A stretch of DNA of 32,988 nt from a virus. The stretch lies in IMG/VR virus record IMGVR_UViG_3300042558_000068, positions 1 to 32,988 of that record. The stretch is one strand, 5' to 3'. A model generated the notes under the pieces. The model ran no database searches, was not told the DNA's origin, and saw only the letters and a program-made list of their open reading frames with translations. Below are positions 1-32,988 of this stretch, piece by piece; within the stretch, counting starts at the first letter, position 1, and each line of letters begins with the position of its first letter. A program made the position numbers and the translations under genes.

Positions 1-127
1 GCAATAAAGGTGGTCTTTTTTTGACTATTCCTTTTGTAGGACTTGAACAAAAAGCGACACAATTAACAAATGGCGGAATGACAGACGCATACTTAAAGTA
101 CGGAACATATGTTAAAAGTTTTACAAC
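1..127. repeat. Terminal direct repeat, left copy
   Basis: These 127 bases are identical to the last 127 bases of the window. The repeat lies inside a coding gene that reads through the junction without a frame break. It therefore marks a circular or circularly permuted molecule rather than a functional long terminal repeat. A length of exactly 127 is also the usual largest k-mer of common short-read assemblers, which fits an assembly overlap. Confidence 0.95.
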
Positions 128-251
128 TGTTATGATGCAACCAAGTAGCGTTTTTGTAGCTATGATGGGCTTCACAAAAAACAGACTACATCATAGAGTA
201 ATACAAAGAAATACAGTCCCAATGATTGTAAAAGAAATGTATAAAAAATAA
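1..251 (+). CDS. TET-associated-type glycosyltransferase, C-terminal part (gene crosses the window ends)
   Basis: This is the C-terminal part of the gene that starts at 32258; the two pieces join in frame across the circular junction to give a protein of about 284 residues. The first complete codon here starts at base 3 and the stop is TAA at 249-251. The segment holds the end of the GT-A-like fold, including the stretch GGMTDAYLKYGTYVKSF and a basic tail (RLHHRVIQRNTVP), both of the kind seen in phage TET-associated glycosyltransferases. A TTG at base 21 could be mistaken for a start, but the upstream coding sequence makes that unnecessary. See the entry at 32258 for the function. Confidence 0.75.
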   Translation, partial: NKGGLFLTIPFVGLEQKATQLTNGGMTDAYLKYGTYVKSFTTVMMQPSSVFVAMMGFTKNRLHHRVIQRNTVPMIVKEMYKK

Positions 252-255
252 TTTT

Positions 256-285
256 TTTAATATCAGTTTATTTAGTATAGTTTTG
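256..285 (+). promoter_or_regulatory. Bacteroidetes-type promoter upstream of the VRR-NUC gene
   Basis: TAGTTTTG at 278-285 matches the -7 consensus TAnnTTTG. A weak -33 element (TTTA, 256-259) lies 18 bases upstream. The ATG at 290 begins only five bases after the -7 element, so transcription would start at or next to the start codon. Confidence 0.45.
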
Positions 286-289
286 TAAT

Positions 290-595
290 ATGACCGCAAA
301 CGAATTAACGAAAGAAGCAATACAGACACTCAATAAAAACGGGTGTTTTGTCTGGCGCAATAACAATCTTGCAGTTAGAGGTCGCACATTTATAGGCTTA
401 AAAGGAGTACCTGATGTTGTAGGGTTTCACACAAAAAGCGGGGTAGCGGTATACTGCGAAACAAAAGCGATAGGTGATAAACTAAGCAGCTATCAAATTG
501 CATTCTTAAACTTAGCAAAGACATCAAACTGCTTCTGCTATATAGCAACAGAAGAAAATGGCAAACTAACCCTAAAAGAATATGAACAAGAATAG
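290..595 (+). CDS. VRR-NUC domain nuclease
   Basis: A 101-residue stand-alone VRR-NUC protein of the PD-(D/E)XK nuclease superfamily. Visible motifs are GVPDVVGF with the metal-binding Asp at about residue 42, CETKA giving the E-x-K pair (Glu57, Lys59), and the downstream LSSYQ with Gln69. Phage members of this family are small single-domain enzymes thought to cut branched DNA or act as repair or replication nucleases; the substrate here is an inference. It is the first gene after a promoter and overlaps the next gene by 14 bases, so the two are probably translationally coupled. The length is normal for the phage subfamily and all key residues are present. Confidence 0.85.
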   Translation: MTANELTKEAIQTLNKNGCFVWRNNNLAVRGRTFIGLKGVPDVVGFHTKSGVAVYCETKAIGDKLSSYQIAFLNLAKTSNCFCYIATEENGKLTLKEYEQE

Positions 596-1058
596 TATCA
601 TACTTGAACTTTGGGAAAGTCGAGAATTAAAGGAAGCAATAGACAAGATGCAACCTGAAGACTTGCGAGAAGATTTAAGAAGTGAGCTATTTAAAGTTCT
701 ATGTGAAATGGACGAAGAACGCATAATAGATATGCGCACACGCAACGTGTTAAAGTTTTACTTGGTTCGTACTATGATTAATATGATGCAAAGTAATACA
801 AGCCAATTTTATAGAACATATCGAAAGCCTTTAGAAGTAGAATTGATAGTACACGATAGAGATGAAGATTTACTAAAGAAAGTAGAAGACGAACTATCTA
901 AGATGCACTGGTACAAAGCAGAACTATTAAGAGTCTATGCTATAAAGCACAACTGCAACGCTAAAGAACTTAGCAGGGTTACAGGTATACCTTATATGTC
1001 AATACATAGGGAACTTAAGCTAACTAAACGTGAACTAAAAAAACAATTACGCAAATGA
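582..1058 (+). CDS. Sigma-factor-like helix-turn-helix protein
   Basis: A 158-residue, charged, mostly helical protein. Residues about 125-158 form a clear helix-turn-helix: CNAKELSRVTGIPYMSIHRE followed by a basic helix, as in region 4 of sigma-70-type proteins. The N-terminal half (DLREDLRSELFKVLCEM, then VLKFYLVRTMINMM) resembles the region-2-like helices of small Bacteroidetes phage proteins often annotated as RNA polymerase sigma factors. If that is right, it would direct host polymerase to phage promoters. A plain HTH regulator is the alternative, because I cannot recognise a canonical region 2.4. It overlaps the genes on both sides (14 and 4 bases), so it belongs to the early accessory operon. 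Confidence 0.6.
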   Translation: MNKNSIILELWESRELKEAIDKMQPEDLREDLRSELFKVLCEMDEERIIDMRTRNVLKFYLVRTMINMMQSNTSQFYRTYRKPLEVELIVHDRDEDLLKKVEDELSKMHWYKAELLRVYAIKHNCNAKELSRVTGIPYMSIHRELKLTKRELKKQLRK

Positions 1059-1288
1059 TAATTATATCAGCGATATGCTTTGCAATATTCTTTGTAGAGA
1101 TACACCAATTTCATAGAAAATGGAAATTAGATTACAAGCCTTTTAGTTGCACAAGTTGTTTAGCAGCTTGGAGTGGATTGGCTTTATATTTACTACCTGC
1201 AATATGTACCGATGTTATTGCGTTTGTATTTATACCAGGAGTGTTAGCACCTTTACTTTCAAAAATAATGTGGAACTTATGGAAATAG
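1055..1288 (+). CDS. Small membrane protein with CxxC motif (DUF1360-like)
   Basis: A 77-residue protein with two or three hydrophobic segments: residues 1-16, about 37-50 and about 52-68. Between the first and second lies KPFSCTSCLAAWSG, a CxxC-x3-W pattern like that of DUF1360-type membrane proteins found in bacteria and phages. The cysteines may bind a metal or form a disulfide; the function is unknown. The start overlaps the upstream stop (ATGA), indicating coupling. The end overlaps the start of the next small gene by 10 bases. Confidence 0.6.
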   Translation: MIIISAICFAIFFVEIHQFHRKWKLDYKPFSCTSCLAAWSGLALYLLPAICTDVIAFVFIPGVLAPLLSKIMWNLWK

Positions 1289-1524
1289 AACATAGAAAGT
1301 TTTTAGACGAACACGTTAGTAATTGGCATACAGTACAAAATGGATATGTGCGAAACATTGACTTAGACATATTAAAAATGTACGAACATATTTATCGCAA
1401 ATATATGAGTGCAGATTTTATCTTAACAGTATGGTGTGGTAACTGTATCTTTGATATGATTAAACGCTTATATACTTGGTACGAAGAACAACCTAAACCT
1501 AAAAATAAAAAAAAGAATGGCTAA
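1279..1524 (+). CDS. Small conserved-type protein with WCGNC motif
   Basis: I place the start at the ATG at 1279, giving 81 residues. The frame is open further upstream, but that part is only the shadow of the membrane protein gene. The protein is helical, with a central motif ILTVWCGNCIFDMIKRLY, and ends in a lysine-rich tail (KPKNKKKNG). Short proteins of this pattern (W-C-x2-C followed by a Met/Leu-Tyr-rich helix) are familiar in Bacteroidetes phages, but I know of no function. The CxxC could bind zinc. It overlaps the genes on both sides by 8-10 bases. Confidence 0.55.
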   Translation: MEIEHRKFLDEHVSNWHTVQNGYVRNIDLDILKMYEHIYRKYMSADFILTVWCGNCIFDMIKRLYTWYEEQPKPKNKKKNG

Positions 1525-1996
1525 CTTTATTCACCCTACCGCTATCATTGGCGATAACGTAATTATCGGAGATGGCAACTATATTGGTGCTTATTGTATT
1601 ATAGGCGAGAAAGCAGAACATAAGAAGTTTTGGCAAAAAGAAAAAGGCAAAGTTTACATTGGCGATAATAATGTTATCACAGGACTTGTAACAATAGACG
1701 CAGGTACTGAGATAGACACTTTTATTGGCAATAATTGTTTTATAATGAAACACGCACACATAGGACACGATTGTAATATTTTAGATAATGTAACAATAAG
1801 CTGCGGAGCTAAAATAGGTGGACACTCAATTATAGAAGAAGGAAGCAATATAGGACTTAACGCAGTATTACATCAGTTTGCACACGTTGGCGAAAATTGT
1901 ATGATTGGAGCAAGTGCATTCTTAAAAGGCGAAGCAAAAGCAAATACTAAATACGCAGGAGTTCCTGCACGAGAAATTGGCTCAAATATAAGATAA
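1517..1996 (+). CDS. LpxA-like left-handed beta-helix acyltransferase
   Basis: The 159-residue protein is built almost wholly of hexapeptide repeats ([I/V]-G-x-x-x-x), which fold as a left-handed beta-helix. It closely follows the LpxA branch rather than general sugar acetyltransferases. HAHIGHDC supplies His81 and His84, matching E. coli LpxA His122 and catalytic His125; GGHS gives His103 (His144); VLHQF gives His119 (His160). LpxA itself moves a hydroxyacyl chain from ACP to UDP-GlcNAc in lipid A synthesis. This version stops after the helix with AGVPAREIG and lacks the roughly 70-residue C-terminal helical domain of LpxA, so the substrate is open. Its TAA and the ATG of the next glycosyltransferase overlap by one base (TAATG), so the two are probably coupled. 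A sugar N- or O-acyltransferase acting on a glycan is the most likely role. Confidence 0.8.
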   Translation: MANFIHPTAIIGDNVIIGDGNYIGAYCIIGEKAEHKKFWQKEKGKVYIGDNNVITGLVTIDAGTEIDTFIGNNCFIMKHAHIGHDCNILDNVTISCGAKIGGHSIIEEGSNIGLNAVLHQFAHVGENCMIGASAFLKGEAKANTKYAGVPAREIGSNIR

Positions 1997-2583
1997 TGAA
2001 TGCAATAGTATACTTAAATTATAAAGATAAGAACATCAATACATTGTTTGAGAATATCAAAAATGCAGGTAAGCATATTGATATAGTTACTATCATTAAT
2101 GAAGAAGGTATAGCATTTGCAACTAATAAAGGCTTAAGGAATTTAAATTTTGATAATATAGATTATGTAACTATTATGGGTAACGATATATTAGAACCTG
2201 ATAATTGGTTGCAAATAAGAAATGACTTTTTACAAGACAAAACTATTGGTATTTGTTCTATTCCTTTACATAGTACAAGTAATGACACAGCTGATTTAAT
2301 TGGCAACTTTACTATCACAAAAGAAACTATAAAAAGAGTTGGTGCATTCAATCAAGAACTTGACCCTTACGGAGCAATAGATTTAGATTATTGTACGAGA
2401 TGCAGGGCAGCAGGTTTGCATACGAAATTCATTAAAGAATATACCGCTAATCATATTGAGCAAAATAGTATTGATGCTTATGGTTACAATAAAAATGAAT
2501 TAGTACAAAAGACCTGGAGTTTGCATAGTAATAATGTATCTGGTTATACAAATGGAAATAAAACTTATTATATAAACTTATGA
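1996..2583 (+). CDS. GT-A fold glycosyltransferase (GT2-like)
   Basis: A compact 195-residue glycosyltransferase. An N-terminal Rossmann-like strand (MNAIVYLNYKD) is followed by INEEGIAFATNKGL, typical of GT2 nucleotide-sugar binding. YVTIMGNDILEPDNWL occupies the place of the DxD metal site, with only the second acidic residue kept (GND). GNFTITKETIKRVGAFNQEL and DPYGAIDLDYCTR form the usual acceptor-side and catalytic region. No membrane segment is present, so it should be soluble. Start and stop overlap both neighbours (1 and 4 bases), placing it in a coupled cassette with an LpxA-like acyltransferase and a GT-B enzyme. The target could be a virion protein, DNA or a host glycan; the sequence does not decide. 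Confidence 0.75.
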   Translation: MNAIVYLNYKDKNINTLFENIKNAGKHIDIVTIINEEGIAFATNKGLRNLNFDNIDYVTIMGNDILEPDNWLQIRNDFLQDKTIGICSIPLHSTSNDTADLIGNFTITKETIKRVGAFNQELDPYGAIDLDYCTRCRAAGLHTKFIKEYTANHIEQNSIDAYGYNKNELVQKTWSLHSNNVSGYTNGNKTYYINL

Positions 2584-3575
2584 AAATACTTTGTATAACT
2601 TCAGCAAATAGTGGAGTTGGTTATCATAGAATTATGATGCCTATCGTTAATATGGAAAAAGAGTACGCACTTATTACAGACGTTCTTAATGACGAACTAT
2701 TAGAGCAAGGTTGGGATATTGTGCTTATGAATAGAATGCTAAACGAGATAGATGCAAAGCAAATGGACACTTGGCGAACTAAGTACGGTTTTAAATTAGT
2801 AGTCGATAACGATGACTACTGGCATTTGAGCGAAAGCCATTTGTTATATTCAAGATATAAGTTTAATAACATACCTAAACTAATTACCGATTACTTAGAA
2901 GTTGCAGACCTTTGCACTTGCACACACGAAAGGTTGGCAGACGAAATAAACTTATTCAATAAAAACGTTCACATCTTACCAAACGCATTACCATACGGAA
3001 AAGAACAGTTTGAAGATAACAAGACAGAAGATTACAAAGTAAGATTGTTCTGGAGCGGTAGCGGAACGCACGAAAGGGACTTGGAGCTACTAAGACAGCC
3101 TTTTAAACGTCTGCAAGGTATGAACATAAGAACAGTTATAGCGGGCTACAATGACGGAGAGAAACCTATATGGGATAAAATGATAGACTCTTTTACTTGC
3201 GGTCTAAAGCTTAATCCTACAATCTACAATTATGCAAGAATTACTGAATATATGGGTGCTTACACAGATAGTGATATTTCTATTATCCCGCTCGTAGATA
3301 ACAAGTTCAATGCTATGAAGTCAAATCTTAAAGTATTAGAAACGGCTGCTAAAAAGAACCCTGCTATTGTTAGCTATGTCAATCCTTACTTAGATATGCC
3401 CGTGCATTACGTTAAAAGTCAAAAGGATTGGTATAAACATATAAGAGATTTAGTAAGCGATGCAGATATGAGAAATGAAAGCGGACAGAAACTATTTGAC
3501 TTCTGCAAAAAGAAGTATAACTTTGACGAGATAAATTTAGACAGAAAGTATATTTATAGTAAACTATGCCAGTAA
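2580..3575 (+). CDS. GT-B fold glycosyltransferase (GT4-like)
   Basis: The 331-residue protein has the two-lobed layout of GT-B enzymes. The N-terminal lobe begins MKILCITSANSGVGYHRI, with the Gly-rich donor or acceptor loop, and continues through VVDNDDYWHL. The C-terminal lobe has LFWSGSGTHERDLELL, a common nucleotide-sugar loop, and NAMKSNLKVLETAAKKNP, which matches the conserved E-containing helix where GT4 enzymes hold the donor. No transmembrane helix or signal peptide is seen. It overlaps the GT-A gene by 4 bases (ATGA) and the next gene by 10. It most likely adds a second sugar after the upstream enzyme, which is an inference from the gene order. Confidence 0.75.
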   Translation: MKILCITSANSGVGYHRIMMPIVNMEKEYALITDVLNDELLEQGWDIVLMNRMLNEIDAKQMDTWRTKYGFKLVVDNDDYWHLSESHLLYSRYKFNNIPKLITDYLEVADLCTCTHERLADEINLFNKNVHILPNALPYGKEQFEDNKTEDYKVRLFWSGSGTHERDLELLRQPFKRLQGMNIRTVIAGYNDGEKPIWDKMIDSFTCGLKLNPTIYNYARITEYMGAYTDSDISIIPLVDNKFNAMKSNLKVLETAAKKNPAIVSYVNPYLDMPVHYVKSQKDWYKHIRDLVSDADMRNESGQKLFDFCKKKYNFDEINLDRKYIYSKLCQ

Positions 3576-3988
3576 TAAAATGCTCAAACGGGAAATGGCG
3601 TATCGGTAATGGCGATTGCGTATATGATACACAAGAAAAAGCGACTAAAGTATGGCAGGCTATTCTTGCAGGTGGGAAGTTCGCAGAAAGTTATACAGAC
3701 TATCCTGAGTCAGCTACTAACAACGCAAAGAGGGCAATAGAATGGGCTGACAAAAACGGTTGGGGTTCTTGCGGTGAAGCAACAGGTAAAGCAAGAGCAA
3801 GACAGTTGGCAAATCGTGAGCCGATTAGTAGAGATACGATAGCTCGTATGGCTTCGTTTAAAAGACATCAGCAACACAAAGACGTTCCTTATAGTGAAGG
3901 TTGTGGTGGGTTAATGTGGGACGCATGGGGTGGGACATCAGGTGTCGAATGGGCGATTAATAAACTAAAAGAAATAGACAATAAATAA
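3566..3988 (+). CDS. Phage protein with a domain often fused to head maturation proteases
   Basis: A 140-residue protein with two parts. Residues 1-36 (KCSNGKWRIGNGDCVYDTQE) form a small Gly/Cys-rich motif that recurs at the ends of phage proteins. Residues about 47-138 contain NNAKRAIEWADKNGWG, GKARARQLANREPISRDTIA, MASFKRHQQHKDVPY and CGGLMWDAWGG. I recognise this second part as a domain commonly attached to the C-terminus of phage prohead proteases. Here it is a separate gene about 10 kb from the protease at 14508. The function is unknown; the basic Arg/His-rich core suggests nucleic acid or capsid contact. It overlaps the upstream glycosyltransferase gene by 10 bases. Confidence 0.6.
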   Translation: MPVIKCSNGKWRIGNGDCVYDTQEKATKVWQAILAGGKFAESYTDYPESATNNAKRAIEWADKNGWGSCGEATGKARARQLANREPISRDTIARMASFKRHQQHKDVPYSEGCGGLMWDAWGGTSGVEWAINKLKEIDNK

Positions 3989-3990
3989 TT

Positions 3991-4048
3991 TGCATAGTTA
4001 AATTTTTTAATTATTAATCAACGGAAAATTTAATGGGGAAACTATGCA
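3991..4048 (+). promoter_or_regulatory. Long imperfect hairpin enclosing the HNH start codon
   Basis: TGCATAGTT (3991-3999) pairs with AACTATGCA (4040-4048), and the adjoining TTAAATTTT (3998-4006) pairs with AAAATTTAA (4025-4033). Both pairings extend one stem, with an unpaired G-rich bulge around 4034-4039. The start codon at 4044-4046 lies inside the 3' arm, so folding of the mRNA would hide it. I infer a translational control element; a DNA-binding palindrome is the alternative. Confidence 0.5.
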
Positions 4049-4298
4049 GAAACACACACAAATATATTTGCAGGGAATGGGGTATAAAACAACTGACTTC
4101 GTTCCCTGTGAAGTGTGTGGCGCAAAAGCGGTAGATATACATCATATTGAAGCAAGAGGAATGGGTGGGAGTAAAAGAGCAGATGTAATAGACAATTTAA
4201 TGGGCCTTTGTAGAAAGTGTCATATAGAATACGGAGATAAAAAACAATATAAAGAGTTTTTAAAAGACATACACGCAAAGAATTATGGCAAAGGGTAA
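4044..4298 (+). CDS. HNH endonuclease-like zinc protein
   Basis: The 84-residue protein has the small phage HNH layout: CEVC at residues 22-25, IHHIEARG with the His pair at 33-34, N51 in DNLMGLC, and LCRKCH with Cys56, Cys59 and His60. The four cysteines would hold one structural zinc, and His34, Asn51 and His60 the catalytic metal. Such proteins often lie next to terminase genes and in some phages assist packaging by cutting DNA; that role is plausible here because terminase genes begin 700 bases downstream. The start codon lies within a long hairpin arm, suggesting controlled translation. It overlaps the next small gene by 14 bases. Confidence 0.8.
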   Translation: MQKHTQIYLQGMGYKTTDFVPCEVCGAKAVDIHHIEARGMGGSKRADVIDNLMGLCRKCHIEYGDKKQYKEFLKDIHAKNYGKG

Positions 4299-4407
4299 CG
4301 AAAATAAAAACAAAATTAGCTTTGGCAAACGCAAAAGAGGTTCTGCAAAGAAGTCTTTTAACAAGCACACGCCAAGAGAAAAAGCTTATAGAGGTCAAGG
4401 CAGATGA
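4285..4407 (+). CDS. Very basic 40-residue phage protein
   Basis: This short gene starts at an ATG inside the end of the HNH gene and encodes 40 residues rich in Lys, Arg and Gly, including KISFGKRKRGSAKKSFNKH and the ending KAYRGQGR. The FGKRKRG / KSFNKH / YRGQGR pattern recurs in small proteins of Bacteroidetes phages, which supports a real gene. The composition suggests binding to nucleic acid, but no function is known to me. Its TGA overlaps the next ATG (ATGA). Confidence 0.6.
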   Translation: MAKGNENKNKISFGKRKRGSAKKSFNKHTPREKAYRGQGR

Positions 4408-4625
4408 GAAAGTTAAACGCTATATGGCTACTCTTGACACATAAGGCTTACTTCTTAGCAGTATGTAAGACAGGTAGAAACGGTGACGATATGACCACGA
4501 TAGGACACTACACCTATGCAATGGCAGAAACACTAATTAACAAACATATAGCTGACGTAGACACTTATTTAGACCAAGAAGACGCATTAGACGAAGCTAA
4601 CGACATAATTAACGGAATACTATGA
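4404..4625 (+). CDS. Small hypothetical protein upstream of terminase
   Basis: A 73-residue protein with a short hydrophobic N-terminus (NAIWLLLTHKAYFLAVC) and an acidic helical second half (DVDTYLDQEDALDEANDIIN). I do not recognise the family. The first segment is too interrupted for a confident membrane helix and is more likely the core strand of a small soluble fold. The gene is coupled on both sides by ATGA overlaps, which supports it being translated as part of the packaging operon. Confidence 0.55.
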   Translation: MRKLNAIWLLLTHKAYFLAVCKTGRNGDDMTTIGHYTYAMAETLINKHIADVDTYLDQEDALDEANDIINGIL

Positions 4626-4975
4626 TATTATTATCAAGTCAAATAGAAAGCATAGCATCACGCAAAGACAAGACAATTAAGCTTACAATAGCAACACAAG
4701 AACTAAGCCCTAAAGACGCAGCTTCTTTGTTTCAGCTTAACCAACAGTTCTGCTACTTAGCAATCAAAGAAGAACCTTTTAGCAAAGAAGAAAAAGACGT
4801 AGTAGAAAACTTAAAAGCAGACGTAGACACATTCAAGACACCAAGTCAAAGACTACGAGGCATCTTATACAGAACATACGAACAAGACAATGAAGGGTAC
4901 AAAGATTTTAACACATATTACTTATCTGTAATGGATAGGATATGTCAGCACTATAAAACAAAAATAGATGGGTAG
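4622..4975 (+). CDS. Conserved-type phage protein preceding the small terminase
   Basis: A 117-residue soluble, helical protein. The segment KTPSQRLRGILYRTYEQ followed by DFNTYYLSVMDRICQHYKT is the kind of C-terminal signature seen in Bacteroidetes phage proteins encoded just before the small terminase subunit. The function is unknown. The position and the consistent 4- and 8-base overlaps with neighbours suggest a role linked to packaging or its regulation. There is no membrane segment, cysteine motif or obvious enzyme signature. Confidence 0.6.
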   Translation: MILLSSQIESIASRKDKTIKLTIATQELSPKDAASLFQLNQQFCYLAIKEEPFSKEEKDVVENLKADVDTFKTPSQRLRGILYRTYEQDNEGYKDFNTYYLSVMDRICQHYKTKIDG

Positions 4976-5378
4976 GCATAAAGCAATAGAAACACCTGAA
5001 TTGATGCTTCAATACTTTACTGAGTATTGCGAGTATTGTAAAAGCAATCCTATTAAAGTACACGACTTTGTAGGTAAAGATGGTGACGAAGTTTACAGAC
5101 TTAGAGAAAGACCTTTGACGATTGAAGGTTTTGAAAACTACTGTTACAATCAAGGGGTTATAGGAGATTTAAGCCATTACTTTGCTAATACAAATAATGC
5201 TTACGAAGAATTTTTAACTATCTGTTCGCGTATTAGGAAAACAATTAGACAAGACCAAATCGAAGGGGGAATGGCAGGGGTTTACAATCCAAGCATAACG
5301 CAGCGATTGAATAGCTTAGTAGAGAAGTCAGAAAACAAACACGAAGTAAGTGAGATTAAAATAACTTACGATAGATAA
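4968..5378 (+). CDS. terS: Terminase small subunit (phage DNA-packaging protein)
   Basis: The 136-residue protein resembles the gp3-type packaging proteins. A helical N-terminal DNA-recognition region contains TPELMLQYFTEYCEYCK and PLTIEGFENYCYNQGV. It is followed by the conserved core EEFLTICSRIRKTIRQDQIE and GGMAGVYNPSITQRLNSLVE. It should recognise the phage DNA and load the large subunit for headful-type packaging. The stop overlaps the ATG of the large subunit by one base (TAATG), the classic terS-terL arrangement. Confidence 0.85.
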   Translation: MGRHKAIETPELMLQYFTEYCEYCKSNPIKVHDFVGKDGDEVYRLRERPLTIEGFENYCYNQGVIGDLSHYFANTNNAYEEFLTICSRIRKTIRQDQIEGGMAGVYNPSITQRLNSLVEKSENKHEVSEIKITYDR

Positions 5379-6544
5379 TGCAAACAGTAGGCTTGAAATT
5401 ACATAATCCACACCCTGCTCAGAAGCAAGTACTTGATTGCGACAGTAGATTTATTGTAATGATGGCAGGTCGTAGATTTGGCAAGTCTTTGATTAGTCAA
5501 ACTATTAGCATAGAAACTGCGGTAAATAAAAAGCGTGTAGCTTACATAACACCGACTTATCAGTTAGGCAAGATATTCTTTAAAGAGATAGTAGATTTAT
5601 TACCATTTGAGATATACTCTAAGAACGAAAGCGATTTAGTTATCACATTCATAACGGGCGGGAGTATACGTTTCTTCACAGGCGAAAGGTTAGACAATCT
5701 GCGTGGTCTGAAGTTTCACTTAGCAGTAATAGACGAAGCTTCTTTTATACCTAACTTAGAAGACGGGTGGCTAAACTCAATAAGACCTACCTTAACTGAC
5801 TACAAGGGTAAAGCTATATTCTTAAGCACTCCTAAAGGTAAAAACTACTTCTTTAGTTTGTTTAGCAAAGCAGAACCCGATTGGCAAAGCTTTAAGTTTA
5901 CTACATACGATAATCCTTATATTGACTCTAATGAGATAGATGACGCTCGTAAGCAACTGCCTGAAGTTGTATTCGAGCAAGAGTATATGGCAAACCCTGC
6001 CGAAAACGCAGCAAACCCATTCGGGAGTCAGCACATTCGAAAGTGTATACACCCTGTTACGACTATGCCTGTCGTAGCATACGGGATTGACTTAGCGAAG
6101 TCTGTCGATTGGACTGTTATCGTAGGCTTAGACGAAGACGGTAATGTAGCTTATTTTGACCGCTTTCAAATGGATTGGCATAATACTAAGCAAAACATAC
6201 TTAGACTGTCTAAATGCCCTATCTTAGTCGATTCCACAGGGGTTGGCGACCCGATACTCGAAGACTTACAAAGAGAAGGGGTAATGATACAAGGCTTAAA
6301 GTTCACAAGTTCAAGTAAGCAGCAGCTAATGGAAGGCTTACAAGCTGCCATACATCAAGGTAAGATAGGCTATCCTGAGGGTATAATCAGCCAAGAGTTA
6401 GAAGTATTTGAATATATGTACACGGCAACGGGGGTAAAGTACTCCGCACCTTCAGGCTTTCACGATGACGCCGTAATGAGTTTAGCTCTTGCTTGGCAGA
6501 ACTTCAACTTAAAGCGTGGTACAGGAAGATACGCTTTCCTATAA
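5378..6544 (+). CDS. terL: Terminase large subunit (ATPase and nuclease)
   Basis: A 388-residue packaging motor. The ATPase half has a Walker A motif AGRRFGKS (residues about 30-37), Walker B VIDEAS with Asp119 and Glu120, and the coupling motif FLSTPKGKN. The RNase H-like nuclease half has GIDLAKSVDWTVIVGLD (first Asp), LVDSTGVGD (second acidic site) and FHDDAVMSLALAW (third acidic site). It is on the short side for the family but complete in motifs. It cuts concatemeric DNA and pumps it into the prohead through the portal encoded at 17734. The gene is followed directly by the 6545-6686 control region. Confidence 0.95.
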   Translation: MQTVGLKLHNPHPAQKQVLDCDSRFIVMMAGRRFGKSLISQTISIETAVNKKRVAYITPTYQLGKIFFKEIVDLLPFEIYSKNESDLVITFITGGSIRFFTGERLDNLRGLKFHLAVIDEASFIPNLEDGWLNSIRPTLTDYKGKAIFLSTPKGKNYFFSLFSKAEPDWQSFKFTTYDNPYIDSNEIDDARKQLPEVVFEQEYMANPAENAANPFGSQHIRKCIHPVTTMPVVAYGIDLAKSVDWTVIVGLDEDGNVAYFDRFQMDWHNTKQNILRLSKCPILVDSTGVGDPILEDLQREGVMIQGLKFTSSSKQQLMEGLQAAIHQGKIGYPEGIISQELEVFEYMYTATGVKYSAPSGFHDDAVMSLALAWQNFNLKRGTGRYAFL

Positions 6545-6545
6545 T

Positions 6546-6560
6546 TGCAACAATGTTGCA
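6546..6560. promoter_or_regulatory. 15-bp palindrome TGCAACAATGTTGCA, copy 1
   Basis: Perfect dyad TGCAAC-AAT-GTTGCA. The identical 15 bases occur at 28405-28419, and both copies lie upstream of a promoter in the two main control regions. A regulator-binding site shared by the two operons is the simplest reading. Confidence 0.6.
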
Positions 6561-6576
6561 TTTCTTATTTAATTCG

Positions 6577-6606
6577 CCGGTCATCATTTTATATGCCCGT
6601 TCATCA
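6577..6606. repeat. Two direct repeats CCG(G/T)TCATCA, 20 bp apart
   Basis: CCGGTCATCA at 6577-6586 and CCGTTCATCA at 6597-6606 differ at one base and start exactly 20 bases apart, about two helical turns. They lie just upstream of the promoter at 6615-6645, a position suited to an activator or repressor that binds as a tandem. Confidence 0.45.
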
Positions 6607-6614
6607 CAATTTAT

Positions 6615-6645
6615 TTTGTTGATATGTGAATAAGTTGTATATTCG
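6615..6645 (+). promoter_or_regulatory. Bacteroidetes-type promoter with an internal DnaA box
   Basis: TTTG (6615-6618), a 19-base spacer and TATATTCG (6638-6645) fit the TTTG / TAnnTTTG promoter with one mismatch. The spacer contains TGTGAATAA (6625-6633), the complement of TTATTCACA, a perfect match to the TTATnCACA DnaA box. It would drive the genes from 6687 onward, with a leader of about 35 bases. Confidence 0.55.
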
Positions 6646-6686
6646 TTTTATAATAGTTCTTTATTTATTAACTAAACACAAAACAA

Positions 6687-6839
6687 ATGGAAATCACAAA
6701 ACTAAATTGGAACGGCAACCCATTTCTTGAAAGGCTCTTATTCTTAATGAATAAGTATAACCTTACACAACAAGAAGCAGAACCATTAGCAAAGTTAGAT
6801 TACAAACAAATTAAAGAAAAGTTATCTAAACTTAATTAA
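6687..6839 (+). CDS. 50-residue hypothetical helical protein
   Basis: The gene starts at ATG 6687 after the leader CTAAACACAAAACAA. It encodes a 50-residue protein with a short N-terminal strand (MEITKLNWNGNPF) and two helices (LERLLFLMNKYNLTQQEAE and LDYKQIKEKLSKL). The helices resemble a minimal helix-turn-helix or UBA-like bundle, which is a weak impression only. It is the first gene after the promoter. No family is recognised. Confidence 0.5.
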   Translation: MEITKLNWNGNPFLERLLFLMNKYNLTQQEAEPLAKLDYKQIKEKLSKLN

Positions 6840-6896
6840 AACAAAATAGGGGTGCGACTATTCAACGCACAATTTAATACACTAAACACAAACACA

Positions 6897-6983
6897 ATGA
6901 AAAAAGAAACCGCACAATTATTAGCAGTATTTTTAGTAGCTTGTTACCTTATTGGACAATTACAAGACATCTACTCAAAATGA
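6897..6983 (+). CDS. 28-residue single-pass membrane peptide
   Basis: This tiny open frame encodes MKKETAQLLAVFLVACYLIG followed by eight more residues: a positively charged N-terminus, one hydrophobic segment and a short polar end. The start has the same leader-like sequence (CTAAACACAAACACA) as the gene at 6687, and its stop overlaps the next start (ATGA). Those two signs, rather than homology, support it. A short inverted repeat (GTGCG 6852-6856 with CGCAC 6866-6870) lies in the 57-base gap upstream. Confidence 0.4.
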   Translation: MKKETAQLLAVFLVACYLIGQLQDIYSK

Positions 6984-7105
6984 TTTACGCTATCTGTCTT
7001 CTGCTAATTGCAACAGGTTTTGTAATAGCAGCATTATTTGACTACACAATTAAACACTATGACCCAAAGCACAAAAGAGTATATAGACAAATATTACGCA
7101 AGTGA
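6980..7105 (+). CDS. 41-residue single-pass membrane peptide
   Basis: It begins at the ATG that overlaps the preceding stop and encodes one N-terminal transmembrane helix (YAICLLLIATGFVIAALF) followed by a basic tail (KHKRVYRQILRK). It overlaps the next gene, at 7059, by 47 bases in another frame, so one of the two starts may be wrong. The function is unknown. Confidence 0.4.
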   Translation: MIYAICLLLIATGFVIAALFDYTIKHYDPKHKRVYRQILRK

Positions 7106-7271
7106 GCCGATAAGCATAATGATGTCTAACATAGATGCGACTTACTTAGAGATACTTACCTACTGCAACGAGCAGGGATATGAACCTGCAAAGCGTAGAA
7201 TGAGAAGTCCAGAACATAAGTCAGAAATCGGCTTTTTTGACATAGATAATTACAAACCCGAAACAATATAA
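7059..7271 (+). CDS. 70-residue hypothetical protein
   Basis: I prefer the ATG at 7059 over an in-frame TTG at 7038. The product is soluble, with an N-terminal helix (STKEYIDKYY) and a helix SNIDATYLEILTYCNEQGYE, then a polar end. The family is not recognised. It precedes the next gene by one base, so it is part of the same operon. Confidence 0.5.
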   Translation: MTQSTKEYIDKYYASEPISIMMSNIDATYLEILTYCNEQGYEPAKRRMRSPEHKSEIGFFDIDNYKPETI

Positions 7272-7272
7272 A

Positions 7273-7737
7273 ATGGAACTACAACAAATCTTTGAAACAA
7301 CAAAAGAACAAAGGACTGAGTTTACCTACCAATTAATTGAACGCTTAAACGCAGGGGAACTTGACCCGTTAAAAACACATCTTCAAGTTAAAGCCTTAGA
7401 GGATATGCTTGAAACCCTAAAGGCAAACAAGGACTACAAAGATGCCGTATTACAAGCAGCCGTATTAAACGGCAAGGACTTCGAGTATATGAGTGCAAAG
7501 TTTAACATTAGAGAGGTAGGGGTTAAGTATGACTTTAGCAAATGCGAAAGTCCGGCTTACGACGAGATAATGACTGACTTTAATGATGCGACTAAGCGCA
7601 AAAAAGATATGGAAGACTTTTTAAAGAAAGTTCCGCATCAAGGTCTTGACATCATTAACGGAGTTACTGGCGAGGTTACAAGAGTTTATCCACCTGCTAA
7701 GAGTAGCACAACAAGTGTAGCCGTATCATTAAAGTAA
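7273..7737 (+). CDS. Conserved-type phage protein, helical
   Basis: A 154-residue, mostly alpha-helical protein. The N-terminal half has long amphipathic helices (EQRTEFTYQLIERLNAGELD, ALEDMLETLKANKDYKDAVL). The middle has FNIREVGVKYDFSKCESPAYDE, where the GVKYDFSKC segment is typical of a Bacteroidetes phage family without known function. The C-terminus ends in a Ser/Thr/Val-rich tail. It may be a coiled-coil structural or assembly factor, since the tail genes follow, but that is only context. Confidence 0.55.
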   Translation: MELQQIFETTKEQRTEFTYQLIERLNAGELDPLKTHLQVKALEDMLETLKANKDYKDAVLQAAVLNGKDFEYMSAKFNIREVGVKYDFSKCESPAYDEIMTDFNDATKRKKDMEDFLKKVPHQGLDIINGVTGEVTRVYPPAKSSTTSVAVSLK

Positions 7738-7745
7738 TAAAAATA

Positions 7746-7838
7746 TTGTACTTCTTTGCAATTTGCTTACCTTTGGCAGCGTTAGCTTACATAGGTGGGC
7801 ATCTTGCTTATGAGCTAATGTTAAAACTAAGAAAATGA
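7746..7838 (+). CDS. Possible 30-residue membrane peptide
   Basis: An open frame with no ATG near its beginning. TTG at 7746 is the best start, giving a peptide with the hydrophobic stretch YFFAICLPLAALAYIGGHLA and a basic end (MLKLRK). Its TGA overlaps the ATG of the next gene (ATGA at 7835). The membrane-peptide character matches the small genes just upstream, but the weak start keeps this tentative. Confidence 0.3.
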   Translation: MYFFAICLPLAALAYIGGHLAYELMLKLRK

Positions 7839-8491
7839 CTTGGAACGAAATCACAGTTTGGCAGTATCAACAAATCTATCCAATAGTTACTAAGCCTCAA
7901 AGCGATTGGACAAAGCTTGATATACAAACTAAGCTTGTAAGTATTGTATACAATCTAACAGACGCACAAGTAGACAATCTAAGCGTTATGCAGTTTAACA
8001 ACTTACGCAATACATTAGATTTTGTTAGTACAGAACCTAAGGGAGAGCCTATTAAATTCGCAGAAATAAACGGCAAAAGATACAGATTTATCTATGATGT
8101 CTTTAAGATTAACGCAGCAAGATATATAGAAAGCAAAGTGTTTAGCAGCGATTTGATAGGCAATTTACATAAGATTGCAGCTTCAATGGTAATGCCACAA
8201 AAGAAAAATTGGTATGGCAAATGGGTCGATGACAAGTATGACGCTTCGAAGCATAGCGAATACGCAGAAGATATGTTAGGAGCTAAATTTGTTCATATTT
8301 ACTATTCCATTGTTTTTTTTTATCAAGTATACAGAAATTGGATAGAAATTTCGAAGGATTATTTGGCAAAGGAAATGATGGAGAGCGGACTGACGAAGGA
8401 AGTAGCAGACCAGGCGGTTCAAACTTTATGCGTGATTTTGGATGGCAGTATTGCGCCAAATCTGTTGCAGACCACGAAAATATCACAGTAG
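7835..8491 (+). CDS. Tail assembly chaperone-like protein (unshifted product)
   Basis: This 218-residue protein sits just ahead of the tail genes, where siphophages place the tail assembly chaperone pair (G and GT in lambda). The body is an alpha/beta protein (WNEITVWQYQQIYPIVTKPQ, INGKRYRFIYDVFKINAARY) and ends in helices (IEISKDYLAKEMMESGLTKE). A run of nine T at 8313-8321 makes the slippery heptamer T TTT TTT in this frame. The -1 frame stays open from 8287 to 8592, so a longer shifted product is expected. The chaperone assignment rests on position and the frameshift rather than clear homology. Confidence 0.65.
   Translation: MTWNEITVWQYQQIYPIVTKPQSDWTKLDIQTKLVSIVYNLTDAQVDNLSVMQFNNLRNTLDFVSTEPKGEPIKFAEINGKRYRFIYDVFKINAARYIESKVFSSDLIGNLHKIAASMVMPQKKNWYGKWVDDKYDASKHSEYAEDMLGAKFVHIYYSIVFFYQVYRNWIEISKDYLAKEMMESGLTKEVADQAVQTLCVILDGSIAPNLLQTTKISQ
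8314..8320 (+). promoter_or_regulatory. Slippery heptamer T TTT TTT for a -1 ribosomal frameshift
   Basis: In the frame of the gene at 7835 the codons are GTT TTT TTT TAT, so the seven bases 8314-8320 form a perfect X XXY YYZ slippery site inside a nine-T run. After slipping back one base, the ribosome reads TTA at 8320 and continues to the TAA at 8590-8592. Confidence 0.6.
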
Positions 8492-8592
8492 AACAATCAT
8501 ACGAACTAAGTACGATTGAGTTCTTAAATACGCTATCTTATCTAAAAGCTAAAGCTGATTATGACAAAGAACAGCATAGAAAACTAAAATAA
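8320..8592 (+). CDS. Frameshift extension (T domain) of the tail assembly chaperone
   Basis: Read in the -1 frame after the slippery site, this segment adds 90 residues to the first 162 of the upstream protein, for a total of 252. It runs through an acidic, Gly-rich linker (FGKGNDGERTDEGSSRPGG) into a small domain, NFMRDFGWQYCAKSVADHEN and then YELSTIEFLNTLSYLKAKAD. The linker followed by the W/F-containing domain and an EFLxxLxYLKxK helix resembles the T domains of phage GT chaperones. The part beyond 8491 is coding only in this frame, and it has no convincing independent start (only TTG at 8338), which supports a shifted product. Confidence 0.55.
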   Translation, partial: LSSIQKLDRNFEGLFGKGNDGERTDEGSSRPGGSNFMRDFGWQYCAKSVADHENITVEQSYELSTIEFLNTLSYLKAKADYDKEQHRKLK

Positions 8593-8609
8593 CCCCTCAA
8601 ATAGACAAG

Positions 8610-8640
8610 CCCTGCCAATTTTGGTGGGGTTAGTTATTTT
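8610..8640 (+). terminator. Rho-independent terminator after the chaperone genes
   Basis: CCCTGCCA (8610-8617) pairs with TGGTGGGG (8622-8629) across a 4-base loop, giving eight pairs with two G-U. A T-rich tract (TTAGTTATTTTT) follows. Confidence 0.55.
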
Positions 8641-8659
8641 TAGAACTATCTTATATTTA
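8630..8659 (+). promoter_or_regulatory. Promoter TATATTTA just before a GTG start
   Basis: TATATTTA (8652-8659) fits the -7 element with one mismatch; TTAG at 8630-8633 is a weak -33 element with an 18-base spacer. The GTG start at 8665 lies five bases after the element, the same geometry as at 17347-17360, so the transcript would start at or near the codon. Confidence 0.45.
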
Positions 8660-8664
8660 TTATC

Positions 8665-9336
8665 GTGAGTATAAGTTCAGCACAAAGACAAGCGTTACGG
8701 GACCAGTTTATACAAAAGCTTGGTTTTAAGCCATTAGCAGTTGGCGACGAAATAGGTTTGCCTATTTTAGAGGAAACTCTTGCTTTATATGGTCAAGCGT
8801 TTAACGATGCTATTGTAAGCAACTTAAGAAAAACAAACTCAATATCTTCTGGTGCTTTAGCAAGACCTGAGATACCTGTCGTAGTCAAGTTTGGCACTAA
8901 GTACATCTTAGAAGTAGGTTACAAAAGAGATAGTCCACAAGTTGAATACTTTGAATTTGTAGACGAAGGGGTTTTAGGTACTGATAACAAAAAAGCTAAT
9001 CCAAACACTCGTTTTAAATTTAAGACAAGCAAGAAGTCTGTACCTATCAAGAATATTAAGCTTTGGATAGAACAAAACAACTTAAAAGCAGTATCAGTTA
9101 AAAAGTACACAAAGCTTGGAGTAGAGCAAAAAGCTATGACAGATAGCAAAAGTCTTGCATTCTTGATAGCTCGAAGTATACATAGAAAAGGTATAAAAAC
9201 TACTAATTACTTCACAAACGCAGTTACGCAAGTCTTTGAAAGCGAAAAATTTAGAAATGATGTTTCAGCCGCTTTAGGCGATGACTTTGAATTAAAAATA
9301 ATTAGAATATCAAATGGCAATAACAGTAACAAGTAG
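8665..9336 (+). CDS. Neck or tail completion protein (HK97 gp10-like)
   Basis: The 223-residue protein starts with GTG; no ATG lies nearby in frame. The N-terminal helix (SAQRQALRDQFIQKLGF) and the C-terminal SLAFLIARSIHRKGIKTTNY followed by FFTNAVTQVFES-type helices match the layout of HK97 gp10-like proteins, which act at the head-tail joint or in tail completion. The central part is beta-rich (VVVKFGTKYILEVGYKRDS). The gene stands between the chaperone and the large tail proteins and overlaps the next start by 23 bases. It is the first gene after a terminator-promoter module. Confidence 0.6.
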   Translation: MSISSAQRQALRDQFIQKLGFKPLAVGDEIGLPILEETLALYGQAFNDAIVSNLRKTNSISSGALARPEIPVVVKFGTKYILEVGYKRDSPQVEYFEFVDEGVLGTDNKKANPNTRFKFKTSKKSVPIKNIKLWIEQNNLKAVSVKKYTKLGVEQKAMTDSKSLAFLIARSIHRKGIKTTNYFTNAVTQVFESEKFRNDVSAALGDDFELKIIRISNGNNSNK

Positions 9337-10528
9337 CCCTGCACCTTATTCGTCAATGCACGATAATCTGTGGTTTGTATCAAGTTCTACTAATAGCGGA
9401 ACTACTAACTTTAAATTTGTGTATGACGTATACATCAATGGAAGTCAAGTAATACGTTCTAAAGTATTCCCTTCACCAAGTGCAGAAGGTAGCTACGGAG
9501 TGTTTAACGCATCACCAATGGTGCGTAGCTTTGTAACTAACTATTTCGAGCCTTCAGGCAACTCAATACTTGTAGCTTCAAATGACAAGATTAAAGTAGA
9601 TTATCAATTAAGAATAGGAGAAGAAGTAAGCGGTGTAACGACTACAAACTTAGCGTCTGGTAACTTCTCAGCATACAACTTTGTACCGCCATTGTTTGCC
9701 GACGTATTTTTAACTAAAAACAAAACACCTTTAGTGCTATCGGACTATTACGATAATTTACTATTGGAAAACTTTACAGATGATTTCTTAACAGAACGTG
9801 ATACGGATAACATAACGCTTGAATACGGAGATAACTTTTACATTACGTTTTTACGAATAGCAACGGGCGGTTATTCTGCTTGGGTTGAAGTAGTCGGACA
9901 AAATGAAGCAGTTACTAATACAGTATCGGGTAACATAACATTGAACGGACAATTCAATATGTTTAACCTACAAGCAGGGCATATAAACGATTGGGCATCT
10001 GGAACTATAATCAACGAGAATACTTACGGCTATAATTTCTATTTAAAAAGAGGCATAGCAAAGACAAGAGTAATTAAGATAAGACATAAATGCTATCCTA
10101 AATACCAACAATTTAACTTAGAGTTTCTAAATAGATTAGGTGGTTGGGACACAAAGAAGTTCGCCCTTGTTAATAGAAGGTCGAGCGAGTATCAAAGAGC
10201 ATCTTACAGGCGCAGCGATTGGCAGCTTGTAGGTGGGCAAATGACAAACATTGATGGATATAACAGATATAACGAAACAACTTTCAACTATGCTATTCAG
10301 CATAAGGATAAATATAAGCTTATTAGCGATTGGGTTAGTGAACAAGACTATTCTTGGTTGGCTCAGCTTGTATCGAGTCCTATTGTATATATGGAGGTTC
10401 TTGGTGCTTACTTCCCTGTTACAATAAGTACAACTAACTACGAGTATAAGTTAGAAAGTGCAGACAAACTATTTAACTTTGAGATTGAAATAGAAGTAGG
10501 TAAATACTTAACAAGCCAATTCAGATAA
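9314..10528 (+). CDS. Tail protein, Bacteroidetes phage type
   Basis: A 404-residue beta-rich structural protein. It opens with SSPAPYSSMHDNLWFVSSS and VYINGSQVIRSKVFPSPS, a pattern common to minor tail proteins of Bacteroidetes phages, where a fibronectin-like or distal-tail fold is assumed. The C-terminal part (HKDKYKLISDWVSEQDYSWL, SSPIVYMEVLGAYFPVTI) is typical of the same group. It probably forms part of the tail tip. The stop overlaps the next ATG (TAATG), so the two tail genes are coupled. Confidence 0.65.
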   Translation: MAITVTSSPAPYSSMHDNLWFVSSSTNSGTTNFKFVYDVYINGSQVIRSKVFPSPSAEGSYGVFNASPMVRSFVTNYFEPSGNSILVASNDKIKVDYQLRIGEEVSGVTTTNLASGNFSAYNFVPPLFADVFLTKNKTPLVLSDYYDNLLLENFTDDFLTERDTDNITLEYGDNFYITFLRIATGGYSAWVEVVGQNEAVTNTVSGNITLNGQFNMFNLQAGHINDWASGTIINENTYGYNFYLKRGIAKTRVIKIRHKCYPKYQQFNLEFLNRLGGWDTKKFALVNRRSSEYQRASYRRSDWQLVGGQMTNIDGYNRYNETTFNYAIQHKDKYKLISDWVSEQDYSWLAQLVSSPIVYMEVLGAYFPVTISTTNYEYKLESADKLFNFEIEIEVGKYLTSQFR

Positions 10529-12591
10529 TGATTAGCACAGAAATATACATCGAGGAACAGAAGATTGATTTATTGCAAGATATATCTACCGAGTTTACTT
10601 ACGCTATTGATGACGTAAGCGAGTTCGGTAGTCGCAATACTTCTTTTAGCAAAACAATAAGCATACCAGGTACTGCAACTAATAACCTTATCTTTGGCTA
10701 CATCTTCGAACTTAATAACGCTAACGTAACCTATAATGAACTACCAAACGTAGGCTATAATTACAACGTTACTAAACAAGCTAACTGTAAAATCTTTATT
10801 GACAAAGTACAGATATTTAAAGGCACTTTAAGAATATTAGAAATAGTTATTGACAAAGAAACTATCGAATACCAATGTAGCGTGTTTGGTGAGCTTGGCG
10901 GTTTTATTAATCAGTTAGGTAATCAGCGTTTAGAAGATTTAAATTTTAGCGCATACAATCATACATACAACGTAACTAATATTAGCAATAGTTGGGATAA
11001 TGCAGGTGGTTCTGGTTATTACTATCCCTTAATTGATTACGGGAACGTTAGCACAGGTCAGTACGGAGTTCTTAAAAAGGACTTTCAATATACAACGTTT
11101 AGACCTGCTTTGTATGTTAGGGAATATATACAAAAGATATTTGAAGGAACAGAATATACATTTAATTGTCCATTTTTTGACACTCCTTTATTTAAAAGGC
11201 TTATCATACCGCATAACCAAATAAACATATCGACACTAAATAATACAAGTTTAAACGCAGCAGCTAAATTAATTAGGATAAATACAAACCTTAGTTCTAT
11301 TGTAGAGTATACAATGATAACGGCAGGTAGCTTTACGCTTGACGGATTAGGTCAGTTATTTACTTATGGCGTAGTTCCAGCACCAACAATTACAACTAAC
11401 ATACAACTAATATTAAGAGGCGACGTTTTTTATCACAATCCACCATTACCAAACTTTTCTGTTGTACTTAAAAAGAATAACACAGAAATAGGCAGACAAG
11501 ATTTTGATGCAAGTGTTAGTAGTTTTTTTAATTGCGAGTTTACTGTTAATGGAGTTACGTTTGCGAATGGCGACTATATGCAAGTTGAAATAGTAGCTAA
11601 CGGGGTTATTGTTGATATTACATTAGGAGAACTTAGTGTTACTACAAGCACACCGACACAAGTACCTGTAAACTTAGGCGAAACTATTAAAGTAAACGAT
11701 ACAATCCCTAAAGGTATATTTCAAAGAGATTTCTTTTTAAGCATTGTTAAGATGTTTAATCTTTATGTTTATGAGAATAAGTTTAATGACAAAGAACTTG
11801 TTATTAGCCCTTATGTTAGTTTTTATCCTGAAAAGTCAGATAACGCAGAAGATTGGACAAACAAAGTAGATAGGTCAAAGCCTATAAGCATAAAGCCAAT
11901 GAGTGAGGTTAATGCTCGTTACTATAACTATAAATTCAAACAAGATAACGACTTCTATAACGAAAACTATCGTAAGAAGTACACAGAAGGATATGGCGAT
12001 TTAATTTACGATACTCAGTTTGATTTTGTAAAAGAAACAGATGTTTTAGAAGTTATATTTGCTGCATCAGTATTATATCAAGAACAAGGGCAAGACAAAG
12101 TATTCCCTGCTATCTATAAGAAGTCAAACACAAATAGTGCTGAGGACAGAATGGAAAGCATCATTCGTATTATGCAAACAAAGAAAATAACAGGTGTATC
12201 GAGTTGGAAAATAATGGACACTACATCAACTTTAGGAACATATACAAGCTATGGTTATGCAGGACATTTGAACGACCCTATCAATTCTACAAGTGATATT
12301 AACTTTGGTGCGCCTAAAGAAGTTCAATTTAGCCCTGCTAATTTTACAGAATTTAACTTATTTGCTGATTATCACAGTCCTTATCTTGCAGAAATAACAA
12401 GCAAAGATAGTAAGCTATTAAGTTGCTTTGGTCTACTTGATATAGTAGACATTTTCAATTTAGATTTTAGTAAGTATGTATATATAGACGGAGTATTATT
12501 TAGACTTAATAAAGTCGAGAATTTTAATCCAATGGAGTATAACACTACTAAATTATCATTTTTAAAAGTAATACAAACTACATACCCTTAA
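10528..12591 (+). CDS. Large tail tip or baseplate protein
   Basis: The 687-residue protein begins ISTEIYIEEQKIDLLQDI and FGSRNTSFSKTISIPGTATN, the start typical of large Bacteroidetes phage tail proteins in which a short strand, 'YxIdD..efgsRnxsfSKtI.iPGT', is conserved. Later parts are beta-rich, with KMFNLYVYENKFNDKELVIS and FGLLDIVDIFNLDFSKYVYI. It likely forms the tail-tip hub with its neighbour at 9314. No hydrolase motif is evident. The tape measure gene follows after nine bases. Confidence 0.65.
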   Translation: MISTEIYIEEQKIDLLQDISTEFTYAIDDVSEFGSRNTSFSKTISIPGTATNNLIFGYIFELNNANVTYNELPNVGYNYNVTKQANCKIFIDKVQIFKGTLRILEIVIDKETIEYQCSVFGELGGFINQLGNQRLEDLNFSAYNHTYNVTNISNSWDNAGGSGYYYPLIDYGNVSTGQYGVLKKDFQYTTFRPALYVREYIQKIFEGTEYTFNCPFFDTPLFKRLIIPHNQINISTLNNTSLNAAAKLIRINTNLSSIVEYTMITAGSFTLDGLGQLFTYGVVPAPTITTNIQLILRGDVFYHNPPLPNFSVVLKKNNTEIGRQDFDASVSSFFNCEFTVNGVTFANGDYMQVEIVANGVIVDITLGELSVTTSTPTQVPVNLGETIKVNDTIPKGIFQRDFFLSIVKMFNLYVYENKFNDKELVISPYVSFYPEKSDNAEDWTNKVDRSKPISIKPMSEVNARYYNYKFKQDNDFYNENYRKKYTEGYGDLIYDTQFDFVKETDVLEVIFAASVLYQEQGQDKVFPAIYKKSNTNSAEDRMESIIRIMQTKKITGVSSWKIMDTTSTLGTYTSYGYAGHLNDPINSTSDINFGAPKEVQFSPANFTEFNLFADYHSPYLAEITSKDSKLLSCFGLLDIVDIFNLDFSKYVYIDGVLFRLNKVENFNPMEYNTTKLSFLKVIQTTYP

Positions 12592-12600
12592 AGATAAATA

Positions 12601-14472
12601 ATGCAGACAACTAACGTAGGTTTTAGCGTAACAGTCGAGTCGAATGACGCTTCAAAATCGATAAAAGAACTAAGGCAAGAGATTGAGAAAACTACGAAAG
12701 CAGTAGAAGACTTAGGTACGCAGTATGGTGAGAATAGTAAAGAAGTAGAAGCAGCGCAAAAAAGATTATCAAATCTACAAGACTTAACAAATCAAAAGCA
12801 AGAAGAAAATACTCAAAGACTTGACAATGCAGCTAAGACAGTATCGGCTTTATCAGCTGCTTATGGTGGTGTGCAAGGAGCGTTAGAGCTTACAGGACTT
12901 GCAGGAGAAGACACGATTAAGCAATTAGCTAAGATACAGTCTGCACTTGCTATCGGAGATGCAGTTCAAAACTTAGCTGAATTTAGAGGTGCTATTGTTT
13001 CTACTTTTACTGAATTAAGAACAGGAGCAGTCAAAGCCTTTCAAGCCGTAAAAGCTGGTATTGGTGCAACAGGTATTGGTGCTTTATTGTTAGCTTTAGG
13101 TGGCATTGTTGCATTTTGGGACGATATTAAAGCTGCGGTAGGTGGTGTAAGTGAAGAACAAAAGAAACTTTTAGAAGATACACAAGCAGAAGCGAAAGCG
13201 CAACAAGACAAACTATCTACAATAGATAGTCAAGATAATATATTAAAGCTTCAGGGTAAGTCAGAAAAAGAGATATTAGACTTAAAGATTAAGCAAACAG
13301 GCGAGGTAATTAGCGCAACTGAAAAACAAGTAGCACAACAAAAGATAGTATTACAAGCGCAACTATCAGCTGAGAAACGTAATAAAGAAATACTTAAAGG
13401 CATATTAACTTTTGTAACTGCACCGCTTCAATTAGTTATAGACGGGGTTAATAAAGTTGCAAAAGTATTTGGCAAAGGATTTGATTTTAACGTAGCTGAA
13501 AAACTATCAGGATTAGTATTTGACCCTAAAGAAACGGAAAAGAAAGGACAAGAAGAAATTGCAGCTTTAGATAAAACATTAAACGATTTAAAGAACAAAC
13601 AAGCAGGTTATCAATTATCAATACAGGGTTTAAACAAGCAAACTTCTGATGCCGCTAAAGCAAATGCTGATAAGTTAGCAGAAGAACAATCTGCAAGACT
13701 TGACAAACAACTTCAAGACGAAAAGAAGCTTACAGAAGACTTATTAGCTGAATACGATAAAAGAAAAAAATTAGCATCAAGTGTCAAAACATTAAGTCAA
13801 AAAGAACTTGCAGCTTTAGACGCCGCACAAGCTAAAGAAGACAAAGAGAAGCAAGATAAAATAAATAATGACCGAATAGACGGGCAAATGAAAGTAGTAT
13901 CAAGTACTACTAACTTTGCTTTGCAGGGTATTCAGCAACAGCAAGAAGCTACTAAAAACTCAGCTGAAAACATAAGCGCAGTAAACAAGTGGTTAGCATC
14001 AGAAGACAAAAAACGCTTAGACGAAAAGGTAGCTGATACTCAAATGGCTTTAGATGCCCTGAGTGCTATTGTAGACCAAAATAGCGTAGCAGGTAAGGCT
14101 ATTGCAGTTGCACAAGCAATTATTAATACATATCAAGGTGCGACAAAGGCATTAGGACAGGGCGGTGCGCTCGGTTTTGTAACTGCGGGAGCCGTAATTG
14201 CCGCGGGTATTATGAACGTTAAAAAGATTGTTTCTACTAAGATACCTTCTGCAAAGGGAACAGGTAGCGTAGAAGGTGGCGCAGCTGCTCCGAGCATATC
14301 AGCATCAGCACCGATAGCCCCACCGCAACCACAAGCGCAAACGACTACCTTAGACAGTCAATCTATTAACGCAATAGGAAGTCAAACGACAAGAGCTTAT
14401 GTTATAGAAAGCGATGTAACAAGCAGCCAACAACGTATTGCAGCTATTCAGCAAAGAGCAAGGTTCGGTTAA
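12601..14472 (+). CDS. Tail tape measure protein
   Basis: A 623-residue helical protein. A long N-terminal coiled coil (SIKELRQEIEKTTKAVEDLG, NSKEVEAAQKRLSNLQDLTN) leads to TVSALSAAYGGVQGALELTG. A hydrophobic segment follows (GATGIGALLLALGGIVAFW, about residues 157-176), then more Lys/Glu/Gln-rich coiled coil, and a second hydrophobic stretch (ALGFVTAGAVIAAGIMNVKK). This is the standard layout of small tape measure proteins. At about 1.5 angstrom per helical residue the tail would be roughly 90 nm long, which is an inference. It sets tail length and is ejected ahead of the DNA. The C-terminus ends in an Ala/Pro/Gln/Ser-rich linker. Confidence 0.8.
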   Translation: MQTTNVGFSVTVESNDASKSIKELRQEIEKTTKAVEDLGTQYGENSKEVEAAQKRLSNLQDLTNQKQEENTQRLDNAAKTVSALSAAYGGVQGALELTGLAGEDTIKQLAKIQSALAIGDAVQNLAEFRGAIVSTFTELRTGAVKAFQAVKAGIGATGIGALLLALGGIVAFWDDIKAAVGGVSEEQKKLLEDTQAEAKAQQDKLSTIDSQDNILKLQGKSEKEILDLKIKQTGEVISATEKQVAQQKIVLQAQLSAEKRNKEILKGILTFVTAPLQLVIDGVNKVAKVFGKGFDFNVAEKLSGLVFDPKETEKKGQEEIAALDKTLNDLKNKQAGYQLSIQGLNKQTSDAAKANADKLAEEQSARLDKQLQDEKKLTEDLLAEYDKRKKLASSVKTLSQKELAALDAAQAKEDKEKQDKINNDRIDGQMKVVSSTTNFALQGIQQQQEATKNSAENISAVNKWLASEDKKRLDEKVADTQMALDALSAIVDQNSVAGKAIAVAQAIINTYQGATKALGQGGALGFVTAGAVIAAGIMNVKKIVSTKIPSAKGTGSVEGGAAAPSISASAPIAPPQPQAQTTTLDSQSINAIGSQTTRAYVIESDVTSSQQRIAAIQQRARFG

Positions 14473-14507
14473 ATGATAACAATTTAAAACACTTAATATT
14501 TAAGATT

Positions 14508-15092
14508 ATGGACTTACCTGTTTATTTATTAGACATTAGCGAGGATATGAATGACGATGCTGAGGTAGATTACGTCGCATTGGTTGATAGACCCGCAATA
14601 CAAAAGAATTGGAATGCCTTTAAAAACCAGCAACGCTTTGAAGTTGTTAGCGAAGATAAGCGTATTATTTCTGGACCTCTTATGTTGGCTGATGTACCTA
14701 TCTTTCGCAGCGATGCTACTTATGGTGATTATTATGTGGTGTTTTCTAAAGATACTATTTTTAAGATTGCTCAAAAGTTTTTCAAAAGAGGCTATCAGTC
14801 AAACGTAAACCTGATGCACTCACCTGACGCACAAGTAGACGGAGTTACTATGTTTGAAAGCTTTATTACAGACAAGAGTCGTGGCATACAACCAATGAAA
14901 GGGTTTGAAGATGCACCTGACGGGTCTTGGTTTGGCTCGTTCAAAGTAGATAACGAAGATGTTTGGAGCGATGTTAAAGAAGGTAAATTTAAAGGCTTTA
15001 GTGTAGAAGGGTTATTTACTTACAAGACAAAGCCAAACAAAGAACAAGAACTTATGAATGCAATAAAGGAAATATTGCAACGAGTTAAATGA
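14508..15092 (+). CDS. Prohead maturation protease, XkdF-like
   Basis: The 194-residue protein follows the XkdF-like putative serine protease family: LMLADVPIFRSDATYGDYYV, VNLMHSPDAQVDGVTMFESF with His104, FEDAPDGSWFGSFKVDN, and KFKGFSVEGLF with the candidate nucleophile Ser165. The conserved His and Ser are both present. It would cleave the scaffold and capsid during prohead maturation, fitting its place directly before scaffold and major capsid genes. Unlike in many related phages, it carries no C-terminal fused domain; a domain of that kind is encoded separately at 3566. Confidence 0.8.
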   Translation: MDLPVYLLDISEDMNDDAEVDYVALVDRPAIQKNWNAFKNQQRFEVVSEDKRIISGPLMLADVPIFRSDATYGDYYVVFSKDTIFKIAQKFFKRGYQSNVNLMHSPDAQVDGVTMFESFITDKSRGIQPMKGFEDAPDGSWFGSFKVDNEDVWSDVKEGKFKGFSVEGLFTYKTKPNKEQELMNAIKEILQRVK

Positions 15093-15128
15093 TAAACAAA
15101 ATCTTTTATTAATATTTAAACAAAAAGA

Positions 15129-15719
15129 ATGATGAACGCAAAAGATGCCATTATGCAAATTAGGGCTTTATTCGAAGATATGCCACAAGTAGAAGCGCCT
15201 GCTCCTGCTCCAGCACCTATCGAAGAAATACCTGTTACATTTGCAGAATATAGCCTTATGGACGGAACTAAGGTTATGATTAGCGAACTTGCTATCGGTG
15301 GTCAAGTTACATTAGCAGACGGAAGTCCTGCACCAATGGGCGAACACCAGTTAGCAGACGGAACACAAATTGAATTAGACGAAACTTCTAAAATCGTTTC
15401 TATCGAAACTCCAGAAGCAGAAGCGGAAATCGCTGACGAAACTCCTGCGGAAATGGGTAAGAAAATGGACGAGAAAATGGCAGACGAAATCGCTGCTTTA
15501 GTTTCTGAAAATGAAAATCTTAAAACACAAGTAGCACAATTAGAGGCAAAAGTTAAGAATGGCTTTAGTCAAGTAGCTGAACTTATAGAAGCACTTACTA
15601 AGACTCCTAACGCTGAACCTATTGCGCAGCCAAAACAAACATTCGGTTCTAACGTAACTACAAAAGATATGAAATACGATAGAATTGAAAAATATAGAAA
15701 CGCTTTATTAAACAAATAA
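15129..15719 (+). CDS. Capsid scaffold-like protein
   Basis: A 196-residue acidic protein with low-complexity parts. A Pro/Ala-rich linker (EAPAPAPAPIEEIP) is followed by two related beta motifs (LMDGTKVMISELAIGGQV; LADGSPAPMGEHQLADGT). Next come an acidic Met/Glu segment (PAEMGKKMDEKMADEIAALV) and a coiled coil (ENENLKTQVAQLEAKVKNG), then a basic end (YDRIEKYRNALLNK). This build, and the position between protease and major capsid protein, are those of a head scaffold. ATGs at 15129 and 15132 are both possible starts. Confidence 0.65.
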   Translation: MMNAKDAIMQIRALFEDMPQVEAPAPAPAPIEEIPVTFAEYSLMDGTKVMISELAIGGQVTLADGSPAPMGEHQLADGTQIELDETSKIVSIETPEAEAEIADETPAEMGKKMDEKMADEIAALVSENENLKTQVAQLEAKVKNGFSQVAELIEALTKTPNAEPIAQPKQTFGSNVTTKDMKYDRIEKYRNALLNK

Positions 15720-15731
15720 AAATAAAATAAA

Positions 15732-16685
15732 ATGGGTTTTGATGTATCTGCATTAGCAAACTATACAAAAGAAAACGAAGCATTATTAGTAACTTCGTCT
15801 GTATTAGGTGCAAAAACTGCCGCTCTTATTAAGAGTGCTGGAAATGTTATGGTGGGAGTTAAAAGTTCTGAGAAAATTAACCTGATGGAAACTGATGCTA
15901 TTTTCCAAGCAGGTGGTACTTGCGGGTTTAATGCCTCTGGTTCCACGACCTTCACTCAGCGCACGGTTACTCCTGGTAAAATTAAAGTTAATGAAGCTCT
16001 TTGTCCTAAAGATTTGGAAGCAAAGTATCTTCAAAAAGCTTTACCTACAGGTTCTATGTACGACAGTATTCCTTTCGAGCAAGAATTTGCTGACAAGAAA
16101 GCTAAGACTATCGCTGCACAATTAGAAACTGCGTTATGGCAAGGCGACACTTCAAGTGTGAACGTAAACTTAAACAAGTTCGATGGTCTTGTTAAGTTAA
16201 TCGGTGCTGCTTCAGGTGTTGTGGCTGCAAACGCTTCTACTTTTATTTCAGGTGCTCCTTTAAGCTCTATTACTGCTGCTAACGTAATCTCTATCTTTGA
16301 TGGTGTTTATCGTGCAATCCCGGCAAAAGTTGTAGCTGCTGATGACATGACTATCTTCTGTGGTCAAGATTTATTCCGTACCTACACTATTGCTCTTAAG
16401 AATAGCGGTAGCTTCAATTACCAAATTGATGTTAAAGCTGATAGCGAATTTGTACTTCCTGGTACTACAATCAAAGTTGTAGCTGTTGCAGGTCTTAACG
16501 GAACTAACAAAGTTTACGCTATGCGTTTAAGCAACTTGTTCTTAGGTACTGACTTATTGAACGAAGAAGAAAAGTTTGAAATTTTCTATGCTAAGGAGGC
16601 TGACCAGGTGCGTTTTGTAAGTGAGTTCAAGATGGGTGTGAATATTGCATTCCCTGACGAAGTTGCTGCTTTCGTTCTTGCATAA
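15732..16685 (+). CDS. Major capsid protein
   Basis: A 317-residue protein of HK97-fold size, following protease and scaffold genes. The N-terminal region (FDVSALANYTKENEALLVTS) leads into segments typical of Bacteroidetes phage major capsid proteins: NEALCPKDLEAKYLQKAL, FEQEFADKKAKTIAAQLETA with LWQGDT, and a late FEIFYAKEADQVRFVSEFKM plus GVNIAFPDEVAAFVLA. Codon use is rich in GCT, GGT and AAC compared with neighbours, as expected for a highly expressed gene. A strong terminator follows at 16692. Confidence 0.8.
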   Translation: MGFDVSALANYTKENEALLVTSSVLGAKTAALIKSAGNVMVGVKSSEKINLMETDAIFQAGGTCGFNASGSTTFTQRTVTPGKIKVNEALCPKDLEAKYLQKALPTGSMYDSIPFEQEFADKKAKTIAAQLETALWQGDTSSVNVNLNKFDGLVKLIGAASGVVAANASTFISGAPLSSITAANVISIFDGVYRAIPAKVVAADDMTIFCGQDLFRTYTIALKNSGSFNYQIDVKADSEFVLPGTTIKVVAVAGLNGTNKVYAMRLSNLFLGTDLLNEEEKFEIFYAKEADQVRFVSEFKMGVNIAFPDEVAAFVLA

Positions 16686-16691
16686 TTTATA

Positions 16692-16723
16692 GGGTAGGTT
16701 GAAATATACCTACCCACTTTTTT
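16692..16723 (+). terminator. Rho-independent terminator after the major capsid gene
   Basis: GGGTAGGT (16692-16699) pairs perfectly with ACCTACCC (16708-16715) across an 8-base loop, followed two bases later by six T (16718-16723). Confidence 0.8.
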
Positions 16724-16745
16724 CAAACTAATTAATTCAAACAAT

Positions 16746-17267
16746 ATGCCTTGCGCTTTAACCCAAAATTATACCTTAGACTGTAAAGACAGTTTAGGTG
16801 GTATAACCGAAGTTTATTTTATAGCAGAAGCAGATGTTACTTCTACAACAGAAGCGAGTGGTGTAATTACCGCTTTAGTAAAAGCATCTGGCAAGAAGTT
16901 CTTTAAATACGAACTTGTAAAAGGCACTTCTCAATTAGTTGAGAATGTTAATGCAAACGTACAGAACGGAACTATCTTTTATGCTCCAGAATTAACTATC
17001 GTTTTAAACAAATTACAAGCGAACACAAGAAACGAAATCTTGTTGTTGGCTCAAAACACTTTAGTAGCAGTTGCCAAAGATAACAATGGCAAATATTGGT
17101 ACTTAGGAAAAACAAGAGGCTTAGACCTTACAGGCGGTAGCGCAGGTACAGGTACAGCTGACGGTGACAGAAGCGGTTACACTCTTACCTTTACAGGTGC
17201 TGAGCCAGCCCTTGCTCCAGAGGTAAACTCTACTGTGGCAGGTCAATTAACTACCGCAGGTTCTTAG
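16746..17267 (+). CDS. Probable tail tube (major tail) protein
   Basis: A 173-residue protein directly after the major capsid gene and flanked by terminators on both sides. It opens ALTQNYTLDCKDSLGGITEV and later has KDNNGKYWYLGKTRGLDLTG and a Gly-rich GTGTADGDRSGYTLTF segment. Proteins of this pattern follow the capsid gene in many Bacteroidetes phages. The GYxLTFxGxEP ending is reminiscent of tail tube proteins, and a separately terminated, presumably abundant transcript fits a major structural protein. A head decoration protein is the main alternative. Confidence 0.55.
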   Translation: MPCALTQNYTLDCKDSLGGITEVYFIAEADVTSTTEASGVITALVKASGKKFFKYELVKGTSQLVENVNANVQNGTIFYAPELTIVLNKLQANTRNEILLLAQNTLVAVAKDNNGKYWYLGKTRGLDLTGGSAGTGTADGDRSGYTLTFTGAEPALAPEVNSTVAGQLTTAGS

Positions 17268-17292
17268 GTTGTTTTGGTTTTGTATATAGATG

Positions 17293-17322
17293 CCCTCGGA
17301 CTTAATTGTTCGGGGGTTTTTT
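17293..17322 (+). terminator. Rho-independent terminator after the tube gene
   Basis: CCCTCGGAC (17293-17301) pairs with GTTCGGGGG (17308-17316) over a 6-base loop (nine pairs, two G-U), followed at once by six T. Confidence 0.85.
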
Positions 17323-17324
17323 AT

Positions 17325-17354
17325 TTTGCAAACAATCGCATTACTTTATATTTA
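17325..17354 (+). promoter_or_regulatory. Promoter TTTG-N18-TATATTTA just before a GTG start
   Basis: TTTG (17325-17328) and TATATTTA (17347-17354) are 18 bases apart, a good Bacteroidetes-type promoter with one mismatch in the -7 element. The GTG at 17360 lies five bases after it, as in the module at 8652-8665, so the transcript would be leaderless or nearly so. Confidence 0.55.
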
Positions 17355-17359
17355 TAGTT

Positions 17360-17734
17360 GTGATAAGACTTACTAAGGGTCAAACCCAAAATATAATACT
17401 TACATTGACTGAGAAGCAGCTTTTAACAAGTCCTAACTATTTATTCATTTTTGAGAATAGAAGTACAAATACGGACATTAAATTTGTAAGGTTAAACAAT
17501 ACTGATATAAGTGCTTACAAAGAAAGGTACAATGAGTTCACTATTGTAGTTAATAGCTTCTTTAATACTGCTTTAAATGGGCAATATACATACTCAATCT
17601 ACGAGCAAACAAGTACTACCAACACAAACCCGACAGGTTTAAACCTGCTTGAAAGCGGCATTATGGAACTTGAAGGTACAACTATATCATTCACAGAATA
17701 CGAAACAACAAGCACATTCACAATTAGACAATAA
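17360..17734 (+). CDS. Small beta-rich structural protein
   Basis: I choose GTG 17360 as start (124 residues, beginning MIRLTKGQTQNIILTLTEKQ); upstream in-frame sequence would run into the terminator. The protein is beta-strand rich: SPNYLFIFENRSTNTDIKFV, RYNEFTIVVNSFFNTALNGQ, YTYSIYEQTSTTN. This pattern is common in small Bacteroidetes phage proteins near the portal and is usually left as hypothetical. A head or connector role is inferred from position only. It is coupled to the portal gene by a TAATG overlap. Confidence 0.55.
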   Translation: MIRLTKGQTQNIILTLTEKQLLTSPNYLFIFENRSTNTDIKFVRLNNTDISAYKERYNEFTIVVNSFFNTALNGQYTYSIYEQTSTTNTNPTGLNLLESGIMELEGTTISFTEYETTSTFTIRQ

Positions 17735-19710
17735 TGGAAATACAAGTATTGACATTTGCGGAAGCAAAGCAACCGGAATATAAAGAGAAAAAAGGCGAAG
17801 GGTATATGCAGTATGGTCAAAACAATGACTATCCGCAGTACCTATTAGACCTATTTAACAAATCTGCAAAGCACAACGCTATCATTCGTGGCAAGGTAAA
17901 CTACATTGTCGGCAATGGTTGGGCAGGGGAGCAAGATATGGTTAAGAAGGTTAATAGAGAAGAAACTCTTAATGACTTAACTAAGAAGGTTGCTTTAGAT
18001 TTAGAACTATTTGGCGGTGCTTACATACAAGTTATATGGAGCGTAATTGGTGGTCAAATAGCTGAACTATGGCATTGTGATTATACAAAGATTAGAACAA
18101 ACAAAGACAACACGCAATTTTGGTATAAAGACGATTGGAAGCTTACACGCAATCAAGAAAAAGCTGAGATATATAATGCTTTTAATCCTGCTAACCCACA
18201 AGGTGTGCAGATACTTTATGTAAAAGAATATAGACCTGGAATTAATGTTTATTCTTTGCCTGGTTATTTCGGTGCGCTAAATTACATCGAAAGTGATGTA
18301 GAAGTTAGTAAGCACGTTTTGGGTAATGCTCAAACAGGGTTTTCTGCAAGTAAACTTATTACACTACCGAACGGAGAGCCAAGTCCTGAAGAAAAACGTC
18401 TTGTAAGTAAGCAGTTCGATAATATGTATACGGGTGCAGACGGCAAAAAGTATCTACTTGCTTTTGTAAACGATGCAGCTCGTAAACCTATCGTAGATGA
18501 TTTAGGTGCAAGTGATTTAACTAAAGAAGATTTTGGTCGTGTAGACGAACTTATACAAACTAACATTTTTAGCGGACATCAGATTACAAGTCCTGATTTA
18601 TTTGGTATTTCAACACCTGGTCAATTAGGAAGCAGGCAACAGCTTAGAGATAGTTACGAGATATTTCGTAATACTTATGTTCACTACAAACAAATGCAGA
18701 TTGAAGGCGTATTTAATATGCTTGGACAATATGCAGGACTTACTGAAGAACTAAAGCTTCAACCAGTAGACCCGATTGGAATTGACTTTAGCGAAAGCGT
18801 AATTAAAGAAGTTGCGCCTAAAGAATGGATATTAGAGAAGTTAGGTATTGACCCTACTAAGTACGGATTGCCTATTGAAAGTGAACAACCAATGGCAGCA
18901 AGTCCTTTAAGTGTGAACGAGCATATTAAAGGCTTAAAAGGTCGTGAGTGGCAAAATATGCAGCGCATCATTAGAGATTTTAATAAGGGCAAGATAACAA
19001 GGGAACAAGCAAGTTCAATGTTAAAAGGTGGATATGCTTTAAGTGATGACGAAGTTTCTACTTGGTTAGGAACTGAAGAACTTGAATTTAGCGAAGAAGA
19101 TTTTAAAATTTTCTATGAGTTCGGAGATGACGAAGATAACTACAACGTATGGAGTGAGCGTAGAAAGTTTGAAGACAATCAATTTCAAGCGTTTGCAGAT
19201 GTAACACAATTACAAAGCAATATCTTAGATTTAATTAGTAAGCAAAAGTTAATTACTCCTGAAGTTATTGCAGAAACACTTAAAGAAGACGTAGGTGCAG
19301 TAAAGCGTGTTATTAATACTTTAATTGAGAAAGGTTTTATTAAAGCTACTGAAGTTAAGATAGGTAAAGGCATTGATAGTAACATACAAATTGAAAGGAC
19401 ATTAACAAGACCTTTAAGCGAGATTGTAGAAGCTATGAAACCTGAAACTACTGAGATTTTAATACGTTATGCGTATAAATGGAAAGCAGGTTTTAGCAAC
19501 ATAGACATTAGAACAAGCAGACCTTTTTGTAGATACTTAGTAGGTGCAAAGAAGGTGTATAGTATGTCTGAAATTCAGCAAATGAGCGCAAGGCTTGGCT
19601 ACGATGTTTTTGAACGTGGTGGCGGTTGGTATACATTACCAGGAACTAATACGCACTCACCAAGTTGCAGACACGAGTGGAAGTCAATGATAGTAACGAG
19701 AAAAAAATAA
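17734..19710 (+). CDS. Portal protein fused to a winged helix and a MuF-like C-terminus
   Basis: A 658-residue protein, longer than a simple portal. Residues 1 to about 400 are the portal: MQYGQNNDYPQYLLDLFNKS, AIIRGKVNYIVGNGW, LDLELFGGAYIQVIW, and FSGHQITSPDLFGISTPGQL. Residues about 490-540 (LQSNILDLISKQKLITPEVI, GAVKRVINTLIEKGFI) form a winged-helix DNA-binding unit. The C-terminus (TSRPFCRYLVGAKKVYSMSE, ERGGGWYTLPGTNTHSPSCR with RHEW) matches the cysteine- and histidine-containing end of phage Mu F-like minor head proteins. The portal forms the ring through which terminase pumps DNA; the extra domains may handle DNA at the neck. Confidence 0.8.
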   Translation: MEIQVLTFAEAKQPEYKEKKGEGYMQYGQNNDYPQYLLDLFNKSAKHNAIIRGKVNYIVGNGWAGEQDMVKKVNREETLNDLTKKVALDLELFGGAYIQVIWSVIGGQIAELWHCDYTKIRTNKDNTQFWYKDDWKLTRNQEKAEIYNAFNPANPQGVQILYVKEYRPGINVYSLPGYFGALNYIESDVEVSKHVLGNAQTGFSASKLITLPNGEPSPEEKRLVSKQFDNMYTGADGKKYLLAFVNDAARKPIVDDLGASDLTKEDFGRVDELIQTNIFSGHQITSPDLFGISTPGQLGSRQQLRDSYEIFRNTYVHYKQMQIEGVFNMLGQYAGLTEELKLQPVDPIGIDFSESVIKEVAPKEWILEKLGIDPTKYGLPIESEQPMAASPLSVNEHIKGLKGREWQNMQRIIRDFNKGKITREQASSMLKGGYALSDDEVSTWLGTEELEFSEEDFKIFYEFGDDEDNYNVWSERRKFEDNQFQAFADVTQLQSNILDLISKQKLITPEVIAETLKEDVGAVKRVINTLIEKGFIKATEVKIGKGIDSNIQIERTLTRPLSEIVEAMKPETTEILIRYAYKWKAGFSNIDIRTSRPFCRYLVGAKKVYSMSEIQQMSARLGYDVFERGGGWYTLPGTNTHSPSCRHEWKSMIVTRKK

Positions 19711-19713
19711 GAA

Positions 19714-20295
19714 ATGAGTTTAAACACATTATTCATAAGCGTACAGAATATTAAAGACAGGTCTGGCTTACACGCTAACGTAGACGAGAAACTTGTATTA
19801 CCTGAGATTAAGACCGCACAAGATATGTATATCTTACCTGCGCTTGGTAGTGCTTTGTACAATCGACTTCAAGCAGGTATCACGGCAAACAACTTAAACG
19901 CTAACGAGGTAATTTTATTAGACCAATACTTAGCAGATACTTTAGTGCATTATGTACTTAGCGAATTGCCAATGGGTTTGTCTTATCAGTTCTACAACAA
20001 AGGCTTGTTAAGGAAGGGTGGAGAAAATACCGAGAACCCTTCTATGCAGGATATGATTGACGTGGCGAATAGATATAAAGCAAGAGCGGAGTTCTACAAG
20101 CAAAGAATGATTAAATACTTAAAAGAATATTCTACACTTTATCCTGAGTACTTGAACCCTGGAAGTGGCATTGATGCAATACACCCTGAGAATGATGCTT
20201 ATACAACGAGCATTTGGTTAGGCGACTTTGATTGCTGCGCAGGTAAAAGCTTCGAGGAACTTTATCAAGGGAATAGAGGTTGTAGTGATTGCTAA
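19714..20295 (+). CDS. Head-tail connector protein (DUF6712-like)
   Basis: The 193-residue protein starts MSLNTLFISVQNIKDRSGLH and has EIKTAQDMYILPALGSALYN and LADTLVHYVLSELPMGLSYQ. These are the helices of the connector (gp6-like) proteins that dock under the portal in Bacteroidetes phages. A cysteine-rich C-terminus (FDCCAGKSFEELYQGNRGCS) is also usual there and may bind metal. Position after the portal supports the role. Three bases separate it from the portal stop. Confidence 0.65.
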   Translation: MSLNTLFISVQNIKDRSGLHANVDEKLVLPEIKTAQDMYILPALGSALYNRLQAGITANNLNANEVILLDQYLADTLVHYVLSELPMGLSYQFYNKGLLRKGGENTENPSMQDMIDVANRYKARAEFYKQRMIKYLKEYSTLYPEYLNPGSGIDAIHPENDAYTTSIWLGDFDCCAGKSFEELYQGNRGCSDC

Positions 20296-20297
20296 TT

Positions 20298-20429
20298 ATG
20301 AGTAAAGTAACAACGATTAAAAACCAAAATAAACTGCGTGTTTATTTAGAAAAAATTAAGAATGAGCCTGACGTTAAACCAAATAACAAAGCAAATAACG
20401 ACACTCGGAAACGACCACGAACAAATTAA
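20298..20429 (+). CDS. 43-residue basic hypothetical protein
   Basis: A short open frame starting at ATG 20298, two bases after the connector stop. It encodes a basic peptide (KVTTIKNQNKLRVYLEKIKN, then a Lys/Asn/Arg-rich tail). It overlaps the next gene by 68 bases in a different frame, so only its first half is free of constraint. It fills an otherwise unexplained 66-base gap in a tight operon, which is the main support. Confidence 0.4.
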   Translation: MSKVTTIKNQNKLRVYLEKIKNEPDVKPNNKANNDTRKRPRTN

Positions 20430-20805
20430 CTTTGTTTACTTCGGAGATGTGTGGGAACGTTTGTCTAATGGCGAGGTTACTTACCCTGCTATGTTTTACA
20501 CTTTAACAGGTGCGACAATAAACGCTAAAAATATTACTTATAATTTTAGCCTTTATTTTATGGACAGAATGTTAATGGAAGAGACAAACGAAACCGAAGT
20601 TCTTAGCGATATGACTTTAGTCGGTCAAGACATAGTTGCGCAGCTTAGATATCCTAAAGCTATTTGGGATATTGGCGATACTGCACCTTTGACTTACTTT
20701 ACCGAGAGCGACCCCGACTATCTTGCAGGAGTTAAGATAGACATAACAATGGAATTACCTTACTTAAACGATAGATGCCAAGTGCCATCAATATACCAAT
20801 ACTAA
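20362..20805 (+). CDS. Neck or tail terminator-type protein
   Basis: A 147-residue alpha/beta protein: SLTLNQITKQITTLGNDHEQ, FVYFGDVWERLSNGEVTYPA and NFSLYFMDRMLMEETNETEV, with a closing PYLNDRCQVPS that I recognise from Bacteroidetes phage proteins between connector and fibre genes. The fold pattern (helix, then strands and a long central helix) resembles tail terminator or head closure proteins. The assignment is by position and pattern, not clear homology. The fibre gene follows one base later. Confidence 0.5.
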   Translation: MSLTLNQITKQITTLGNDHEQINFVYFGDVWERLSNGEVTYPAMFYTLTGATINAKNITYNFSLYFMDRMLMEETNETEVLSDMTLVGQDIVAQLRYPKAIWDIGDTAPLTYFTESDPDYLAGVKIDITMELPYLNDRCQVPSIYQY

Positions 20806-20806
20806 G

Positions 20807-23800
20807 ATGATAGGAAAAAAAATTAATGAATTAGCGACCGAGTTAGCCCCATTATCAACTGATTTAACAATCATTGGCGACCCGACTACAGGAGTAAGTA
20901 AGAAAATAACACTTGAACAAATATCTTCTTTGTTTGGTGGTTCTGTTTCTTTTTACACGAACCTTGCAGGTTTCCCTGCGGTTGGTAACATTGATATTAT
21001 TTATTGTGCTAAAGACACAAACAAACTTTACTTATGGAGTGGTTCGGCTTATGTAGAGGTCTTTCCTTCACAAGCTTTATTAGATACTTACCAATTAAGA
21101 AGTGAGAAGGGCAACGCTAATGGTTATGCTTCTTTAGATAGTTTAGGTAAAGTTCCTATTAGCCAATTACCAAGCTCTTTAATGGAATATAAAGGAACTT
21201 GGAACGCATCTACAAACACCCCTACACTTGCAAACGGAACGGGCGACACGGGAGATGTTTACATTTGTAACGTAGCAGGAACAGTAAACTTTGGAGCAGG
21301 TGCGATAGCTTTTGCGGTTGGCGATTATGTGATCTATTCAGGAAGTATTTGGCAGCGTTCAAGCGGTGCGGTAGGTACTGTTACAAGCGTAGCTGCAACT
21401 ATTACAGGGGATAGCCTTACAATTAGCGGTTCTCCCGTAACTACTTCGGGAACTTTAGCTTTTGCTTTTAATGGCACAACGGCTCAATATATTCGTGGCA
21501 ATGGCACTTTAGAAACCTTCCCTTCTTTAACGGGTTTTGTTCCTTACACGGGGGCAACTGCTAACGTAGATTTAGGAAGCTATGATTTAACAACTGACAT
21601 AATTAACCTAAACCAATTAAAAGCGGTTGGTAGCGGTGGGTTAAATATTTATTCAAATAGTGGAACGCATATTGCTTTAATGGGCGGTGGCGGTGGTGCA
21701 GGTGTTACTTTTTATGGTGGCATTGTAGGTACTACTGGCGCATTTACATCAAGTGGCAGTACTGATACATTCGGCATAACACATTCAAGCGGTAGTGGTA
21801 TTGCTTTAAATATTACTAAAGGTGGTAATGGCGAAGGCTTATACATAAACAAGACAAGCGGTTCGGGTAACGCTGCTACAATCATAGGTACTTTAAACGC
21901 AACTACTTTAGTTAAGTCGGGCGGTACATCTTCACAATTTTTAAAAGCCGATGGTAGTGTAGATAGCAATACTTACTATTTAGCTTCTAACCCTAATGCT
22001 TATATTCCTTTAACGGCTTTAAGTGCAGGCGCAGGGATTAGCTATAATAACACAACGGGAGTAATTGCTTCTACTATTACACAATATACAGATGCGAATG
22101 CCCGTGCAGCTATTAGCGAAACAGTAACGGGTTTAGATTACAATAACACAACGGGTGTACTAAGTTTAACAAGTGGTTACGTTATACCAACAACAACAAA
22201 TGAAACTAATTGGAACGCTGCTTACAACGATAAAATAAATAGTGCTGCGGTAACGGGTACAACAACAAAGACCTTAACACTTACACAACAAGACGGGGGA
22301 ACTATTACGGCTTCTTGGACTGACGATAACACCGATGCAGTAACAAGCGTATTCGGTAGAACAGGTGCAGTTGTGGCAGCAAGTGGCGATTATACAACGG
22401 CACAAGTAACGGAAAGCGGTAACCTTTATTTTACGAATGCTCGTACTATTGCAAGTACCTTAACGGGTTACACAAGCGGAGCAGGAACGATAACTTCAAG
22501 CGATAGCATTTTAAGTGCTATACAAAAGTTAAACGGGAATATCGGTGCTTTAACTACGGGTGTATCAAGTGTAAACGGATTAACGGGTGCGGTTACTTTA
22601 ACAACATCTAACATCGCAGAAGGTACTAACCTTTACTACACCGAGGCAAGAGTAAACGCTAATACAAACGTAGCAGCAAATACGGCAGCAAGACACAACG
22701 CAGTAACAATAGGAACGGCTAATGGACTTAGCTTATCTACTCAGGTTTTAAGTTTAGCTTTAGCATCGGGTTCTACAACGGGTGCGCTTTCAAGTACCGA
22801 TTGGACTACGTTTAACAACAAGCAAAACGCTTTAACCAATCCAGTAACGGGTACAGGTACTACTAACTACCTACCTAAGTTTACAGGTACAAGTACAATA
22901 GGGAATAGTACTGTTTTTGATAATGGAAGTTTTGTTGGTATTGGTAGAACAACGAATGCAAGTGCAGGTTGGAATTTAGCAGTACAAAATGGATTGACTG
23001 TTACACAAGGCACAACTGAAACGCAATTATTTGGATATTTTGGAGATGCAGGAGTTGGTACATTTTCAAACCATAATTTCAAAATTAGAGTAAACAATAC
23101 CGATAGAGCAGTATTTGATACTTCAGGCAATTTAGGATTAGGAGTTACACCGAGTGCGTGGGGTTCAACAGTTAGAGCATTACAATTTGAAAATGGTGGG
23201 AGCATAGCATCAAATCAATCTACACAAGTATCGTTTAATAACAACGTATATTCTGTTCCCGGCACTAATGATTATTATATTTCAAGTGCATTTGCTACAA
23301 GATATATTCAGTTTCAAGGTCAGCATATTTGGAGTACCGCTCCTTCAGGAACGGCAGGTAACGCTATATCCTTTACCCAAGCAATGACGTTAAACGCTTT
23401 AGGTAATTTGGGTATAGGAACGACGAGCCCTGATAGTCGCCTTCACGTTGGACCTTCAAATGGCGCACAACTTAGAATTGATTTTGTAAGTTCAGGTGAT
23501 AACTATTATGATGGAGTAACACATTATTTTAGAAATGGAAATGGTGCTGCTAATATAATGACTTTGCTTAATGGCGGTAACGTAGGTATAGGTACTACAT
23601 CACCTGCAACAAGATTACATGTAAGAGGTGCTTCAACTGGAACTTTAACTTCTGTTGTTTATTTTGAAGATAATTCTACTAATCAAAATGGATTAGCAGT
23701 AAGAGCAGGAACAGGCAGAGTAGATTTATTGGCTACTTGGGGTGGTACTGGAATTAATACTGATTTAACATTGACCCCAACAAACTCATCAGGCGCTCAA

Positions 23801-24007
23801 AATGAGGCAATGCGCATAACTTCGGGGGGGAATGTTGAAATAGCAACAGGCTCAATAAAGACAGGAGAACCAGACACGGGTTGGGGTAGAGCAGCAATCA
23901 AGATAGGGGCAAGACAATCAGGAGAGGCTTTTAGTTCAGGTGGTTATTTACCTGTAAACGTAGACGGAACAGTTTATTATATTAATTTATATTCATCAAC
24001 ACCTTAA
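20807..24007 (+). CDS. Tail fibre / receptor-binding protein
   Basis: A 1066-residue, Gly/Thr/Ser-rich fibre. The N-terminus (INELATELAPLSTDLTIIGD, FGGSVSFYTNLAGFPAVGNI) is an attachment region of a kind seen in Bacteroidetes phage fibres. The shaft has many TG-rich beta repeats, including NNTTGVIAS and NNTTGVLSL near residues 408 and 446. The distal third has repeated GNLGIGTTSPDSRLHV and GNVGIGTTSPATRLHV motifs, usual in trimeric fibres. Base use changes near 22,900: ACG-GGT codons are frequent before it and rarer after, suggesting exchange of the distal part. It probably binds the host surface. No peptidase domain of the self-cleaving type is visible. Confidence 0.8.
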   Translation: MIGKKINELATELAPLSTDLTIIGDPTTGVSKKITLEQISSLFGGSVSFYTNLAGFPAVGNIDIIYCAKDTNKLYLWSGSAYVEVFPSQALLDTYQLRSEKGNANGYASLDSLGKVPISQLPSSLMEYKGTWNASTNTPTLANGTGDTGDVYICNVAGTVNFGAGAIAFAVGDYVIYSGSIWQRSSGAVGTVTSVAATITGDSLTISGSPVTTSGTLAFAFNGTTAQYIRGNGTLETFPSLTGFVPYTGATANVDLGSYDLTTDIINLNQLKAVGSGGLNIYSNSGTHIALMGGGGGAGVTFYGGIVGTTGAFTSSGSTDTFGITHSSGSGIALNITKGGNGEGLYINKTSGSGNAATIIGTLNATTLVKSGGTSSQFLKADGSVDSNTYYLASNPNAYIPLTALSAGAGISYNNTTGVIASTITQYTDANARAAISETVTGLDYNNTTGVLSLTSGYVIPTTTNETNWNAAYNDKINSAAVTGTTTKTLTLTQQDGGTITASWTDDNTDAVTSVFGRTGAVVAASGDYTTAQVTESGNLYFTNARTIASTLTGYTSGAGTITSSDSILSAIQKLNGNIGALTTGVSSVNGLTGAVTLTTSNIAEGTNLYYTEARVNANTNVAANTAARHNAVTIGTANGLSLSTQVLSLALASGSTTGALSSTDWTTFNNKQNALTNPVTGTGTTNYLPKFTGTSTIGNSTVFDNGSFVGIGRTTNASAGWNLAVQNGLTVTQGTTETQLFGYFGDAGVGTFSNHNFKIRVNNTDRAVFDTSGNLGLGVTPSAWGSTVRALQFENGGSIASNQSTQVSFNNNVYSVPGTNDYYISSAFATRYIQFQGQHIWSTAPSGTAGNAISFTQAMTLNALGNLGIGTTSPDSRLHVGPSNGAQLRIDFVSSGDNYYDGVTHYFRNGNGAANIMTLLNGGNVGIGTTSPATRLHVRGASTGTLTSVVYFEDNSTNQNGLAVRAGTGRVDLLATWGGTGINTDLTLTPTNSSGAQNEAMRITSGGNVEIATGSIKTGEPDTGWGRAAIKIGARQSGEAFSSGGYLPVNVDGTVYYINLYSSTP

Positions 24008-24009
24008 AA

Positions 24010-24402
24010 ATGGCATTAGAAACAAAATGGCTTATTAGCCAAATGGACACCGCACCAAGCGAAGATGGTTTAACCGATGTAGTAAAAACAGTACATTGGA
24101 GATACGAAGGCAAAGACGGAGAATACACCGCAGAAGTTTACGGAGCAATGGCTTGTGCTACTCCTTCGGAAACCGACTTTACTGCTTACGAAGATTTAAC
24201 TTACGAGCAAGTATGCGAGTGGTTAGTTGCAGGTAACAACGTAGAAGCTATGGACTTAAACTTAGCTACACAAATTGAGAACCTTAAGAACCCACCAATC
24301 GTAAATTTACCTTTGCCGTTTAGCAATCCACAATTATCTTTACAAATAAAAAACAACGAAAATGAAGAACAAACAACTGCTCCAATTAGTGAGCAACCTT
24401 AA
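24010..24402 (+). CDS. Fibre-associated small protein (DUF7936-like)
   Basis: The 130-residue protein starts ETKWLISQMDTAPSEDGLTD and contains VHWRYEGKDGEYTAEVYGAM plus YEDLTYEQVCEWLVAG. This is the pattern of a short phage domain (W-x-I-x..D..G...V..vHWr..g.DGeytas.yG) that is widespread directly after fibre genes. It is assumed to be structural or a fibre accessory. The C-terminal 30 residues (polar, Asn/Gln/Glu-rich) overlap the next gene and are probably disordered. Confidence 0.65.
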   Translation: MALETKWLISQMDTAPSEDGLTDVVKTVHWRYEGKDGEYTAEVYGAMACATPSETDFTAYEDLTYEQVCEWLVAGNNVEAMDLNLATQIENLKNPPIVNLPLPFSNPQLSLQIKNNENEEQTTAPISEQP

Positions 24403-24748
24403 TTCCGTAATCGGCAACTCTGAAACTAAAACACAAAAAAAGTTAGTGCAGATTTACAACAAAGTAAAGCCACATCACGAAGCGTATAACACAGAAGTGG
24501 AAAGCCTTAGATTAGATGCAGCACAAACGGATAGTAATGACTGCTTATTGCTTACGGACAAAGGGGAGTACAAATTCTCAAAGGAAGGCATCAAGAAGCT
24601 AACTAAAGATATTGATGCGCTAAATGATAAAGAATTTGATTTTCAAATAATTAACGTAGTCAATCCTAATGGCTTAGAGAATTTTACATTCTTAGAAGAT
24701 TGGACTACTGGCATAGAATTTAACAAACAAGAAGAAGAAGAACTATAA
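24362..24748 (+). CDS. Hypothetical 128-residue protein
   Basis: A soluble helical protein. Its first helices (LLQLVSNLNSVIGNSETKTQ, VQIYNKVKPHHEAYNTEVES) are followed by LLLTDKGEYKFSKEGIKKLT and an acidic end (NKQEEEEL). Small proteins with this layout follow fibre genes in Bacteroidetes phages, but no function is known to me. It overlaps both the upstream gene (41 bases) and, by one base (TAATG), the holin-like gene. Confidence 0.55.
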   Translation: MKNKQLLQLVSNLNSVIGNSETKTQKKLVQIYNKVKPHHEAYNTEVESLRLDAAQTDSNDCLLLTDKGEYKFSKEGIKKLTKDIDALNDKEFDFQIINVVNPNGLENFTFLEDWTTGIEFNKQEEEEL

Positions 24749-24918
24749 TGGCAAATAACCACCAAGCAGACCAATCAACAATCGTATCTTTAGTTAGTGC
24801 TACAATTAGCATTACAAGTATTCAACCACTATTCACATTGATTGCAAGTTTGGTGGCTATTGTTTCTGGCGGTATGGCTATCCGCTATTACTACAAAATG
24901 ACTAAAAAGCTTAAATGA
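24748..24918 (+). CDS. Small holin-like membrane protein
   Basis: A 56-residue protein with an amphipathic N-terminal part (ANNHQADQSTIVSLVSATIS), one strong transmembrane helix (IQPLFTLIASLVAIVSGGMA) and a basic C-terminus (RYYYKMTKKLK). The size, the charged end and the position at the head of the lysis genes suggest a class III-type holin or antiholin. It starts at TAATG and its stop overlaps the spanin start (ATGA), so translation is coupled on both sides. Confidence 0.5.
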   Translation: MANNHQADQSTIVSLVSATISITSIQPLFTLIASLVAIVSGGMAIRYYYKMTKKLK

Positions 24919-25346
24919 GATTAATACTTTTAGCCTTACTACTTACTTCGTGTGCCTCAGTTAAGAAGGCATCGGAACGTTTAGATAGCACAGTAGTTAA
25001 AACTTTTGACTCGGTGCGTGTAGTCGTTTTAGATAGCGTAACTAAAATAGTAGAAAAAGAGGAGTTTTTTACCAAGACAATAACTTACTACGATACTTTG
25101 TGGGTTACTAAGGATAGTATGATAACAATTCCTAAGTACACGGAGACCTACACAAGAGGCACAAAAGAGAAACAAACGGATAGTAAGCAGACCAAGACGG
25201 ACTCAATGGCTCTTAATCGCACAGAAAGTACTCAAATTTCGAAGATAACTAAAACTAAGGATAAGTCCTTTAGCGAATTTTATAAGGCTCTAATTGCGCT
25301 TATATTGATAATTACGCTAATCTTATTCTTTTGGAAACGTAAATAA
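24915..25346 (+). CDS. Candidate unimolecular spanin (lipoprotein with C-terminal TM)
   Basis: A 143-residue protein with a lipoprotein signal at the N-terminus (LILLALLLTSCAS; lipobox LTSC, Cys13) and a transmembrane helix at the very C-terminus (ALIALILIITLILFFWKRK). In between is a periplasmic Thr/Lys/Asp-rich, strand-prone region (TITYYDTLWVTKDSMITIPK). This is the exact topology of u-spanins such as T1 gp11, which tie the outer membrane to the inner membrane and fuse them at the last step of lysis. It stands between a holin-like gene and the lysozyme. The alternative is half of a two-component spanin. Confidence 0.65.
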   Translation: MRLILLALLLTSCASVKKASERLDSTVVKTFDSVRVVVLDSVTKIVEKEEFFTKTITYYDTLWVTKDSMITIPKYTETYTRGTKEKQTDSKQTKTDSMALNRTESTQISKITKTKDKSFSEFYKALIALILIITLILFFWKRK

Positions 25347-25347
25347 T

Positions 25348-25620
25348 ATGGCAAAAGCAGCAAAAAGCGTTAACGTATCAGCTAACCCGTTACCGATTTC
25401 ATTCAAAGAGTTTAGCAAAAACCCTGTGGTGGGTATGTTATTTTTATGTATTTGCGGTATTAGTTACTTGTATATCGACAATGCAAAGCGTAACGAAAAG
25501 CAAGACGAAAAAATAGGCAGCTTGTATGAAATGGTGCGTAAGAGTGATAGCAGTAACGCAGCGAGTACGGCTCGTCTGGAAATGGCAGTAGACCTAAAGG
25601 CTCTAAAAAAGTTTAAGTAA
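25348..25620 (+). CDS. Single-TM protein, i-spanin- or holin-like
   Basis: A 90-residue protein with a 27-residue polar N-terminus, one transmembrane helix (VVGMLFLCICGISYLYI, residues about 28-44) and a charged, coiled-coil-prone C-terminal half (KRNEKQDEKIGSLYEMVRKS). An N-in, C-periplasm topology with a coiled coil is the form of an inner-membrane spanin. It is followed directly by a lipoprotein with a coiled coil, overlapping by one base, which makes an i-spanin/o-spanin pair plausible. A holin is the alternative. Confidence 0.45.
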   Translation: MAKAAKSVNVSANPLPISFKEFSKNPVVGMLFLCICGISYLYIDNAKRNEKQDEKIGSLYEMVRKSDSSNAASTARLEMAVDLKALKKFK

Positions 25621-25910
25621 TGCGCTATTTATTATTAATAGCTTTAATAGGTTGCGGAACTAAGACCGATAACCAGATTAAAGAGTTGCAAGACAAAGTA
25701 AAACAAAGCCAAGTGCAAAGTGAAGCGGTGCAGGGTGTGGCTTCTCAGGATAACAAGAAGGTAATAACTAAGACAGTAAAAACGATAGTTACCTTAAAGC
25801 AAGAAGTAAAAGAATTAAAAACAGAACTAAATGAAGTTAAGGCTAAATTGGACTCTGCTAATTCTGTCGATACTAATAGCACCAAGTTTCAGCTTCGCCC
25901 AATACGTTAA
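25620..25910 (+). CDS. Small coiled-coil lipoprotein, o-spanin-like
   Basis: A 96-residue protein with a short lipoprotein signal (MRYLLLIALIGCGTK; lipobox LIGC, Cys12). It is followed almost wholly by coiled coil (NQIKELQDKVKQSQVQSEAV; VTLKQEVKELKTELNEVKAK). It would be anchored in the outer membrane with its coiled coil in the periplasm, like an o-spanin but longer than Rz1. Its 3' end overlaps the next secreted protein gene by 80 bases, reminiscent of the overlaps seen in Rz/Rz1 pairs. Confidence 0.5.
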   Translation: MRYLLLIALIGCGTKTDNQIKELQDKVKQSQVQSEAVQGVASQDNKKVITKTVKTIVTLKQEVKELKTELNEVKAKLDSANSVDTNSTKFQLRPIR

Positions 25911-26271
25911 GAAGATAGGTGGCGAAGACAAGATTGTTATTAGCCGTACAGAAGGCGAGAAGATTAACAACTCATTTGATAGCCTAACTAATTTAGTAAG
26001 CTACCAAAACACACGAATAGATAGCTTAATTAAAGCTAACATCAAGACAAGGGATAGCCTTCGCATTGACCTACTTACCCTTAAAGATACCCTTACAATA
26101 CGCAATAAAATATCAAACGATACGTTAAACGACTATCGTAATAGGTATTATAAAAATATAGCAATCTACGAGCAGTACGAAAAAGATATGAACTTTGAAT
26201 TAAAACTTCATAGGCTTAACTCAGTTCTGTTTGCTATGCTAACTTTATTTCTATACTCACAAATAAAATAA
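25831..26271 (+). CDS. Exported coiled-coil protein with C-terminal TM, spanin-like
   Basis: The 146-residue protein has an N-terminal signal peptide (LNWTLLILSILIAPSFSFA, cleavage likely before QYVKK). A periplasmic coiled-coil region follows (NNSFDSLTNLVSYQNTRIDS; TRDSLRIDLLTLKDTLTIRN), and a C-terminal hydrophobic segment (LNSVLFAMLTLFLYSQIK). The first 27 residues are encoded within the end of the upstream lipoprotein gene. The signal peptide is well formed there, so this frame is real. It probably spans the periplasm as a partner in outer-membrane disruption. Confidence 0.5.
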   Translation: MKLRLNWTLLILSILIAPSFSFAQYVKKIGGEDKIVISRTEGEKINNSFDSLTNLVSYQNTRIDSLIKANIKTRDSLRIDLLTLKDTLTIRNKISNDTLNDYRNRYYKNIAIYEQYEKDMNFELKLHRLNSVLFAMLTLFLYSQIK

Positions 26272-26272
26272 G

Positions 26273-26719
26273 ATGCAATTAAACGACAAAGGTAAAGACC
26301 TAATTAAATTATTCGAAGGCTGCAAATTAGTAGCTTACAAATGCAGTGCTGCAAAAGATACTATCGGCTACGGGAATACTTTTTATGAAGATGGTAAACC
26401 TGTAAAGCCTGGAGATAAGATTAGCCAAGAACGTGCCAATGAGTTATTTGAAATCATAGCTAAAGAGTTTGCTGACAAAGTTGCTCCATTAGTTAAGAGT
26501 TCGGTTACACCTAATCAATTTGCAGCACTTACAAGCTTTGCCTATAACGCAGGTATCGGAAACTTAAGAAACTCTACTTTATTAAAGAAGGTAAACGCTA
26601 ACCCTAACGACACTTCTATTGCTTTAGAATTTGCTAAGTGGAACAAGGCAGGTGGGAAAGTATTAGCAGGACTTACAAGACGTAGAGAAGCAGAAACTAA
26701 ATTATATTTCACACCTTAA
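26273..26719 (+). CDS. Endolysin, GH24 lysozyme
   Basis: The 148-residue muramidase carries the GH24 catalytic region FEGCKLVAYKCSAAKDTIGY: Glu15, Cys24 in place of Asp, and Thr30, the E-C-T triad found in many phage lysozymes. TPNQFAALTSFAYNAGIGNL and EFAKWNKAGGKVLAGLTRRR are the second conserved block. It cleaves the glycan chains of peptidoglycan. There is no signal peptide or SAR helix, so release to the periplasm needs a large-hole holin, with candidates at 24748 and 26729. Confidence 0.9.
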   Translation: MQLNDKGKDLIKLFEGCKLVAYKCSAAKDTIGYGNTFYEDGKPVKPGDKISQERANELFEIIAKEFADKVAPLVKSSVTPNQFAALTSFAYNAGIGNLRNSTLLKKVNANPNDTSIALEFAKWNKAGGKVLAGLTRRREAETKLYFTP

Positions 26720-26728
26720 ATTAATATT

Positions 26729-26947
26729 ATGAAATGGTTAGCCAACTTATTAGCAGACGAAAGAGGTAGCGTGTCTACAAAGCGAGTTATTGCTTTACTA
26801 TCGGCTTTATTTATCTGTGTTACCTTATTAGCTAATAGCTTTACGCATCAAGAAATTGCCCCTTCGGATAAACTTGTAGATGCCGTAATGGTTATTTGCA
26901 TAGCTGCGATGGGTACTACTACAATAGATAAATTCAGCCAAAAATAA
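26729..26947 (+). CDS. Two-TM holin-like protein
   Basis: A 72-residue protein with KWLANLLADERGSVSTKRVI at the N-terminus and two hydrophobic segments, IALLSALFICVTLLAN and LVDAVMVICIAAMGTTTI, joined by a polar loop. The ending is TTIDKFSQK. The GSxSxKRxI start is typical of a small membrane protein family of Bacteroidetes phages found beside endolysins. A class II holin is the most likely role; the position directly after the lysozyme supports it. Confidence 0.6.
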   Translation: MKWLANLLADERGSVSTKRVIALLSALFICVTLLANSFTHQEIAPSDKLVDAVMVICIAAMGTTTIDKFSQK

Positions 26948-26950
26948 ACA

Positions 26951-27685
26951 ATGCTAAAATCAAAACGCAAACGACTATTCTTTGACATCGAAACCTCTCC
27001 TAACGTTGGCTTTTTCTGGAGCGCAGGTTACAAGCTTAATGTAACTGCGGATAGCATAATTAAAGAACGTGCTATCATTTGCATTTGCTATAAGTGGGAA
27101 GACGAAAAAGAAGTTTACTACTTACAATGGGATAGCAAACAGAACGACAAAAAGATGCTACAAAGTTTTATCGAAGTAGCAAACACGGCATCGGAATTAG
27201 TAGGGCATAATGGCGACAAGTTCGACTTAGCGTGGATAAGAACCAGGTGCTTGTTTCATAAGATTGAAATGTTCCCTTCTTACGTTACAATAGACACGTT
27301 AAAAGTAGCAAGGCAAAAGTTTAGATTTAATAGCAACAAACTTAATTACATAGCTGACTATTTAGGCATTGGGCAGAAGATTAAAACCGAATATAGTTTA
27401 TGGAAAGACATTGTTCTGCATAAGGACAAAGTGGCGATGGCTAAAATGATTAAGTACTGCCAAAAAGATGTTGTTTTATTAGAGCAGGTATTTAACGCAC
27501 TTAAAAACCACATCGAACCTAAAACACATTACGGAGTTATATTCGGACAAGATAGAGGCTCTTGCCCTGAATGTGGAAGCGATGACTTGATTATTTCACT
27601 TCGTAGAACAACCGCAACGGGTGTAAAGAAAATACAATACAAGTGTAAAACTTGTTTTAAGATACATAGCAAAACAGACAAATAA
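26951..27685 (+). CDS. DEDDy-type 3'-5' exonuclease with a C-terminal zinc ribbon
   Basis: A 244-residue protein of the RNase H-like exonuclease fold. The motifs are LFFDIETSP (Asp12, Glu14), VGHNGDKFDLAWIRTR (motif II Asp), and YCQKDVVLLEQV (motif III, Tyr-x3-Asp, the DEDDy form). The last 40 residues add a zinc ribbon, CPECGSDD and then YKCKTC. It probably trims DNA or RNA ends in replication or recombination, or degrades host nucleic acid. It is a stand-alone exonuclease, since no DNA polymerase gene is present in the genome. Confidence 0.8.
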   Translation: MLKSKRKRLFFDIETSPNVGFFWSAGYKLNVTADSIIKERAIICICYKWEDEKEVYYLQWDSKQNDKKMLQSFIEVANTASELVGHNGDKFDLAWIRTRCLFHKIEMFPSYVTIDTLKVARQKFRFNSNKLNYIADYLGIGQKIKTEYSLWKDIVLHKDKVAMAKMIKYCQKDVVLLEQVFNALKNHIEPKTHYGVIFGQDRGSCPECGSDDLIISLRRTTATGVKKIQYKCKTCFKIHSKTDK

Positions 27686-27889
27686 ATGGATAGTAAAATA
27701 CTTAGCTTAGTAATTGAAGATATGCGTAGCCGTGAGCAAGTAGGTAAAAAGAAGTACAACTGCACAATGGACAGGGAAGATTTATCGACAGGCGAATGGA
27801 TAACACATTTGAAGCAGGAATTACAAGATGCAATTTTATACCTTACTAAACTTGAACAGATACACAATGCGCCTCAAAAAGATATTTAG
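27686..27889 (+). CDS. Small MazG-like protein
   Basis: A 67-residue helical protein with VGKKKYNCTMDREDLSTGEW and ITHLKQELQDAILYLTKLEQ. The K-Y-x3-[LM]-D-R-x-D-L-S...W...E..DA..YL pattern matches a phage MazG-like nucleotide pyrophosphohydrolase group. The protein is only about half the usual length: the E-x3-D metal motif (residues about 45-50) is visible, but a second acidic motif is not, so activity is uncertain. It overlaps the start of the GNAT gene by 23 bases. Confidence 0.5.
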   Translation: MDSKILSLVIEDMRSREQVGKKKYNCTMDREDLSTGEWITHLKQELQDAILYLTKLEQIHNAPQKDI

Positions 27890-28295
27890 CTTCGGCAAGG
27901 TATTAGACAAAGAAACTTACGAGCAGTTAAAAGAATTAGATTACACAAACCCAAACTTTAAAGGTTGCGGTGACGAGTTCCAGTACAATCGTGAGTGGTG
28001 GGTTATGTTAGACGAAGGCGAGATAGTTGCTTATTGCGGTTCTATTTATAGCAAGGGCATTTGTATTTTTAACAGAGCGTGGGTTAAGAAATCACATCGA
28101 GGGCAAGGAATACAAAAGCGAATGATAAAAACAAGGTTAAAGGCTGCTTCTACTTTTTGCCATATAGCTATTACATACACAACCTTAGACAACTTTCCGA
28201 GCGCAAATAACCTTATAGCTTGTGGGTTTAGACTCTACCTTCCTGAGTATTCTTACGGGGGTTCTGACAAACTTTACTTCCAGAAGTTGCTTTAA
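27867..28295 (+). CDS. GNAT-family acetyltransferase
   Basis: I take the ATG at 27867 (142 residues, MRLKKIFSFGKVLDKETYEQ); an earlier in-frame TTG lies deep inside the upstream gene. The GNAT acetyl-CoA loop is clear in NRAWVKKSHRGQGIQKRMIK (R/Q-x-x-G-x-G/Q type). It is followed by ITYTTLDNFPSANNLIACGF, where the N-N-L-x-x-x-G-F pattern is the usual motif B. Phage members of this subfamily have unknown substrates: proteins, nucleotides and DNA bases are all possible. A terminator starts at its stop codon. Confidence 0.7.
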   Translation: MRLKKIFSFGKVLDKETYEQLKELDYTNPNFKGCGDEFQYNREWWVMLDEGEIVAYCGSIYSKGICIFNRAWVKKSHRGQGIQKRMIKTRLKAASTFCHIAITYTTLDNFPSANNLIACGFRLYLPEYSYGGSDKLYFQKLL

Positions 28296-28318
28296 AAGGT
28301 AGTAATTCTACTACTTTT
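28295..28318 (+). terminator. Hairpin terminator after the GNAT gene
   Basis: AAAGGTAGTA (28295-28304) pairs with TACTACTTTT (28309-28318) over the loop ATTC (ten pairs, one G-U). The 3' arm ends in four T. The A-T base makes it able to end transcription from either side. Confidence 0.6.
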
Positions 28319-28373
28319 AGTAAAGATTTACCTTTACTTTATTACATTTTTAGTCAAGTTTTACCCTTACTTT
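28315..28373. repeat. Two 26-bp imperfect direct repeats, 33 bp apart
   Basis: 28315-28340 and 28348-28373 match at 23 of 26 positions. Both begin TTTTAGT and contain TTTACC or TTTACCC followed by TTACTTT. They lie in the intergenic region before the replication operon, suited to iterons or tandem regulator sites. Confidence 0.5.
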
Positions 28374-28403
28374 GTACGTATATCCGTACAATCGTACGTA
28401 CAA
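28372..28403. promoter_or_regulatory. Cluster of TTGTACG / CGTACAA half-sites
   Basis: TTGTACGTA (28372-28380) is the inverted partner of TACGTACAA (28395-28403), and a third half-site, CGTACAA (28385-28391), lies between. TTGTACG with the middle CGTACAA also forms a dyad with a 6-base centre. Three copies in 32 bases upstream of a promoter point to an operator. Confidence 0.55.
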
Positions 28404-28404
28404 A

Positions 28405-28419
28405 TGCAACAATGTTGCA
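28405..28419. promoter_or_regulatory. 15-bp palindrome TGCAACAATGTTGCA, copy 2
   Basis: Identical to 6546-6560. It lies 53 bases before the -7 element of the promoter at 28447-28480; copy 1 lies 77 bases before the -7 element at 6638. Confidence 0.6.
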
Positions 28420-28446
28420 AAAATAATTTTAAAATATTTTAATACT

Positions 28447-28480
28447 TTTGCACTTTGTATTGTGTATTGTTGTATATTTG
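28447..28480 (+). promoter_or_regulatory. Bacteroidetes-type promoter of the replication operon
   Basis: TATATTTG (28473-28480) matches the -7 consensus exactly. TTTG elements lie at 28447-28450 (22-base spacer) and 28454-28457 (15-base spacer), on either side of the ideal distance. Transcripts would start about 10 bases before the ATG at 28498. Confidence 0.65.
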
Positions 28481-28497
28481 TGTAAACAAAACACAAA

Positions 28498-28704
28498 ATG
28501 ACACATTTAACCACCTACCAAATGTTCCAATATCAGCGATACGGGAACATATTAATTGACGGGGATAGGAGTACTACAAACCCTTATGACCCTGCCTTAT
28601 TGCCTAAAAACTACGATTACGAAGATGACGATTATACGTTTACTCGTTGGGTAGAACACAATGCAGAACTTGAACTTTTAAAAAACGAATTATATGAAGA
28701 TTGA
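28498..28704 (+). CDS. Hypothetical 68-residue acidic protein
   Basis: The first gene of the replication operon encodes a small acidic protein: THLTTYQMFQYQRYGNILID, then DPALLPKNYDYEDDDYTFTR. The strongly acidic, Tyr-rich middle is unusual and could mimic DNA or bind a basic protein, but this is speculation. The family is not recognised. It overlaps the next gene by 11 bases. Confidence 0.55.
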   Translation: MTHLTTYQMFQYQRYGNILIDGDRSTTNPYDPALLPKNYDYEDDDYTFTRWVEHNAELELLKNELYED

Positions 28705-28891
28705 ATTTGTAAAAGAAACTAAGCCAGACGGCACAATTTTCTACTACACTTTAGTAGATAACAAATACGATAGCGCAAGTATGTACTTGGAATACTCACA
28801 AGCTTACGAGTACTTTGTAAGCCTAAAGAAAAGACAAGAACCTATTATCGAAATTTTAGAACACTATAACATAGATATACAAAACAAATAA
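28694..28891 (+). CDS. Hypothetical 65-residue protein
   Basis: A small alpha/beta protein starting IEFVKETKPDGTIFYYTLVD (beta hairpin), followed by helices (YLEYSQAYEYFVSLKKRQEP). Short proteins of this type, with a hairpin 'T.PdG.ifY.t..dg.yv', occur in early operons of Bacteroidetes phages; the role is unknown. It is separated from the ERF gene by two bases. Confidence 0.5.
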   Translation: MKIEFVKETKPDGTIFYYTLVDNKYDSASMYLEYSQAYEYFVSLKKRQEPIIEILEHYNIDIQNK

Positions 28892-28893
28892 CA

Positions 28894-29427
28894 ATGAGCC
28901 TAATTAAAATTCAACAGGAACTAAAAGCACCTAAAAACCAATTCAATGCTTTTGCTAAATACAAGTACAGAAGTGCAGAAGATATTATCGAAGCTGCAAA
29001 ACCTATCTGCCATAAGTACGGCTACGCTTTAATGTTAAGCGACGAGGTAATAGAAGTAGGCGGTAGAGTTTATGTAAAGGCTACCGCTTGTCTAAGTAAC
29101 GGAGAAGATAACATAACTTGCACAGGTCTTGCTCGTGAAGAAGAAAACAAAAAGGGAATGGACGCTTCACAGATTACAGGGGCTGCAAGTTCCTACGCTC
29201 GTAAATATGCGCTTAACGGACTGTTCGCAATAGATGACACTAAAGATGCAGATGCTACTAATGAGCATAAAGACGAAGTAAGCGAAGGTCAAAAAGCGTT
29301 TTTAATTGAGCAGTTAGACAAGACAAAGTTTACCGATGACCAAAAAGTTAAGGCTGCTTTGAAAATCAATGCCATCAAGACCTTAGACGAATTTAACAAG
29401 ATTAAAGAAACAATAAAGAAAAGCTAA
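28894..29427 (+). CDS. erf: ERF-family single-strand annealing protein
   Basis: A 177-residue recombinase. The ERF core is clear: LKAPKNQFNAFAKYKYRSAE, ICHKYGYALMLSDEVIEV, and DASQITGAASSYARKYALNG with LFAIDD. These match the conserved 'yKYrs.edi', 'g..i.y....y.l....G.....D' blocks of ERF proteins. The C-terminal 50 residues are a charged helical tail that often binds SSB in this family. It anneals single strands in phage recombination and may help to circularise or concatenate the permuted genome. The next gene starts at its stop (TAATG). Confidence 0.85.
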   Translation: MSLIKIQQELKAPKNQFNAFAKYKYRSAEDIIEAAKPICHKYGYALMLSDEVIEVGGRVYVKATACLSNGEDNITCTGLAREEENKKGMDASQITGAASSYARKYALNGLFAIDDTKDADATNEHKDEVSEGQKAFLIEQLDKTKFTDDQKVKAALKINAIKTLDEFNKIKETIKKS

Positions 29428-29666
29428 TGAGGGAACTATTACCATTTGAAAGGCAAATGCTTCTGGCTGAGGTTTACCACTACGCTTGGTATAACGAAGA
29501 AGCATACGATGACTTATTAGCATTCATCAAAAAGTATGAAAACAAATTAGACAAACCCGTTTTTTTTAACCCAATCAATAACAATGACACAACAACAACA
29601 AATCTTGAAACATTTGCTTTCGGGCAAAACATTGACACCAATCCAGGCTCTAACGAAGTACAATAG
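29427..29666 (+). CDS. Hypothetical 79-residue protein
   Basis: It starts at the ERF stop (TAATG). The first 45 residues are helical (LLPFERQMLLAEVYHYAWYN, DDLLAFIKKYENKL); the rest is polar and low in structure (NNNDTTTTNLETF). The last 83 bases are shared with the HTH gene at 29584 in another frame, so the C-terminal tail may be constrained by that overlap. The family is not recognised. Confidence 0.5.
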   Translation: MRELLPFERQMLLAEVYHYAWYNEEAYDDLLAFIKKYENKLDKPVFFNPINNNDTTTTNLETFAFGQNIDTNPGSNEVQ

Positions 29667-29793
29667 TCTTCGACTTGCAGCCGTAGTGTTTGAATTAAAA
29701 CGCAAAGGCTACAAAGTACAAACGGAATTAATTAACGTAGGTACGAAAAAACAAAGTAAATTAGTAGCTCAATATTCAATTAAAAACAAATAA
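29584..29793 (+). CDS. Helix-turn-helix protein
   Basis: A 69-residue winged-helix-type protein of a small phage HTH family: QQQILKHLLSGKTLTPIQAL, KYNSLRLAAVVFELKRKGYK, VQTELINVG. The 'iL.yL..Gk.lTp.eAl..y...RL...i..Lr.kGy.i.te' pattern is characteristic. It is the best candidate in this genome for a binder of one of the operators at 6546-6606 or 28315-28419. Its first 83 bases overlap the upstream gene. Confidence 0.7.
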   Translation: MTQQQQILKHLLSGKTLTPIQALTKYNSLRLAAVVFELKRKGYKVQTELINVGTKKQSKLVAQYSIKNK

Positions 29794-29795
29794 AA

Positions 29796-29993
29796 ATGGA
29801 ACAAAAAAAATGGAGTGCAGGTGCTTGGAAAAAGCAAACCGCTAAAGGAGAAGTAATTAATTTTACAATCAATGATGTTAAATACTCAATGTGGGCTAAT
29901 AGCTACAAGACAGAAGATAACAAACAACCAGATTATAAGATTTATGTAAATGATTTCAAACCTAAAGAAGATACGGAAGGACTACCGTTTTAA
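29796..29993 (+). CDS. Hypothetical 65-residue protein, beta-rich
   Basis: The protein is beta-rich with aromatic residues: EQKKWSAGAWKKQTAKGEVI, INFTINDVKYSMWANSYKTE, KQPDYKIYVNDF. The pattern 'G.wkk...kG..i.....n......N..K....PDyki' resembles small phage proteins of the DUF736 sort. An OB-like single-strand-binding role would suit the neighbours (ERF, DnaA-like), but this is not shown by the sequence. Confidence 0.5.
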   Translation: MEQKKWSAGAWKKQTAKGEVINFTINDVKYSMWANSYKTEDNKQPDYKIYVNDFKPKEDTEGLPF

Positions 29994-29995
29994 TT

Positions 29996-30424
29996 ATGCT
30001 AACGAGAAAGAAAGACATATCAATTAGACAGTTAAAGGAGTTATACTATGCGCAACGTAACACACATTTGCAGCTACACGAAATGATGCAGCAACTTGGA
30101 TTGTTAGGCATAGAAGATAATGAACCTTTAGGATTAGACATTGGCGCAAGAACGATTGTTAAATTGGTAGACGAGGAGTTTGAGTGCGATGTATTAATTA
30201 AGGATAGGAGTTTAAAAACAACGTTTGGTCGCAAAGCTGCGGCATATTTACTAAGGCGTTATACTAAATTGAGCCTTAAGGAGATAAGTCAGTACACAGG
30301 AACAAGCGACCATACGACTGCTATCCATAACATTAAACAAGCAAATAACTTAATCGAAACTGAGGATTGGTTTAAAACTAAGCTAAAAAAACTTTGTTTG
30401 AAATTAGAACTTAAAGAGATTTAG
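29996..30424 (+). CDS. DnaA domain IV-like DNA-binding protein
   Basis: The C-terminal half of this 142-residue protein (residues about 75-120) matches domain IV of bacterial DnaA: GRKAAAYLLRRYTKLSLKEI, then SQYTGTSDHTTAIHNIKQAN, where the DHTTAIH signature (residues 105-111) equals the DnaA-box-reading DHTTVLH motif. There is no AAA+ ATPase domain. The N-terminal half is helical (KDISIRQLKELYYAQRNTHL). It probably binds DnaA-box-like sites, either to recruit or to compete with host DnaA. One perfect DnaA box lies in the promoter at 6625-6633. A structured RNA follows immediately. Confidence 0.8.
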   Translation: MLTRKKDISIRQLKELYYAQRNTHLQLHEMMQQLGLLGIEDNEPLGLDIGARTIVKLVDEEFECDVLIKDRSLKTTFGRKAAAYLLRRYTKLSLKEISQYTGTSDHTTAIHNIKQANNLIETEDWFKTKLKKLCLKLELKEI

Positions 30425-30426
30425 TA

Positions 30427-30434
30427 TATATTTG
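30427..30434 (+). promoter_or_regulatory. -7 promoter element TATATTTG for the small RNA
   Basis: Exact match to TAnnTTTG, overlapping the end of the upstream gene by a few bases of spacing. I see no good -33 element at the usual distance (TTTG at 30397-30400 is 26 bases upstream). Transcription would begin near 30440. Confidence 0.45.
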
Positions 30435-30440
30435 CAGTAA

Positions 30441-30534
30441 GAAAACACATTAACGTACTGCGAACCGATAATGTGTTTAGTGGTTAAATAATAATAACCC
30501 TGGTAGTTCGCAGCTATCGGGGTTTATTTTTTTT
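30441..30534 (+). ncRNA. Structured small RNA or leader with two complementary hairpin loops
   Basis: Hairpin 1 has a perfect 10-bp stem, AAACACATTA (30443-30452) with TAATGTGTTT (30469-30478), around the 16-base loop ACGTACTGCGAACCGA. Hairpin 2 is an 11-bp terminator stem (30496-30506 with 30514-30524, two G-U), loop TTCGCAG (30507-30513), followed by TA and eight T (30527-30534). All seven bases of loop 2 are complementary to CTGCGAA in loop 1 (30458-30464), allowing a kissing complex. CCGATA (30465-30470) can instead pair with TATCGG (30515-30520) in the terminator stem, which would break it. The T run ends directly at the ATG of the initiator gene. It may be an independent RNA or an attenuating leader. 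Confidence 0.65.
30496..30534 (+). terminator. Strong Rho-independent terminator directly before the initiator gene
   Basis: An eleven-pair stem AACCCTGGTAG / CTATCGGGGTT with a 7-base loop and an eight-T tract. The next base (30535) begins the ATG of the initiator. Readthrough or antitermination would be needed to express that gene from the upstream operon. Confidence 0.85.
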
Positions 30535-31236
30535 ATGGCAAAAGACCCAGCTTTTTTATTTTACCCAGGCGACTATGTTAGTGGCACAATGGGAATGACA
30601 TTTGAAGAAAAAGGTGCATATATGGACCTTCTTATGCTTCAATTTAATCGTGGTCATATGAATACTCATATGATACAACATACGGTTGGTCACTTGTGGG
30701 AGCAAGTGAAATGCAAGTTTATACAAGATGACTTAGGATTATGGTACAATGTTAGACTTGATGTTGAGAAGGAAAAGCGTAAAACCTTTACTGAGTCAAG
30801 ACGAAACAACATAAAATCTAAAAACAAAACAGTAGAAAACGCATCATATGAAAGTCATATGAACAATCATATGAAGCATCATATGGAAAATGTAAATGAA
30901 AATATAAATAAAGATATAATTACTAATAAAAGTAAATGCACTTTTGAAGAAGTTTACGAGTATATGTCTTTAAAAATAGGAAAAGATAATGCTAAGATTG
31001 AAGCTGAAAAGTTTGTAAATTACTACGAAAGTAATGGTTGGAAAGTAGGTAAAAACACCATGAAAAGTTGGACACACGCAGCAAATAATTGGATAACTAA
31101 CACAAAACAATATGCAAAAGGAACTACAAACAATACAAGAAAACTTACAAAAGGCGAACAATTCAATCTCGACAGTTACAACTTGCTCAACTCTACTACC
31201 TATGGAGCAGGAGATTATGACCGCATTTTCGGGTGA
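30535..31236 (+). CDS. Replication initiator, DUF1376-type
   Basis: A 233-residue protein. The N-terminal domain (PAFLFYPGDYVSGTMGMTFE, EKGAYMDLLMLQFNRGH) is the DUF1376 winged-helix fold of phage replication initiators. A basic linker follows, rich in His-Met and Asn (SHMNNHMKHHM). The C-terminal domain (TFEEVYEYMSLKIGKDNAKI, KFVNYYESNGWKVGKNTMKS) is commonly found in such initiators. It should bind the phage origin and recruit the helicase loader. The linker-coding DNA holds CATATG repeats and an AT-rich tract, a candidate origin. It starts directly after a terminator and overlaps the next gene by 35 bases. Confidence 0.75.
   Translation: MAKDPAFLFYPGDYVSGTMGMTFEEKGAYMDLLMLQFNRGHMNTHMIQHTVGHLWEQVKCKFIQDDLGLWYNVRLDVEKEKRKTFTESRRNNIKSKNKTVENASYESHMNNHMKHHMENVNENINKDIITNKSKCTFEEVYEYMSLKIGKDNAKIEAEKFVNYYESNGWKVGKNTMKSWTHAANNWITNTKQYAKGTTNNTRKLTKGEQFNLDSYNLLNSTTYGAGDYDRIFG
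30845..30937. other. Candidate replication origin: CATATG iterons plus AT-rich tract
   Basis: Four CATATG sites start at 30845, 30856, 30868 and 30880 (spacing 11, 12, 12), three of them in the form CATATGAA. They are followed by a 52-base tract (30886-30937) with only six G or C. Two further CATATG sites, also 12 bases apart, lie at 30655 and 30667 in the same gene. Iterons plus an AT-rich unwinding region inside an initiator gene is the arrangement of the lambda origin in gene O. This is an inference from layout. Confidence 0.45.
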
Positions 31237-31873
31237 ACGTATCAGAACTACTAATCAAATAATGCTGCATCAAAATTTAATTTACATTATGCAGCTTGTA
31301 GGAATTAACGTAATGCCTGACAAAGTTAAATTAGCTTTATTAGAGGATTGGATTAGAACTGAATACGGTAACTTTACAATAAATGAAGTTAAGATAGCGT
31401 TTAAGCAAATGGTAGCTAATGACTTTATTGACCACTATCAGAATTTTAGCCCTGCATACTTTAGTCAAGTAATGGACAGATATAAGAAAAAAGCAAACGA
31501 AGTAAGAAAAATGATGCCACAAGAAAGAGTAGAAGCAATACCTCACTTAAGCGATTTAGAGATAATTGATTACAGTTACCAAGAATACAAAATTTTAGAA
31601 AATAGAACATTTGATAGATTGTTCAATCCACTAAGCGTATTTACAAAGCTTAATAGTTCAGGCATAAAGAAGTGGACAAAAGAAGATGGCGCACTTGCTA
31701 AAAAGAAACTTATGGAGATTATTACATACAAAGCTAATAAAATGGACATCATAAGTGCAAAGCAATACCGTGACGAATGGACTGATAGTTGGCTTAAGAA
31801 CCAAGCAAGAGCAGTAGCAGTAGCTTTATTTTTTGAAGAACAAATTAAACAAAACAAAACAACTTTTAAATGA
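31202..31873 (+). CDS. Probable replication-associated protein (helicase loader candidate)
   Basis: I choose ATG 31202 (223 residues, MEQEIMTAFSGERIRTTNQI); earlier in-frame codons lie inside the initiator gene. The product is helical: HQNLIYIMQLVGINVMPDKV, LLEDWIRTEYGNFTINEVKI, FKQMVANDFIDHYQNFSPAY. This part resembles the N-terminal region of phage replication proteins that pair with DUF1376 initiators. No Walker motifs are seen, so it is not an AAA+ loader of DnaC type. The position and 35-base overlap with the initiator suggest a primosome or loader-like accessory role. Confidence 0.5.
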   Translation: MEQEIMTAFSGERIRTTNQIMLHQNLIYIMQLVGINVMPDKVKLALLEDWIRTEYGNFTINEVKIAFKQMVANDFIDHYQNFSPAYFSQVMDRYKKKANEVRKMMPQERVEAIPHLSDLEIIDYSYQEYKILENRTFDRLFNPLSVFTKLNSSGIKKWTKEDGALAKKKLMEIITYKANKMDIISAKQYRDEWTDSWLKNQARAVAVALFFEEQIKQNKTTFK

Positions 31874-32268
31874 AACAAATAAACTTATTTGGTCAAGAGT
31901 TTGCTCCTAATCAAGAAGAACAAAAGTATTCTTCTAAGATTGAAGCACCTATATACGAGCCTAAGAACGTAAAGCCTCATATATTAGAACTATGCGATAA
32001 GTCAAAAACGCATAGAATTATTAACGAGATTGAGCAATCAAGCTTATCTAATGACGAAAAGTTTTTTTTAATTGATGCAGCAAGAAGACACAACGTATTT
32101 AATTACGAGAAGATTGCTGACTATTACGCACATTCTTCAAAAGAAATGCAGACTCTTATGGAGCGAAGCGGACTTGTTATTATAGATTTTGACAAAGCTA
32201 TCGAATATGGCTATGTTAAACTTTGTGAAGAAATTAAAAAACAATACTTAGAAGAATATGGAGAATAA
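31870..32268 (+). CDS. Hypothetical protein coupled to the TET-associated-type glycosyltransferase
   Basis: A 132-residue protein: KQINLFGQEFAPNQEEQKYS, a helical core HRIINEIEQSSLSNDEKFFL, then DAARRHNVFNYEKIADYYAH and LMERSGLVIIDFDKAIEYGY. The 'EK.FLI.AA.RH.VF.YekIA.YYA.....Q.LME.SgLVIIDF..AIe' pattern occurs in Bacteroidetes phages, as far as I recall near DNA-modification or replication genes, without a known function. It overlaps its upstream neighbour by 4 bases (ATGA) and the glycosyltransferase gene by 11, so the pair is co-translated. Confidence 0.5.
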   Translation: MKQINLFGQEFAPNQEEQKYSSKIEAPIYEPKNVKPHILELCDKSKTHRIINEIEQSSLSNDEKFFLIDAARRHNVFNYEKIADYYAHSSKEMQTLMERSGLVIIDFDKAIEYGYVKLCEEIKKQYLEEYGE

Positions 32269-32988
32269 AGACTATACTGTTTTTATTATATCTAATAATA
32301 GACCTAATAAAGTTTATACAGATATAATGCTAAAAAAATATAATTACACTGGCACGTCATATATTGTTTTAGATGATGAAGACAAGAGCGTAAATGAATA
32401 TATCAAAAATTTTGGTGCTGACAGAATTAAAATATTCAACAAAAAAGAAATTGCTGATAAGACAGACGAAGGTAATAACTTTGATAACAGACGAACTACT
32501 ACACACGCACGAAACGCCTGTTTTGATATTGCAGAACAATTAGGGTATAAATACTTTTTAGTTTTAGATGACGATTATACAGTATTTAGATACAGATACA
32601 TTGATAAATATATTACTAAAGGATATGTAAATAATCTTGATAATCTATTTTTACAGACTTTTAAATTCTATAAAAACAATAATTTTATTTCAATAGCGTT
32701 TGCACAGGGTGGTGATTTTATAGGTGGCGAGTCTTGTGGTTTATTAAAAAACTACATCTATAATGGCAGAAAATGTATGAACTCGTTTTTTTGTTCAACT
32801 GATAGAAGGTTCTGGTTTTTAGGACAATTAAATGAAGATGTCAATACATACGTTACTTATGGCAATAAAGGTGGTCTTTTTTTGACTATTCCTTTTGTAG
32901 GACTTGAACAAAAAGCGACACAATTAACAAATGGCGGAATGACAGACGCATACTTAAAGTACGGAACATATGTTAAAAGTTTTACAAC
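32258..32988 (+). CDS. TET-associated-type glycosyltransferase, N-terminal part (continues at base 1)
   Basis: This gene continues at bases 1-251 to give about 284 residues. It follows the TET-associated glycosyltransferase (TAGT) family: TVFIISNNRPNKVYT at the start, FDNRRTTTHARNACFDIAEQ (residues about 75-94), and YFLVLDDDYTVFRYR, whose DDDY at 104-107 is the metal and nucleotide-sugar site. FAQGGDFIGGESCG and CSTDRRFWFLGQLNEDVNTY follow. In other phages TAGTs are thought to glycosylate 5-hydroxymethylcytosine made by TET/JBP oxygenases. No TET/JBP, hydroxymethylase or methyltransferase gene is visible here, so the acceptor is unclear. GREB1-type glycosyltransferases, which act on proteins, are relatives. 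Confidence 0.75.
   Translation, partial: MENKDYTVFIISNNRPNKVYTDIMLKKYNYTGTSYIVLDDEDKSVNEYIKNFGADRIKIFNKKEIADKTDEGNNFDNRRTTTHARNACFDIAEQLGYKYFLVLDDDYTVFRYRYIDKYITKGYVNNLDNLFLQTFKFYKNNNFISIAFAQGGDFIGGESCGLLKNYIYNGRKCMNSFFCSTDRRFWFLGQLNEDVNTYVTYGNKGGLFLTIPFVGLEQKATQLTNGGMTDAYLKYGTYVKSFT
32862..32988. repeat. Terminal direct repeat, right copy
   Basis: Exact copy of bases 1-127. Removing one copy leaves a unit of about 32,861 bases in which the gene starting at 32258 continues to the stop at 249-251. Confidence 0.95.

What the first reader, a model, noticed from the sequence alone, without database searches (positions are those of the whole stretch)
1517..3575. Coupled cassette: LpxA-like acyltransferase plus GT-A and GT-B glycosyltransferases
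Three genes with 1- and 4-base overlaps encode an LpxA-type beta-helix enzyme with all four LpxA histidines (His81, His84, His103, His119 here) but no C-terminal helical domain, and two glycosyltransferases of different folds. LpxA-like enzymes are rarely reported in phages. The set could build an acylated sugar on virion proteins, on DNA or on the host envelope (for example to block superinfection).
Basis: partly seen in the sequence, partly recalled or inferred. Interest (0 to 1): 0.65.

Follow-up and report, generated by a model that had tools for sequence, protein, structure and literature searches.

The report
Phage sugar cassette with swappable module
A small virus of bacteria carries genes that probably build a decorated sugar: one sugar-attaching enzyme is kept throughout its wider family while the enzymes beside it are exchanged, and the supposed lipid A enzyme is instead closest to a known amino-sugar acetylating enzyme.

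Summary
The three genes are real and as described: acyltransferase 1517-1996, GT-A 1996-2583, GT-B 2580-3575, all under strong purifying selection. The label 'LpxA-like' misleads. The enzyme fails the LpxA family cut-offs, lacks LpxA's C-terminal domain and UDP-GlcNAc loop, and its closest solved structure is Pcryo_0615 (8e62), an amino-sugar N-acetyltransferase; in a tree 8e62 lies inside the phage clade, apart from LpxA. LpxA-like genes are also common in viral contigs. The three genes do belong together: 57 of 58 relatives fetched through a neighbouring gene carry all three, and a second lineage keeps them in the order GT-B, acetyltransferase, GT-A. The larger finding is a locus with a fixed anchor and a swappable module. 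GT-B was present in 58 of 58 and 39 of 39 relatives fetched through other genes; the slot beside it holds acetyltransferase plus GT-A, or methyltransferases, other GT-like proteins or unknown genes. GT-A itself alternates between two alleles about 32-39% identical. Soluble enzymes, no recognised integrase, no GtrA and no recognised base-hydroxylating gene favour glycosylation of a phage protein (about 40%) over the host envelope (about 33%) or DNA (about 10%). The acceptor is not shown. New variant of a known kind.

The parts
1517..1996 (+). hexapeptide (left-handed beta-helix) amino-sugar N-acetyltransferase, Pcryo_0615-like; the finding's 'LpxA-like' gene, 159 aa
   Evidence: Hexapep 81.7 bits; LpxA models below cut-off; best PDB sequence match 8e62, 119.6 bits against 83.3 for the best LpxA; Foldseek 43% id, TM 0.95; VIA Z 29.3, rmsd 1.5, 159 aligned; tree
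1996..2583 (+). GT-A (GT2-like) glycosyltransferase, type I allele, 195 aa; other relatives carry a type II allele (227 aa) in the same slot
   Evidence: profiles, family alignment A7 with invariant N63-D64-I65 and D129, two alleles
2580..3575 (+). GT-B (GT4-like) glycosyltransferase, the conserved anchor of the locus, 331 aa
   Evidence: PHROG_7162 206 bits; model pLDDT 95.5; VIA Z 26-27 to BshA and sucrose-phosphate synthase; present in 58 of 58 and 39 of 39 relatives
1055..1288 (+). small membrane protein (77 aa) upstream, conserved neighbour; role in the locus unknown
   Evidence: 19-residue hydropathy maximum 2.29 against 0.65-1.07 for the three enzymes; present in relatives
1279..1524 (+). 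small conserved protein (81 aa) overlapping the acetyltransferase start; unknown
32258..32988 (+). first part of a TAGT-family glycosyltransferase gene that crosses the terminal repeat and ends at 251; accessory, not linked to the cassette
   Evidence: PF20691 95.1 bits, cut-off 27.5; also found on the record itself; in only 5 of 52 relatives
1..251 (+). rest of the same TAGT gene; bases 1-127 repeat the record's last 127

Best explanation
The locus is a phage glycan cassette made of a fixed anchor and a swappable tailoring module. The acetyltransferase (1517-1996) N-acetylates an amino group on a host-made nucleotide-activated amino sugar (inferred; the phage has no sugar aminotransferase of its own). 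The GT-A and the GT-B then transfer sugars one after the other, the conserved GT-B most likely onto the constant acceptor and the variable GT-A and tailoring enzymes setting the variable outer part (inferred from conservation). Recombination between relatives exchanges the module while the anchor stays (shown). The acceptor I favour is a virion protein glycosylated in the host cytoplasm (about 40%); host envelope about 33%, phage DNA about 10%, other about 17%. The confidence below is for the anchor-plus-module reading with amino-sugar acetylation, not for the acceptor.
For: Enzyme identity: 8e62 is the best PDB match by sequence and structure; all non-LpxA rows plus 8e62 form one side of a branch with support 100/99 against 7 true LpxA rows, and 8e62 falls in a 25-row clade (95/99) with the window's protein; residue markers E34, T55-G56, D61, K78, G101 and C128 are shared with 8e62 and not with true LpxA as a set. 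In one phage contig (L405) a relative follows a nucleotide-sugar epimerase (158 bits) directly, with a DegT sugar aminotransferase (294 bits) two genes further upstream; in a Bacteroidota chromosome (L089) a relative lies in a polysaccharide cluster with a Wzx-like protein, FdtA, DegT and GTs. Unit: all three genes in 57 of 58 relatives fetched by the HTH gene; order GT-B, acetyltransferase, GT-A in 32 of 52 more distant loci. Swapping: GT-A type I in 20 and type II in 56 of 76 loci, at least 10 changes on the acetyltransferase tree (76 rows) and 7 on the GT-B tree (71 rows); one relative has acetyltransferase and GT-A replaced by GT-like, methyltransferase and GT-like genes with GT-B kept; among 39 TerL-fetched loci GT-B in 39, acetyltransferase plus GT-A in 8, other neighbours in the rest. 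Acceptor: no long hydrophobic segment in the three enzymes, no GtrA, tyrosine or serine integrase, thymidylate-synthase-family, C5-methylase or DegT family in the complete genome, controls ringing in each.
Against: No activity, substrate or acceptor is shown. The 8e62 branch is long (1.38) and its exact place in the clade is unresolved. Ten of the 52 more distant acetyltransferase loci show no GT-B or GT-A of these families within 4 kb. The main replacement proteins (about 227 aa and about 160 aa) match no Pfam family, so 'sugar tailoring' is my reading by eye for them. A universal GT-B could also serve host takeover. Trees of short recombining genes have weak branches, so counts of allele changes are rough. 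The sets are the best 80 hits of each scan and were not made non-redundant by sample.
Confidence: 0.62

Rival explanations
1. Host-envelope modification: the enzymes add an acetylated amino sugar to the host's LPS or lipid-linked glycan during infection, hiding the receptor from competing phages or from phage loss on debris.
For: The nearest chromosomal relative lies in a polysaccharide cluster with a Wzx-like protein; GT-B resembles PglA, PimB' and BshA, some of which act on lipid-linked acceptors; the swapping pattern resembles phage gtr operons, where the serotype gene is variable and partner genes conserved (PMC3688519, passages); pelagimyophage GTs were given this role by their authors (PMC7029224, passages); a small membrane protein is a conserved neighbour.
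Against: No GtrA family protein, no recognised integrase, so no lysogen to protect; none of the three enzymes has a membrane segment; GT-B present in 39 of 39 and 58 of 58 relatives is more than expected of an exclusion trait.
Confidence: 0.33
2. DNA hypermodification: the sugars go onto a modified base of the phage genome against restriction.
For: The same genome has a TAGT; TAGT adds a second glucose to glucosylated hmC in T2/T6, and 288 of 753 genomes have a TAGT without known alpha-/beta-GT (PMC13216743, passages); viral GTs that modify DNA with diverse glycans have been published (Pyle 2024, seen only as a reference in PMC12619734).
Against: TAGT is in 5 of 52 relatives only, so it is not tied to the cassette; no thymidylate-synthase-family or C5-methylase gene; Tet_JBP search was empty but its control was silent too; phi92-like phages, which carry a GT-B homologue, are described as exceptionally susceptible to restriction (PMC8594841, passage); GT-B model's listed best matches are GT4-type.
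Confidence: 0.1
3. True lipid A chemistry: the enzyme is a shortened LpxA that loads a fatty acid on UDP-GlcNAc.
For: Four aligned histidines; LpxA models are the best NCBIfam hits, 114.7 and 108.7 bits.
Against: Cut-offs are 226 and 231 bits; PQD loop and C-terminal domain absent, D61 in place of H/N, RE changed to TG; 8e62 beats every LpxA; separated from LpxA at 100/99.
Confidence: 0.04

Closest known systems
Pcryo_0615 N-acetyltransferase of Psychrobacter cryohalolentis (PDB 8e62), diacetamido-sugar pathway
   Same: fold, length class, about 43% identity, residue markers, clade
   Different: Y instead of H81; works after a dehydrogenase and aminotransferase pathway (that class of pathway: PMC10622841, passages), of which the aminotransferase family is absent here; the 8e62 paper was not held
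LpxA (UDP-GlcNAc O-acyltransferase)
   Same: beta-helix, four histidines, alignment over the whole protein
   Different: no C-terminal domain, no PQD loop, below both family cut-offs
phi92-type GT cluster of Justusliebigvirus coliphages (gp163-gp166)
   Same: homologous GT-B, about 30% identity, next to other annotated GTs; related viral contigs have a GT-A of our profile just upstream of GT-B
   Different: no acetyltransferase of this family found in the related contigs L276-L291; phi92's own GT-A has no convincing BLASTP match to ours
gtrABC serotype-conversion operons of temperate phages
   Same: conserved partner plus variable sugar gene, exchange by recombination (PMC3688519, passages)
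   Different: no GtrA, no recognised integrase, soluble enzymes
Virion glycosylation of mycobacteriophages Che8, Corndog, Myrna
   Same: phage-encoded GTs that glycosylate virion proteins; works-like model for the favoured acceptor (PMC12363180, PMC11256854, PMC12619734, passages)
   Different: no sequence link tested; the primary paper (Freeman 2023) is not held

Membership tests
LpxA | score above the curated LpxA models | tested here: not met
   114.7 of 226 bits and 108.7 of 231 bits
LpxA | C-terminal helical domain (recalled as part of nucleotide binding) | tested here: not met
   159 aa, model without it
LpxA | PQD-type loop and RE motif seen in true LpxA rows | tested here: not met
   A33-E34-H35 and T55-G56
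LpxA | conserved histidines | tested here: met
   H81, H84, H103, H119; a further position is D61 where LpxA rows have H or N
LpxA | uses acyl-ACP | not testable with these tools
   needs an assay
Pcryo_0615-type amino-sugar N-acetyltransferase | sequence and fold nearest to it | tested here: met
Pcryo_0615-type amino-sugar N-acetyltransferase | same side as it against LpxA in a tree | tested here: met
   100/99
Pcryo_0615-type amino-sugar N-acetyltransferase | amino-sugar source (DegT aminotransferase) in the same genome | tested here: not met
   PF01041 absent from the phage, control rings in 14 of 14; the host, which could supply it, is not known. A pathway feature, not one of the enzyme itself
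Pcryo_0615-type amino-sugar N-acetyltransferase | acetyl-CoA-dependent activity on UDP-amino sugar | not testable with these tools
   needs an assay
gtr serotype-conversion operon | GtrA flippase | tested here: not met
   PF04138 absent, control rings in 7 of 14
gtr serotype-conversion operon | temperate phage | tested here: inconclusive
   no PF00589 or PF00239; other integration routes not tested
DNA glucosylation system | enzyme that makes a hydroxylated base | tested here: inconclusive
   PF00303 and PF00145 absent; PF12851 empty but control silent
PHROG_7162 glycosyltransferase (phi92-type GT-B) | profile match over the full length | tested here: met
   206 bits, residues 2-324

The most novel reading that the evidence does not exclude
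Virulent-looking phages carry a serotype-like locus of their own: a conserved GT-B writes the first sugar on a virion protein in the host cytoplasm, and an exchangeable module (N-acetyl amino sugar, methyl sugar or other) decides the virion's outer glycan, drawing on the host's nucleotide amino sugars. The virion's sugar type would then be exchanged between phages like an O-antigen.
Probability: 0.33. Interest if true: 0.8.

Novelty: new variant of a known kind. Interest (0 to 1): 0.5.

Why it matters
Phage glycosyltransferases are often annotated but their acceptor is rarely known, and large numbers of solitary ones remain unexplained. A family in which one GT is kept in every relative examined while its partners are exchanged gives a clean handle: swap the module and see which molecule changes sugar. 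If the acceptor is the virion, it would be a serotype system of free virus particles outside any antibody pressure, which would ask what recognises phage sugars in the environment. It also corrects a tempting label, LpxA, that would send people to lipid A.

Tried and rejected
LpxA as the enzyme's function: rejected on cut-offs, loop, domain and tree. Coupling by overlapping genes as evidence for a special trio: rejected, since all eight genes from 290 to 3988 overlap. TAGT as part of the cassette: rejected, 5 of 52 relatives. Homology of our GT-As to phi92 gp165/gp166 by pairwise BLASTP: nothing convincing. P0002 against the phages collection: no match. Three GenBank 'Bacteriophage sp.' hits (H5-H7) turned out to be bacterial lipid A operons and were dropped. 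P0003 against PDB by sequence: no match alone, weak matches to MshA and PglA with its family profile. T4 alpha-/beta-GT did not appear among the rows shown for the GT-B model; this is not evidence of absence. Literature: searches listed no title or abstract that describes this anchor-plus-module locus or an LpxA-like/GT-A/GT-B trio in phages; only the papers cited were opened, by passages, and PMC10013915 and PMC10611076 were opened by passages without use, as was PMC8040287.

In one search the script's 'other' group of 57 held five loci without an identity label (L132, L210, L134, L214, L177); I moved them to the own-type group by their match to L088-type genes, which gives 27 own-type, 52 other and 1 without a hit, 80 in all. 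In one search, 79 of the 80 loci gave a TerL ORF (L459 did not) and only the 39 with at least 6 kb upstream were counted; its printed output was cut, the tallies were not. In some searches, 22 of the 80 fetched loci were dropped for less than 4 kb downstream. In one search, 76 of 81 sequences had both flanks and were counted. One outlying row (L107) was left out of the tree. Labels such as FkbM-like, GT9-like and C5-methylase-like in my scripts are by eye; Pfam did not match the first two and the third was not scanned. E. coli LpxA residue roles are recalled.

Full report
What was claimed and what is there. The record has a 127-base exact terminal repeat, so it is a complete genome of 32,861 bases although it is classed as linear. 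Terminase, portal and tape-measure genes make it a tailed phage. Selection on all three genes is strongly purifying in relatives: median dN/dS 0.042 (acetyltransferase), 0.084 (GT-A type I), 0.064 (GT-A type II) and 0.067 (GT-B), with TerL at 0.132.

The acyltransferase is not an LpxA. NCBIfam's two LpxA models are the best hits but reach only half their cut-offs. The best match in the PDB by sequence is 8e62, 119.6 bits against 83.3 for the best LpxA. The predicted structure (pLDDT 97.1) matches 8e62 with 43% identity and TM 0.95 and Z 29.3 over 159 residues at 1.5 A, LpxA entries at Z 22-26. 8e62 is titled Pcryo_0615, an N-acetyltransferase required to produce a diacetamido-2,3-dideoxy sugar. 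The related Wbp pathway acetylates a 3-amino group of a UDP-sugar (PMC10622841, passages). In a tree of 45 rows (one outlying row, L107, dropped beforehand) the window's protein, its viral relatives, two bacterial ones and 8e62 stand on one side against seven true LpxA rows with support 100/99; 8e62 sits in a 25-row clade with the window's protein. The window's protein shares E34, T55-G56, D61, K78, G101 and C128 with 8e62, a set that no LpxA row has. Context agrees: in phage contig L405 a relative directly follows a nucleotide-sugar epimerase, with a DegT aminotransferase two genes further upstream, and in a Bacteroidota chromosome (L089) one lies in a polysaccharide cluster with FdtA, DegT, GTs and a Wzx-like protein. 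The window's genome has no DegT family member, so it would depend on the host for the amino sugar. The match to 8e62 is a relationship, not a proof of substrate.

The two glycosyltransferases. The GT-B belongs to PHROG_7162; its model (pLDDT 95.5) matches GT4-type enzymes over its whole length, for example BshA Z 26.6 and PglA Z 24.6, and a chlorovirus GT at Z 22.0. The GT-A is a small GT2-like protein, assigned by profiles only. None of the three has a hydrophobic segment of membrane strength.

The genes belong together. A first scan with the acetyltransferase gave 357 relatives, 80 fetched. To avoid choosing on the outcome I then fetched 80 loci through the neighbouring HTH gene of a divergent relative: of 58 with at least 4 kb downstream, 57 carry all three genes and 58 carry GT-B. 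A scan for distant acetyltransferases (80 loci) gave 52 outside the window's own type: 32 in the order GT-B, acetyltransferase, GT-A, 2 in the window's order, 6 with GT-A only, 2 with GT-B only, and 10 with neither within 4 kb; of 27 own-type loci 26 have the window's order. The same trio in two orders is better evidence of joint function than inheritance of one operon.

The module is exchanged, the anchor is not. In 76 loci with both flanks visible the GT-A is type I (20, the window among them) or type II (56), two proteins about 32-39% identical between flanks 84-99% identical to the window's. On trees of the flanking genes the type changes at least 10 times (acetyltransferase, 76 rows) and 7 times (GT-B, 71 rows). 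A methyltransferase-like gene of about 200 aa is inserted between acetyltransferase and GT-A in 2 of the first 80 loci and in 38 loci of L125-L275, a set in which contigs repeat between two scans; a match to it is in 17 of the 58 HTH loci. One relative has the acetyltransferase and GT-A replaced by a GT-like gene, a methyltransferase (PF13847, 31.6 bits) and another GT-like gene with the GT-B in place. A scan with the terminase of a distant relative shows the pattern at larger scale: of 39 loci with at least 6 kb upstream, 39 have the GT-B; 8 have acetyltransferase and GT-A; 18 have an uncharacterised protein of about 227 aa, 10 of them with a second one of about 160 aa; 6 have a 176-aa methyltransferase-like protein (Methyltransf_23, 32.5 bits); the other 7 are single combinations, one of which shows none of the neighbour families I listed. 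Distant GT-B homologues in phi92-like contigs sit next to a GT-A of the same profile without the acetyltransferase.

What the acceptor may be. DNA: phi92-like phages with a GT-B homologue are described as exceptionally susceptible to restriction (PMC8594841, passage), the genome has no thymidylate-synthase-family or C5-methylase gene, and the one DNA-related GT, a TAGT, is in only 5 of 52 relatives. The Tet_JBP search was empty but its control was silent, so it proves nothing. Envelope: possible, and the swapping resembles gtr operons (PMC3688519, passages), but GtrA, recognised integrases and membrane segments are missing. Virion: known for mycobacteriophages with their own GTs (passages); a GT kept in every relative examined fits a structural target. 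This is inference; I put virion 40%, envelope 33%, DNA 10%.

Host. The closest relative outside viral collections is a 32.9-kb contig of the same phage type binned in a Chitinophagaceae MAG (L088), which points weakly to that family. The sample types of the IMG/VR contigs were not read out here.

Verdict. It is a new variant of a known kind (phage glycan-modification loci).

Noticed in passing
window 1-127 and 32862-32988: Exact 127-base direct terminal repeat: the record is a complete circular map of 32,861 bases although classed as linear.
   Followed up: yes
window 32258-32988 continued at 1-251: A TET-associated glycosyltransferase (PF20691, 95 bits) without any recognised base-hydroxylating enzyme; present in 5 of 52 relatives; weaker TAGT matches lie elsewhere in L088 (11555-12289) and in L437. 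The family also rings in the control genome Bacteroides ihuae.
   Followed up: partly
slot just upstream of window 290 in relatives (e.g. L051 98-1228): The position of the TAGT gene holds a C5-methyltransferase-like ORF in 22 relatives, so TAGT may occupy an anti-restriction slot.
   Followed up: no
L007:5294-5998 and 15 other loci: A PAPS-reductase-domain protein (PF01507, 33.5 bits) inserted between the 81-aa gene and the acetyltransferase in 16 relatives.
   Followed up: no
L082, L083, L084 (MT835680, MT835856, MT836264): GenBank 'Bacteriophage sp.' scaffolds that carry bacterial lipid A operons; probably bacterial DNA filed as phage.
   Followed up: partly
L348, L350, L351, L352: Other phage contigs in which a relative of the acetyltransferase lies beside an asparagine-synthase-like amidotransferase (PF00733 in L348) and further GT-like genes.
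   Followed up: partly
L087 (MW202801) 3935-8598: Spring-water podovirus with a GT homologous to GT-A type II in a sugar cassette (Fe-S oxidoreductase, PhyH, methyltransferase, NodB-like, GT) shortly after the major capsid gene.
   Followed up: no
L088 (DOMR01000068.1): Phage contig of this type (32.9 kb) binned into a Chitinophagaceae MAG, a weak host clue.
   Followed up: partly
window 5378-6544 and relatives: TerL occurs in two alleles (about 97% and 84-85% identical to the window's) among otherwise close relatives, with different neighbours, another exchanged segment.
   Followed up: no
window 27828-28295: GNAT acetyltransferase (PF13508/PF00583) of unknown role between the exonuclease and ERF genes.
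   Followed up: no

Follow-up and report, generated by a model that had tools for sequence, protein, structure and literature searches.

A terminated kissing-loop RNA of uncultured phages with an invariant segment proposed to act as an antisense seed

An uncultured phage genome, analysed here over a window of 32,988 bases that constitutes one IMG/VR virus record, carries between its DnaA-domain gene and its DUF1376-like replication gene a short element that we regard, with little doubt, as a folded RNA with two hairpins that pair loop to loop. Our preferred reading, to which we assign a probability of about 0.58, is that this RNA is a terminated phage small RNA acting in trans, with an invariant antisense seed on a kissing-loop scaffold. 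The RNA family is apparently undescribed, and it has been seen only in uncultured phages.

The phage genome and the surroundings of the element

Bases 1-127 and 32862-32988 of the window are identical and form an exact terminal repeat of 127 bases; the contig is a circular or terminally redundant phage. Several relatives have a terminal overlap of equal length, and the 127-base overlap is probably an assembler k-mer. All identifiable genes are on the + strand, and their products include a large terminase, an Erf-type annealing protein, a DnaA-domain-IV protein and the product of the DUF1376-like replication gene. The promoter boxes, which read TATATTTG or TATATTCG, suggest a Bacteroidota host, and the uncultured phages that bear the element probably infect Bacteroidota. 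The replication region had no DNA-level match among the cultured phages of the collection searched.

CATATG, read as His-Met codons, recurs many times in the DUF1376-like gene; the repeats could be iterons, in which case the origin would lie within the initiator gene, as it does in lambda O. Two other Bacteroidota-type promoters are located at 6616-6645 and 28448-28480. Upstream of both, at 6546-6560 and 28405-28419, lies the 15-bp palindrome TGCAACAATGTTGCA, which looks like an operator common to the two promoters.

Architecture of the element

The element and its neighbouring genes comprise the following features:

29996..30424, + strand: upstream gene with a DnaA domain IV-like HTH (PF08299, E = 3e-11)
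30422-30424, + strand: stop codon of the DnaA-domain gene
30427..30434, + strand: perfect Bacteroidota-type -7 promoter box TATATTTG, shortly after the stop codon of the DnaA-domain gene
30443..30478, + strand: hairpin 1, with a 10-bp stem, a purine mismatch, two more pairs and a 10-base loop
30458..30464, + strand: kissing sequence 1, CTGCGAA, in the loop of hairpin 1
30471..30489, + strand: invariant 19-base segment ATGTGTTTAGTGGTTAAAT, covering the 3′ arm of the lower hairpin-1 stem and part of the linker; proposed antisense seed
30479..30495, + strand: single-stranded linker joining the two hairpins; its length in relatives is 14-17 bases
30496..30524, + strand: terminator hairpin with an 11-bp stem and a 7-base loop, listed by the terminator scan
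30507..30513, + strand: kissing sequence 2, TTCGCAG, the entire terminator loop
30525..30534, + strand: T-rich terminator tail, with T8 at 30527-30534, followed by ATG at 30535
30535..31236, + strand: DUF1376-like replication gene; relatives have Lin1244_N-type or other organisers instead, or HNH/GIY-YIG genes before it

The transcript would be an RNA of roughly 93 bases starting at about 30440-30443. In hairpin 1, the arms AAACACATTA (30443-30452) and TAATGTGTTT (30469-30478) form 10 pairs around 16 bases, within which C30454-G30467 and G30455-C30466 can pair past an A-A mismatch to leave a loop of 10 bases. The terminator stem joins 30496-30506 to 30514-30524 by 11 pairs, including two G-T. 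The earlier note, written from the letters of the window, had placed stems of 10 and 11 bp, a run of eight T and an initiator ATG here, with a -7 element just upstream, and all of these are located where it put them.

The signals at both ends are conserved in relatives. The position of the -7 box is occupied by TATATTTG or TATATTCG in 301 of 305 motif-matched sequences, a redundant set that includes a few chance matches, and the leader that follows the box varies in length and sequence. For a -33 box there is at best a degenerate candidate, TTAG/TTGA, spaced 19 bases from the -7 box; the TTTG that is conserved some 34 bases upstream of the -7 box was rejected for this role because a spacing of 30 bases is too long. 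At the other end, in every relative listed, the T-rich tail runs up to the next start codon or stops within a few bases of it. With a promoter box and an intrinsic terminator of its own, the element would give a separate transcript.

Covariation supports two hairpins with pairing loops

We examined the structure in 36 distinct aligned sequences, which are phylogenetically dependent. The complementarity of the terminator loop TTCGCAG to CTGCGAA in the loop of hairpin 1, from which the earlier note had proposed a kissing-loop RNA, is present in the window and conserved by covariation in related phages: pairing in the 7-bp helix reaches 99.6%, and both partners have changed in five of its seven pairs. 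Its covariation score is 0.716 versus 0.168 in shuffles, a value reached by 0 of 500 shuffles, and sliding the helix lowers pairing to 25-33%. Both stems are likewise conserved and covary, with 99.1% of cells paired in hairpin 1 and 98.4% in the terminator hairpin, and three pairs changed on both sides in each. RNAalifold, supplied with no structure, returned both hairpins with their 10-base and 7-base loops. The folding energy of 30400-30560 is modest (z = -2.0).

We also looked for terminators with a loop that matches that of the hairpin immediately before them. The window contains two, the element included, and ten Markov-simulated windows contained none. The other one, at 17233-17318, has an upstream hairpin that is not conserved and was rejected as a chance match; for the element, chance is ruled out by the covariation. 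The earlier note had further suggested that CCGATA at the edge of loop 1 could pair alternatively with TATCGG in the terminator stem. These letters are in the window, yet the pairing did not hold up in the alignment: at 79.2% it is paired slightly less often than in shuffles (mean 79.9%), no pair has changed on both sides, and one pair is broken in up to 16 of the 36 sequences.

In many variants a G-U pair on the + strand preserves the pairing; on the opposite strand it would be an A-C mismatch. A covariance model scores 112 bits on the + strand and 22 bits at best on the - strand. Together with the orientation of the -7 box and the T tail, these one-strand G-U pairs and model scores indicate an element that works as RNA and not as DNA. 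We hold the structural claim, a folded RNA with kissing loops, to be very nearly certain and much better founded than the mechanism proposed below.

Loop alleles in related phages

Two protein searches of viral contigs, with DUF1376-like and DnaA-domain queries, yielded 160 loci, and a scan with part of the linker added further loci. At the loci from the protein searches, wherever the stretch is present, the element sits between the DnaA-domain and DUF1376-like genes. Counting each combination of upstream gene, loop allele and downstream gene once, we found it in 124 distinct sequences, all from uncultured relatives of the window phage. Behind the element lies a DUF1376-like, a Lin1244_N-type or another replication organiser gene, or an HNH/GIY-YIG endonuclease gene followed by an organiser; the HNH/GIY-YIG genes lie exactly between the element and the replication gene in relatives L143, L144, L152, L280 and L192.

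None of the cultured phages searched carries the element, and the same architecture was not found in cultured Polaribacter and Flavobacterium phages with a DnaA-domain gene. An exact scan of host chromosomes with the linker sequence TGTTTAGTGGTTAAAT returned 101 stretches, with no hairpin context among the matches listed. No phage of the group without the RNA was found, as the contigs that lack the element are fragments that also lack the DnaA-domain gene, and so there is no natural negative control. Contigs L538, L539 and L540 begin inside the gene after the replication gene and have no DnaA-domain gene, as if assembly fails in the variable region.

The paired loops occur as six alleles: CTGCGAA/TTCGCAG, GTACGAA/TTCGTAC, CTACGAA/TTCGTAG, GAGCGAA/TTCGCTC, AGTCCAG/CTGGACT and AGTCGAG/CTCGACT. 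The match is perfect in 62 of 63 distinct elements; the remaining one, CTACGAA/TTCGCAG, has one mismatch and is a mixture of two alleles. All six terminator loops start with YUNR, the U-turn motif of fast-binding antisense loops (PMC6562991), and the two kissing pairs that never vary involve U2 and G4 of the terminator loop. The bases that flank the kissing sequence in loop 1 are mostly purines (AA, GA or TA before it, C, A or T after it). On the tree of the upstream gene (124 sequences) we count at least 61 allele changes, and different alleles can stand behind upstream sequences that differ by only 3-6 bases in 408. Since the loop match is kept despite these changes, the loop pairs are exchanged as units. 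Diversifying selection on the loops is possible, and homing could be the driver of allele exchange.

An invariant segment between and within the hairpins

The 19-base segment ATGTGTTTAGTGGTTAAAT is identical in 63 of 63 distinct elements, and also in loci found by protein similarity alone. In the upstream gene of the same loci, 120 of 136 third codon positions vary. Substitutions in the lower hairpin-1 stem are confined to the 5′ arm, even where they weaken or break a pair, which argues that the 3′ arm and the linker are held by something besides pairing.

Eleven of the 19 invariant bases (30479-30489) are located in the linker and form a conserved single-stranded seed, and the remainder is in the lower stem, where the predicted fold encloses the seed part ATGTGTTT. 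In the secondary-structure ensemble, AGTGGTT is unpaired with a probability of 0.96-0.99 and the rest of the linker with 0.3-0.9. The linker was also considered as a DnaA box and rejected, as GTGGTTAA recurs in the window only at 28507, on the other strand.

Predicted targets behind the terminase gene

Complements of the segment fall mainly in start regions of the window. The best predicted sites lie in one operon of small genes behind the terminase gene, 9 kb from the element:

6638..6645, + strand: -7 box TATATTCG of the proposed target operon
6671..6680, + strand: proposed target site ACTAAACACA, leader of the 50-codon gene at 6687; 10-nt perfect complement
6880..6890, + strand: proposed main target CACTAAACACA, leader of the 28-codon gene MKKETAQLLAVFLV at 6897; 11-nt perfect complement
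7029..7058, + strand: weaker proposed target, leader of the 70-codon gene at 7059

The top three of the 75 start regions all belong to this operon behind the promoter at 6616-6645: the gene at 6897 ranks best with a duplex of -19.0 kcal/mol, that at 7059 second with -18.5 kcal/mol across the start region, and that at 6687 third with -17.1 kcal/mol. Two further genes of the window have complements inside their coding sequence, that at 28498 with 10 bases in codons 3-6 and that at 19714 with 9-12 bases in codons 3-7. The stretch 6687-7271 is a variable row of small genes, several of which have A/C-rich leaders of their own, and its gene content varies between relatives like that of a cassette region.

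The target idea arose in the window and was then tested in related phages, so that the following counts are not fully independent of it. Start regions, taken as -25 to +15, make up about 9% of the sequence in 21 phage genomes (the window and 20 others); they contained 80 occurrences of 9-mers complementary to the segment, and the remaining sequence contained 26. This ratio was reached by 0 of 5000 dinucleotide shuffles of the segment, and the raw count had p = 0.019. When the roughly 78 start regions of a genome are ranked by duplex energy, the leader of the 28-codon gene (MKKETAQ...) comes first or close to first in most genomes, and its leaders comprise several quite different sequences among the phages. 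Thirteen distinct leaders of this gene gave a mean of -17.05 kcal/mol versus -8.5 +/- 1.6 with shuffled linkers (0 of 300); family-wise, 5 of 300 shuffled linkers gave some leader family an equally low energy.

A further sample, of 80 contigs found through the terminase, overlaps in part with the earlier genomes and is to that extent not separate. The 193 distinct leaders within 900 bases behind TerL had a mean duplex of -10.8 kcal/mol, compared with -6.9 kcal/mol for 382 control leaders of genes before TerL, and duplexes of -13 or below were formed by 27% of the former and 0.5% of the latter; none of 300 shuffled linkers matched the difference. The z-scores were -3.9 for the operon leaders (0 of 300), -1.4 for intergenic leaders elsewhere and -0.8 for overlapping starts. 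The paired bases cluster on TGTGTTT and GTGGTTAAA. The C content of the target-operon leaders is 19%, versus 12-15% in others, and shuffling corrects for this only partly. These results indicate that the invariant segment is complementary to the target leaders beyond chance and that this complementarity has been kept across relatives.

A second conserved stretch lies elsewhere in the window. About 30 bases at 17260-17291 (GGTTCTTAGGTTGTTTTGGTTTTGTATATAGAT), preceding the terminator at 17292-17317, are nearly identical across relatives, and the end of the preceding gene varies. This may be a second G/U-rich small RNA or an RNA derived from a 3′ end; the target test on this stretch gave a diffuse result with no clear family.

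A model for the RNA and alternative explanations

In the mechanism that we propose, a Bacteroidota-type promoter and an intrinsic terminator, both belonging to the element, would start and end the RNA, as the conserved signals suggest. Its two hairpins fold and their loops pair over 7 bp, as the covariation shows, and the 19 invariant bases, some in the linker and some in hairpin 1, would serve as the antisense seed. Single-stranded AGTGGTTAAA would contact the leader of a target mRNA first, and pairing would then spread into TGTGTTT and open the weak lower stem of hairpin 1. The candidate targets are the leaders behind the post-terminase promoter, chiefly that of the 28-codon membrane-peptide gene, in which the duplex would mask an A/C-rich stretch just before the start codon. 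The kissing loops would most likely act as a scaffold that joins hairpin 1 to the terminator, in one RNA or in a dimer, and presents the seed. By our own estimate, the geometry allows either arrangement: the two stems and the 7-bp kiss placed in line span about 85-90 Å, a distance that the 14-17-base linker would just bridge in one molecule, and a closed dimer would be relaxed.

Bacteroidota ribosomes work without Shine-Dalgarno recognition. In Flavobacterium johnsoniae, initiation is tuned by structure and by adenines around the start rather than by Shine-Dalgarno pairing (PMC6847099). As initiation is sensitive to structure near the start, repression of translation is the likelier sign, and the effect on the target operon is probably translational repression.

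The position of the element also fits a cis-acting leader or attenuator, in which kissing would alter terminator efficiency or bury the start codon and thereby set the level of the replication protein; the earlier note had leaned this way and had compared the element with plasmid copy-number RNAs. The terminator tail ends at or just short of the next start codon in all relatives seen, the gene that follows is usually a replication organiser, and one kissing partner is the loop of the terminator itself. Nevertheless, we consider this reading unlikely, because an HNH/GIY-YIG gene separates the element from the replication gene in some relatives, the competing CCGATA/TATCGG pairing is not conserved, and kissing as drawn keeps the terminator stem intact, so that no switch is evident. 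It also leaves the invariant linker unexplained, and the strongest signal is instead the antisense match to an operon 9 kb away. A cis effect on the replication gene may nonetheless exist in addition to the role in trans. The linker could be accounted for at the DNA level, if it served recombination or homing between modules and the hairpins were mere by-products, and the element does sit at a sharp change of gene content, beside homing-type endonuclease genes; this is nonetheless very improbable, since the one-strand G-U pairs, the oriented promoter box and T-rich tail, and the loop-loop covariation all point to RNA. Least credible of all is a micro-ORF, ATGTGTTTAGTGGTTAAATAA, encoding a leader peptide MCLVVK whose translation would open hairpin 1 and affect the terminator. 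In the window the frame is open, and the AATGAT (TGA) and AACAAT variants retain the stop, but a one-base deletion removes the stop in several contigs, and the third codon positions are invariant where most of those in the neighbouring gene vary.

The loop alleles raise the further idea of a code for self and non-self, in which RNAs of co-infecting phages with the same allele would pair, through dimers or by terminator-loop binding, and keep replication or target repression in check, and different alleles would ignore each other, as in P4 CI/C4 immunity and plasmid incompatibility. Six self-matching alleles, the many allele changes, the different alleles behind near-identical upstream sequences and the YUNR motif of fast antisense loops in every terminator loop would all suit such a code, for which there is a precedent in the ColE1 loops that determine plasmid compatibility (PMC9458437). 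We nevertheless find it doubtful, and distinctly improbable on present evidence. The partners lie on one RNA, so intramolecular pairing should win; drift with compensation and recombination would also yield alleles; and no allele-specific partner of the loops was found elsewhere in the genomes, where the loop-1 7-mers of the own allele occur 1.38 times per genome versus 1.34 for other alleles, and the terminator-loop 7-mers 1.10 times versus 0.56, with no shared position.

The trans-acting reading joins a terminator loop permanently matched to a 5′ hairpin with an invariant antisense segment and predicted targets in the same genome, and it makes predictions that can be tested directly. The loops are one of the cleanest cases of loop-loop covariation obtainable from sequence data alone, and their frequent exchange with the match always kept makes loop diversification testable. 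The proposed regulation bears on how phages of Bacteroidota, hosts without Shine-Dalgarno initiation, time their genes post-transcriptionally. If the self/non-self code were true, phages would have an incompatibility system made of RNA, and the element would unite it with an antisense seed.

Comparison with known RNA systems

The earlier note did not recognise the element as a member of a known RNA family, in agreement with Rfam, in which no family reached its gathering score in the window; weak matches to trpB, CopA and PyrR fell far below the cut-off. A review of phage small RNAs (PMC12197685), covered in our search of the open-licence literature, contains neither "kissing" nor any "Bacteroid" term.

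Several known RNAs share single features with the element. Like the P4 CI RNA and the P1 C4 antisense RNA, it is a phage RNA near replication functions, and as in P4 CI it has complementary segments within one primary transcript (PMC4825925). It gave no match to C4 antisense RNA (RF01695) at the gathering score, and it has no separate upstream and downstream target sites with the loop sequence. The lambda OOP RNA is also a short terminated RNA beside a replication initiator gene, but OOP is antisense to the neighbouring cII (PMC12197685), whereas the element runs in the direction of the genes. Complementary kissing loops are found in the phi29-type packaging RNA and the HIV-1 DIS (PMC7357161) as well; those work between molecules, in packaging and dimerisation, whereas here one of the loops belongs to a transcription terminator, and the element did not reach the gathering score of an Rfam model for the phi29 packaging RNA.

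In gene order and in small-RNA/read-through logic, the closest system appears to be IsrK of the Salmonella prophage Gifsy-1. To our knowledge, no loop-loop pairing of the IsrK hairpins has been described, and the resemblance of the element to IsrK is one of gene order alone. IsrK is a phage small RNA with its own promoter and terminator, located directly before a phage gene (PMC4825925), as we propose for the element. Read-through of IsrK yields an mRNA and its short form acts in trans (PMC4825925), but IsrK activates its own read-through mRNA, whereas the best predicted targets here are 9 kb away. In loop chemistry, the ColE1 RNA I/RNA II pair seems closest: like the CopA-type RNAs, it has kissing loops, a fully paired 7-base YUNR loop and loop alleles. 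The ColE1 and CopA partners are transcribed from opposite strands of one locus; the element was scored at 16.9 bits by the CopA-like family (RF00042), against a gathering score of 60, and lies on the same strand as the rep gene. Both of its loops are on the + strand, in one RNA.
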